The position numbers and the translations under genes are program-made. Positions 1 to 42,587 of a stretch of DNA of 42,587 nucleotides are shown here, piece by piece. This DNA comes from a bacterium (lineage in GTDB: Bacteria; Vulcanimicrobiota; Xenobia; Xenobiales; JADMJV01), in NCBI GenBank assembly GCA_030149525.1, contig JASBRJ010000172.1, positions 1 through 42,587 on the forward strand, in the 5' to 3' direction. The notes beneath the pieces are model-generated. The model did no database searches. It was not told the DNA's origin and saw nothing but the letters and a program-made list of their open reading frames with translations. Numbering within the stretch: the stretch's first letter is position 1; every line of letters starts with the position of its first letter.

Positions 1-146
1 TGAACCTATTTTTTGTAAAAACTTTTTGTGGCGGTTCTCTATGTAGAATATATCGATCACTCTTTACATTTCCGTTGCGAGGATGTTGCCGATTCTTGAA
101 CACAAAAGTCCGTAGGATTGCAAGCCTGTTTGCCAAAGCTCAATAA

Positions 147-2609
147 ATGAGCGCAAAACTCTCTTCTGTGGACAAACAACTGTTAGAGGCCGTCAAAGCC
201 GGAGACCGACAACAGGTGACCGCGCTTCTGAAAGACGGCGCCAATCCGAACGCTAAGAAAGGGAAGAAATCTTGCCTCGATTTGGTCTCTCCCCATCTCA
301 CATCTCTGCGATGCCTCCTCCTGGAAGCCGGGGCACGCCAGCCGAGTTTAAAAAAGGAACTGGGATGGGCTGCCTCTCTGGGCAAGCCTCACATCGTGAG
401 ACTCCTTATCGATTTCGGAGCGGATCTCAACATCCAGACCCCCATGGGAACCCCCCTAATGATCGCCGTGGGAGAGGGCTGCCGTGAGTCCTCAGAACTC
501 CTCATAGCAGCAGGCTGTGACGTTCAAGCCTCTTCCACTCTGGAAACTCCAATCACCAAAGCCATCAAAGGCGGCAACGCCGACATTCTTAAGCTTCTCC
601 TGGAAGCCGGTTGTCCGCCAGACCTGCGTGCTCCCATGCAGGCTTTGCCGTCTCTCCATCTTTGCTTGGAACAAAAAAGACCGGAATGTCTGGAGCTTCT
701 CCTTGAATTTGGGGCAGACCCCGATGTCAGGGGCACAGTTCACGCCCTCGTGGACGGTAAAGTGAAGCGAATTCCTGATGTTCCGCCTCTTCACTTTGCG
801 GCTGGTCTGGGTCGACCACAAGAAGTCGCAACTCTTCTGAAACATAGTGCCGATCCCACTCTAAAGGACGGAGCCGGTTGCACCGCTCTCGACTCCGCCC
901 TTGAACGAGAAGACCCGGAGCTCATCAAGTTGCTGAAAGAGGCCACTCCGGAGTTATCCGAAGATCCCCACGAACTTCTTCTGAAGGCTGCCGAGACCGG
1001 CGATCTGGAGAGGCTCAAAACCGCCTTGGACCTTGGTGCCGACATCGAATTTAGAGATTCAAGAGCCGAAACAAGGCACTACACGGCCCTCATGTTGGCA
1101 ACGGTTCACGGCTCGCTAGAGGTCGCTCGACATCTTCTCGACCAGGGTGCCGATATGAACGCTTGTGATGAAGGTGACGAAATTCCATCCTATCTCCTGA
1201 GCAACTTAGACGATGCCAGGAGTCTCAGAGACATGGGATACAGCTTTCAACACACGCCCCTTCTTCTCTCCCTCATTCACGGACACGAAAAGCTTGCCTT
1301 AGAGTATCTGGACCGCGGAGCCGATCACAGCTTAACAAGTCATTTGGGCGAAGACGCGGTCGGTCTGGCCGCCTCTCAAAACATGATGAGTGTCCTGAAG
1401 AAACTGCAACAGTTGGGAGCAAAGCTTGACAAACCGGGAAGAGGTCGGGAAACCCCCTTGATGCTGGCCTGTGAAGCCGGAGCCTACGAAGCCGTGGATT
1501 GGCTCCTTGAGAACAAGGCCAAGCCTGATAAAAAGAATCGAGACAAGGAGAGTGCTCTTCACATTGCCGCCCGCGCCGGCTCTCCCATCATTATGTCGGC
1601 CCTGCTGGAAGCCGGCGCCGATCCCAATCTCGAATCGAACTCAGGTACTCCGCTGACCGCCGCTGTCGGTGCGGTGAAGAAGGTCCCCTACAAAGACGGC
1701 CGGCCCCAATACCTCTCGGTGAGTTGGACGGCCGAAGGGGCCACCACCTACGCTCCTCTGGAGGAGAGCACAATACTGAATATGGTGGAGCTTCTCTTGC
1801 ATGCGGGAGCCGAGCCCGATAAGGGGAAGACCCAGACTCCTCTGGGATGTGCCGCCCAAAGCGGTCACTGCAAGGTGGTCGAGACACTCTTGAGGCACGG
1901 AGCCGACCCCAATCTCAAAGATGTCTTCGGGAACCGCCCTCGTGACACGGCCCGCTTATTCGGCCGAAGCGAGGTGGAGGAGCTTCTCAAATCCAGAACG
2001 ACTCTCGAGCCCAACGAAGCGGTCTCCGAGGACACGGAGAGAGTGTATCCCGAGGCAGCTTTTGCCCCCATCCCCAAGGTGAAACGAAAACTTAAGAGCA
2101 AGGCGTTCCAAAGCGCGGTCCAGGAACTCGAAGACATTTGCGACTCCAAAGCTGTCTTTCAAGAGCATCACGCCGAATGCCAAGTGGACACCGACAAACA
2201 GGACGAACTCTCTCTCCCCGCTCTTCAATCCCAGTTCGGAGAGTGCGGATTCTTCCTGGCCGAGGTGAGCGGAAGCGTTTCCACACCCGTCAAGTTGGGG
2301 CTGTTCCCCACCCCTCAATGGGAAGACGCTGTGGCCATTTTACAAACAAACGGCATCAATTGTGGAGTAGGAAGCCAGGATATCATCGACTGGCTCAATC
2401 ATCACTCGGCACGGCACGGTCTGAAGGTCCTCACCGTCGGCCACGATTTTGTGGGTGGCGAATTCCTCTCCCAAATAGAAGACGTAGAAGAAACGGCAGC
2501 CGCCATGTACGATCTCTGTCCTGACCTGGTCGATCAGGGTTATGGAGAGCTAGAAGCCCTCTCAGAATCTTTGAAGAGCGACCTTAGCTTCTTTTTCTGG
2601 TGGGACTGA
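147..2609 (+). CDS. Ankyrin-repeat protein with C-terminal DUF4253 domain
   Basis: 820 residues. From the N-terminus to about residue 610 there are many ankyrin repeats, recognisable by recurring signatures such as TPLMLACEAGAYEAVDWLL, ALHIAARAGSPIIMSALLE and repeated GADPN/GADIE turns. After a charged linker (about 620-690) the last 115 residues look like DUF4253: an ILQTNGINCGVGSQDIIDWL segment, then DLCPDLVDQG, ending in FFFWWD, as family members typically end. Ankyrin repeats bind proteins; the role of DUF4253 is unknown, so the function is open. No signal peptide is seen, so it is probably cytoplasmic. The ATG at 147 has no strong ribosome binding site. A TAGAAT -10-like hexamer lies at 44-49 and a lone TTTACA at 63-68. 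The stop is followed by the next gene after only 3 bases, so the two are likely co-translated. The repeats are certain; the DUF4253 call is by motif memory only. Confidence 0.85.
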   Translation: MSAKLSSVDKQLLEAVKAGDRQQVTALLKDGANPNAKKGKKSCLDLVSPHLTSLRCLLLEAGARQPSLKKELGWAASLGKPHIVRLLIDFGADLNIQTPMGTPLMIAVGEGCRESSELLIAAGCDVQASSTLETPITKAIKGGNADILKLLLEAGCPPDLRAPMQALPSLHLCLEQKRPECLELLLEFGADPDVRGTVHALVDGKVKRIPDVPPLHFAAGLGRPQEVATLLKHSADPTLKDGAGCTALDSALEREDPELIKLLKEATPELSEDPHELLLKAAETGDLERLKTALDLGADIEFRDSRAETRHYTALMLATVHGSLEVARHLLDQGADMNACDEGDEIPSYLLSNLDDARSLRDMGYSFQHTPLLLSLIHGHEKLALEYLDRGADHSLTSHLGEDAVGLAASQNMMSVLKKLQQLGAKLDKPGRGRETPLMLACEAGAYEAVDWLLENKAKPDKKNRDKESALHIAARAGSPIIMSALLEAGADPNLESNSGTPLTAAVGAVKKVPYKDGRPQYLSVSWTAEGATTYAPLEESTILNMVELLLHAGAEPDKGKTQTPLGCAAQSGHCKVVETLLRHGADPNLKDVFGNRPRDTARLFGRSEVEELLKSRTTLEPNEAVSEDTERVYPEAAFAPIPKVKRKLKSKAFQSAVQELEDICDSKAVFQEHHAECQVDTDKQDELSLPALQSQFGECGFFLAEVSGSVSTPVKLGLFPTPQWEDAVAILQTNGINCGVGSQDIIDWLNHHSARHGLKVLTVGHDFVGGEFLSQIEDVEETAAAMYDLCPDLVDQGYGELEALSESLKSDLSFFFWWD

Positions 2610-2612
2610 GTT

Positions 2613-3860
2613 ATCGATATTGAAGCTTATCTCAAGCAACAACAGGCTCCCGGTCAGTACGACTCCCAGGGGCAGTTCACAGTTTCCCAAGATCGGGCAG
2701 CCCGCTACTTAGCGCGTTTCACCTTGCCTCGAGCTTCAGCCTGGGTCAGCAAGCTTGTCCAGGCGGCCTGCGGCTGGGGTTGCGCCCAATTGGATGCCAA
2801 CGCGACTGCAAAGCTCGCCACCTTCCACTTTACTTTCAAAGACCTGACTCGCATGCCCGACGAGCAAGCCATTGTGAACAGGCTCCTGAGCCCAGTCATC
2901 GGGAGCCAGGAGCCTTTGGAGTGCCTGGCTGTGGCGGTGCGTTCGGTCGTTGAACAACAGGGGTTGTCGTTTCTTCTGGTCATCGACAACGGAGAGGCTG
3001 AAAGCCGCTCTATTTACGCAGGGAAGGTTTTTAATAGACTGAGAGACTCCGACCGTCTGAGTTCCAAGTACCGACTGGGCATCGGTCTCTCTCTTACGAT
3101 CTCTCACCCTCATCTGGGCATGTTTTCGAGATTCACCGGCCGCGCTTTGGACAGCGTGGTGGAGGAAGAACTCTCCACCCGAGCCTTCTGCAGTCCCGTT
3201 CCGCTCTACTACAAAGGTCGTCGAATCGACGGAACCCTCAGTCTCATTCGCAAAATACCCGGATGTCAGCTCTTTCCTCTCTACTTCTCGGGAGTGACAA
3301 ACCTAGAGAGCTGCCCACCCGTACTCCGGGCCTTCGAGCGAACGGTCACCCAACGCTTCTCCATTTTCGGAGACGAACGGGTCAATCTTTGTCAGGGTTT
3401 GGAGGGAGGGGACGAGCCTTTCTCCGCACTTTTTCTGCTGGCCGCCCACTTGCCCGAAAGCGTGGGGCCTCCCCACCGAATTCCCCACCAGACAACCTTC
3501 TTCTGGATCAGCCAGGGCGCGGTCATCGAAACTCACACCCTCCGCCAGCAAGCGACCGTTATGAGTTGCTATTTCTTCCTCAACGCCGAAGGACTCCAGA
3601 CGGACCTCACGGGAATCCAACTGGTCAAAGACCGAGCCTTCAACCATCGAAAGAAGCAGGCCATCAAGGAGATAGGCCCAAAAATTATCGATTATGAACC
3701 TACCGAGCACGCCCTGACTTTGAAGTCGAACACTCCCTATCTCGCATCCCGCCACTCCCTGTGGATGGACAGCAACCTGGCTTCCCTCTTGCAGCAAGAC
3801 AAATCCAATATCCTAAGAACACTGAAAGCTCATTACCACGGAGCTCCAGTGCAATATTGA
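2613..3860 (+). CDS. Conserved hypothetical protein, probable non-standard start
   Basis: No family recognised. The first standard start in this frame is TTG at 2724, giving 378 residues. The frame is open back to the stop of the preceding gene at 2607, and the extra stretch reads like genuine protein (IDIEAYLKQQQAPGQYDSQG, then FTVSQDRAARYLARFTLPR). It has no ATG, GTG or TTG; ATC at 2613 is the best-placed codon, 8 bases after GGTGGG (2599-2604). I therefore draw the gene from 2613, and 2724 is the conservative alternative. The block around WVSKLVQAACGWGCAQLDAN resembles the N-helix of GHKL-type folds (a helix followed by 'ga..i.i'), but no ATP-binding motif is clear. It is cytoplasmic, with no membrane segment. 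It sits between the ankyrin protein and the next unknown gene (8-base gap) and is probably in one operon with them. Confidence 0.7.
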   Translation: MDIEAYLKQQQAPGQYDSQGQFTVSQDRAARYLARFTLPRASAWVSKLVQAACGWGCAQLDANATAKLATFHFTFKDLTRMPDEQAIVNRLLSPVIGSQEPLECLAVAVRSVVEQQGLSFLLVIDNGEAESRSIYAGKVFNRLRDSDRLSSKYRLGIGLSLTISHPHLGMFSRFTGRALDSVVEEELSTRAFCSPVPLYYKGRRIDGTLSLIRKIPGCQLFPLYFSGVTNLESCPPVLRAFERTVTQRFSIFGDERVNLCQGLEGGDEPFSALFLLAAHLPESVGPPHRIPHQTTFFWISQGAVIETHTLRQQATVMSCYFFLNAEGLQTDLTGIQLVKDRAFNHRKKQAIKEIGPKIIDYEPTEHALTLKSNTPYLASRHSLWMDSNLASLLQQDKSNILRTLKAHYHGAPVQY

Positions 3861-3868
3861 GGCCTCTC

Positions 3869-4837
3869 ATGAACAACCTATTAGAATCTATCGATCAAGC
3901 CGTCTCTCTCAAAGAGCCCGCCGAATGCAACCGGGCCATTACAGAATGCCACTATCAGCTTTCCCAAGCGCTTCGCCGAATCACCGGTCCCGACGCCGGG
4001 GCCAACTTTCATTCCTGGGCGGTTTGGGGTTCCAAGAAAGCCGGAGTCACCATTCGTCAGGAAGACCTGGACCAGGCCAAAGACGATGCCATGAGGGCCG
4101 GCGGGATCAGCGGACTGCTGGTGGGCGGCGCCGTGGCGAAATTTCTGGAGCAAGTCACCGGGCGCGGGTTCTGGTACTGGGTTGGGTCGGTCACCGGGCC
4201 CGTCTGCGGAGCTCAGGTTGGGAAGATGTTAGCCATCCGCAGCCGACGCAGAGCCGCCGAACTTGTCCTGGAAGGGAACAAACTTGTTCTCAACGATATC
4301 GGTCGGACTACGGCCCGCTTCGTGGAGCTCTTTTCCGACCACATGGACGAGGTGGCCCTGAAAGGCTTCCTTGAGACCCTAAACGATCCGCTCCTACGCC
4401 GAGCGTTCCAAGCCTACGGAGAGGCCGCCCTGACCGAGAGCGAAGAACAGAAACATCAGGCTTGCTATTTTGCCAACTGTCTGGCGATTCTCTTCGAACA
4501 CCAAAAGCTTCAAAAATATATCGAAGGCGCCATGCCCGTCGTCGTGCGTCGATGCGTTACCAAAAGGCTTCTCACATTTGACATCGGTGCGAGAAAGCTC
4601 TCCGTCTCTCAGGATATTGCCGGAGGGTTGGACTCCGCCTTTCCCCCCACCCTCTCCGAACTCCGCAGCGAGGAACTCAAACAGTTCCTGCGCAAATGGA
4701 GCGAGGACCTCGGACCCACCAGACGTACCGCCGCCTCCGACTGGACCAACCTGGGCCAGCGAATGCGCTATATCCTCGATCTTTTTCGTTTCTTTCATCT
4801 GGATCCCGACGTGGTGTCTGCTCCATCGACGCCCTGA
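3869..4837 (+). CDS. Hypothetical protein with WAVWGSKKAGVTIR motif and glycine-rich hydrophobic segment
   Basis: 322 residues from ATG 3869, chosen over the longer open frame because TTGAGGCC just before it can serve as a ribosome binding site and it follows the preceding stop by 8 bases. The most distinctive block is NFHSWAVWGSKKAGVTIRQE (about residues 46-65), a pattern I have seen in uncharacterised bacterial proteins without an assigned function. It is followed by a glycine-rich hydrophobic stretch (GGISGLLVGGAVAKF ... YWVGSVTGPVCGAQVGKM), which could be a membrane-inserting hairpin. The remainder is helical, with a second acidic/aromatic block near the C-terminus. No enzyme motif is seen. 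It belongs to the run of unknown genes 147-6265. Confidence 0.8.
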   Translation: MNNLLESIDQAVSLKEPAECNRAITECHYQLSQALRRITGPDAGANFHSWAVWGSKKAGVTIRQEDLDQAKDDAMRAGGISGLLVGGAVAKFLEQVTGRGFWYWVGSVTGPVCGAQVGKMLAIRSRRRAAELVLEGNKLVLNDIGRTTARFVELFSDHMDEVALKGFLETLNDPLLRRAFQAYGEAALTESEEQKHQACYFANCLAILFEHQKLQKYIEGAMPVVVRRCVTKRLLTFDIGARKLSVSQDIAGGLDSAFPPTLSELRSEELKQFLRKWSEDLGPTRRTAASDWTNLGQRMRYILDLFRFFHLDPDVVSAPSTP

Positions 4838-4841
4838 AGTT

Positions 4842-4866
4842 GTTACATTTTTGTTGACAAAGTCAA
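4842..4866 (+). promoter_or_regulatory. Repeat-rich upstream region: GTTACA/TTGACA repeat and TTGAC-AAA-GTCAA inverted repeat
   Basis: In the 115-base gap before the glycine-zipper gene, GTTACA (4842-4847) is followed by TTGACA (4854-4859). The latter is a consensus -35 hexamer and also half of a perfect inverted repeat, TTGAC-AAA-GTCAA (4854-4866). No good -10 follows at 16-18 bases. Further on, the nonamer GACTCTAGA occurs twice (4891-4899 and 4933-4941), 42 bases apart. The arrangement suggests a regulated promoter for the downstream gene, but the evidence is only pattern-based. Confidence 0.35.
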
Positions 4867-4952
4867 AAATAACCTCATTCCCCTGCCCATGACTCTAGAC
4901 ATGATGTATCCTTGGGGGAGCCTTATCTCATAGACTCTAGAGAGCATTCACT

Positions 4953-6068
4953 ATCGAAATCGGCAAGAAAATAACGCAGCAGTTCAAGCCTAGGGCCAAA
5001 GCGCCCGAGGCCAAAACTGATATCCACGAGACCTCGCCCGGCCCCGCGCAGTCCGACCCGGTCGACAAGCGTGACATCCATTGGGCACAGTCCGCCTTAG
5101 AAAAAGGTCTCGGTGTTGTGTTTGCCGCCGGAAGACTCCCCACCAATGTAGCCTCAGGGCTTGTGGTGGGCGGCGTTCAAGGTTTCCGCAAAGGCTCGGG
5201 CAAGACGGAAGAAACCTCACCCGTCAGCACCGCCATCGGTCAGGTGAGCCTCAACACTCTGTGGGGCCAGGCCTATGCGGGCGCTACCGGCTTTCTCATC
5301 GGTGGACCGGTGGGGATGGCGGCCAATATGGCCATGGATGCCATCGGCGCCGGAGCGGGCATCTACGTTTTTGTCAAAAACGGCTCCGCCAAAGAAGTTG
5401 GCAAACGGATGGCCGATGCCGTGGATAGCGCCGTCAAAAAGGACGACGGTGCCGCCATGGGTACCATCAAGGGAATGGGTGCCGGCGGTTGGGCTTCCAT
5501 GAAAGCCGCAGCGGTTACAGGATGGCGAGAGGGCAAAGGAACCGGCGCGGGACTGGTGGACGGCACCAAAGTTGCTTGGGACTCTCTCCAATTGACTCGC
5601 CTCCCCAAAGAGGGCCTTCTCAAAAGCGGTCTTAAAGCCACCGCGGGTATAGCAACGGCCGCTCTCGCCCTACCTGCAGGGGCCGTTCTGGCGTTAGCCA
5701 CTCCAGTGGCAGAGAGAGAGACCCCAGGACTTCTCAAAAGACTAGCTATTGCCGGGGCGACCGGTGCAGCCACTGGAGCGGCTATGGGTTTTCTGGGGGG
5801 GCCTGTGGGAATGGCGGTGGGAGCCGGTATCGGAGCCGCTGTCAATCTTATCGGCCCCGCCGGTAGCAAAAAGCTCGCCACTCGTGTCATGACGGCCGTA
5901 CGCCGGACGGAAAAGAAAAAAGACGAACTGGGTTCCGACATCGCCAACAACAACCGGGCCATGTTCAGCAAGAGTATTCAGGGGAGTTTCGCCGCCGCTT
6001 CTCAGGCTTGGAATATCTCCGTCAAGCCGGATGAGGCGCCCAAGAGTGTCGATCCCGGGTCTGTCTGA
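4953..6068 (+). CDS. Glycine-zipper hydrophobic protein with two GGPVGMA modules, start uncertain
   Basis: No known family recognised. From GTG 5118 the product is 316 residues, but the frame stays open back to a TAG at 4938. The upstream codons have the same strong G/C preference at third positions as the body, and their peptide (IEIGKKITQQFKPRAKAPEA ...) looks real. ATC at 4953, preceded by AGAGAG, is the likeliest unconventional start, giving 371 residues. The body holds two similar hydrophobic glycine-zipper modules, one with FLIGGPVGMAANMAMDAIGA and one with FLGGPVGMAVGAGIGAAVN, plus an alanine-rich helix (IATAALALPAGAVLALATPV). Such segments insert in or span membranes in other proteins. 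The C-terminal 70 residues are polar. It is followed by a short gene after 8 bases. Function unknown. Confidence 0.7.
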   Translation: MEIGKKITQQFKPRAKAPEAKTDIHETSPGPAQSDPVDKRDIHWAQSALEKGLGVVFAAGRLPTNVASGLVVGGVQGFRKGSGKTEETSPVSTAIGQVSLNTLWGQAYAGATGFLIGGPVGMAANMAMDAIGAGAGIYVFVKNGSAKEVGKRMADAVDSAVKKDDGAAMGTIKGMGAGGWASMKAAAVTGWREGKGTGAGLVDGTKVAWDSLQLTRLPKEGLLKSGLKATAGIATAALALPAGAVLALATPVAERETPGLLKRLAIAGATGAATGAAMGFLGGPVGMAVGAGIGAAVNLIGPAGSKKLATRVMTAVRRTEKKKDELGSDIANNNRAMFSKSIQGSFAAASQAWNISVKPDEAPKSVDPGSV

Positions 6069-6076
6069 CTCAAGAG

Positions 6077-6265
6077 ATGACCGGTGACGAGAAAGCGAGA
6101 GCTTGCCTCCAGGGGGTCCTTCAAGAAAATATGGTACGGATTGGACGCCAGCAAGGGTTGAGCGACCGGGATATCGTCAGCATGCTGGAGAGCTCCAATA
6201 GACAGAATAGCAGTAGCGCCCCCGCTCCAACAGGACGATCCATCGTCGATTCCATTAAGCCGTAA
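6077..6265 (+). CDS. Small hypothetical protein (62 aa)
   Basis: 62 residues from ATG 6077, 8 bases after the preceding stop, with the weak ribosome site CAAGAG just upstream. The first 45 residues look like a compact helical domain (ARACLQGVLQENMVRIGRQQ, then LSDRDIVSMLES), followed by a serine/alanine/proline tail. No family is recognised. Its position as the last gene of the 147-6265 run and its coding-like composition support it as real. After its stop lies a CGAAGCTTCG palindrome (about 6272-6281) without a T-run; the convergent M20 gene ends at 6309. Confidence 0.6.
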   Translation: MTGDEKARACLQGVLQENMVRIGRQQGLSDRDIVSMLESSNRQNSSSAPAPTGRSIVDSIKP

Positions 6266-6308
6266 GGAAAAACGAAGCTTCGAGCGGTGCCGGCGGCTTA
6301 GATTTCAG

Positions 6309-8129
6309 CTAAGAGTTCTTCGCCCCCACAAGCTCCATGAACCGTGCCGTCCACTCGGTGCCCTTCAGCAACGAGTCGATGGTTACGGATTCATCGGGAC
6401 CGTGGGCGCCGTGTTCGGTGTAGAGGACCGGTACGAAGGTGAGAGCCTGGCAGTCCTCTTTCAGCTTCATCAGGTGTCTCACATCGTTGGAGGCCGTCGT
6501 GTTTCCGAACAGTACGGGAGTTTGAGAGCCGTATACATCATGAATGGCTCCTTCGGCGGCTAGAAACAGAGGGTCCTGGTGGGATAGGCGTCTCACGAAG
6601 GCCTGTTTAGCCTCGGGCCCGTCCAACTCTTTGAACTCAAAGCCGTCTCCCACAACTTCTTTGATCTGCTTTAAGATCTCCTCGGGACTCTCGTCGGCGG
6701 CGACCCGTAAGTCCAAGGTGAGGTGAGCTCGCACCGGAGTTTTTTTGTCTTCATTGGGATCGTGCTTGCTTTTGTTGGTGAAGTAGTCCACCACTTTCAT
6801 CTGGTCGGCAAGTCCGCGGAACCAGAGTTTGTGTCGAACCTTTTCCAGGGCCCGATTCGTTCGATTGATCGCGTCCCTGTCTCGGTCGGCGATGGAGCCA
6901 TGATGGGTTCCGTCATAGTTCTTTTGAGGCAGAGAAAGGCTGACCAGTCCGTCTTCTAACTCTTTCACTTCGAAGTCTTCACCGGCGGCCTTCCTGGTGA
7001 GCTTAAGAGCTCTTTCCCGGTCTTCTAGATCCATTTCAAAGTTGAGGACAACCGTGGTTGAGGACGGTTTCGTATTGGAAGCATCGGGACTTCCGGCAGC
7101 GTTAGAGCTGAGGTAAAAGTCGGTTTGTGCCATGTCGGTTCGATTGGTGGCCGAGAGTTCCGGCCCCATCCGCTTTTGCACAAAGCCTGTCCACCAGAAA
7201 TTCCGTAGCATCCATCCTTTGAAGCCGCCGATGGTGTCGCCGAAACGTTGGAAAGACTCCGCTGTTTCATCCTTGTCACCGAGAAATGTCCAATCCCTGT
7301 CCTCCACGTACTCGTCGAGCTTCTCCATGGCCTCCATGGTCTTGCCGATAGCCTTGTCGGGGTCGGCGGGCTCTTTGAGAACCATTTGGATCGGGATAGA
7401 ATATTTCTGGGCCATGGCGACGTAGGGAACATCGGATTTGATATCACCCACCGAAGCGAGAGACTCTTTGGACATAATGCCTGAGCCCTCAACCACCCAA
7501 TATTTCACATTCTGGAACATCTCAGGGTGATGATCGGCCAAATACTTGGCTCCCTGAGCACCCCCGGTTTCCTCGTCGGGAAACAGAAATAACTGAATCG
7601 AGCGGTCGGGAATCTTACCCGACTCCTTGAGGTGTTTCATAGCCACCAGAGCCTGCGCCGCAGGCCCCTTGGTATCGATAGTCCCTCGCCCCACCATCAC
7701 CTGTCGACCCTTGTCATCGTCTACGATGTCGCCGCTGAACGGATCGCCCAACTCCCATTCCCCTTCGATTCCAACCACGTCGGAGTGGTGAACAAAACCT
7801 ACCGAACCCAGTGTCGGGTCTTTGCCTTGAAGCGTCACCACCAGCATGGGTCGCTCGTTGATCGTGGTGGTTTGCGACACTTCCAGTCCGGCCTTGCGGG
7901 CATATTCCGCCGCTGTGTTGGCGACGGCCGTCTCTCCGGGAATTCGATTCTCCGGCCCGGAGTCGATCTGAACCAGCCGGCGAGTCAGATCAATCACTTC
8001 CTGGTTCCAGGCCGGTCCGGGTGCCGACGACAGCCCCTCGGTTTGCGAAGCCTGCCTTGAAACAATAGGCTGCGGTCTGTGCTGTAATCTCCCACGACCG
8101 GGTGCGAGTTTTTGAGTTGATAGGAGCAT
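6309..8129 (-). CDS. M20 family metallopeptidase
   Basis: 606 residues. A zinc-dependent exopeptidase of the M20 family (carboxypeptidase PS/ArgE/DapE group), which removes residues from peptides or N-acyl amino acids using two metal ions. The metal site is complete: HHSDVV (H115, D117), GRGTIDTKG (D152), DEETGG (E186 general base, E187) and a C-terminal histidine in YTEHGAHGPDES. It is longer than typical members (400-480 residues). An insertion between the halves (about residues 215-470) replaces the usual short dimerisation domain, with the block SDVPYVAMAQKYSIPIQMVL as its first strand. A short hydrophilic N-terminal extension precedes the domain; no signal peptide is obvious. The ATG at 8129 is preceded by the inverted repeat GATAA-N5-TTATC. 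It converges on the small gene ending at 6265. The exact substrate cannot be read from the sequence. Confidence 0.9.
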   Translation of the reverse strand: MLLSTQKLAPGRGRLQHRPQPIVSRQASQTEGLSSAPGPAWNQEVIDLTRRLVQIDSGPENRIPGETAVANTAAEYARKAGLEVSQTTTINERPMLVVTLQGKDPTLGSVGFVHHSDVVGIEGEWELGDPFSGDIVDDDKGRQVMVGRGTIDTKGPAAQALVAMKHLKESGKIPDRSIQLFLFPDEETGGAQGAKYLADHHPEMFQNVKYWVVEGSGIMSKESLASVGDIKSDVPYVAMAQKYSIPIQMVLKEPADPDKAIGKTMEAMEKLDEYVEDRDWTFLGDKDETAESFQRFGDTIGGFKGWMLRNFWWTGFVQKRMGPELSATNRTDMAQTDFYLSSNAAGSPDASNTKPSSTTVVLNFEMDLEDRERALKLTRKAAGEDFEVKELEDGLVSLSLPQKNYDGTHHGSIADRDRDAINRTNRALEKVRHKLWFRGLADQMKVVDYFTNKSKHDPNEDKKTPVRAHLTLDLRVAADESPEEILKQIKEVVGDGFEFKELDGPEAKQAFVRRLSHQDPLFLAAEGAIHDVYGSQTPVLFGNTTASNDVRHLMKLKEDCQALTFVPVLYTEHGAHGPDESVTIDSLLKGTEWTARFMELVGAKNS

Positions 8130-8144
8130 GATAAGAGTTTTATC
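8130..8144 (-). promoter_or_regulatory. Inverted repeat abutting the M20 peptidase start
   Basis: GATAA-GAGTT-TTATC is a perfect 5-base inverted repeat directly upstream of the ATG at 8129. A TAGGAT -10-like hexamer (about 8148-8143 on the minus strand) overlaps it. It could be a small operator or a structure in a very short leader; no ribosome binding site is visible between it and the start. Confidence 0.3.
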
Positions 8145-8208
8145 CTAGAAAACGCTTCAGGTCTTAAACATGCTGTAACGATTTGTCACCGTCGGCACCT
8201 CGCTACGG

Positions 8209-8245
8209 TTTACAAACAGTTAACATCTTCACCGGGCTTTATAGA
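8209..8245 (+). promoter_or_regulatory. Direct-repeat box TTTACA-N5-TTAACA with -10 before the PilZ gene
   Basis: TTTACA (8209-8214) and TTAACA (8220-8225) form a direct repeat with an 11-base period, the geometry bound by PhoB/PhoP-type winged-helix activators. TATAGA at 8240-8245, 14 bases after the second repeat, is a plausible -10 with no separate -35, as expected at an activator-dependent promoter. The same design is seen at 27456-27472 and, on the other strand, at 14453-14470. Confidence 0.45.
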
Positions 8246-8301
8246 ACCGCCGATGGAAACTCGGCACCTACTATAAACCTATCAGCCAGGAGGAAACCAA
8301 A

Positions 8302-8625
8302 ATGCTTGTAAAGACCAAAAATCAAATTTTCAACCGTCGCCAGGACAATCGGAAAAGAGCCTACACCAACGCTAGCTACTTCGGAAACGACGGCGTGATT
8401 CACAGAAGTGAGATCATCAACCTCAGCTTCGGCGGCGCACGTTTGACCACAAGGAACGACATTCAGGTGGGGGACCGCTTCCATTTGCGTAATGAACTAG
8501 AAAGCGGCCTAGTCATTCAAAAGCAAGTAGAGGTGCGCTGGGTGAGCGCCCTCCCGGGTGGTCATCGCCAGGTGGTCGGGGTTCAGATTATCAACCGGGA
8601 GACTCGCATTTTTCAAGCGGCCTAA
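8302..8625 (+). CDS. PilZ domain protein (c-di-GMP binding)
   Basis: 107 residues, essentially a single PilZ domain. The c-di-GMP-binding signatures are present: the arginine motif in [12 protein letters not shown] (RxxxR, residues 12-20) and NLSFGGARL (N/DxSxxG, about residues 40-48), followed by the beta-barrel strands [11 protein letters not shown] and [10 protein letters not shown]. PilZ proteins bind cyclic di-GMP and pass the signal on by protein contact, commonly to motility, exopolysaccharide or gene-control partners. Here no effector domain is attached, so it acts on an unknown partner. The ATG at 8302 has an excellent ribosome binding site (AGGAGG, 8288-8293, spacing 8). It is preceded by a TTnACA direct-repeat promoter. 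Its 3' end overlaps the convergent selO by 4 bases. Confidence 0.88.
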
Positions 8626-10322
8626 GAAGAACAGCTGTACTGCGAGATGCCACCCGCATCAAAGTATTCCATGGGCTTAAGTCGATAAAACTTCGCCTCT
8701 ACTTCCGCGGACTGCTCATCGTAGGGGCGACTCAGCACCTCTTGCAACTCTCTGACCAGGCTGTAGTTCCCCTCTGCAGCTTGCTGATAAGCGGGCGCTA
8801 CAAGCCACTCCCGCCAGGTGTATTTGGGGTTCACCTGTTTCATTCTCACTGAGGCCGCTTCCAAGTCCGCACCGTTCGCGGCAAGAACCATCTCCCGCCA
8901 CTGGTCGAGCCAGGATTGCCAACGATCGGATTGCTCGCTAGCGACTTTCTTGTAAAAGCTCTTTTCAAGCGCCGAAGCGCTCTGGGGAATTTTCGATAAC
9001 TCCCGAAAGAAAATGGTGTAATCCACCCCGGTCTCTATCATCAAACGGAGGAGCGAGGGTAAGAGTTCCAGCTGTTGCGTGTCCAACCCAAGTTTAGAGG
9101 CCCAAACCATCTCCAGTTCTTTTTTCATAATCAAAGGAGAGGCTTGGCGAACATCTTCGAACTCTTGAAGGGCTTTCCCATCGCCTAAGAGAGGGCGTAG
9201 AGCACGGCAGAACATTTCAAAGTTGACAAGCGCCGCATTGGGTTGATTCAAGAAAGAAAAATGCAAGCCGCCACCGGTCCAGGGTTGAAACTCCGGGTCA
9301 AAGAGTTCGCAAAAACCGAAAGGCCCGTAGTCCAGGGTAAAGCCCCCCGCAGCACAATTGTCGCTGTTGAAATTCCCCTGGCAGTAGCCGACGCGAATCC
9401 AGTTAGCCACGAGGCGAGTCAGGCGATTACGAAAAAGTTTGGCCAGTTCGATTACCTGTGTCTCAAAGCTCTGATCTCGATCGATCTCTTCTCCATACTC
9501 TCGCTCCATCAAGTGCTCAACGATCATCTGCAGTTCTTCCCGCGCTCTAGAATGCGCTTCGCTGCGGACACGCCGGGCGAAAAGCTCCAGTTGACCCACC
9601 CGCAAAAACGATGGCGCCACCCGAGTCGAAATCGCTACGGGATTCGTCGTCATGATATCGGGGTTAAACGATTTCGAGCCCTCCGAGTACCAGGGCCTTA
9701 GCACCGTTTCCGATCGAGAAACGTACAGAGTCAGTGAGCGTGAAGTGGGAATGCCCAGTGCGTGCATAAACTCTTGGGCAAGAAACTCCCGTACACTCGA
9801 TCTGAGAACGGCCCGGCCATCGGCTCCCCGGCAATAGGGTGTCGTTCCGCCACCCTTGAGTTGCATTTCCCAACGCTTGCCTTTGAATTTGCCCTCAAAG
9901 ACCGAGACAGCTCGACCGTCGCCGTATCCATTTCCCGTTTGAAAAGGGCACTGCTGGGTGTACTCGGTTCCATAAATTGAGAGCGCGTAGCCTGTTGCCC
10001 AGCCCGTACTTTTCATGGGCGAAGGGGCCTCGGAAAGATCGCCGGAAAAGACCCTCCTAAACGATTCGTCCTGAGCCAAGTCGTCGCTCAATCCCAGTTC
10101 TTCAAAAAGCGTCCTGCTGTGACTCACATATTCAGGATCGGGAATGGGTGTCGGCTTGACGGGCACGAAATGGCCCGACCGCACCTGTCGGGGGGTATGA
10201 TCGACACCGTCGTCGGTGGCCTCCGGATCAGCTGTCAGATTCTCCACAAGAGAATAGTCCGCAGCCTGAGCAAAATCGTTAAGATCCGTCACTGGTTTGG
10301 TATGTTCAAGGTTATCGCTCAC
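8622..10322 (-). CDS. selO: Protein adenylyltransferase SelO (YdiU family)
   Basis: 566 residues. A pseudokinase-fold enzyme that transfers AMP from ATP to Ser/Thr/Tyr of target proteins, linked to redox stress in other organisms. Family blocks are clear: [40 protein letters not shown], and the metal-binding NSDN followed by [14 protein letters not shown]. The catalytic Asp and Asn of the xTDN-like motif and the Asp of LDYGPFG are retained. The segment before NSDN reads [11 protein letters not shown], where family members usually have His (HGVMNTDN). The C-terminus ends SCSS, with Cys at the position that is selenocysteine in animal SelO. About 60 residues of extra N-terminus precede the core. 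It starts at GTG 10322 with a weak ribosome site. It lies downstream of the FHA-BTAD regulator gene on the same strand after 120 bases. Confidence 0.93.
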
Positions 10323-10442
10323 AGGTATTTAGTCTCGTGGAACCTTGGGAATTCCTTCGTGACACCGAGTCCAACACACAACTTATCGACAAAGGCGGCA
10401 ATACAAAATTCACACGGGAACAGGCGGGGGCCGTTAAGGTTT

Positions 10443-12050
10443 CTAGAGGTTCAGCTTAGCCCGCTGATAGGCTTCCAGTAGCTCAATCGACGGCTCCATG
10501 TCCCACTCTTGGGCCAGAATTCTCTCGCATTTTTCGAACTGCCTCAAGGCTTGCTCCGAGCGACCCGTTCCGAGATAGGCGTGAATGGCCACGAGGTGGC
10601 CGGCTTGAGAGCAAGGATCGAACTCCAGGCTCCGTTGAGAAAAATCCAGCGCTTCATCGTATTTTTGACAGTCTAAAGCGATCTGAGCAACCCGTTGATA
10701 TCCGTCTTTCAGTGCTTCCTCAAGCTCCGATCGGCGTCGAACGGCCCACTCGAGATAACAGCCGTCCAAATAGGAACCGCGGTAGAGCTCCTTGAGCCTC
10801 CGACCGGAAACGAGAGCCTCCTCGCCTTCTAGTTCTGAAAGACGGGACAGATGCTGTCGAAGCTCGTCGTAGTCATGCCAGTAGCTAAGCTCCTCGTTGA
10901 TGGCAAGACCGGTATGATTGCGCAAGATCGGATCTCCGGAAAAACCCTCCTGCAAGTTCTTTCTCAGACGAGACAGGGCCACCGAAAGATTTTTCTTCGC
11001 TCGACCCGACTTCTCTGGCCAAAAATCTTCCAACAGTGCATCCTCCGTGGCCGCTTTGGTACAAGAAGCCAAATAAGACAGCAACCAGGAAAGCTGCTTA
11101 CCTCCCCATTGGCGATCCAGTCGAACGCCCTCCATGTGAGCTTCGAATTCGCCAAGACTCCAAATCTTGAGCGTCACCTGCTCGCTCTCTCCGCGAAGCG
11201 CCTTCTCGGCCGCCTTTCTTATGCGGGGGTCCACATCCGACTTCAACTGCTCCAGCGCCGCCTGAGCCGCCGCCAAGTCGCCTGCCCGACGAGCCTCCAG
11301 GTGGTCCTGGAGCATCTGAGCCAACAAGCAGAGGCCCCCTCTCTCCAGAGTTCCAGCGGCCCGATGACCCACAGCATACAGGAGAAGCTTATCCTCACTG
11401 GTGAAGATCGGTGCGGCCAGCGCCCAGCTCTCACCCTGAGCGGCCGTAGGCTGCCCATCGCCCTGACCCTTCCACTCGAAATAGACAGGCTGCTTCTCCT
11501 GGCAAGCCTGGGCCGCCAGACTCTGGCTAGGAACCAGCTCAACCTCCCCACAACTGCGCAAAGGATCGGCCAGGAATAGGGCTATCCTTGAGCTGGGAAG
11601 CACCTCGTTGATACGCTCCCCAAGCTGCTCAACCGGAATCTCAGAGCTGAAGAGCGGCTGTATCTTGAGCATGAGTTCGAGCACCTGGTCCGATTGACCG
11701 GGTCGGGCAGCATCCACCTCGTCGGCGGTGATGGTCCGGCCCAATTCGTGAGCCAGTTCAAACACCGTCTCCGCCACCCCGAATCGTTGTCCGGGAATCA
11801 GCTCAAAGCGCTCTCGCTCTTCACCCTCAACAAAGATAGGGGCACGGCTTCCGTCTCGCTGAACGACGATGCGGGTGGGCTTGACCTCAAGGCGAGCCGT
11901 TCGCCGCGACAGTTTGGGGTCGAACGGAACAGACAACTTGTCGTCCGGGTCGTCGGGAGTTGACCGGCCCAGTTGATAGAAACCCGGCTCAAGTTCAAAA
12001 TGAACAGCGGCCAGGGATTTGAGGTGAGTGGCCCACAGAATCACTGGCAA
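10443..12050 (-). CDS. FHA and BTAD domain transcriptional regulator
   Basis: 535 residues from TTG 12050 (GTG 12044 is equally possible). Domains in order: an FHA-like domain (about 15-100) with GFYQLGRST and DPKLSRRTARLEV, the pattern that reads phosphothreonine; a middle alpha/beta region (about 115-260) resembling a GAF domain; a winged-helix DNA-binding domain of the SARP/OmpR type (about 275-370; LKIWSLGEFEAHMEG, then LSVALSRLRKNLQ); and a bacterial transcriptional activator domain of TPR-like helices (about 385-530; YLDGCYLEWAVRRRSELEE, ending in EPSIELLEAYQRAKLNL). It is divergent from a Ser/Thr kinase gene 76 bases away. Known parallel: mycobacterial EmbR carries BTAD plus FHA and is phosphorylated by PknH. 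I infer that the kinase encoded next door modifies this regulator. Its target genes are unknown. Confidence 0.85.
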   Translation of the reverse strand: MPVILWATHLKSLAAVHFELEPGFYQLGRSTPDDPDDKLSVPFDPKLSRRTARLEVKPTRIVVQRDGSRAPIFVEGEERERFELIPGQRFGVAETVFELAHELGRTITADEVDAARPGQSDQVLELMLKIQPLFSSEIPVEQLGERINEVLPSSRIALFLADPLRSCGEVELVPSQSLAAQACQEKQPVYFEWKGQGDGQPTAAQGESWALAAPIFTSEDKLLLYAVGHRAAGTLERGGLCLLAQMLQDHLEARRAGDLAAAQAALEQLKSDVDPRIRKAAEKALRGESEQVTLKIWSLGEFEAHMEGVRLDRQWGGKQLSWLLSYLASCTKAATEDALLEDFWPEKSGRAKKNLSVALSRLRKNLQEGFSGDPILRNHTGLAINEELSYWHDYDELRQHLSRLSELEGEEALVSGRRLKELYRGSYLDGCYLEWAVRRRSELEEALKDGYQRVAQIALDCQKYDEALDFSQRSLEFDPCSQAGHLVAIHAYLGTGRSEQALRQFEKCERILAQEWDMEPSIELLEAYQRAKLNL

Positions 12051-12126
12051 AGATTACGTTCTATTAAGATGTTTAACCTTTCTTGACTGTGCCAGGGGAG
12101 GCAGGATAGGCGTCAAAACTGGCTTC

Positions 12127-14304
12127 GTGGACCCTCAGGAAACGGCAGATGTGGCCGAGTCGACTCTCAATTTCTCCAAACTTAGCTCGGTCAGTGAAAA
12201 GAAGCCGGAGATACCCGGCTACGCTTTGGGCGAGAAGCTTGGCCAGGGGGCTTTCGGTGCAGCCTATCGGGCCACTCAGGAACGCACAGGACAGTCTGTT
12301 GCGGTCAAAGTTCTCACTCGGGTTGGTCCACGATTTCGAGAAGAGGTCGAACGACTGTCCCTGGTCAGCGATCATCCCCATATCGTTACTCTGGTCGATG
12401 CCGATCTTGATCATGTGCCTCCCTATATGGTCACCCCCCTTCTTTCAGGCTCCCTGGCCGATCAAATTCCGGCCGATCCGGCAACCGTGGACATCAAGAA
12501 GGTGTGCTCGTGGTTCCAAGAACTGGCGGTGGCCCTCGACTATATTCATGGCCGGGGCATTCTTCATAGCGATATTAAACCGGCCAACGTCCTGATCGGG
12601 GAGAAAGGCTTCGTCCGACTCACCGATTTTGGCCAGGCCACCTTACAGGACCAGACGAAGTCGAAACTGGGGAGCTTTTGGTATATGCCTCTGGCCCAGA
12701 CCGAGGGGGGCGTCCCGCAGGTTCGCTGGGACATCTACGCCCTGGGCGCCACCGTCTACGCCCTGCTCACCGGTCAGCCCCCACGCTCCACGCCCCAGGC
12801 CAGGGAAACTCTCGGCTCTTTCTCCAGCATCTCGGAGAAGCTGGAAGAGTACCGGCGCGTTCTCAAGACCAGTCGATTAAGACCTGTTCGTGAACTGAAT
12901 CCGAGAGTCGATCCTGAACTAGCAGCCATCGTGGAACACTGCCTGGATACTGATGAAGGGTATTCTAACGCCGCCGATATTCTTGCCGACCTGACCCGAC
13001 GAGAAGAGAAACGCCCCCTCTCGGCCCGCCCTCTCACTTTCGGCTACTGGCTCCATCGATTGGTGGCCCGCCACAAGCTCAGCTTTCTTGTGGGCATGAT
13101 AGCCATGGTGATGCTCCTCACCGGCCTGGGGGCATCAACTTATGAAGTCTACTTGGCCCGACAAGCGCGACAAGCCCTCATCCAACAGCAGTACGAAAGA
13201 GGCCTCTCTCTTCTCAGCGATGGCCACACTATCGGACTGGTCTGGCTTTTGAGGGCGTATCAACTGGAGCAGCGTGAGGAGTTTCGAACAGCACTTCTCG
13301 ACAGTCTGGCCAAGCAGCAGCAAATCGCAAAGCCCTCCCTGTACGGTTTGAGAACCGCTACCGCCCCCAGTCCAAGTGGTCAATGGGCTATCTGGAAAGA
13401 TCCCGATGCTCACAACAAGAGAAAGCTCATCGATCTTCAGACCGGCAAACTCTCTCCTCTCCCTCCCGGACTTCTAGGCTCCGACCGAGATCAAAAGGAC
13501 AAAATTCGCTATCGTCTCGACGGCATTGAGTTGGACCCTTTCACCGGTTCAGGGGGGCCGGCCACCTGGCGAATGCGTTCCACCGACAGTCTGCAACCGG
13601 GCGAGAAAAACTCAGGCCTCGCGATCTTGATCCGCCCCAACACCGTACAGAGAGTGCGTCGGACGGACAACGGAATGAAGATCCTGGACCGGGATAACGG
13701 CACGGTGAGGGAAATCTCCCGGCCTGGTCAGACCCCGGCTCAACCCACTTTTTCGAATCTTGGAGACCTGGCGCTTTCCTGGGAAGATGGAAAGATCGAA
13801 TGGCACAAGCCGGACGGTACAGTTAGCATCGACTCCAGTTTTTATGGGGATATTTTTTGTTTCAGCAACGACGGTAAGTTTCTAGCCGCTTGCGATGGAA
13901 TTTCAAGGATAAGAGTCTGGGACCGGGAGGGCCGGACAGTGGCCAATTTCACCGTCTCCGCCCCTGCCAACGAGCTTTGCTTCGGACCGGATTCCAAGAC
14001 TCTCGTTTGTGCAGGTCGAAACGGTCTGGTGTGGGGCTTCTCACTGACCGAGCAGAGAAAGGCTTGGCCTCCCATCGAACTCGAAAAAGCGGCTCGTTGG
14101 ATTTATGTGCAGGAGAACGGTCAGGTGGTCACTATGTCCGACGTGGTCATCGTTTGGAAAGCGCCTGAACCTCTGGACCGCTCCCGTCGTAGCCCGCTCG
14201 ACCTCGAAACCGAGATCGCCAGACGAACCGGTTGGGTCTACGACGCCAGGAACACTCAGATCAGGATGCTCACCCGTGACGAGTACCTGGAAAAGTTCCG
14301 GTAA
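12127..14304 (+). CDS. Membrane Ser/Thr protein kinase with C-terminal propeller-like domain
   Basis: About 725 residues from GTG 12127. An upstream in-frame GTG at 12028 would overlap the divergent regulator. The kinase domain follows a short N-terminus: glycine loop LGQGAFGAAYRAT, VAVKVL lysine, catalytic loop HSDIKPANV (12565-12588, Ser replacing the Arg of HRD) and DFG at 12625-12633. SFWYMPLAQ replaces the usual APE-type segment. A single transmembrane helix follows (LSFLVGMIAMVMLLTGLGAS, about 13078-13137). The remaining 390 residues are beta-rich with WD40-like repeats (FCFSNDGKFLAACDGISRIR, ELCFGPDSKTLVCAGRNGLV). The C-terminal part is therefore expected outside the membrane as a sensor or binding domain. 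The GGGGAGG at 12095-12101 is too far from GTG 12127, so the true start may lie slightly upstream (GTC 12112 or ATA 12106). Confidence 0.87.
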   Translation: MDPQETADVAESTLNFSKLSSVSEKKPEIPGYALGEKLGQGAFGAAYRATQERTGQSVAVKVLTRVGPRFREEVERLSLVSDHPHIVTLVDADLDHVPPYMVTPLLSGSLADQIPADPATVDIKKVCSWFQELAVALDYIHGRGILHSDIKPANVLIGEKGFVRLTDFGQATLQDQTKSKLGSFWYMPLAQTEGGVPQVRWDIYALGATVYALLTGQPPRSTPQARETLGSFSSISEKLEEYRRVLKTSRLRPVRELNPRVDPELAAIVEHCLDTDEGYSNAADILADLTRREEKRPLSARPLTFGYWLHRLVARHKLSFLVGMIAMVMLLTGLGASTYEVYLARQARQALIQQQYERGLSLLSDGHTIGLVWLLRAYQLEQREEFRTALLDSLAKQQQIAKPSLYGLRTATAPSPSGQWAIWKDPDAHNKRKLIDLQTGKLSPLPPGLLGSDRDQKDKIRYRLDGIELDPFTGSGGPATWRMRSTDSLQPGEKNSGLAILIRPNTVQRVRRTDNGMKILDRDNGTVREISRPGQTPAQPTFSNLGDLALSWEDGKIEWHKPDGTVSIDSSFYGDIFCFSNDGKFLAACDGISRIRVWDREGRTVANFTVSAPANELCFGPDSKTLVCAGRNGLVWGFSLTEQRKAWPPIELEKAARWIYVQENGQVVTMSDVVIVWKAPEPLDRSRRSPLDLETEIARRTGWVYDARNTQIRMLTRDEYLEKFR

Positions 14305-14311
14305 AAGAAAA

Positions 14312-14345
14312 ACCGGAGCTACCTCTCTCACCAGGTAGCTCCGGT
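14312..14345. terminator. 13-base-pair hairpin after the kinase gene
   Basis: A perfect inverted repeat (ACCGGAGCTACCT / AGGTAGCTCCGGT, 14312-14324 and 14333-14345) with an 8-base loop, 7 bases after the kinase stop. On the plus strand it is not followed by a T-run. On the minus strand it is followed by TTTTTCTTTTAC, so it looks like an intrinsic terminator for leftward transcription, although no leftward gene lies immediately to its right. It may be bidirectional, protecting the kinase mRNA end and blocking antisense reading into the kinase gene. Confidence 0.6.
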
Positions 14346-14452
14346 CGAACCCGCTCAGCAAATCGATTCGAGGATGCGGGTTTCACTCACTCATCATCTC
14401 AAACACAGAATACCGCCTCCGAGTTTCTGAGAGTCAAAAATCAAGGATCTCA

Positions 14453-14470
14453 GGTAAACGGTTTGTAAAC
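14453..14470 (-). promoter_or_regulatory. Direct-repeat box before the lipoprotein gene
   Basis: GTAAAC-N5-GTAAAC on the plus strand; read on the minus strand it is TTTACA-N5-TTTACC, nearly the same as the box at 8209-8225. It lies only 7 bases before the ATG at 14478, overlapping the expected ribosome-binding region, where a bound protein would more naturally repress than activate. Confidence 0.4.
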
Positions 14471-14477
14471 AAGATCG

Positions 14478-14912
14478 ATGAGTCTTTATCTCAGGCTAGT
14501 CCTCGTCTCGGTGCTGCTATGCGGATGTTCCACTTTGACCGAGTTTGTCATCGTCAACAGCACGGACAAACCCCTCGCTGTCAGACTCGTCTTCACGGCA
14601 AACAATCAGGACACATTCAAAACCACAACGACAGCTCAGCTTGAAGAGTCGGACAGAAAGTGGAACGACCTCTCCGGCGAAGCAGTGCAATTCGATGAAG
14701 AGAATCGAGCCTACACCCTGTCTCTCCCAGCCGCTCACGCCCTACTGGTCACCACTGAGATCAATTACTCCGGACACGAGCGTGAGCTTTTTCCTATCTC
14801 CGAGATAATCTTGAGTCAGGACGAAGATGTGAAAGAGTTCATGGGCAAGTCGGCCCAACTGGCTTTTCAGACGAAAAAAAATGGGAGTTACAGGCTTGTC
14901 TACCGCCCTTAG
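14478..14912 (+). CDS. Small putative lipoprotein
   Basis: 144 residues. The N-terminus is a lipoprotein-type signal: hydrophobic LRLVLVSVLL followed by LCGC, with the predicted lipidated cysteine at residue 17. The mature part is short and beta-rich (FVIVNSTDKPLAVRLVFTA, AYTLSLPAAHALLVTTEINY), consistent with an immunoglobulin-like or lipocalin-like sandwich, but no family is recognised. It would sit on the periplasmic face of the inner or outer membrane. The ATG at 14478 lacks a good ribosome binding site and is preceded by a GTAAAC direct repeat. It is followed by another small protein gene after 107 bases; these look like separate transcription units. Confidence 0.75.
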   Translation: MSLYLRLVLVSVLLCGCSTLTEFVIVNSTDKPLAVRLVFTANNQDTFKTTTTAQLEESDRKWNDLSGEAVQFDEENRAYTLSLPAAHALLVTTEINYSGHERELFPISEIILSQDEDVKEFMGKSAQLAFQTKKNGSYRLVYRP

Positions 14913-15019
14913 TCTCTGACACCCGATTTGGCTGTAACACTTTTTCAAACTTTAACGCAGCTTCTTAACATTTTTTTGACGGGCCCTTCTTAGGTTGAAA
15001 GCGCAGGAGAAAACAGAAA

Positions 15020-15460
15020 ATGAACGTCAACACATCTCACTCAAACTTTTCTCAGGTTATTCGCAACCCCAAGAGTCGGGCTACCGCTGCTCCCGACACT
15101 CAAACTCCCCTTCAGACCGAAGCCGTTTCCGACCAGGTGACCCTCAGTGGTTCAGGTGATTCTCAGCCCACAGCCTCAAGCTTCGGCCGTGATCTCCTGG
15201 GCAAGGGAATACTTGCCGCAGCAGGTGCCACACCAGGGCTGGGCGGTCTGGTCAACTTTGTGGGAAGCTCCTCCATATCCAGAGTCCCCGGTTACGACAA
15301 GGTCGATACTCTGCACTCTGTAGGCCTCATCACTAACGTGGTGGGCTCGGCGGCCTGTCTTGTGAGTCCTGCTGTCGGTCTACCCTTGCTCGCCGTCTCA
15401 GGCATCGCCACCGTGGCGGCCATCTCCGAAAAAAGCCGAAAAGATCAGCAGATCTGCTAG
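15020..15460 (+). CDS. Small hypothetical protein with hydrophobic glycine/alanine-rich segments
   Basis: 146 residues from ATG 15020, with AGGAG at 15005-15009 (spacing 10). The N-terminal third is polar, rich in Ser, Thr, Pro and Gln, and contains EAVSDQVTLSGSGDS. The rest has two hydrophobic stretches (ILAAAGATPGLGGLVNFVG; LITNVVGSAACLVSPAVGLP) that could span the membrane as a hairpin. A TTAACG/TTAACA pair (14952-14970) lies upstream. It shares its layout (polar N-terminus, then glycine-rich hydrophobic segments) with the 4953-6068 protein, but I see no clear sequence homology. Function unknown. The methyltransferase gene follows after 29 bases. Confidence 0.75.
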   Translation: MNVNTSHSNFSQVIRNPKSRATAAPDTQTPLQTEAVSDQVTLSGSGDSQPTASSFGRDLLGKGILAAAGATPGLGGLVNFVGSSSISRVPGYDKVDTLHSVGLITNVVGSAACLVSPAVGLPLLAVSGIATVAAISEKSRKDQQIC

Positions 15461-15489
15461 AAGCCCAACCGGAAGGTTAAACTTGGTCT

Positions 15490-16467
15490 ATGTCCTTTGA
15501 GGGTTCGAGCTTCCGCAGACTGCTTCAGAAGCTTAAGAGTCGGAAGCGCAGGCCGAAATCATGTTCAGAGTCCATGATCAAACCTATCGGCCAAACCTAC
15601 CTCGACTTACTTATCAGAGCGCTCAGTGGAGAGCTCTCCGACAATGTTCTCTATCGCAACGCTCAACTGCTTCAGGCTGAAGAGGGCGAAGAGGTGCCCA
15701 CCCTGATCTCTCTGCAAACCTGTCGGGAGCTCCTGGGCAAGGCGACCCAAGAGTTCGGGTCCTATCTGGGGAAAGGTGAAACGGCGGAATCTTACCTGAA
15801 CCTCAGCCCTAAGGAACTGTTCGGATATCTCAACTGGATGAACCCCATCGGCTCTCCCCATACCATGTGTGGAGCGGACAATATCTACCAGGTGGAAGCC
15901 TGCGTGGAGGACATTTTTCGCGAGAATATTCCCGGCGATCTCATGGAAACGGGAGTCTGGAAGGGGGGGATGACCGTCCTCATGCGGGGTCTGCTAAAAG
16001 CCTACAACTGCCACGACCGTTTGGTCTGGGTAGCCGACTCCTTTTCCGGCCTTCCTCAGCCCGACCCCAAGAAGAACCTGAAGGACGCCATCTTTTGGTA
16101 CCTGATGACCCCCCTGGAACATCTCGCCATCCCTTTTGAGTATGTGGAGGCCCTTTTCCAACGCTACGACCTTTTGGACGATCAGGTGCGATTCTTGCCC
16201 GGTTGGTTCAAAGACACACTTCCTGCGGCTCCTATCGAAAAGTTGGCCCTCCTGAGAATGGACGGAGACCTCTACGAATCAACCCGCGACACCCTGGAAC
16301 ACATGTATCCCAAGGTTTCCAAAGGCGGCTATATCATCGTCGACGACTACGGCATACCAGCCGGATGCCGCGACGCTGTAGACGAATACCGAAGAGCCCG
16401 GGGAATCGCCGAACCGATTCAAAAAATCAACGACGTTTCGGTGTTCTGGCGTAAGATGGGGGTTTAG
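15490..16467 (+). CDS. TylF/MycF-family O-methyltransferase
   Basis: 325 residues. An S-adenosylmethionine-dependent, metal-requiring methyltransferase of the macrocin O-methyltransferase (TylF) family, whose members methylate sugar hydroxyls of natural products or surface glycans. Signatures: the SAM-binding strand-loop in DLMETGVWKGGMTVLMRGLL, WVADSFSGLPQPD, the metal-site segment LLRMDGDLYESTRDTLEHMY, and GGYIIVDDYGIPAGCRDAVD. The core matches the usual 250-residue family; about 110 extra residues at the N-terminus include a basic stretch (KLKSRKRRPKS). The first ATG at 15490 may not be the real start, since ATG 15574 lies just before better-conserved sequence. The gene converges on the transporter gene 3 bases away. 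The substrate is unknown; no sugar-biosynthesis genes adjoin it. Confidence 0.9.
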   Translation: MSFEGSSFRRLLQKLKSRKRRPKSCSESMIKPIGQTYLDLLIRALSGELSDNVLYRNAQLLQAEEGEEVPTLISLQTCRELLGKATQEFGSYLGKGETAESYLNLSPKELFGYLNWMNPIGSPHTMCGADNIYQVEACVEDIFRENIPGDLMETGVWKGGMTVLMRGLLKAYNCHDRLVWVADSFSGLPQPDPKKNLKDAIFWYLMTPLEHLAIPFEYVEALFQRYDLLDDQVRFLPGWFKDTLPAAPIEKLALLRMDGDLYESTRDTLEHMYPKVSKGGYIIVDDYGIPAGCRDAVDEYRRARGIAEPIQKINDVSVFWRKMGV

Positions 16468-16470
16468 CCC

Positions 16471-17811
16471 CTATTCCGTGGGCTTGGCGTTCCAGACCAA
16501 GCAGGCGAGAAGAGTGGACGCCACCGCCGAGCCTATCCAAAACAGGAAAACGGTATCGAAATCATAGGCTGCTGTTCCATCGTCCGTCATCTTCTTACCG
16601 GCCTCGATCAACCCACCGCTGATCCATTCCTGAGTTGCCGCTCCCAGGTAGCTGAAGAAGCCGATCACACCTTTGACCGCACCTGCCGCCCGAGTCGGCA
16701 CGAGGTCGACGGCGATCAATCCGGCCAGAAAGACCACCAATCCCCCGATGGCAAATTCAAAACACGCTAGAGCCAGGGCATCGAGCGTCCGCTGACCTGG
16801 TGGCACATAATACAAACTCACCAGAGAAGCGATGAGCAACAAGCCGTAGAGTAGAGCCGGTACGTTCCTTCGCGAGTTGAAGAATTTGTCTGATATCAGG
16901 CCCGAGCAGGCCGCTCCAGCCAGACCTGCCATAGTGTTGGCTCCGATGAGCACACCTGACTCTAGAACGGAATACCCCTTGGCGGATTGAAGGTAAAGCG
17001 GGCCCCAACTATGGACGGCGTAACGTGTGATGTACATGGTGGCGCTGGACAGACCGAGAATCCACACCACGGGATTCTTCAGCACCGCCTTTTGCAAATC
17101 CCATATGGCCCCTCCGGAAGGCTTTCCCGCTGCATAATCTTCACGCCAGTCGGCCACTTTCGGCAAACCGTAGGTCTCCGGTCGGTCGGCCAGGGTGAAG
17201 AACATAGTAACAGCCACCACAAGGCAAACAGCCCCGGGCCCGAGGAAGCCCCATCGCCAACCGAAGTAAGACACGAGTGCCGAGGTTCCCACAAAAGTGA
17301 GACCCTCACCGATATTGTGAGCGCCGGCCCAGATACCGTAGCGAGTTCCCCGCTCACTGTGACTAAACCATTGACACAGAGAAACAACGCTTGGGGCGGA
17401 ACCGATGGACTGAAACCATCCGTTGAGAGCCCAAAGCAAAGCGAAAACCCAAAGCGAGGATGCCAGGCCGAAGCAGATATTGACAAAAGCCGAGCACAAC
17501 AGAGCCACCGACATAAAACGACTGATGTCGGCACCGTCGGCCAGAAAACCGTTGATGGCCTTGCCGAAAGCGTAGACGTAGAAAAGGCTGGCTCCGATTA
17601 TGCCCAATTCCGAGGCGTCCAGCACGCCCGCTTCGATAAGATGCTTCTTGGTCACCGACAGACTCAATCGACAGGTGTAGAAGAAGCCGTATCCCAGAAC
17701 CAGGGTCCAGAAGACAGAGAAACGCTTGCGTTGATAGATTCTGTCGATCTGCTGCTTGTCTTGTAAAAGCGGTTTGTCCGCTCCGGTGCGAAAGAATTCA
17801 ACGATATTCAC
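16471..17811 (-). CDS. MFS transporter, organophosphate:phosphate antiporter type (GlpT/UhpC-like)
   Basis: 446 residues from GTG 17811, 10 bases after the previous stop. The longer frame to 17922 only runs back into that gene. Twelve membrane segments are recognisable. The N-terminal half carries OPA-family hallmarks: FWTLVLGYGFFYTCRLSLSV, FGKAINGFLADGADISRFMS, WALNGWFQSIGSAPSVVSL, and GTRYGIWAGAHNIGEGLTFV. Known members exchange phosphate for glycerol-3-phosphate or hexose-6-phosphate (GlpT, UhpT) or act as sugar-phosphate sensors (UhpC). Which one applies cannot be told here, as no glycerol or sugar-phosphate gene or UhpAB-type regulator adjoins. It is in the inner membrane and probably co-transcribed with the upstream peptidase-like gene. 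Confidence 0.88.
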   Translation of the reverse strand: MNIVEFFRTGADKPLLQDKQQIDRIYQRKRFSVFWTLVLGYGFFYTCRLSLSVTKKHLIEAGVLDASELGIIGASLFYVYAFGKAINGFLADGADISRFMSVALLCSAFVNICFGLASSLWVFALLWALNGWFQSIGSAPSVVSLCQWFSHSERGTRYGIWAGAHNIGEGLTFVGTSALVSYFGWRWGFLGPGAVCLVVAVTMFFTLADRPETYGLPKVADWREDYAAGKPSGGAIWDLQKAVLKNPVVWILGLSSATMYITRYAVHSWGPLYLQSAKGYSVLESGVLIGANTMAGLAGAACSGLISDKFFNSRRNVPALLYGLLLIASLVSLYYVPPGQRTLDALALACFEFAIGGLVVFLAGLIAVDLVPTRAAGAVKGVIGFFSYLGAATQEWISGGLIEAGKKMTDDGTAAYDFDTVFLFWIGSAVASTLLACLVWNAKPTE

Positions 17812-17821
17812 TAAGTGGCTT

Positions 17822-19033
17822 TTAGGCAAATAGACCCAGTATGCTTGCCAAGATGCCCTTCTCTTTTGGCGACTCGACTGGTGGAGGGAGCGGTCCTGCG
17901 ATAATGGCTTCCTGCTGAGCAAGGGGTCGGTCGAGTGACGACTCCGGCTCGGGAGCTTGTGGGGCCTCTCTCTCTATCGGCCTTCCGGTAGGAAGAGGTG
18001 CCTTTATAGACCAGTTTCGCTCCTGGTCGGCGGTCATTGCCCACCCCTCTGGAATCACCGCATAGTTGAGACGCTTGTAAAACTCTGCACGCGGAAATCG
18101 TTCGTGTCCGTTATCTAGAATTTGGCGACCGAACTCCGACAACTGCTTCGATTTTGTGGGCCCCCAGGGATTCCGAAACTCCACCCAGTTCTCATCCTGG
18201 GCCTTGACCAACACCATATGATAGCTGTGCTCCGGCTCCTTCTCTGCGGTCTCGACTGAACTCTCGTCCGTCTTTTCGCGCTCCGACCAGCGCAGGCAAA
18301 CCGGGATGGAATCGTCGACACTGCCCAAGAGCACGCGCATTTCTTCACCGGAAACGGGTCGAGTCTCCAAACGACGATTCTCCACCGCTTCATAGAGTCT
18401 CTTGAGAGCTTCCGGAGCAAGCCCCGTATCTTGCGTGCCTTCGAATTCATCCTTTCGGATTCGATAGACATCTTCGGGAACAGCGAAATCCATAAAGGAG
18501 GCCTGCAACATGCTGGAGACCGGCGTGCCGGTAGAAATATTTCCCTGAACTGAGGAAACGGCGCGTTTCATCACCTCGCCATTGGCCAGAGTGACCGCTC
18601 GCTGGCTGGACATCAAACCGTCCACAAGTCGGGTGAATTCTGCACCGTTTTCCTGAGCCAGATCGTAGGCCAGGACCGTTGCCGTGCAGGTTCCTTTGCT
18701 ATCCACCTGATTGAGAGACGTTTCGGGATAAGTCAGATGGGTGATGGTCCATCCGATGGTGTCGTTGCGGTAGGTCTTGGGAATATCTTTGTTGCCGCAG
18801 AGATCCGCAAGATTCTTGACAAGCGACTCGCCTTCCGCGTCTTTGGCCGACTCGAGCTTTCCCTCCAATAGCAACTTGTCGACGGCGTCGGCCACTTGAA
18901 TGTAACGGTCTCCCGCATTCTTTTGAAGGCGACTCGTGCGTTTCTTGACAGCACGATACGCCTCTTGCCCTTGAGGGGAGAGCCGGGTGAGATGATGTTG
19001 GACGAGCTTTCTATGATGGGAAGAGATCGCCAC
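17822..19033 (-). CDS. Putative papain-fold cysteine peptidase
   Basis: 403 residues from GTG 19033. No named family recognised, but the order and context of three residues fit a papain-like active site: Cys116 in KGTCTATVLAYDLA (cysteine at the start of a helix), His272 in HSYHMVLVKA (strand with a histidine), and Asn288 in VEFRNPWG. NPWG is the classic asparagine motif of papain/calpain and C39-like peptidases. The N-terminal 100 residues are helical and charged; the C-terminal 60 are proline-rich and end in a short hydrophobic tail (ILASILGLFA). No signal peptide is seen, so a cytoplasmic role or a non-classical secreted effector are both possible. The OPA transporter gene starts 10 bases after its stop. 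The peptidase call is inference from motifs. Confidence 0.65.
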   Translation of the reverse strand: MAISSHHRKLVQHHLTRLSPQGQEAYRAVKKRTSRLQKNAGDRYIQVADAVDKLLLEGKLESAKDAEGESLVKNLADLCGNKDIPKTYRNDTIGWTITHLTYPETSLNQVDSKGTCTATVLAYDLAQENGAEFTRLVDGLMSSQRAVTLANGEVMKRAVSSVQGNISTGTPVSSMLQASFMDFAVPEDVYRIRKDEFEGTQDTGLAPEALKRLYEAVENRRLETRPVSGEEMRVLLGSVDDSIPVCLRWSEREKTDESSVETAEKEPEHSYHMVLVKAQDENWVEFRNPWGPTKSKQLSEFGRQILDNGHERFPRAEFYKRLNYAVIPEGWAMTADQERNWSIKAPLPTGRPIEREAPQAPEPESSLDRPLAQQEAIIAGPLPPPVESPKEKGILASILGLFA

Positions 19034-19085
19034 ATGTCATTTAACCATCACGGTTCTGAAAAGAGACTGAAACGTCTGAACGGAA

Positions 19086-19883
19086 TCAGTCGTCTAGGTA
19101 GATGCGGTAGTAGTCGCCGAGCAGGTAGAAGGTGTTGACCAACGACAACGGCAGCAAGATGACCCCGATTGCATTGGCCACACCGGCGGTGAGAGGAGTC
19201 AAAACTGTGACCACCACGAGGGCTATAGGCCAGGCTAACGAGCGTAGAATGAACTCGGTGGGCGCGATGGTGAAAGCTCTCCAGACCCACAGCGGGTTGA
19301 GGAGGTGGCGAAATTTACGGGTGTGCGCGTATCGCACCATAAGAAGCGGCGCAAATACAGTCACCCAGGTGTAGAACACCGCTAACATACAGAGGTATCC
19401 GATGATAGTGGTGATGCCCGCCACGGTCAGGGCTGCATTGCTCAGAGCCTTCCACTCAAGATGAGAGAAAGCCAGCCCGGGAAGCGCCGTGGTCAACCCG
19501 AAGGCCGCCAATCCTGCATACATCAGCAAGAGCAAAGTGTAGGACTCCAGAAAGCCACCCACCAGAGCGAGGAATCCGTCTTTGATCAAGACCAACGGGT
19601 TGGACCATGAGGGCAGTTTCAAAGGCTCTTCCTTGGAAGGTTGAACGGCCACGCGAAGAAGCCACCCCACCGACATAGTGGCAAGAATGAATAAAACCAG
19701 CATAGTGATCATGCCGGCCAGCCCGAAAAGAGAACCGGCCGTGTCGGAATCGTTGCGATGATAAACCATTCCGCTGATGGTTCCGAGCCAGAAGACGAAA
19801 AAGAAACCCCCTACCGCCGCAGAGGCCAAGGGAAGCTTCAGCCAATTCCAATCTGTAAATGGGTAGACAGCTTTCTTAAACAT
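19086..19883 (-). CDS. DUF4013 family membrane protein
   Basis: 265 residues from ATG 19883 (a longer frame to 19919 exists but crosses the promoter). It begins MFKKAVYPFTDWNWLKLPLA, typical of DUF4013, which usually opens with a 'F.YPF.D.nW' motif and has four to six membrane segments; GWLLRVAVQ and LKLPSWSNPLVLIKDGFLAL match the conserved middle region. Hydrophobic segments are seen at roughly residues 20-40, 50-75, 105-130, 145-175, 190-200 and 225-255. The function of DUF4013 is unknown. It is divergent from cmoA. Its promoter (TTGATT-N17-TATAGT) places transcription start at or next to the ATG, implying a leaderless mRNA, and the -10 lies inside a 14-base palindrome. Confidence 0.8.
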   Translation of the reverse strand: MFKKAVYPFTDWNWLKLPLASAAVGGFFFVFWLGTISGMVYHRNDSDTAGSLFGLAGMITMLVLFILATMSVGWLLRVAVQPSKEEPLKLPSWSNPLVLIKDGFLALVGGFLESYTLLLLMYAGLAAFGLTTALPGLAFSHLEWKALSNAALTVAGITTIIGYLCMLAVFYTWVTVFAPLLMVRYAHTRKFRHLLNPLWVWRAFTIAPTEFILRSLAWPIALVVVTVLTPLTAGVANAIGVILLPLSLVNTFYLLGDYYRIYLDD

Positions 19884-19887
19884 AAAT

Positions 19888-19919
19888 TTCACTATAGTGA
19901 ATTTCTCGAAAAAAATCAA
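19888..19919 (-). promoter_or_regulatory. Promoter with palindromic operator for the DUF4013 gene
   Basis: On the minus strand, TTGATT (19919-19914) and TATAGT (19896-19891) are separated by exactly 17 bases. The -10 is embedded in the perfect palindrome TTCACTATAGTGAA (19888-19901). Only 7 bases separate the -10 from the ATG, leaving no room for a ribosome binding site, so a leaderless transcript is expected. The palindrome could also present a -10 to the divergent cmoA direction, though no good -35 is seen there. Confidence 0.6.
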
Positions 19920-19976
19920 TACCTAAAAAGAAGAACGTTCAGTAGGTGAGTCCACTCCAGACCCGAACCACGGCCC

Positions 19977-20699
19977 ATGGATAAAGACACTATCTATTCC
20001 ATGCCTTTAGCCAAGGTCGGCGATTTCCGTTTCGACGAGCAAGTCGTGCAAGTCTTTCCCGACATGATTGAGCGCTCCGTCCCCGGCTACGGCTCCATAC
20101 TCTCCATGATCGGGGAATTGGCCGCTCGCTATGTGGGGGAAAGAAGCCATGTCTACGACCTTGGCTGTTCCCTGGGCGCTTGCACCAAGGTGATTCGGGG
20201 GCGGATACCTGCCAACTGTCACATCCATGCGATCGACTCTTCCCAGGCCATGATTGAGAGTCTCCGACGCGCCCTGGAGCCATCTGAAGACTTGGCAACT
20301 GTGGAAGTCGAGAAGGCCGATATTCGAGACGTCACTATCGACAAGGCCAGTCTCTGCGTTCTCAACTTCACTCTTCAATTTATCGCGCCGGAGGGTCGGG
20401 AAGCGCTACTTGAGAGAATTTTCCACGGACTCAATCTCGGTGGAGCCCTTGTTTTATCGGAAAAGATCTGTTTTCCTCAGGAAAATCAGCAAGAACTCCT
20501 CACCGATCTCCACCACAGCTTCAAGCGTGCTAACGGATACAGTGACCTCGAGATCGCTCAAAAAAGAACCGCTTTAGAGAAAACTCTCATCCCCGAGACT
20601 CTAGAAACACACCTCAAACGCCTGGAAAGAGTCGGTTTTTCTGTGGCCACATGCTGGTTCCAGTGCTTCAACTTTGTCTCCATTCTGGCCATCAAATGA
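19977..20699 (+). CDS. cmoA: Carboxy-S-adenosyl-L-methionine synthase CmoA
   Basis: 240 residues, close to the 247 of E. coli CmoA and strongly similar throughout: RFDEQVVQVFPDMIERSVPG, VYDLGCSLGACT (SAM binding), LNFTLQFI, and the C-terminal HHSFKRANGYSDLEIAQKR and WFQCFNF. CmoA converts SAM and prephenate to carboxy-SAM, the carboxymethyl donor used by CmoB to make 5-carboxymethoxyuridine at the wobble position (34) of certain tRNAs. It is cytoplasmic. Its stop overlaps the cmoB start (ATGA), so the two are translated together. The upstream gap to the divergent DUF4013 gene is 93 bases; there is no strong ribosome binding site before ATG 19977. Confidence 0.96.
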   Translation: MDKDTIYSMPLAKVGDFRFDEQVVQVFPDMIERSVPGYGSILSMIGELAARYVGERSHVYDLGCSLGACTKVIRGRIPANCHIHAIDSSQAMIESLRRALEPSEDLATVEVEKADIRDVTIDKASLCVLNFTLQFIAPEGREALLERIFHGLNLGGALVLSEKICFPQENQQELLTDLHHSFKRANGYSDLEIAQKRTALEKTLIPETLETHLKRLERVGFSVATCWFQCFNFVSILAIK

Positions 20700-21664
20700 T
20701 GTTCAACTGGGAAGAACTCTTTGACGACCTGAAGGCCTCACCTCGCACCCGGAGCTGGTGCGAAGAGCTGGAAAAAGAGAGTTTAGAGGCGTTCCAGCCC
20801 GACAACAATGGAAATCTGGCTCGCTGGCAGGCTGCCTTTCACGCCCTGGGAGAGTTCCAGGTGGAGCAGGTGAGCCTTTCCGCAGACGCCGTTACCTGCA
20901 AAGGCGAGGTGAACGACTCGAAAGAACTCAAAAAGACTCTCCTTCAGCTAAAACCTTGGAGGAAAGGTCCCTTCCAGCTCTTCGACATCTTCATCGACAC
21001 CGAATGGCGTTCCAATCTGAAATGGGACCGCCTGAGTCCACACCTCGAACTGAGCGACAAAGACGTTCTCGACGTGGGCTGCGGAAACGGCTACTACGGC
21101 TGGAGAATGTTAGGCGCGGGAGCCCGGCGGGTGGTCGGCCTAGACCCTTACCTGCTCTACGTTATGCAGTTTGCCGTCTTGAGACGTTTCTTCGGAGAAG
21201 AGCTTCGCCACTACGTTCTCCCTGTGGGAGACACCATCATCTGTCCCAACCTTAGACTTTTCGATATCGTCTTCTCTATGGGTGTCCTCTATCACCGGAG
21301 AAGCCCAATTGAGCACTTACAGAGTCTGGGGCACGCTCTCAAATTGGGGGGGGAACTGGTCCTGGAAACCCTTATCATCGAAGGAGAGAACCATGAGGTT
21401 CTTCTTCCCGTCGACCGCTACGCCCAAATGAAGAATGTTTGGTTTCTTCCCACTCTAGCTCTGTTGGAACGGATGCTGGAGCGCTGTGGATTCTCGGATG
21501 TGAGGGTCCTCGATGTTAGCCCCACCACGGTGGAAGAGCAACGTAGCACGGAATGGATGACATTTGAATCGTTGCCCGACTTTCTGGATCCCAAGGACCA
21601 CACCAAAACGGTGGAAGGCTATCCGGCCCCGCTCCGTGCGGTTGTTAAGGCTCGTAAAGGGTAG
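20696..21664 (+). CDS. cmoB: tRNA U34 carboxymethyltransferase CmoB
   Basis: 322 residues from ATG 20696 (a second ATG follows at 20699), matching the 323 of E. coli CmoB. It transfers the carboxymethyl group from carboxy-SAM to 5-hydroxyuridine-34 of tRNA. Signatures: WRKGPFQLFDIFIDTEWRSN upstream of the fold, LDVGCGNGYYGWRMLGAGA (cofactor binding), DPYLLYVMQF, FSMGVLYHRRSPIEHLQSL, and ETLIIEG. The gene begins inside the cmoA stop (ATGA overlap). The hydroxylation step that supplies 5-hydroxyuridine (TrhO or TrhP in E. coli) is not encoded in the window; the rhodanese fusion at 34010 is not TrhO, as it lacks that architecture. It converges with the next gene, 4 bases apart. Confidence 0.96.
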   Translation: MMFNWEELFDDLKASPRTRSWCEELEKESLEAFQPDNNGNLARWQAAFHALGEFQVEQVSLSADAVTCKGEVNDSKELKKTLLQLKPWRKGPFQLFDIFIDTEWRSNLKWDRLSPHLELSDKDVLDVGCGNGYYGWRMLGAGARRVVGLDPYLLYVMQFAVLRRFFGEELRHYVLPVGDTIICPNLRLFDIVFSMGVLYHRRSPIEHLQSLGHALKLGGELVLETLIIEGENHEVLLPVDRYAQMKNVWFLPTLALLERMLERCGFSDVRVLDVSPTTVEEQRSTEWMTFESLPDFLDPKDHTKTVEGYPAPLRAVVKARKG

Positions 21665-21668
21665 CCTC

Positions 21669-22373
21669 TTACCAAACCCAGCGAAGTTGGCCTTGCAATT
21701 TCGGCTCAAAATCGTAGGGAAATTCTCCCAGAGTGGCCGGCGTCATTCTCGACTCCACCGTAGCGCTCAACTCCAATCCATCCCCCACGCTCTGCACAAC
21801 CTCACCTTTTAGCTCGTTGAGCTTATCCTTATGCCGAGAAGAGACGACGATCTGAGTACTCTCTTGGAGTTGCGTCTCGTAGGAGAGACTGGTCTCCGTA
21901 TTCTCCGGGAGCAACTGCTGATCAAGTTCCTGATAATAGCGAACCCGAAAAGTGTCGGATCCGAAGACCGGCGTCTCCAGACCACTCACCAAACTGTCGG
22001 TCTGTTCGCTGTGATCCCACTGGGCAAAGGCTCGGGCTTGCTGGAAGAGACTCTGGTTTAAGCGCAGAGAATAGCTTCGAGCACTGTCCACCAGGGTCAT
22101 CCGACAGGTCACTTCCGGACCGCAGGTGAGGGGCGTCAGGGAAGCTTCGACCTCAACATTTTCCACAGCTGTACTGTCTTCGCCCCGCTCCAGAACCAGA
22201 CGCGCCTTTCCGGTGCGCCGCCAGTCTCCCTGAAGCACAACCCGAGAAGTTTCTTCGGGCTGGAAAGTGACCCACTCGACCTCTTCGGAGGGGCCGGGGA
22301 AACGGGGTTCCGCCGAGGCCACTCCTGAAAGTAGCAGCATAGACATCAAGGCTGTGGTAGACCGCCATCGCAT
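21669..22373 (-). CDS. Secreted beta-rich protein, possibly outer-membrane
   Basis: 234 residues from ATG 22373. The start is chosen because it gives a clean signal peptide (MRWRSTTALMSMLLLSGVASA, cleaved after ASA), whereas the longer frame adds a charged extension. The mature protein consists of alternating short strands (TSLSYETQLQESTQIVVSS, GLELSATVESRM) and ends LQGQLRWVW. An aromatic last residue after alternating hydrophobics is the usual outer-membrane barrel signal. At about 210 mature residues it could form an 8-10 strand barrel. Two cysteines close together (TCGPEVTCRM) may pair. No family is recognised. It is a single gene, convergent with cmoB; 209 bases separate it from the divergent MYG1 gene, with no clear promoter visible. 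Confidence 0.72.
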   Translation of the reverse strand: MRWRSTTALMSMLLLSGVASAEPRFPGPSEEVEWVTFQPEETSRVVLQGDWRRTGKARLVLERGEDSTAVENVEVEASLTPLTCGPEVTCRMTLVDSARSYSLRLNQSLFQQARAFAQWDHSEQTDSLVSGLETPVFGSDTFRVRYYQELDQQLLPENTETSLSYETQLQESTQIVVSSRHKDKLNELKGEVVQSVGDGLELSATVESRMTPATLGEFPYDFEPKLQGQLRWVW

Positions 22374-22582
22374 GGTGGCCCGTTCCAAGAGCCTTTTCTC
22401 AGTCCTTTCCAGCAAGAGAAAGTTCTCGCGCCTCCCTACAGAGTTCCCCGCAGTAAGCTTTGAATCGGCAAGAAGGTTGCAACAACCGGAAGCCCAACAA
22501 AAATCGAGGAAAAAGCCAGCAGCAACGGCTCCCTCACCTGTGACGAACCAGGAGACGAAGGTTCATCTGGGAAAAGTCCATC

Positions 22583-23452
22583 ATGATTCGATATATCCTG
22601 ACCCATCCGGGTGGAGCCCACAAAGACGAGTTACTAGCTGTATGTGTTCTTATCGCCAAATACGGAGTTCCTGTTGTTCGTCGCGACCCATCTCCTGAAG
22701 AGCTCAGCGATAGCACCGTGGCTGTGGTGGATGTGGGCAGCCTCCACCAGCCGGCGAAAATGAACTTTGACCATCATCAGTTCGAGCGGGATCACGCACC
22801 TATTTGCGCTCTGAGCCTCGTGCTCGACCACCTGGGACTCTATGAGGACGCCTCCCACCTCTGCGACTGGCTTGAGCCCACGGAATGGTTCGACTCTCGG
22901 GGGCCCAAAAAGACGGCAGAGATGCTCGGTGTGCCCCGTCGAGCCATCTCTCAGCTCAACTCACCTTTCGATATCACTCTACTGCGTCGGTTCGCTCAGC
23001 TCTCCGAACTTTCGCCCGGCGAGCCCTTGTACGAATTCATGCGTTTCGCCGGAGAAGATCTTCTGGAATATTTGAAAGTGGCTCGCCAACGCATGGATTT
23101 TGTCAAAAAACATGTGGAACACTGGTCTATCGAGCATTCGGGCGAGGTTATTGAGGCGGTGTTCTTGCCCCGCACCGAGCCTCCGGCAGAGGAGCCCAGT
23201 TCCTCCCTGGCCAACTACATTCGCTCTCAAGAGATTGAAGACACCGTGGCCGCCATTGTTTATCCGGATCGGCGAGGCGACGGCTACGGAATCGGTCGCT
23301 ACGAGGATCACCCTCGGCTGGATTTCTCTCTCGTAAAAGACGAACCCGACGTGCACTTTGCCCATAACAGCGGCTTCATGTGTAAGACCTCCGCGACGGA
23401 TCGAGATCGATTGAGAACTCTTGTTACCATGGCCTGGCTTCCCAAAAGCTAG
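22583..23452 (+). CDS. MYG1 family protein (DHH-type metal-dependent hydrolase)
   Basis: 289 residues. Member of the MYG1/GAMM1 (UPF0160) family, related to DHH phosphoesterases; eukaryotic MYG1 is a 3'-5' RNA exonuclease, while bacterial roles are little known. Family features are present: THPGGAHKDELLAVCVL (metal ligands H8, H13, D15), VAVVDVGSLHQP, NFDHHQFERDHAPICALS (the DHH-like centre) and a C-terminal HFAHNSGFMCKT, aligned with the usual 'vHasGFig' block. It is shorter than eukaryotic members (about 340). It is cytoplasmic. A moderate ribosome site (GGGAAAAG) precedes ATG 22583. The response regulator gene follows after 42 bases, so they could share a transcript, though no functional link is evident. 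Confidence 0.88.
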   Translation: MIRYILTHPGGAHKDELLAVCVLIAKYGVPVVRRDPSPEELSDSTVAVVDVGSLHQPAKMNFDHHQFERDHAPICALSLVLDHLGLYEDASHLCDWLEPTEWFDSRGPKKTAEMLGVPRRAISQLNSPFDITLLRRFAQLSELSPGEPLYEFMRFAGEDLLEYLKVARQRMDFVKKHVEHWSIEHSGEVIEAVFLPRTEPPAEEPSSSLANYIRSQEIEDTVAAIVYPDRRGDGYGIGRYEDHPRLDFSLVKDEPDVHFAHNSGFMCKTSATDRDRLRTLVTMAWLPKS

Positions 23453-23494
23453 GGGAACAGGTATTTCCTGACAGGAAGCACAACTCCAGAACAC

Positions 23495-25792
23495 ATGCTG
23501 CCTGTGCGAATTCTGTTGCTGGAAGACGACACTCAACTCAGGACCGCCCTTGGGCAGGTCCTTGAGCTGGAAGGCTATGAGGTCGTCACCGCAGCCGATG
23601 GAGCGGAGGCGGTCGAAAAGGCGAGAGACTTCCCTTTCGAACTTCTCATTTTCGACGTCAAGCTACCCGGTCCCGACGGGCTTGAGGTTCTGGCGAAATT
23701 CAAACAGGCCAACCCCGATCTCCCCAGCATTGTCATGACCGGCTACGCCACCGAGGCCGACACTCTAAGGGCGCTTCGACTGGGTGTGGGTGAATACTTG
23801 GAGAAGCCTTTCAACAGCGGGGTCCTTATCAACGCCGTGAGGAGACTGGAGAAAGCGGTTTTTCAGCTCCGCCAATCCTCCCTACTCACCGACGTCGTTC
23901 TCAAATTGGTCCTCTGGTCACTCCAATTTCTCAATCGAGACGCTGCGGGTTCAGTGAAAGCAACTCTGCCTCCGAAAGAGGCGGGCATACTGGCCTATCG
24001 AGCGGCGCTCGCTCAGGGATACGACGAAAGCGCAGCCAGGGAAGCCCAGGCCGCCGTCCTCCTCTATTTGGCCCAAGAACTTCACGCCGATCAGGAAGGG
24101 TTGGAAGAGCTTTCCATCCTGATTCCTGAGCCGGTCCAATATCTCCGCGATAGTCTGCAAGACGGAGAAACCCAGGAGGGCCTCCTTCGTATTGCATCCC
24201 TTTGCTCGCGGCTTCCCTTCGACTCGAACCTGTGGACTCAAGTTCGTCCCCTCCTGAACGAGCAAGACGGGTCTGTCTCCACTCGTTTAAGAGAAAAACA
24301 GCGACGCCATCTTCTTTCCCTTGGTCGAAGCCTAAGTGCGACGGGCGACGTGGAGGGAGCCCGTTCGGCTTTTGAGGAGGTGCGCGTGAGCGCTTCCCCC
24401 GGTGAGCGAGGTTTCGCTCTGGTGGAGCTGAGCCGGCTCGCCTGGAAGGCCGGTGAGTCGAAGAAATCGCTTTCGCTTCTTCGTGAATTGATGCAGTTGC
24501 TTCCTAGCCTCGGGCCGCAGGCTTGTGTGGAACTCGAGCTGGAGGCTACCCAGGTGTCTCTCTCCATGGGCCTGGAGCAGGGCACAATACTCTTAAGAAG
24601 AGCCAAGACTCGCTTGGAGCGGCTGGGTTTGGACACTCTCTTATGTCAGGTCAATTTCGCCCTGGGTCTTCTGGAGCCGGAGGAGATCACCGACTGGCCG
24701 AGGGCCATCGAATCCTGTCTGACCCAGGCTCGTTTAGATTTCCTGACCGGAGGAGCCAACTGGCTCTTGCCTCGTCTGGCAAAACTCGAGGGAGTCACTC
24801 CTTCACTCAAGCGGTTGGCCAATCGCATAGCCCAGTCCGCACCGAGAGCAGTGGGAAGGTTCCTCGACGCCACGGAGGACCCTGTCACCTTGGAATCGCT
24901 TCTGAACCTGCTCAGTTCCGGCGGCTTGTCTCAGCAAGGAGAAGCTCTTCAGAGGCTGGTCAAACGAGATCTTGGTCGTGTCTCGGCCATGGCCGCAGAG
25001 TGTATCACTCGGAACACAGAAATTCGAGACGAACTCAGGATCTATTGTATCGGAGCGGTCGAGGTATGGATCGGCGACACACCGGTCCCGAGAGAGATGT
25101 GGCGAACCTCTCGCTCTCTTCACATTCTGGCCAGACTGGCTCTCGCTCCCCGACACTCGGCGGTTCAGGACTCCCTCTTGGAAGAATTCTGGCCCGGAAC
25201 GGCTCCTCAACGCTCCAAGCGAAATCTCTCTCAAGCCCTAACCGATCTCCGACGCGCTCTTCGGGATTCCAACTTCGAGAAAGCCGGAGCGACCGTCGAA
25301 CGCAAACACGACTCCGTGCTGCTGAATCCGGATCTCGAGATTTGGCTGGACAAGGACGCTTTTGATCAGGCCGTGGACAAAGCGGAGCAGGCAGAGAAAG
25401 CCGGAGATCTGAGAGAGGCGATCAGCCGATATCGGGAGGCTGTTCTTCTGGTCCGAGGCGAATTCATGGAAGATTGCTACCTGGAGTGGTGTGAACCTCA
25501 TCGGCGCGATTTTGAACGTCAATACATTCGCTGCCTTGAAAGTCTTGCGCACTGCTGCGCCGAGGTCGGGATGAATCCTGAGGTCGAGGAAGTTGCCGCC
25601 AAGCTTCTGGCCAAAGACCCTTGCCACCAGGTTGCCCACCGGCTTCTCATGGAGTCCTACGTGAACCAAAAGAGACCTGAACAGGCTATTCGCCATTTTG
25701 AGCGAGCCCGAGTGACTCTCTTGAACGAGCTAGGGATCGAGCCCCACACCGATCTCCTGAGAGCCTACCAGGTAGCAAAATTGGCTCTATGA
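23495..25792 (+). CDS. Response regulator with receiver, TPR-like and BTAD domains
   Basis: 765 residues. Receiver domain at 1-125 with the acidic pocket LEDD (E10-D12), phospho-acceptor D54 in LLIFDVKLPGPDG, SIVMTGYATEA and the KPF lysine. A long helical, TPR-like region fills about 130-505. A winged-helix domain follows (about 515-610; LRIYCIGAVEVWIGDTPVP, LLEEFWPG, KRNLSQALTDLRRAL), then a BTAD (about 630-762; FMEDCYLEWCEPHRRDFERQ, ending in EPHTDLLRAYQVAKLAL). It is a phosphorylation-controlled transcription factor in which a SARP-type DNA-binding module replaces the usual OmpR or NtrC output. The C-terminal half is clearly paralogous to the regulator at 10443-12050. The histidine kinase gene overlaps its stop (ATGA), so they form a coupled two-component pair. 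Confidence 0.93.
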   Translation: MLPVRILLLEDDTQLRTALGQVLELEGYEVVTAADGAEAVEKARDFPFELLIFDVKLPGPDGLEVLAKFKQANPDLPSIVMTGYATEADTLRALRLGVGEYLEKPFNSGVLINAVRRLEKAVFQLRQSSLLTDVVLKLVLWSLQFLNRDAAGSVKATLPPKEAGILAYRAALAQGYDESAAREAQAAVLLYLAQELHADQEGLEELSILIPEPVQYLRDSLQDGETQEGLLRIASLCSRLPFDSNLWTQVRPLLNEQDGSVSTRLREKQRRHLLSLGRSLSATGDVEGARSAFEEVRVSASPGERGFALVELSRLAWKAGESKKSLSLLRELMQLLPSLGPQACVELELEATQVSLSMGLEQGTILLRRAKTRLERLGLDTLLCQVNFALGLLEPEEITDWPRAIESCLTQARLDFLTGGANWLLPRLAKLEGVTPSLKRLANRIAQSAPRAVGRFLDATEDPVTLESLLNLLSSGGLSQQGEALQRLVKRDLGRVSAMAAECITRNTEIRDELRIYCIGAVEVWIGDTPVPREMWRTSRSLHILARLALAPRHSAVQDSLLEEFWPGTAPQRSKRNLSQALTDLRRALRDSNFEKAGATVERKHDSVLLNPDLEIWLDKDAFDQAVDKAEQAEKAGDLREAISRYREAVLLVRGEFMEDCYLEWCEPHRRDFERQYIRCLESLAHCCAEVGMNPEVEEVAAKLLAKDPCHQVAHRLLMESYVNQKRPEQAIRHFERARVTLLNELGIEPHTDLLRAYQVAKLAL

Positions 25793-27444
25793 TAGCCGAG
25801 CTTTTTGCCTGGTTGTTGGTCCTGCTCGAAATCGCTTCGAGTGTGGCCAAGATCGGACTGACTCCCTCGCTTTTGCAGCTCGTCATTCTTCTCGTCATAC
25901 TCTGCTCGGATCTTTTGATGGTCGCGTCAAGGGCGCGAGAGACCATGAATAGACCATCCCCGCTCATCGGGCTTCTTTTGATTCTTCTTGAGCCCTCCGC
26001 CGCTGTATGGGTCCTGGTGCCGCTCCTGTTGGGGAGTTATCTCATCCTTCACACCACGAAAAACGCTCTACCTCTGGCCAAAGCCGGTTTAGGACGCTCG
26101 CTCGCCCCCCTTGCCGCAGCGGGATTAGTAAGGCTTTTTTACGATGAGGGAGTTGCCGATCAAGTCCTTGTCACCACCACCTTCGTCTTCTTTTCTGTCT
26201 TCGTCGTCCCCGCAGCAGAGGAACTCCGACTTACGCTCCTCCAACTTTTGTGTGCTCCAGGGGTGGCTCTGGGAGGTCACCTTTTAGCGCAGCGAAGCCC
26301 TTTCTTGCTGCTTTTCCTGCTCCCGGTCGTGGCCGTAGTGAGCCTGGGACGGGACGAATCCTTCCCTGTGTTGATGAAGATGCGCCGGGCCCTGAATCTC
26401 TCCAAACATAAGCTGCAGGCTCAGGAGCGAAAGCTGAAGACGTACTCCAGGATCCTGAACGCGGCCCAAATGATGTCCATTCAGATGACGGATTCGGAAC
26501 TGGATAACGCTCTGATGAAGTCTCTCCGTCTTTGCGGAATACAGGACGGCAAGCTTGAACGTATCGAGGGAAAGAACTCCATCGCTCTAGCAGAGCAGAG
26601 TTTTCTTCATCTTCCTGCCGATCTTGATGAAGAAAGCCGGACCGTCGCCGGAATTTTAAGTCGAATCTATTCCGACAGCAAGAAGAGAGTTCAACTTCAT
26701 AGTCAGGTCCTGGAAGCCCTGGAAGAAACTCGACAATCTCAAGCTCAAACCCTGGCAGCCAGCCGACTGGCTGCCGTCGGAAGACTGGCGGCCGGGGTGG
26801 CTCACGAAGTCAACACTCCCATGGGAGCCATCATCCTGGCTACCGATTTAGGGGAACAGTTTCTTCAAAAAGATATCGAAAAGGCGAGATTTCAGCTGGA
26901 GCAAATTCGTCTCTCCTCGGAGAACGTTCAAAAGAGCGTACGCAGACTTCTCCAATACGCTCAACCGGACCGTTATCAAAGCGACGGCTGGTTTTCCGCC
27001 AAAGAGGTTTTGCAGGACTCGCTTCAACTTAACAGCTTTCAATTCAAGAAAAGCAAGGTGGAGATCAAAGTGGATTTCCCGGAAAGCCTGGAACTTCAAG
27101 GAAAGAAATACGACTTCCATCTGTTGACCTCCAACCTCACTCTCAATGCGATTCAGGCGTGTGAAGGAATGGAGTCGCCGGAAGTCTTTTTGCGAGGAAA
27201 CCTGCAGCAGGACGGCAGCTTCCTTATGGAGGTCGCCGATAACGGCCCTGGTGTCCCCCGGGAACTGAACGAGGAGATCTTCGAGCCTTTCTTCACCACC
27301 AAGCCAAGTGGCGAAGGCAACGGTCTGGGACTTTTCCTGGCTCGACAGGCCGCCGAGAGTCTGGGCGGGGCTATTCGCCACCGGCCCAATCTTCCTCAGG
27401 GGGCCTTATTTCAGGTGAGGTTTCCAGCGAAGACTTTCCGCTAG
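25789..27444 (+). CDS. Membrane sensor histidine kinase
   Basis: 551 residues. The N-terminal about 200 residues are mostly hydrophobic, with six or so membrane segments and no large periplasmic loop, so the signal is probably sensed within or at the membrane. A coiled-coil linker (KLQAQERKLKTYSRIL) and a region of about 100 residues without a known sensor motif follow. Kinase core: H-box AAGVAHEVNTPMGAII (phospho-acceptor H339), N-box NLTLNAIQA, G1 DNGPGVP, F-box FEPFFTTK and G2 GNGLGL. This is an NtrB-like (HPK4) arrangement with HEVNTP. Its ATG overlaps the stop of the response regulator gene, which is its evident partner. A TTCACA/TTAACA direct repeat begins 12 bases after its stop. Confidence 0.94.
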   Translation: MIAELFAWLLVLLEIASSVAKIGLTPSLLQLVILLVILCSDLLMVASRARETMNRPSPLIGLLLILLEPSAAVWVLVPLLLGSYLILHTTKNALPLAKAGLGRSLAPLAAAGLVRLFYDEGVADQVLVTTTFVFFSVFVVPAAEELRLTLLQLLCAPGVALGGHLLAQRSPFLLLFLLPVVAVVSLGRDESFPVLMKMRRALNLSKHKLQAQERKLKTYSRILNAAQMMSIQMTDSELDNALMKSLRLCGIQDGKLERIEGKNSIALAEQSFLHLPADLDEESRTVAGILSRIYSDSKKRVQLHSQVLEALEETRQSQAQTLAASRLAAVGRLAAGVAHEVNTPMGAIILATDLGEQFLQKDIEKARFQLEQIRLSSENVQKSVRRLLQYAQPDRYQSDGWFSAKEVLQDSLQLNSFQFKKSKVEIKVDFPESLELQGKKYDFHLLTSNLTLNAIQACEGMESPEVFLRGNLQQDGSFLMEVADNGPGVPRELNEEIFEPFFTTKPSGEGNGLGLFLARQAAESLGGAIRHRPNLPQGALFQVRFPAKTFR

Positions 27445-27455
27445 CAGGCTCAAAG

Positions 27456-27472
27456 TTCACAAGCTGTTAACA
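27456..27472 (+). promoter_or_regulatory. Direct-repeat box TTCACA-N5-TTAACA
   Basis: TTCACA (27456-27461) and TTAACA (27467-27472) with an 11-base period lie between the histidine kinase gene and the small gene at 27556. The same arrangement precedes the PilZ gene. There is no convincing -10 within 15 bases. The site is a candidate for control of the small downstream gene, possibly by a PhoB/PhoP-type regulator. Confidence 0.42.
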
Positions 27473-27555
27473 TGGGCCCAATCAGTTTTTGCACCCCATT
27501 TGATGGTCAATGGCATTCTCTCCTTACAGAGCAAAACATCGCAGGAGGATACCAA

Positions 27556-28089
27556 ATGGCTTTCGTCGGCTTTTCAACCAAAATCTCACAACCGGGCACC
27601 GCACCCGGGCGCAACGCTCCAACTTTCAACCAGACCAGACAAGCTTTAGAGCTTCAGAATCAGGTCCGAACTCAACTCGGTGCCTCCATCAATCCCAGGG
27701 AGGCTCTGCCCCCCAATTCCCCCTCCATCTTGACGCCCGAGCAACGCTTGCACATCTCCGAAATCAGAGATCCTAGGCAGCGCGAAATTGTCCAGAATCA
27801 GTTGATCGACATGGCTCAGGCTCAGCAGATCATGACCGGCATCGGGGTCACCCAGAGAAGGGTTCAGATGGCCCGTCAACTTGGATTGCCCCCTTCCCAG
27901 GTGGAGGCACACCCGCCCTTCGGTCTGAAAGAGCCGCCCCGCACGAACGGTTATCCTGGAATGGGCGTAAACTTTCAACAGATGTCGTTCTTCCTCAACT
28001 CCCTGATGCAGATGATGATGAGCTACGCAACGCTTGGCAACGGATTCTCAAGCTTTCTAGGTGGTGGTCCAATGTATGGACAGCGCTAG
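27556..28089 (+). CDS. Small hypothetical protein (177 aa), methionine- and glutamine-rich
   Basis: 177 residues from ATG 27556, which has a strong ribosome binding site (AGGAGG, 27543-27548, spacing 7). An upstream in-frame ATG at 27472 has none. The middle third is helical (LTPEQRLHISEIRDPRQREI, QNQLIDMAQAQQIMTGIGV) and resembles a short coiled region. The end is methionine-, phenylalanine- and glycine-rich (LMQMMMSYATLGNGF, FLGGGPMYG). No signal peptide and no family recognised. It lies downstream of the two-component genes behind its own repeat-type promoter, so it may be a target of a regulator. Its stop overlaps the end of the convergent tolC-like gene by 4 bases. Confidence 0.72.
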   Translation: MAFVGFSTKISQPGTAPGRNAPTFNQTRQALELQNQVRTQLGASINPREALPPNSPSILTPEQRLHISEIRDPRQREIVQNQLIDMAQAQQIMTGIGVTQRRVQMARQLGLPPSQVEAHPPFGLKEPPRTNGYPGMGVNFQQMSFFLNSLMQMMMSYATLGNGFSSFLGGGPMYGQR

Positions 28090-29393
28090 AAGCTCGACTC
28101 CTCGGCGCCAACCACATCAGGCTCCGGAGGAGTCGCGTCGAGACTCAAACCGGTCGCTCTCCTCCAGGCGTAGTAGCTCTTGAGGACGTTGTAACTCGAT
28201 TGATGCACGGCCAGTCGAGCCTCCGCCTGGGAGGTCTCGGCTTGCAACAGTTCCAAATTAGTGGATACCCCCGCCTTGTAGCGTAGACCCGCCAGTCGGA
28301 GATGCTCATCGGCTTGCACCAGAGCGGTTTTGGCCACTTCCAACTGTTCTAGCCCGGTCATGAGATCAAGATGGAGGCTCTCTACCTGAAGGGTCACGTT
28401 CTGCTCTGCTTCAGCCAGAGTTTCTTGAAGCTGGACCAACTCCTCGCTCGCTTGATTGGTCTTGGCTTCGGTCGCTCCGCCATCATAGAGGGGCACATTC
28501 AGTTGAATCCCCGCCACCCACATCTGATTGGGCTGAAAGGCAGTGGTATTCTGTCGAACGTAAGAGGTTCGAAATCCTAGAGTGGGGTTGTTCTGGCTCT
28601 TCTCAAAGTTCACTTTAGACTCCGCCGCTTCCACCGCTTTGCGCAGAGCCATCAGACCTGGGCGTTCGGCGAGGGCTCTTTGAACGGCCTCCTGGGCCGT
28701 CTGCTCGAAAGTTTCAAGATCCGCAACAGTCTCAACCTCAAGCTCTTCTCGAGGTTGGCGTCCGAGCATCAAGAGCAAACGTGTTTTGGCCAACTCTTCT
28801 TGTTTGGAAGACAGAATCAGTCGCTGCTGAGCTTGGGCCAAAGCCGTCTCGAAACTCAGAACCTCAAAAGGCGGAATTGTTCCGGCCTTAAGTCGAAGCT
28901 TGGAGTCTTCCAGATGAGTCCCCCGGGTTTGAACCTGAAGCTTGGCCACCTCCACGGCGCGCTTACTAAAGATGAGATCGAGATAGGTCTGAGTCACCGT
29001 CTCCAGGACATCCTGTTTCTCTTTCTCCGTTTCCAAAGCAGAAGCGTCCTGGGCCAATTCCGCTGCCAATGCTCCCCACTTCAAGCGCCCGAAAGTGTGA
29101 ATCGCCTGATCGAGATGAAGGCCCACGTTGTAGTTCCCCGACTCGGTGATGGGAAGAGAAGCGAAGGAGACGGTAGGGGTGAGATAGCTCGTCCCGGCCT
29201 TGAAGCTCAGCTGAGGTCGGCCACCGGAGTAGGCCTCGTCCACCCGAAAACCGGCCTGACGAACCTTGGACTCCTGTCGCTTCAAGGAGTGGCTATGCTC
29301 CAGGGCTTGTCTTTGAGCCTCGGCGAGGGTGAGAGGTTGAGACCAGGCGGTGGCCACCAGGCTGAGCGCGAGGAGAAAATTGAGAATCTTCAT
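28086..29393 (-). CDS. TolC-family outer membrane efflux protein
   Basis: 435 residues. Outer-membrane channel for a tripartite exporter. A cleavable signal peptide (MKILNFLLALSLVATAWSQ) precedes two OEP repeats: LTLAEAQRQALEHSHSLKRQ opens the first and TAQEAVQRALAERPGLMALR opens the second, each followed by long coiled-coil helices rich in E, A, Q and L (AEAEQNVTLQVESLHLDLM). The Gly-Val-containing turn AGVSTNLELLQAETSQAEAR is the typical C-terminal repeat block. Size and layout match the family (400-480 residues). Its start overlaps the RND stop (TGATG), so it is the last gene of the MFP-RND-TolC operon and is expected under the same repressor-controlled promoter at 33886-33937. Confidence 0.93.
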   Translation of the reverse strand: MKILNFLLALSLVATAWSQPLTLAEAQRQALEHSHSLKRQESKVRQAGFRVDEAYSGGRPQLSFKAGTSYLTPTVSFASLPITESGNYNVGLHLDQAIHTFGRLKWGALAAELAQDASALETEKEKQDVLETVTQTYLDLIFSKRAVEVAKLQVQTRGTHLEDSKLRLKAGTIPPFEVLSFETALAQAQQRLILSSKQEELAKTRLLLMLGRQPREELEVETVADLETFEQTAQEAVQRALAERPGLMALRKAVEAAESKVNFEKSQNNPTLGFRTSYVRQNTTAFQPNQMWVAGIQLNVPLYDGGATEAKTNQASEELVQLQETLAEAEQNVTLQVESLHLDLMTGLEQLEVAKTALVQADEHLRLAGLRYKAGVSTNLELLQAETSQAEARLAVHQSSYNVLKSYYAWRRATGLSLDATPPEPDVVGAEESSF

Positions 29394-32300
29394 CAGTGTC
29401 GACGCCCCGCTTTCACCATATAGTAGAGGACCGGAACCGCTGTTCGCGAGAGGAGCAACGAGGCCACTTCTCCCGCCATCAAGCTGATGGCCAAACCGTT
29501 GAAAATAGGGTCGGCGAGAATCACCGCAGAGCCTACGACCACGGCGGCCGCCGTGAGCAGCATAGGCCTGAACCGGACGGCCCCTGCCTCCACCACAGCC
29601 TCCTCCAGAGGCGCCCCCTGGCTCAATCGGAGCTCAATAAAGTCCACCAGAATAATGGAGTTCCGCACTACGATGCCCGCTCCGGCGATGAATCCGATCA
29701 TCGATGTCGCCGTGAAGAAGGAGCCCATCAACCAGTGTGCCGGCATAATTCCAACCATGGAGAAGGGGATAGCTGAGAGAATCACCAGAGGCACCACAAA
29801 ATCTTGAAACCATCCGGTGATGAGGGCGTAAATCAGAAGCAACACCACAGCGAACGCAATTCCCATGTCGCGAAAGACCTCATAGGTGACATGCCACTCA
29901 CCGTCCCATTTGATGGAGTAGCTCTCCGTGTCGGGAGGTTGAGTGAAGAGGTAGGTTTTGACTTTCTCACCGTCGGGTGCTTCCATCTTGTTGATGTCCT
30001 GGCCCACCTCGAGAATGCTGTAGAGAGGGCTATCCATTCCACCCGAGACATCTCCCGTCACGTAGAAAACCGGTTGCATATTCTTGTGGTAGATGCTGTA
30101 TTCGGCGGCCCGTTTCTCAAACGTCACCAGACTCTTCAGGGGGACCTGAGCCCCGGTCATAGAGGGGACGTAGTACTCCTTGAGACTCTCCAAGTCAGCT
30201 CGGTCCTCCTGGCTGAGCCGCACTCGAATGGGCACCACTTCAGCCGCTTTTTCGTCGTGGAGAAGCCCGGCCGTGCCACCGCTCAAGAGAGTCTGCAGAG
30301 TCGCTCGAATGGTGGCGGGAGACACTCCGCTTCGAGCTGCCTTCTCTCCATCGATGGTGACCAGAACCTCATCGTGGGCCGACTCCTGGTACCAGTCCAC
30401 GTCCACCACCCCTTCCGTGTCCTGGTAGAGCTTTTTGATCTGGGCCGCTAACTCACGCGTCTTTTCTAAATCCGGACCGAACACTTCCGTCACCAACGTC
30501 TGTAGCACCGGGGGGCCGGGAGGGATTTCCGCCACCTGAACCACCGCCCCGTGCTTGTGAGCAATCTCGGTAAGGGCCGGTCGGATCTCCTTGGCGATGT
30601 CATGACTCTGACGGCTTCGATGCTCCTTACCGGCCAGGTTGACCTGGATGTCGGCAACGTTAGGCCCGCGGCGGAGGAAATAGCGTCGGACCAATCCGTT
30701 GAAGTTGTAGGGTGAGGCGGTTCCGGCATAGATCTGGTAGTGGGTCATTTCCGGAATCTGCTGAAGCGCTACCGCCATCTCCTGAGCCACCTGCGTGGTC
30801 TCTTCAAGAGTGGTGCCTTCCGGGGTGTCGATGATGACTTGAAATTCCGACTTATTGTCGAAAGGAAGCATCTTGAAGACGACCATTCTCAAGGGAACCA
30901 TCGCCACCGCAGCCAGCAAGAGCCCGACGATACCCACCAGGAACACGGCTCGCCACTTGGCACTCTGAATCAGAGGGTCCATGACCTTGTGGTAAAGGCG
31001 GGTCAGAAAATCGTCGCCCTCCTCCTGATGATGCCCACCGTCCTTGAGAACTCTCAGCGCAGCCCAGGGAACAACCGTGAAGGCCACGACCATCGAGTAC
31101 AACATCGCCGCCGAAGCTCCCAGGGGAATGGGCAGCATATAGGGACCCATCAAGCCGCTCACAAAAGCCATCGGCAAGATGGCCGCCACAACGGTGAAGG
31201 TGGCAAGAATGGTAGGGTTACCCACCTCCTCCACAGCCTCCACAATCACCTGGAAGCGATCTCGGGTTTTATTGTGGGGCATCCGTAAATGGCGAACCAC
31301 GTTCTCCACCACCACGATGGCATCGTCCACCAGGATTCCGATGGAGAAGATGAGAGCGAAGAAGGTCACCCGGTTAAGGGTGAAGTCGTAGAGGACAAAG
31401 GTGGCAAGAGTTAGGGCGAGAGTGACCGGGATGGCTACCGCCACGACCACCGATTCCCGGCGACCCAGAGCCAACCAGATGAGAACGGTCACCGAAACCA
31501 CGGCAATCCCCATATGATAGAGCAACTCATTGGAGCGTTCGGCCGCCGTCTCGCCGTAGTTCCGAGTCACGGTGAGGCGCACCCCGTCGGGGATCAAGTT
31601 TGGCTCCAGCTTTTCCACCTTCTTGAGCACCGCATCGGCCACTTTGATGGCGTTGGCACCGGAGGTTTTGGCAATGGAGAGGGTGATGGCGTGCTCGATA
31701 TCCGGGGCAACGCCCTCTTCCTCCCATCCTGGGCCGGAGCCAAAAAGGACGTATTCCGAAGGCTCAGTGCCCGCGTCAGTCACCGTCGCCAGATCTTTCA
31801 GAAAGACCGGTTTGCCTTGATGGACCTTCACCAGAGCGTTTTCCACATCTCGGGCGTTCTTGAAAAAAGAGTCGGTCTGCACGGCCAGGACGCCCTCTGG
31901 TCCCTCCAGGGTACCTGACTGAGCCGCGACATTTTGAGACTGTAGCGACTGAATGACCTGCTCGGGGGAGAGGTTGTAGGCGCCAAGCTTACCGGCTGTG
32001 AGATCGACTCTCACCGTTCGAGCCTGTCCACCGATAAGGGTTATCTCAGAAACCTTGTCGATCTGTTTGATCTGTTTATCCAGTTCGCCGGCGATCTGAC
32101 GGAGTTGCATCCCTGAGTAAGTGGAACTGGAGAGGGTCAGAGCCAAAATCGGCACATCATCGATGGAGCGCATCTTGATGAGAGGCTCGGAGATCCCCGG
32201 CGGGATACGGTCCAGATTGGCGTAGAGCTTGGCGTAGAGCTGAACCATCGCCTCTTCCGGGTCGGTGCCCACGTAGAAGCGGACAATGATCATGGAGCCA

Positions 32301-32593
32301 CCCGGTTGGCTGGTGGAGTAGACGTACTCCACAGTGGGAAGCTCTCTCACGAGCTTCTCAACGGGGTAGGTGATCCGTTGCTCCACCTCTTTGGCCGAAG
32401 CTCCCGGCATGCTTACCAAAACGTCTGCCATAGGGACAATGATCTGAGGCTCTTCCTCCCGAGGCAATATCAGCGTTGCGCCGATTCCCAGAAGAATAGA
32501 GACCAGAATGACCAGCGGGGTCAATCGAGAGTTGGCAAAGCTCTGGGCCAGTCGACCGGCCACACCGTGAGCATGTTCGTTAGTGTTGTCCAC
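29393..32593 (-). CDS. RND-family efflux pump inner membrane subunit
   Basis: 1066 residues, the usual RND size. A proton-driven antiporter: first membrane helix (LTPLVILVSILLGIGATLIL), large periplasmic loop (PREEEPQIIVPMADVLVSMP ... GGQARTVRVDL), helices 2-6 with the proton-relay aspartates in SIGILVDDAIVVVENVVRHL, a second periplasmic loop and helices 8-12 ending in SRTAVPVLYYMVKAGRR. It lacks the HME metal-pump signatures I would expect in CusA and looks closer to HAE-type multidrug pumps of the 'PREEEPQI' group, but the substrate cannot be read. GTG 32593 overlaps the MFP stop by one base (TAGTG). Context (ArsR operator, rhodanese, heme protein) suggests export during thiol- or sulfur-related stress; this is inference. 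Confidence 0.94.
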   Translation of the reverse strand: MDNTNEHAHGVAGRLAQSFANSRLTPLVILVSILLGIGATLILPREEEPQIIVPMADVLVSMPGASAKEVEQRITYPVEKLVRELPTVEYVYSTSQPGGSMIIVRFYVGTDPEEAMVQLYAKLYANLDRIPPGISEPLIKMRSIDDVPILALTLSSSTYSGMQLRQIAGELDKQIKQIDKVSEITLIGGQARTVRVDLTAGKLGAYNLSPEQVIQSLQSQNVAAQSGTLEGPEGVLAVQTDSFFKNARDVENALVKVHQGKPVFLKDLATVTDAGTEPSEYVLFGSGPGWEEEGVAPDIEHAITLSIAKTSGANAIKVADAVLKKVEKLEPNLIPDGVRLTVTRNYGETAAERSNELLYHMGIAVVSVTVLIWLALGRRESVVVAVAIPVTLALTLATFVLYDFTLNRVTFFALIFSIGILVDDAIVVVENVVRHLRMPHNKTRDRFQVIVEAVEEVGNPTILATFTVVAAILPMAFVSGLMGPYMLPIPLGASAAMLYSMVVAFTVVPWAALRVLKDGGHHQEEGDDFLTRLYHKVMDPLIQSAKWRAVFLVGIVGLLLAAVAMVPLRMVVFKMLPFDNKSEFQVIIDTPEGTTLEETTQVAQEMAVALQQIPEMTHYQIYAGTASPYNFNGLVRRYFLRRGPNVADIQVNLAGKEHRSRQSHDIAKEIRPALTEIAHKHGAVVQVAEIPPGPPVLQTLVTEVFGPDLEKTRELAAQIKKLYQDTEGVVDVDWYQESAHDEVLVTIDGEKAARSGVSPATIRATLQTLLSGGTAGLLHDEKAAEVVPIRVRLSQEDRADLESLKEYYVPSMTGAQVPLKSLVTFEKRAAEYSIYHKNMQPVFYVTGDVSGGMDSPLYSILEVGQDINKMEAPDGEKVKTYLFTQPPDTESYSIKWDGEWHVTYEVFRDMGIAFAVVLLLIYALITGWFQDFVVPLVILSAIPFSMVGIMPAHWLMGSFFTATSMIGFIAGAGIVVRNSIILVDFIELRLSQGAPLEEAVVEAGAVRFRPMLLTAAAVVVGSAVILADPIFNGLAISLMAGEVASLLLSRTAVPVLYYMVKAGRRH

Positions 32594-33864
32594 TATTTCA
32601 ACTCCAGGGGGGAGCCCGACTTCAGGTTCGAGGGCGGGTTGAGGATTATCTGGTCATCAGCCTCCAGGCCCGACAAAACGATGTAGTCGTCTCCCGCTTT
32701 CTTACCGAGCTTGATCAAGCGGTACTCGGCACGATTCTCCGGCCCTACCACAAAGACGCCCTCAATTTCACCGCGACGAACGACCGAGGATAGGGGAACC
32801 GTAATTTGCTCCACCTCACCATCCTCAACTTCTATCCGTCCGTACATGCCGGGCAGAAGTCTGCGATCGGCGTTTTCCACATCAAACTTGAGAACAAAGG
32901 TTCGGCTTTGAGGATCGCCTGAAGGCACGATCTGATCCAGACGGCCGGTGTATTCTTTTCCCGTGGCGTCGACCTTTACGGGGAACTCATTGTTGGGTTC
33001 AAAGCGGGAGAGAGCCGACTCGGGCACCGGGACCTCAAGCCTCAGGGTTCGGGTGTCTTGAATTTCAAGCATGGGCTGTCCGGGGTTGGCCATTTCTCCC
33101 TCATAAGCCATTTTCTTCACCACGTATCCGTCGATAGGCGAACTGACGCTTGCGTATTGAAGGGGTACTAGAGCGGCGTCACGACTCGCTTGAGCTTGCT
33201 GGGCGCCCGCTTGAGCACTTCCTACAGCCGCCCGGGCCACATCGGTCGAACTCTGAGCCCGTTGAACCGCTGCTTCAGCCTGGTGAATGGTGGAGCGGAT
33301 TTGCCGGACCTTCGCGTCAGCCACGTCGGCGTTCGTTCTGAAGCGGTCATAATCGAGTTGAGAGAGGGCTCCCTCGTTGTAGAGAAGCTCCATTCTCTTG
33401 AATTCCGTTTTGGCGAGATTCTGTTGGGCTTGAGCCTCGGGCAGTCTTGAGCGAGCCGCCTGAAGAGCGGCTTGGGCTTCGGCGATCCCCGCATGGCCTG
33501 CAGCGACACTAGCTTGAGCCTGGCTAATCTGAGCCCTGGCCTGGACCACCCCGGCACCGGCCTGAACAGCCTGAGCGTTGATGTCTTGGGCGTCGATGCG
33601 CACCAGAGTTCGACCGGCGGTCACGAAGTCGCCTTCCTCAACACGGAGTTCTGTGATCCAGCCACTCAGCCGAGTGGCAAGTTTGGCCGACCTCAACGGA
33701 ACAAATGTCCCGGCATACTCGGTGGAACGGGTTGCCTTCGTTTGACTCAGCTTCTGAACAGTCACTGATACGGAGGGCAACTCCACCTGCTTAGACGGGT
33801 GGCCTTCTTTCGAGCCACAGCCGGCCAGGGCTATCAGGATCCATATCGCTATCAGTTTCTTCAT
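32593..33864 (-). CDS. RND membrane fusion (adaptor) lipoprotein
   Basis: 423 residues from ATG 33864 (RBS-like AAAAGGTC upstream); the longer open frame to 33924 would cross the operator. The signal ends in LAGCGS, giving a lipidated Cys16. Layout is typical of the HlyD/AcrA family: a beta-barrel/lipoyl half (AGTFVPLRSAKLATRLSGWI, VEEGDFVTAGRTLVRIDAQD), an alanine/glutamine-rich coiled-coil hairpin (AQISQAQASVAAGHAGIAEA ... YNEGALSQLDYDRF), the second lipoyl half (PLQYASVSSPIDGYVVKKMA) and beta-barrel plus membrane-proximal domains (GRLDQIVPSGDPQSRTFVLK). It links the pump to TolC. First gene of the three-gene operon, behind a promoter whose start region carries the ArsR-type operator. Confidence 0.93.
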   Translation of the reverse strand: MKKLIAIWILIALAGCGSKEGHPSKQVELPSVSVTVQKLSQTKATRSTEYAGTFVPLRSAKLATRLSGWITELRVEEGDFVTAGRTLVRIDAQDINAQAVQAGAGVVQARAQISQAQASVAAGHAGIAEAQAALQAARSRLPEAQAQQNLAKTEFKRMELLYNEGALSQLDYDRFRTNADVADAKVRQIRSTIHQAEAAVQRAQSSTDVARAAVGSAQAGAQQAQASRDAALVPLQYASVSSPIDGYVVKKMAYEGEMANPGQPMLEIQDTRTLRLEVPVPESALSRFEPNNEFPVKVDATGKEYTGRLDQIVPSGDPQSRTFVLKFDVENADRRLLPGMYGRIEVEDGEVEQITVPLSSVVRRGEIEGVFVVGPENRAEYRLIKLGKKAGDDYIVLSGLEADDQIILNPPSNLKSGSPLELK

Positions 33865-33885
33865 GTGAGACCTTTTGATAATGTT

Positions 33886-33937
33886 AATATTTATATTTCT
33901 AAATACACTTATATCACTCGGCAATAAAATTCGTCAA
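33886..33937 (-). promoter_or_regulatory. Efflux operon promoter with ArsR-type operator
   Basis: On the minus strand TTGACG (33937-33932) and TATAAG (33913-33908) are spaced by 18 bases. Directly after the -10, at 33907-33886, is a 22-base AT-rich element whose half-sites GTATTT and AAATAT are 8 bases apart. It is identical at 19 of 22 positions to the element in the arsR promoter (35699-35720). Its position over the expected transcription start fits repression of the efflux operon. Confidence 0.7.
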
Positions 33938-33971
33938 CAGACTTTTGCCTCTTGATCTTCTATCCTAAATA

Positions 33972-33995
33972 TGCAAACATCTATATATAAATATT
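33972..33995. promoter_or_regulatory. Possible weaker copy of the operator before the rhodanese gene
   Basis: The bases before ATG 34010 include ATATAAATATT (33985-33995), which equals the right half of the efflux operator. Aligned over 20 bases with the arsR element, the reverse strand matches at about 14 positions. The other half-site is poor. It could be a low-affinity site or just an AT-rich promoter region; TATAAA here may serve as -10. Confidence 0.3.
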
Positions 33996-34009
33996 TTTAA
34001 AGGTGACTC

Positions 34010-34774
34010 ATGTCTCAAGAGCAGCTTTCGTTTCAACAAAAGAGTCTGGTTCAGCAAGGATACAAAGATTTTACCCCCCAGCAGCTTAAGCAGCTTGATT
34101 GGGGATTGAGGTTCACTCCGATCGTCTGTTCAGCCCTGACCGCCTACGGTCTCTACACGGAACGACCGGAGATACTTCTCACCGTCTCCGTTCTGGGCAT
34201 TTGGGCCTTTTTCGCCCCGGCGGCTCACCCAATGGATCTGATCTACAACCATGTTGTGCGCCATCTCTTCCAAGCCGTCGCGCTTCCCCCCAATCCGTTT
34301 CAACGGAGGCTGGCGTGTTTTGCCGCCGGCGTGATGAACGCCACGGCCGCCGCCCTCTTTATAACGGGAGCTCCGGAGATTGCTAAAGTCGTCGGCGGTG
34401 TTCTCCTGGCGCTCCAGGCTATCGTCATCACCACCCACTTCTGCGCCCTTTCCTGGATCTATGATATCGGGGTCAAGATGATGGGAAATTGGGAGGGACC
34501 GATTGAACTTGCCCAGGCCCGGGAGTTACTTCAGAGCGGAGCCGAATTCATCGACGTGCGAGAACCCATCGAGTTCGCCCGAGGTCATCTGGAAGGAGCT
34601 CAAAACTTTCCCCTGAGCCAACTGGAAAAAGAGATGAGTCAGCTCAAAGGCAAAACCTGCCTGCTCTACTGCGCCTCAGGGATGCGGAGCCAGATGGCCA
34701 CCAAACAGCTTAAGCAGCATGGCTTCACCGAGGTCTACAATGTGGGCGGGATGAGTCGAGCTAAAGAAATTTAG
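34010..34774 (+). CDS. DUF4395-rhodanese fusion membrane protein
   Basis: 254 residues. The N-terminal about 155 residues form a four-helix membrane domain resembling DUF4395 (FTPIVCSALTAYGLYTERPE, NPFQRRLACFAAGVMNATAA, VLLALQAIVITTHFCALSWI). The C-terminal 85 residues are a rhodanese domain (ELLQSGAEFIDVREPIEFAR, HLEGAQNFPLSQL) with an active-site Cys221 in YCASGMRS, which carries a persulfide in sulfurtransferases. The rhodanese part is cytoplasmic or periplasmic depending on membrane orientation. The ATG at 34010 has a good AAAGGTGA ribosome site. It is divergent from the efflux operon and convergent with the heme lipoprotein gene (4-base overlap). Membrane rhodaneses near ArsR regulators are known in sulfide-responsive loci; a role in sulfur or thiol stress is inferred. 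Confidence 0.8.
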   Translation: MSQEQLSFQQKSLVQQGYKDFTPQQLKQLDWGLRFTPIVCSALTAYGLYTERPEILLTVSVLGIWAFFAPAAHPMDLIYNHVVRHLFQAVALPPNPFQRRLACFAAGVMNATAAALFITGAPEIAKVVGGVLLALQAIVITTHFCALSWIYDIGVKMMGNWEGPIELAQARELLQSGAEFIDVREPIEFARGHLEGAQNFPLSQLEKEMSQLKGKTCLLYCASGMRSQMATKQLKQHGFTEVYNVGGMSRAKEI

Positions 34775-35361
34775 ATCCGCGCCCAGAAAACTCCCCGAAG
34801 GTCACCGGGCTTGAATCCGGTGGCCTTGTCATTTGGGTAATATTTGTTGAGCGCCTGAGTGAGTTCGGGACTGAACGTTTTGGGATCTCCGTGGCAGGTG
34901 ACGCATAGAGGTTGCGTGACGATGGGGGCGATGACGGTCCAACCCCCGTCGGTGCTCACCGCCTCCACCGGGGCCTCTTTGCCGGACCCGGAGTATTTCT
35001 CCAGATATCGAGCGATATCTTCGTCAGGAGCGTTGTTCTGATTTCTCAGTCGATGACTGGAGCGTCCCATGGGAAATCCCCGCGCTTTGGAAATCTCCTC
35101 GGCTATCTGAGGCGCCCGGGTGTGGCATACTTCCACCGCACTGACCGGCCCGCCCTCGGAAATCGCTTTCTTCAGTTCGGCCTTTAAGGTCTCGCCGAAC
35201 TGCTGAAAGGTCTCTTTGGCGGTTTGAGTCGCCTGAGCTTCCGTTACTGCGGGCGCTGAGGTGGGAGTGGATGCGGGTACGGTCGATGTTGATGGGCCGG
35301 AAGAACAGCCGCCCACAACCAGGAGCGCCAGAGCCAAGGTACTGTTTCGATAGATTCGCAT
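34771..35361 (-). CDS. Tll0287-like (DUF3365) c-type heme lipoprotein
   Basis: 196 residues. Lipoprotein signal (LALALLVVGGC, lipid on Cys19), then a Thr/Ser/Pro linker, then a Tll0287-like heme domain of the DUF3365 family: AISEGGPVSAVEVCHTRAPQ, RSSHRLRNQNNAPDE, the CVTCHG heme c attachment site (C153, C156, H157) and the closing block YPNDKATGFKPGDLRGVFWA. Such domains act as periplasmic redox or gas (NO/CO) sensing modules, alone or fused to kinases; here it stands alone. It lies one base downstream of arsR on the same strand (TAAAATG), so it is co-transcribed and under the same autoregulated promoter. Possibly it senses or detoxifies a redox-active molecule. Confidence 0.88.
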   Translation of the reverse strand: MRIYRNSTLALALLVVGGCSSGPSTSTVPASTPTSAPAVTEAQATQTAKETFQQFGETLKAELKKAISEGGPVSAVEVCHTRAPQIAEEISKARGFPMGRSSHRLRNQNNAPDEDIARYLEKYSGSGKEAPVEAVSTDGGWTVIAPIVTQPLCVTCHGDPKTFSPELTQALNKYYPNDKATGFKPGDLRGVFWARI

Positions 35362-35362
35362 T

Positions 35363-35668
35363 TTATTGAAGGGGGCATCCTCTCAGGCAGCTTAGCAGCG
35401 TGGCGATTCTGGGTTCGGAAACGGAGTAGTAGGTCTGATTGCCTTCTCGCCGCTTTTCCAATATTCCAGAAGTCCTCAATCGGTTCAAGTAGAACGATAC
35501 GGTGGACTGCGATTGCTCGGTCAGATCGGCCAGGTCGTTGACATTCATTTCTCCGCAGGCATCTAGAACTTCTACGAGCCGCAAGCGCAGAGGGTGACCT
35601 AAAAGTTTGAACATGGAGGCCGCGAATTCGAGAGTCTCCTCGGCTACGAGATGAGGTTGAGGTGTCAT
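35363..35668 (-). CDS. ArsR-family winged-helix repressor, probable thiol/persulfide sensor
   Basis: 101 residues from ATG 35668 (GGAG 9 bases upstream); the TTG at 35683 is less likely. ArsR/SmtB fold: FKLLGHPLRLRLVEVLDACG, then the recognition helix in LTEQSQSTVSFYLNRLRTSG and the wing EKRREGNQTYYSV. The metal-binding ELCVCD motif of ArsR/SmtB is absent. Instead there is one cysteine in helix 2 (C38) and two in the last helix (C94, C98), the placement used by the BigR/SqrR subgroup, where two cysteines form a tetrasulfide or disulfide and release DNA. Its own promoter has the operator in the -35/-10 spacer and the efflux promoter has another, so it should repress both. The sensed signal is inferred. 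Confidence 0.88.
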   Translation of the reverse strand: MTPQPHLVAEETLEFAASMFKLLGHPLRLRLVEVLDACGEMNVNDLADLTEQSQSTVSFYLNRLRTSGILEKRREGNQTYYSVSEPRIATLLSCLRGCPLQ

Positions 35669-35696
35669 GAGGCCACACTCCAAATAAGATATATCA

Positions 35697-35726
35697 ATTA
35701 TATTTAGATATACAAATATTTGTCAA
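35697..35726 (-). promoter_or_regulatory. arsR promoter with operator filling the spacer
   Basis: On the minus strand, perfect TTGACA (35726-35721) and TATAAT (35702-35697) are 18 bases apart. The element with half-sites ATATTT (35700-35705) and AAATAT (35714-35719) and an 8-base centre occupies the spacer completely, so a bound dimer would block RNA polymerase: classic autorepression. It is the best promoter match seen in the window. Confidence 0.78.
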
Positions 35727-35750
35727 TAAAGATACGGACAAAAAACCTCG

Positions 35751-36203
35751 TCAGGGCTTGCCGAAGATCTTCAGGGCCTGTTGAAACTGGTTCGTGAGAT
35801 CCGTTCCACCGATAATACCCGCTGTTCGATTTGTGTCGATACGGCCTCCGATATCCTTGCCGTTTAGATCATGGATGCGAAGCACGGGGTAGCTTCCGTA
35901 ATTTTCTCCGAACCGCTTGGTGGTCTTGAGGTCGCTTAAGGTATCGATAAAGACGGGAACAAACTGGGCCGACATTTTGACCACACGACTGTCGCGCAAC
36001 GGACCGTTGGCGAAGGCTTGGCAACCCGCTCAGCCGGGGTTCTCTCCGAAATGAAGCCACAGCGGCTTATTTTCTTTTTTGGCCACTTTCATAGCCTCAT
36101 CGTAGTCGGTATACCAGGTGACCCGGCCGATCTCAACAGTGGGCTGAGCCCAGCCTAAGCCGGTGAGGGCCATCCAGCAAAGAAGGAGCTTGAGTGACCT
36201 CAA
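35751..36203 (-). CDS. Exported thioredoxin-like selenoprotein (UxxC), TGA read as selenocysteine
   Basis: 150 residues if the in-frame TGA at 36032-36030 is read through. The N-terminus is a signal peptide (MRSLKLLLCWMALTGLGW, cleaved near WAQ), starting at TTG 36203, which has GGGAG 9 bases upstream and overlaps the MFS stop. Then EIGRVTWYTDYDEAMKVAKK and KPLWLHFGENPG, the TGA (position 58), and AGC (Cys61) QAFANGPLRDSRVVKMSAQF; VPVFIDT and SYPVLRIHDLNG follow, the usual thioredoxin strands. The TGA falls exactly where the first Cys of the CxxC active site should be, giving UAGC, and a hairpin fitting the bacterial SECIS rule lies downstream. A standard gene caller would keep only the fragment 35751-35999. 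It is periplasmic and probably a redox enzyme. The alternative is a pseudogene with a nonsense mutation, which is less likely given the position. Confidence 0.8.
35995..36012 (-). other. Candidate bacterial SECIS hairpin
   Basis: In the mRNA, counting from the base after UGA, positions 18-25 (CGCCAACG) pair with 29-35 (CGUUGCG), with C20 bulged. This leaves a three-base loop G-U-C at 26-28 closed by G-C, so the apex reads GGUCC. Published rules for bacterial SECIS elements ask for a small apical loop with a G in its first two positions, 16-37 bases after UGA; this fits. E. coli fdhF has GGUCU at its apex. The folding was done by eye. Confidence 0.6.
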
Positions 36204-37471
36204 TGTCCGGCGCTCCCAAAAGTCTGCTCCTCCGGAGAAATGAGGTCTTTGGTGGCTCTTCGGAAGAAGAAGATGGTCACCAGGAGACCGCAGATCGGTA
36301 TGAGAGAGAAGTAGAAGGCTGTTTGGCCGGAGAAATGGCCGAAAACGTAGCCGGTTATGATGGAACCGGTGGAGCCCCCGAGAGCAGAGAAAATAACGAT
36401 AAGACCGGTCATCGACGAGTGCATTCTCTTGGGCAAAGAGCTGAGCATGACCGAGCTGAGAGCCGGGTAGATAGGCGACATAAAAAGCCCGATGAGCGGG
36501 AAAATAAAGGCCGCAACCGGTGCGGAACTCCAGGTCATGTCAGGATTGGGAGACAGCCCTTCGGTGAGAGGCAGAGTGACCACCACCAGGACACCCATGG
36601 AGACCAGAGCCATATTCAGAACCTTGTACCAACCGAAGCGTTTCAACACCGAGCCTGCTGAGAGGCGCCCGAAGGCGAGGGTGGCCGCGAAGATACTGGT
36701 GGCCTGAACACTCATGGCCGACGGAAGACCGAGAATCTTATTGTTGAAAGTAGGAAGCCAGGTCCCGATTCCTTGTTCTATCAGGACGTAAAGAAATGCA
36801 CTTAAGATAAAAATGAGAACAAGGGGACGGATCATCAACTTCACCATCTTGGCAAAGTCCTCCCCAAAATTGACTTTCTCATCCTTGGACACCTCAGGCT
36901 CGGAGAACGGCGTCACCAAGACTGCGACGACAGTCACGGCGCAAAGACCGGCTAGAAGCCAGTAGACCTTAAGCCAGCTAGGACTCTCCGGATTCTGAGC
37001 GTCGATAAAGAAGCTAAAGATCCAGTAGCCGGAAAGAACTCCGACCATAAAGACGCCCTCGACCACCGACATAAAGCTCGCATGTTCGCGGGCATCATTG
37101 GTTACCAGCGCAACAGAGCTGTAGATAGAAACTTTGGCGAACGCGAAAGCGAACCCGCAGAGAAAAAAGAGAACCTTAGCCATGTTGAAGCTTGGTTGCA
37201 ACGGCATGAGGCAACAAGCGACTCCAGCCAGCGCCACGGCTCCCAGCAGAGCGCGCTTGTAGCCGATTCGGGGAAGAAAGGGGGCGATAAGGAAAGAAGT
37301 GCCCGCGATGGTTAAGTCTTTGAAAGCTTCCAGGACACTGGCCTCCGTCTCCGCTACGGAGAAAGAGAGTATCACCTGAAGAATCACCGTCCCCACGCTG
37401 TTGAGCAGGATGGCGAAAACAAAATAGACCAGGGCCAAAGCGATCTTCATGGACAACTTGGAATTTTGCAC
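36200..37471 (-). CDS. MFS transporter (FucP/NarK-like)
   Basis: 423 residues from GTG 37471. AAAGGGGAG lies just upstream but at short spacing; ATG 37453 gives a version 6 residues shorter. Twelve membrane segments: MKIALALVYFVFAILLNSVG, APFLPRIGYKRALLGAVALA (loop 2-3 motif region), LFFLCGFAFAFAKVSIYSSV, and in the second half MSVQATSIFAATLAFGRLSA and GSVLKRFGWYKVLNMALVSM. The overall look is that of sugar permeases (FucP-like) rather than drug pumps, but no substrate residue can be assigned. The stop overlaps the TTG start of the selenoprotein (TTGA), so the two are translationally coupled. It is divergent from the hydrolase operon, 80 bases away. Confidence 0.88.
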   Translation of the reverse strand: MQNSKLSMKIALALVYFVFAILLNSVGTVILQVILSFSVAETEASVLEAFKDLTIAGTSFLIAPFLPRIGYKRALLGAVALAGVACCLMPLQPSFNMAKVLFFLCGFAFAFAKVSIYSSVALVTNDAREHASFMSVVEGVFMVGVLSGYWIFSFFIDAQNPESPSWLKVYWLLAGLCAVTVVAVLVTPFSEPEVSKDEKVNFGEDFAKMVKLMIRPLVLIFILSAFLYVLIEQGIGTWLPTFNNKILGLPSAMSVQATSIFAATLAFGRLSAGSVLKRFGWYKVLNMALVSMGVLVVVTLPLTEGLSPNPDMTWSSAPVAAFIFPLIGLFMSPIYPALSSVMLSSLPKRMHSSMTGLIVIFSALGGSTGSIITGYVFGHFSGQTAFYFSLIPICGLLVTIFFFRRATKDLISPEEQTFGSAGH

Positions 37472-37551
37472 TCACTCCCCTTTCCAAGTTGACGCTCAGA
37501 ACCCTCATGAAATGAGCGGGAAATTTGGGCGGCGACCGACAAAACCACCGT

Positions 37552-38637
37552 GTGGCGAGCAAGAAAAAGCAAGTGAAGAATTATTTGGTTCGATGGGGGC
37601 TGCTTTTGGGTGCCGTCCTCTTCCTCTCTCTGACGACAGCGATTCTCCTGATCGACGACGAGGTGCTACACCATCCGTCGATTGTGAACGGAAACAACTT
37701 CGAAATCGCTCTCCACACCCTGGCGGCCATCTTCTCCTTGATGGCAGTGAGGCTCCTGATCTATTATAAGGCTCGCCGACTCAACGATTACTACCTCAGC
37801 CGCTTTGAGAAAATCGACAAACTAGGAGCCTTCGGAGAATCTCGACCTCGTCGCTATTTGCCCGGTCCCAAGCCCTACAAACACGCCGTCCTCCTCCTTC
37901 ATGGTTTCACTGCATCCACCCAGGAGTTCGACACTCTCACCGATATGCTGAAAGAGGCCGAGATCCCCTATCTTGCCCCCATGATCCCTGGCTTCGGAAC
38001 AGACCGAGCCTGTGTTCTCAAAGAGGCTAACCGACGCGACTGGGTCCGCGCGGCTACCGATAATTTGGAACTTCTTCAGGATCTAGCCGAAGAAGTGAGC
38101 GTGGTGGGTCACTCTCTGGGGGGCATGGTCAGCACCGCCATCACGCGAGACCACAAAGTCAAAAATCTAATCCTTTCCGCTCCTGGGCTTTATCCCACGG
38201 CCTCCGACATCAAGTACAAGGTGATGTTGACCCGCCCTTATTTCGCCAAGGCCTATATGGCCCTCATTCCTTATCTGCCCAAGCCGATTCGTCCCGGCCG
38301 GGTCTCCCCCAGTGACACCCTCGACGAAGAGCGCTGTCTTGGAGTTTTCCAATATCTAGCGGTCCCCGTACACTCGGTGAGGCAGCTGTTCAAACTTCAA
38401 AACGAAACCGACATCCTGGAATCCCAATATGAGCGACTGGCGGTTGTCTACGGTATCCACGACCTCACCGTCAATATGGATGCCCTTTTCGAACGCCTTG
38501 ACGGAGCCAACAAAAAGTACGATGTGTTTAAGTTCGAAAACTCCGCCCACAACGTGTTGGAAGACCAGGAGCGCCAGGCAGCCTGTAGGGCCGTTCTCAG
38601 CGTGATCCAGGGCACCAACAACGAAAAATCCGAATAG
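37552..38637 (+). CDS. Membrane-anchored alpha/beta hydrolase
   Basis: 361 residues from GTG 37552 (a TTG at 37525 is possible). Two hydrophobic helices at the N-terminus (LVRWGLLLGAVLFLSLTTAI, IALHTLAAIFSLMAVRLLIY) anchor it in the inner membrane. The alpha/beta hydrolase core follows: oxyanion strand AVLLLHGFTASTQEFD, nucleophile elbow VSVVGHSLGGMVS, the acid in VVYGIHDLTVN and the histidine in KFENSAHNVLED. It resembles carboxylesterases/monoacylglycerol lipases, so it may hydrolyse an acyl or aryl ester near the membrane. It is followed by the MATE gene after 11 bases, then a nucleotidyltransferase and others, in one operon. The specific substrate is unknown. A basic stretch (ASKKKQ) at the N-terminus suits a cytoplasm-facing end. 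Confidence 0.87.
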   Translation: MASKKKQVKNYLVRWGLLLGAVLFLSLTTAILLIDDEVLHHPSIVNGNNFEIALHTLAAIFSLMAVRLLIYYKARRLNDYYLSRFEKIDKLGAFGESRPRRYLPGPKPYKHAVLLLHGFTASTQEFDTLTDMLKEAEIPYLAPMIPGFGTDRACVLKEANRRDWVRAATDNLELLQDLAEEVSVVGHSLGGMVSTAITRDHKVKNLILSAPGLYPTASDIKYKVMLTRPYFAKAYMALIPYLPKPIRPGRVSPSDTLDEERCLGVFQYLAVPVHSVRQLFKLQNETDILESQYERLAVVYGIHDLTVNMDALFERLDGANKKYDVFKFENSAHNVLEDQERQAACRAVLSVIQGTNNEKSE

Positions 38638-38648
38638 CCGTCGACCCA

Positions 38649-39974
38649 GTGGAGAATCGCGAACTCCTCAAAAAAGCCGGTCCTATTATCTCAGCCAGGC
38701 TGGTCCAGAACCTGGGGATGTTCATCGGCTCTCTCATGGTGGCCCAACTGGGCAAAACCGCTCTTGCCGCCAGCGCCCTGGCCACAAGCGTTGGTCTGAC
38801 CTGCTTCACCTTTGCCGGAAGTTCGTTACAGATTCTCTCCCCCATGATCTCTCGCCACGATTCGGATGCACAAGAGGCCCGATTTGCCGTCTTCAACCGG
38901 GGATTCTGGGCCGCCACCGCGCTAGGATCAGCCTGCGCCATATTGCTGTCGCTCTCCACTCTCACCCTGAAATGGTGGCCCACCACACCCGAGATCCAGG
39001 AACTTCTTCAAGACTACTTTCTCTACTTGTCCCCCGGGTTTCTTCCCATGCTGTGGACGGGGGTTCTGCAACAGTATCTGCTCGGGACCAAGAGAGCCCA
39101 TTTTGTCTTCTATTATGCAGTGGCACGCCTCATAGTGGGCACTCTCATAAGCTATCTTTTCATCTTTGGCATCCCGGGTGTCATTCCCGGCTACGGATTC
39201 CATGGCCTAGCGGCGGGCATCACGGCGGGCTCCATCGTCAGTTGTCTGGCCCTCGCCGTGGTCGTTTTTCGCCAACCCGAGTTCTCACAGGTTCGTCTGA
39301 CCCAAGTCTTCCGTTTCGACCCAACCTTCATAGAGCTTTTCAAGAAAGCCCTTCCCATCGGATTTCAAGCCTGCCTTGAGTTGGCAGCGTTCGCCGCAGG
39401 CGTCCAACTCATCTCTCCTCTGGGCGAAGCGGCCCTGGGCGCTCACCAGATCGTCTTTCAGTACGTCATGCTGAGCACCATGGTCCCTTACGGCTTCTGC
39501 GCCGCCACCGCCCTTTGCGTAGGAGAGGCGCTGGGAAAACAAAACCGGGAAAAAGCTCTCAAATTCACCCATTGGGGCCTGATCTATTCGGTGGCTTTCA
39601 CCGGCTTTTTCTCTTTGATCTATGTGACCATGCCCGATGCTCTGGCCCATCTTTTCCTCCGTTCTCACTATGAGAGCGCCGGAAAAACCCTGGTAGTCTT
39701 GCGGGACTATTTCAAAATCATAGCCGTCTACCAGGTCTTAGACGGCATAAGACTCAATTATATCGGTGCCTTACGGGGTGCCCTCCACACCAGAGAAGCC
39801 CTGAAGACGAGTATACTGGCCTTCTGGGTTATTGGACTGCCCCTGGCGGCTTTTCTCATCCACAGTCAAGGACGGGGCGCCCTGGCGCTTCCCTTCTCAC
39901 TCACGGTGGGGATGCTGGTGGGAACCGTCTCCATCTACGGCTATTACAAGAAGGGAAACGAAAAGAGTGACTGA
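38649..39974 (+). CDS. MATE family efflux transporter
   Basis: 441 residues. Sodium- or proton-coupled exporter of the MATE/MOP group. Two six-helix halves: the first opens ELLKKAGPIISARLVQNLGM and has FIGSLMVAQLGKTALAASAL; the second opens ELFKKALPIGFQACLELAAF and has ALGAHQIVFQYVMLSTMVPY and CVGEALGKQNREKALKFTHW, all typical. The final loop LDGIRLNYIGALRGALHTRE is the classic 'lqgv..gaLRGaGdT' block, here LRGALHT. GTG 38649 lies 11 bases after the hydrolase stop. The next gene begins inside it (8-base overlap). Partners in the operon (nucleotidyltransferase, glycosyltransferase) hint that the cargo could be a locally made compound rather than a generic drug, but that is inference. Confidence 0.92.
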   Translation: MENRELLKKAGPIISARLVQNLGMFIGSLMVAQLGKTALAASALATSVGLTCFTFAGSSLQILSPMISRHDSDAQEARFAVFNRGFWAATALGSACAILLSLSTLTLKWWPTTPEIQELLQDYFLYLSPGFLPMLWTGVLQQYLLGTKRAHFVFYYAVARLIVGTLISYLFIFGIPGVIPGYGFHGLAAGITAGSIVSCLALAVVVFRQPEFSQVRLTQVFRFDPTFIELFKKALPIGFQACLELAAFAAGVQLISPLGEAALGAHQIVFQYVMLSTMVPYGFCAATALCVGEALGKQNREKALKFTHWGLIYSVAFTGFFSLIYVTMPDALAHLFLRSHYESAGKTLVVLRDYFKIIAVYQVLDGIRLNYIGALRGALHTREALKTSILAFWVIGLPLAAFLIHSQGRGALALPFSLTVGMLVGTVSIYGYYKKGNEKSD

Positions 39975-41118
39975 GAACTTCGACCACTGCTTCAACAGTG
40001 TAACTCTCGATCAAGAGCAGCGCGATTTCGTCAACAAACGGATCAACGATCGGCTTAAGCTCATCGGAGAACTCTTCGACAAACACGATTTCAAGGCCAA
40101 TCTCTACGTGGGTGGCTCGGTGGGACTGGGCCAGCCCTCGGTGGCCATCGAGAATAACATCACTACACTAAAAAGCGATCTCGATATGTTCCTGATTCTT
40201 CCAGGGCTTGAGAAGACGGCTTCGCTACAAGCTTTCCTGAAAGATATCACAGAGCTTCCTCAGGACGTGGACGTGAGCATTCATGTCCAACCGGTGGCGG
40301 ATTTTTCTCATAACCCGTGCTCCATGGAAGTTGACGATCTGCTTCAAGCTCTTCCCCATCCGGTTCGAGAGCGATTCATGATGCCGGAACTCAAGTCTCT
40401 CAAACCCCAGGTGCCCAAGACCGCCGTGCTTTATCTGTGTGGTCGGATGGGTGCCGCCGCCGCGCCCTTCTATGTGGCCACCCATGAATTCGCCAACGTC
40501 CCCGGAGATGTCATCGCCCACGACGAGGTGACCAATCAGAAGGCCGCTCTGGCCACTCTCAAATTTCTGTTCTATGGAAAGAAAGAAGGCTGGCTCAACA
40601 TCTCCGATGTGGCCACCGCCGCCCGAGAAGGGTGGTACGAAGGCATCATCACAGAAGACGAGGTTGTCGACATCATCCGGCGCCGGGAGCAGTATCGCCC
40701 CGACCTGGCCAAGTCGAATCTCGATTTGGCAGAACTTTTTCGTAAGATCGTGGTGAAGGAGCGCGGCCTTGAGCAGTCCGCAACCACAGCAGAAGCTTTC
40801 CAGAGTCTTCGGGATAGATATCTGGCCGAGCCTGACAGTGTGGACGCTTCGCACTCGCTCTTGCTGGCCTTATCGCTGTTTCTTCTCGCCCCCTCAGCGG
40901 CGCTGAAGGACGTCGTTCGGCGGGAGTGTGCCGCAGAGCGCTTCTCTCTGGTGGATCTCTCAGAAGAGTGGAAATCGAAACTTACAGAATGGGCTAACTC
41001 CGATTCGTCAACAGCCGACTCTATCGATAGCGGCAGACTCATGCCCGACCTGGTACACGCCGCTATGTTTAGCATCAATAAGAAGGTGGAAGCGGAAATT
41101 CGCAACTACTATGCTTGA
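39967..41118 (+). CDS. Nucleotidyltransferase-fold protein of unknown specificity
   Basis: 383 residues from GTG 39967, overlapping the MATE gene by 8 bases; the longer open frame to 39832 is only overlap with MATE. The catalytic core of a polymerase-beta-type nucleotidyltransferase is visible: LYVGGSVGLGQPSV (G49-S51), then SDLDMFLIL with D71 and D73, and the third carboxylate in QDVDVSIHVQP (D100 or D102). A 20-residue insertion separates the GS motif from DxD, longer than usual. The block about 130-230 includes ALPHPVRERFMMPELKSLKP and DEVTNQKAALATLKFLFYGK; the C-terminal half is helical. It could add a nucleotide to RNA, protein or a small molecule. It shows some similarity in plan to CCA-adding and CD-NTase enzymes, but no family assignment is safe. 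It is co-translated with the unknown gene downstream (8-base overlap). Confidence 0.78.
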   Translation: MTENFDHCFNSVTLDQEQRDFVNKRINDRLKLIGELFDKHDFKANLYVGGSVGLGQPSVAIENNITTLKSDLDMFLILPGLEKTASLQAFLKDITELPQDVDVSIHVQPVADFSHNPCSMEVDDLLQALPHPVRERFMMPELKSLKPQVPKTAVLYLCGRMGAAAAPFYVATHEFANVPGDVIAHDEVTNQKAALATLKFLFYGKKEGWLNISDVATAAREGWYEGIITEDEVVDIIRRREQYRPDLAKSNLDLAELFRKIVVKERGLEQSATTAEAFQSLRDRYLAEPDSVDASHSLLLALSLFLLAPSAALKDVVRRECAAERFSLVDLSEEWKSKLTEWANSDSSTADSIDSGRLMPDLVHAAMFSINKKVEAEIRNYYA

Positions 41119-42238
41119 CGGACCACTCACCGATATCGTTCCCCGGGAGCTTAACCGCGCCTTCGACGAGACCCGCGACATGCTGGACCTTACCTACGGT
41201 CCGGTCTTGCGAAACAGCCCTGAGCTTGATCCCGACGCGGTTCCTCTGCTCAACTCCCTGGTGGCAGCCTCGGCGGTGCTGGCTGCAGCACCCCAGGTCG
41301 TCAAATCGCCTCGCGCTCTTTCCCAAGATCTGCAAAGAATGCTCCGACAGGTGGCAAGCGTTGTGGACCCTGTGGAATTCCCGAAAGACCCGTATCAAGC
41401 CCTGGGAAGCGCCCTCGACAAACTGGTGGGACCTCCCGTTTCCAACTATCTCGCCAAAGAGCTTGAGAATATTACCTGTTTTCTCATCGACTGTCTCCAG
41501 CCGGAGCCCATGGAGCCCCCAAGTCCCGAGGAGTGGGAATTCAGCATGAGCCGATATCAGGAGAGATTAGCCGGCTACCAACCTGTAGATCCCCATCCTC
41601 TCATCAATCTCCAACAACGGCGATTGGCCTGGTTGAGGGAGGGCGCTCCCGTGGCCTGGGGCGGAGTCGAGCTCATGGGAGTCCTCTATCCCGACGGGCG
41701 CTTTTTGGCCGGCTGGAACAACGAGGTTTTGGATCATCTGATTGAGGCCGTCCCCGGCATGCCTGCCGAGCTTTCCGATCAAACTTTAGACGACGGAATG
41801 AAGCTGGCCCAGAAGATTGCTCAAAAACTTTGCTTCGAGGCCCTGCTCCACCAGCAAAGAACCCCGGGAGTTGTTTTTCTAGGCGTGCGAGGCCTCTATC
41901 CCGCGCACCCCAACGACCCCCTGGAGTTCTATCAACCCTCCGGCTACGACGCCGAAGTGGTCGCCATGCTCGGTTCGCTCTTAAGCGCGCTCAATCATCC
42001 GCCCGCAGAATCGGAAGGTTTCCTTGAGAGTTGCGTGGAGACCCTCGACGAAGTTCCGGGAGAACTGAAGCGCCAGGCGGATCTCTACTGGTTCGGCACG
42101 AGCGCCCAGAAGAAACTTTACGGGCTGGCCGACAAGCTATCCCGCGCACCCAAAACCTCACCGCACGAATTGGCCACATTCCTAGAGGCGATCATCCAGG
42201 AGTGGGAAGAGTCGGCCCCGACTCAAGCTGTGTCCTGA
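41111..42238 (+). CDS. Hypothetical protein linked to the nucleotidyltransferase
   Basis: 375 residues from ATG 41111, starting inside the nucleotidyltransferase stop region (8-base overlap). No family recognised. The N-terminal half is helical and alanine-rich (LLNSLVAASAVLAAAPQVVK, LSQDLQRMLRQVASVVDPVE), with an acidic, proline-rich linker near 140-160 (EPMEPPSPEEWE). A second domain has strands around GVELMGVLYPDGRFLAGWNN and a loop GVVFLGVRGLYPAHPNDPLE. No membrane segment and no catalytic signature found. The tight overlap suggests a partner or accessory subunit of the nucleotidyltransferase. A glycosyltransferase gene follows 61 bases later. Confidence 0.75.
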   Translation: MLDGPLTDIVPRELNRAFDETRDMLDLTYGPVLRNSPELDPDAVPLLNSLVAASAVLAAAPQVVKSPRALSQDLQRMLRQVASVVDPVEFPKDPYQALGSALDKLVGPPVSNYLAKELENITCFLIDCLQPEPMEPPSPEEWEFSMSRYQERLAGYQPVDPHPLINLQQRRLAWLREGAPVAWGGVELMGVLYPDGRFLAGWNNEVLDHLIEAVPGMPAELSDQTLDDGMKLAQKIAQKLCFEALLHQQRTPGVVFLGVRGLYPAHPNDPLEFYQPSGYDAEVVAMLGSLLSALNHPPAESEGFLESCVETLDEVPGELKRQADLYWFGTSAQKKLYGLADKLSRAPKTSPHELATFLEAIIQEWEESAPTQAVS

Positions 42239-42299
42239 CTCGCAAGCTTCATTTCGCGCAGCGGCAAGGACCGCTCCCCCTGAAAGAGAACCGGCCCAA

Positions 42300-42587
42300 A
42301 TGCCTCAAGAGGGGTTGAAAAAAAGACCGAAGGTCTCGGTCATGATGATTGTGAGAGATGAAGTGGGGACGATTGAGACGGCCCTGGCTTCCTTGTTATC
42401 TCAAACAACGAGTGACTGGGAGTGCGTTATCATCGACGACGCCTCCACTGACGGGACCGCCGAACTCCTGCAATCGCTCACCGATCCTCGTTTTAGAGTT
42501 GTTCGCTCCGAAACGCCTTTGGGTCGCGGCGCGGCCCGTCAGAAAGCCATATCTCAAGCCAGAGGTCTCTATATAACAACGCTCGAC
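42300..42587 (+). CDS. Family 2 glycosyltransferase, N-terminal fragment cut by window end
   Basis: 96 residues visible, open to the last base. Starts at ATG 42300 (weak site GAAAGAGAA upstream). A GT-A fold beginning KVSVMMIVRDEVGTIETALA, then LLSQTTSDWECVIIDDASTD with the conserved IIDDASTDGT nucleotide-sugar motif, GRGAARQKAISQARGLYITT and LD, which is the start of the DxD metal motif. These enzymes transfer a sugar from a nucleotide-sugar to an acceptor in polysaccharide or glycolipid synthesis, usually at the cytoplasmic face of the membrane. It lies downstream of the MATE/nucleotidyltransferase genes on the same strand and is probably co-transcribed. The rest of the gene lies beyond the window. 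Confidence 0.9.
   Translation, partial: MPQEGLKKRPKVSVMMIVRDEVGTIETALASLLSQTTSDWECVIIDDASTDGTAELLQSLTDPRFRVVRSETPLGRGAARQKAISQARGLYITTLD

Follow-up and report, generated by a model that had tools for sequence, protein, structure and literature searches.

The closest named family to the protein described here is VPGUxxT, types 1 and 2 (NF041382 and NF041383; hypothetical protein OS_HP5), which is included in a 2026 catalogue of prokaryotic selenoproteins and is given one selenocysteine (Sec) in the parts of that catalogue examined. Other points of comparison are Thioredoxin_7 (PF13899), a generic domain; the thiol:disulfide interchange selenoprotein (PF13098), with UxxC in a thioredoxin fold; and DsbH/DUF255 (PF03190; PDB 3ira and 2ju5), which are Cys proteins. 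For the RNA signal, a published bacterial SECIS model (PMC13188914) describes a stem of 4–16 bp and a loop of 3–9 nt lying 16–37 nt from the UGA, with an MFE of −7.5 or below and a G within the first two bases of the loop.

We analysed a stretch of 42,587 nt (the window), which carries on its minus strand a predicted selenoprotein coding sequence of 150 amino acids (35751..36203). Like VPGUxxT proteins, the predicted protein has a signal-like N terminus and carries Sec after PG at the equivalent site of a Thioredoxin_7 domain; the two domains are homologous (E about 1e-20 to 1e-22). However, it scored 76.8 bits against a cut-off of 275 for type 2 and 74.1 against 350 for type 1, its motif is NPGUxxC and not VPGU, and it matches only positions 1–109 of the 287 in the type 2 model. 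It also lacks the C-terminal MsrA-like domain, there being no MsrA-like site in frame, and it belongs to a separate clade in which no Cys version was found. We tested score, motif and second domain; each differed, and on these grounds we place the protein outside VPGUxxT as defined. It is distinguished from the generic Thioredoxin_7 domain by a predicted Sec in place of the active-site Cys. Against PF13098, with which it has UxxC in common, it reached 15.1 bits, below the gathering threshold of 27. To DsbH/DUF255 it showed a weak sequence match, below Pfam and NCBIfam cut-offs, and a fold match around the active site.

The gene begins with a TTG codon, which overlaps the TGA stop of an upstream MFS gene by two bases, and ends at a TGA (35753-35751); its translation is MRSLKLLLCWMALTGLGWAQPTVEIGRVTWYTDYDEAMKVAKKENKPLWLHFGENPGUAGCQAFANGPLRDSRVVKMSAQFVPVFIDTLSDLKTTKRFGENYGSYPVLRIHDLNGKDIGGRIDTNRTAGIIGGTDLTNQFQQALKIFGKP. 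An earlier note, made from the sequence alone, had described this frame as open except for one TGA, and our re-reading of 36203-35751 found the same: the single internal stop is a TGA at 36030..36032 (minus strand), which corresponds to residue 58 of 150 and to the U of the UxxC motif (N-P-G-U-A-G-C). As that note had proposed, the codon aligned with the first Cys of CxxC in Thioredoxin_7/DUF255 proteins. The putative resolving Cys of the motif, residue 61 (TGC, 36021..36023, minus strand), is invariant in a family of nine members. Truncation by gene callers, also foreseen, was evident from table-11 ORF calling, which returned only an 82-amino-acid fragment after the TGA (35751-35999). The gene and its genome together show the sequence hallmarks of bacterial selenoproteins: the UGA falls on a conserved redox site, homologues have Cys there, the sel machinery is present and a bacterial SECIS is predicted. 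We consider it very likely that the in-frame TGA is a Sec codon in an exported thioredoxin-fold selenoprotein.

The Thioredoxin_7 domain spans 35784..36119 (minus strand) and includes the cis-Pro loop GSYPVLR. The window protein matched PF13899 with an E-value of 3.9e-10 and 40.7 bits (gathering threshold 27), and the domain was matched by all nine family members. An AlphaFold2 model built from a three-row alignment, with residue 58 modelled as Cys, had a pLDDT of 80.5 and a thioredoxin-like fold in which helix 59-66 begins next to residue 58 and strand 107-111 follows Pro106 of GSYP. Foldseek matched this model to AGR2, 3f9u, 3ira, DsbH and DsbD C-terminal domains with TM scores of about 0.5–0.6. 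A probable Sec-pathway signal peptide, MRSLKLLLCWMALTGLGWA (36147..36203, minus strand), was identified by eye and from homologue N termini, several of which are lipobox-like or signal-like; N-terminal extensions of two homologues matched no Pfam family. The window protein is thus probably exported, and the thioredoxin-like domain of the earlier note is borne out by the domain match and predicted fold, with the signal peptide remaining a probable assignment.

In the mechanism that we propose, a redox-active selenenylsulfide would link Sec58 to Cys61 at the N-terminal end of helix α1. A membrane electron carrier of the DsbD/CcdA type would keep the UxxC motif reduced; the genome has one DsbD_TM gene, whose product may be the reductant. 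The acceptors of the electrons would be either oxidised proteins of the periplasm or a reductase, for instance methionine sulfoxide reductase. A general periplasmic disulfide-reductase role appears to be the most likely, and we hold it with roughly even confidence. Somewhat less probable is that this true selenoprotein serves a dedicated enzyme partner (a peroxidase or methionine sulfoxide reductase) or acts as a metal- or metalloid-handling thiol. The sister family fuses its domain to an MsrA-like domain, which makes methionine sulfoxide reduction one concrete candidate for the process that receives the electrons, and an ArsR-type regulator adjoins the gene; against a dedicated role, the homologues inspected have no conserved operon partner, and arsR probably has its own promoter. 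More tentatively still, the protein could belong to a distinct clade of exported thioredoxins, shared by a large-genome phylum and by Planctomycetota, that depends strictly on Sec and, as a stand-alone protein, supplies electrons to an enzyme of periplasmic repair, such as the MsrA-like domain fused in its sister family. The need for Sec in the periplasm becomes testable with a compact exported Sec thioredoxin for which no Cys counterpart has so far been found.

The gene neighbourhood consists of the MFS transporter upstream and, downstream, the ArsR regulator (HTH_5) and a Tll0287-like heme protein, followed by a convergent DUF4395-rhodanese gene and then an RND pump. A sigma-70 promoter matching the consensus at 12 of 12 positions (TTGACA-18-TATAAT; 35726-35697, minus strand) lies between the selenoprotein gene and arsR. 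It sits among AT-rich repeats and is possibly an autoregulated ArsR promoter. This perfect promoter suggests that arsR is probably on its own transcript. When ORFs were read by eye at the homologous loci inspected, none of the window's neighbour genes was recognised. A conserved MFS–thioredoxin gene pair was considered and rejected, as MFS homologues (same family, 37–42% identical) lie elsewhere; the next frame downstream of three of them, read from sequence, is trehalase-like. With a promoter before arsR and the neighbours absent at the inspected homologues, the neighbourhood says little about function. The ArsR/rhodanese/heme-protein cluster that the earlier note had offered as functional context therefore did not hold up as a set of conserved partners.

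We identified eight homologues that are 46–61% identical to the window protein, using queries that included a few extra N-terminal residues from the upstream frame, which left the results unaffected. They comprise two from Planctomycetota metagenome-assembled genomes (59% and 55% identical), two from the class to which the window belongs (53% and 54%) and four in further genomes of the Planctomycetota sample that holds both of those assemblies. The family's spread is patchy: 3 of the 149 genomes from the window's phylum have a member, as do 6 of the 392 Planctomycetota sampled. All nine members, from two phyla, have TGA at the Sec site and an N/H/D-PGU motif, and no Cys version was found within the clade. 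In a quick-search tree they formed one clade on a long branch (SH-aLRT 96), apart from the VPGU/VPGC/IPGC relatives. Among 23 more distant relatives, the codon is TGA in 16 (VPGU) and TGT or TGC in the other seven (VPGC/IPGC), which supply Cys homologues at the Sec position. A varied set of stop mutations among relatives would count against Sec; neither TAA nor TAG occurred at this codon in the relatives compared, the stop there always being TGA. By sequence comparison, the window protein is one of at least nine predicted members of a small NPGUxxC subfamily beside VPGUxxT. The earlier proposal of an exported Sec thioredoxin thus stands as a selenoprotein reading, although the protein is not an isolated case. 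Our literature search found no paper describing this subfamily, and the table parts of the 2026 catalogue that were examined contain no NPGUxxC family. The subfamily, missed by gene callers and outside current NCBIfam models, is a well-supported addition to the bacterial selenoproteins catalogued so far and has its own predicted SECIS.

Amino-acid identity is 0.59 upstream of the TGA and 0.67–0.68 downstream, and most mismatches fall at third codon positions on both sides. This pattern, which agrees with the coherence that the earlier note had seen across the codon, indicates that purifying selection acts on both sides of the TGA; together with the shared TGA in nine of nine members, it places the codon beyond chance. 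The window comes from a draft assembly, and the in-frame TGA could mark a pseudogene in which a nonsense mutation has struck the active-site Cys codon of a thioredoxin, but we regard this as very improbable given that diverged homologues have the identical TGA, selection persists downstream of it, and the genome holds Sec machinery and the gene a covarying SECIS. A sequencing or assembly error at a TGC or TGT codon, conceivable for a window known from a single draft genome, is more improbable still, as the same TGA recurs in nine separate assemblies, in one of them on a 591-kb contig.

All four components of the Sec machinery were found in the same genome. Contig C390 carries selB, selA and selD side by side (329 bits against a cut-off of 242, 489 bits and 342 bits, respectively), and C119 carries a tRNA-Sec with anticodon UCA (TCA in DNA; 73 bits). 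The assembly is a draft of 398 contigs with 4.5% contamination, and the window is linked to the sel genes only by binning, by similar GC (0.554 and 0.548) and by tetranucleotide usage (correlation 0.69 between window and C390). SelB also scored above the cut-off in four homologue-holding genomes (G005, G017, G098 and G099) and likewise in the family members G001 and G003. SelB and tRNA-Sec(UCA) would decode the UGA at 36032-36030 as Sec. The selD gene has one in-frame TGA of its own (AGUASK), which could also fit a general reassignment of UGA, for example to Trp, but we regard such a reassignment as no more probable than a sequencing or assembly error, given that neighbouring genes terminate at TGA and have none internally, the residue aligns with Cys and not Trp, and the genome encodes tRNA-Sec(UCA). 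A second tRNA-Sec-like gene (C223:1600-1687) is more mispaired (53 bits against 73 on C119) and is possibly a decayed copy or a bin contaminant.

Directly 3′ of the UGA we predicted a bacterial SECIS hairpin (35992..36013, minus strand; core stem 36009-36005 with 36001-35997, apical loop GUC 36004-36002), which would guide Sec decoding. Each of the nine genes has a stem of five pairs that closes a GUC loop 25 nt after the UGA. Standard pairs occupied 45 of 45 cells, whereas 2,000 synonymous reshuffles averaged 26.7 and never exceeded 38; the covariation score of 0.472 was higher than in all 500 shuffles (0.186 ± 0.054). The rows in these tests are related and do not represent fully independent lineages. 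Two stem pairs were changed on both sides among the nine genes, and slid registers of the stem were just 24–53% paired. The loop codons are GGT-CCG in every member, with GGT making up only 11–35% of Gly codons at these loci; local codon usage gives a joint chance of about 7e-11 for this invariance, assuming independent rows, although the rows are related. With its 3-nt GUC loop, 5 bp, 25-nt spacing and −14.6 kcal/mol, the window hairpin lies within every constraint of the published model (PMC13188914); the outcome of the SECIS check called for in the earlier note is positive. Its single-sequence stability is ordinary (z = −0.48), and a free hairpin search, sequence by sequence, did not separate members from shuffles, so the support for the hairpin is comparative. 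The same register was rejected for VPGU relatives (38 of 80 cells, P = 0.11), and the Cys relatives had no pairing excess in it (21 of 35 cells, P = 0.20).

We also observed further candidate selenoproteins. Eight Planctomycetota VPGUxxC relatives are apparent double selenoproteins: besides the TGA of the thioredoxin site, their frames contain another TGA in place of the catalytic Cys codon of a fused MsrA-like domain (partial PF01625 match), within the motif GM[STA]U[FY]W or AMFUFW. Other relatives have U/C (three) or C/C (six) at these two sites, and C/U was never seen. The double selenoproteins suggest a methionine repair system that relies on Sec. Within the window's own genome, a signal-peptide-bearing thioredoxin-like frame (C270:29170-30040) has one in-frame TGA (CHGISGIWUPGKQ) and no NCBIfam match. 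Finally, seven sequences of one family (f12) in the same phylum have TGA at the active site of a thioredoxin-like domain (FNPGUGGCQALDTVTYP) followed by a TPR-like part, and appear to form a further, apparently unnamed selenoprotein group.
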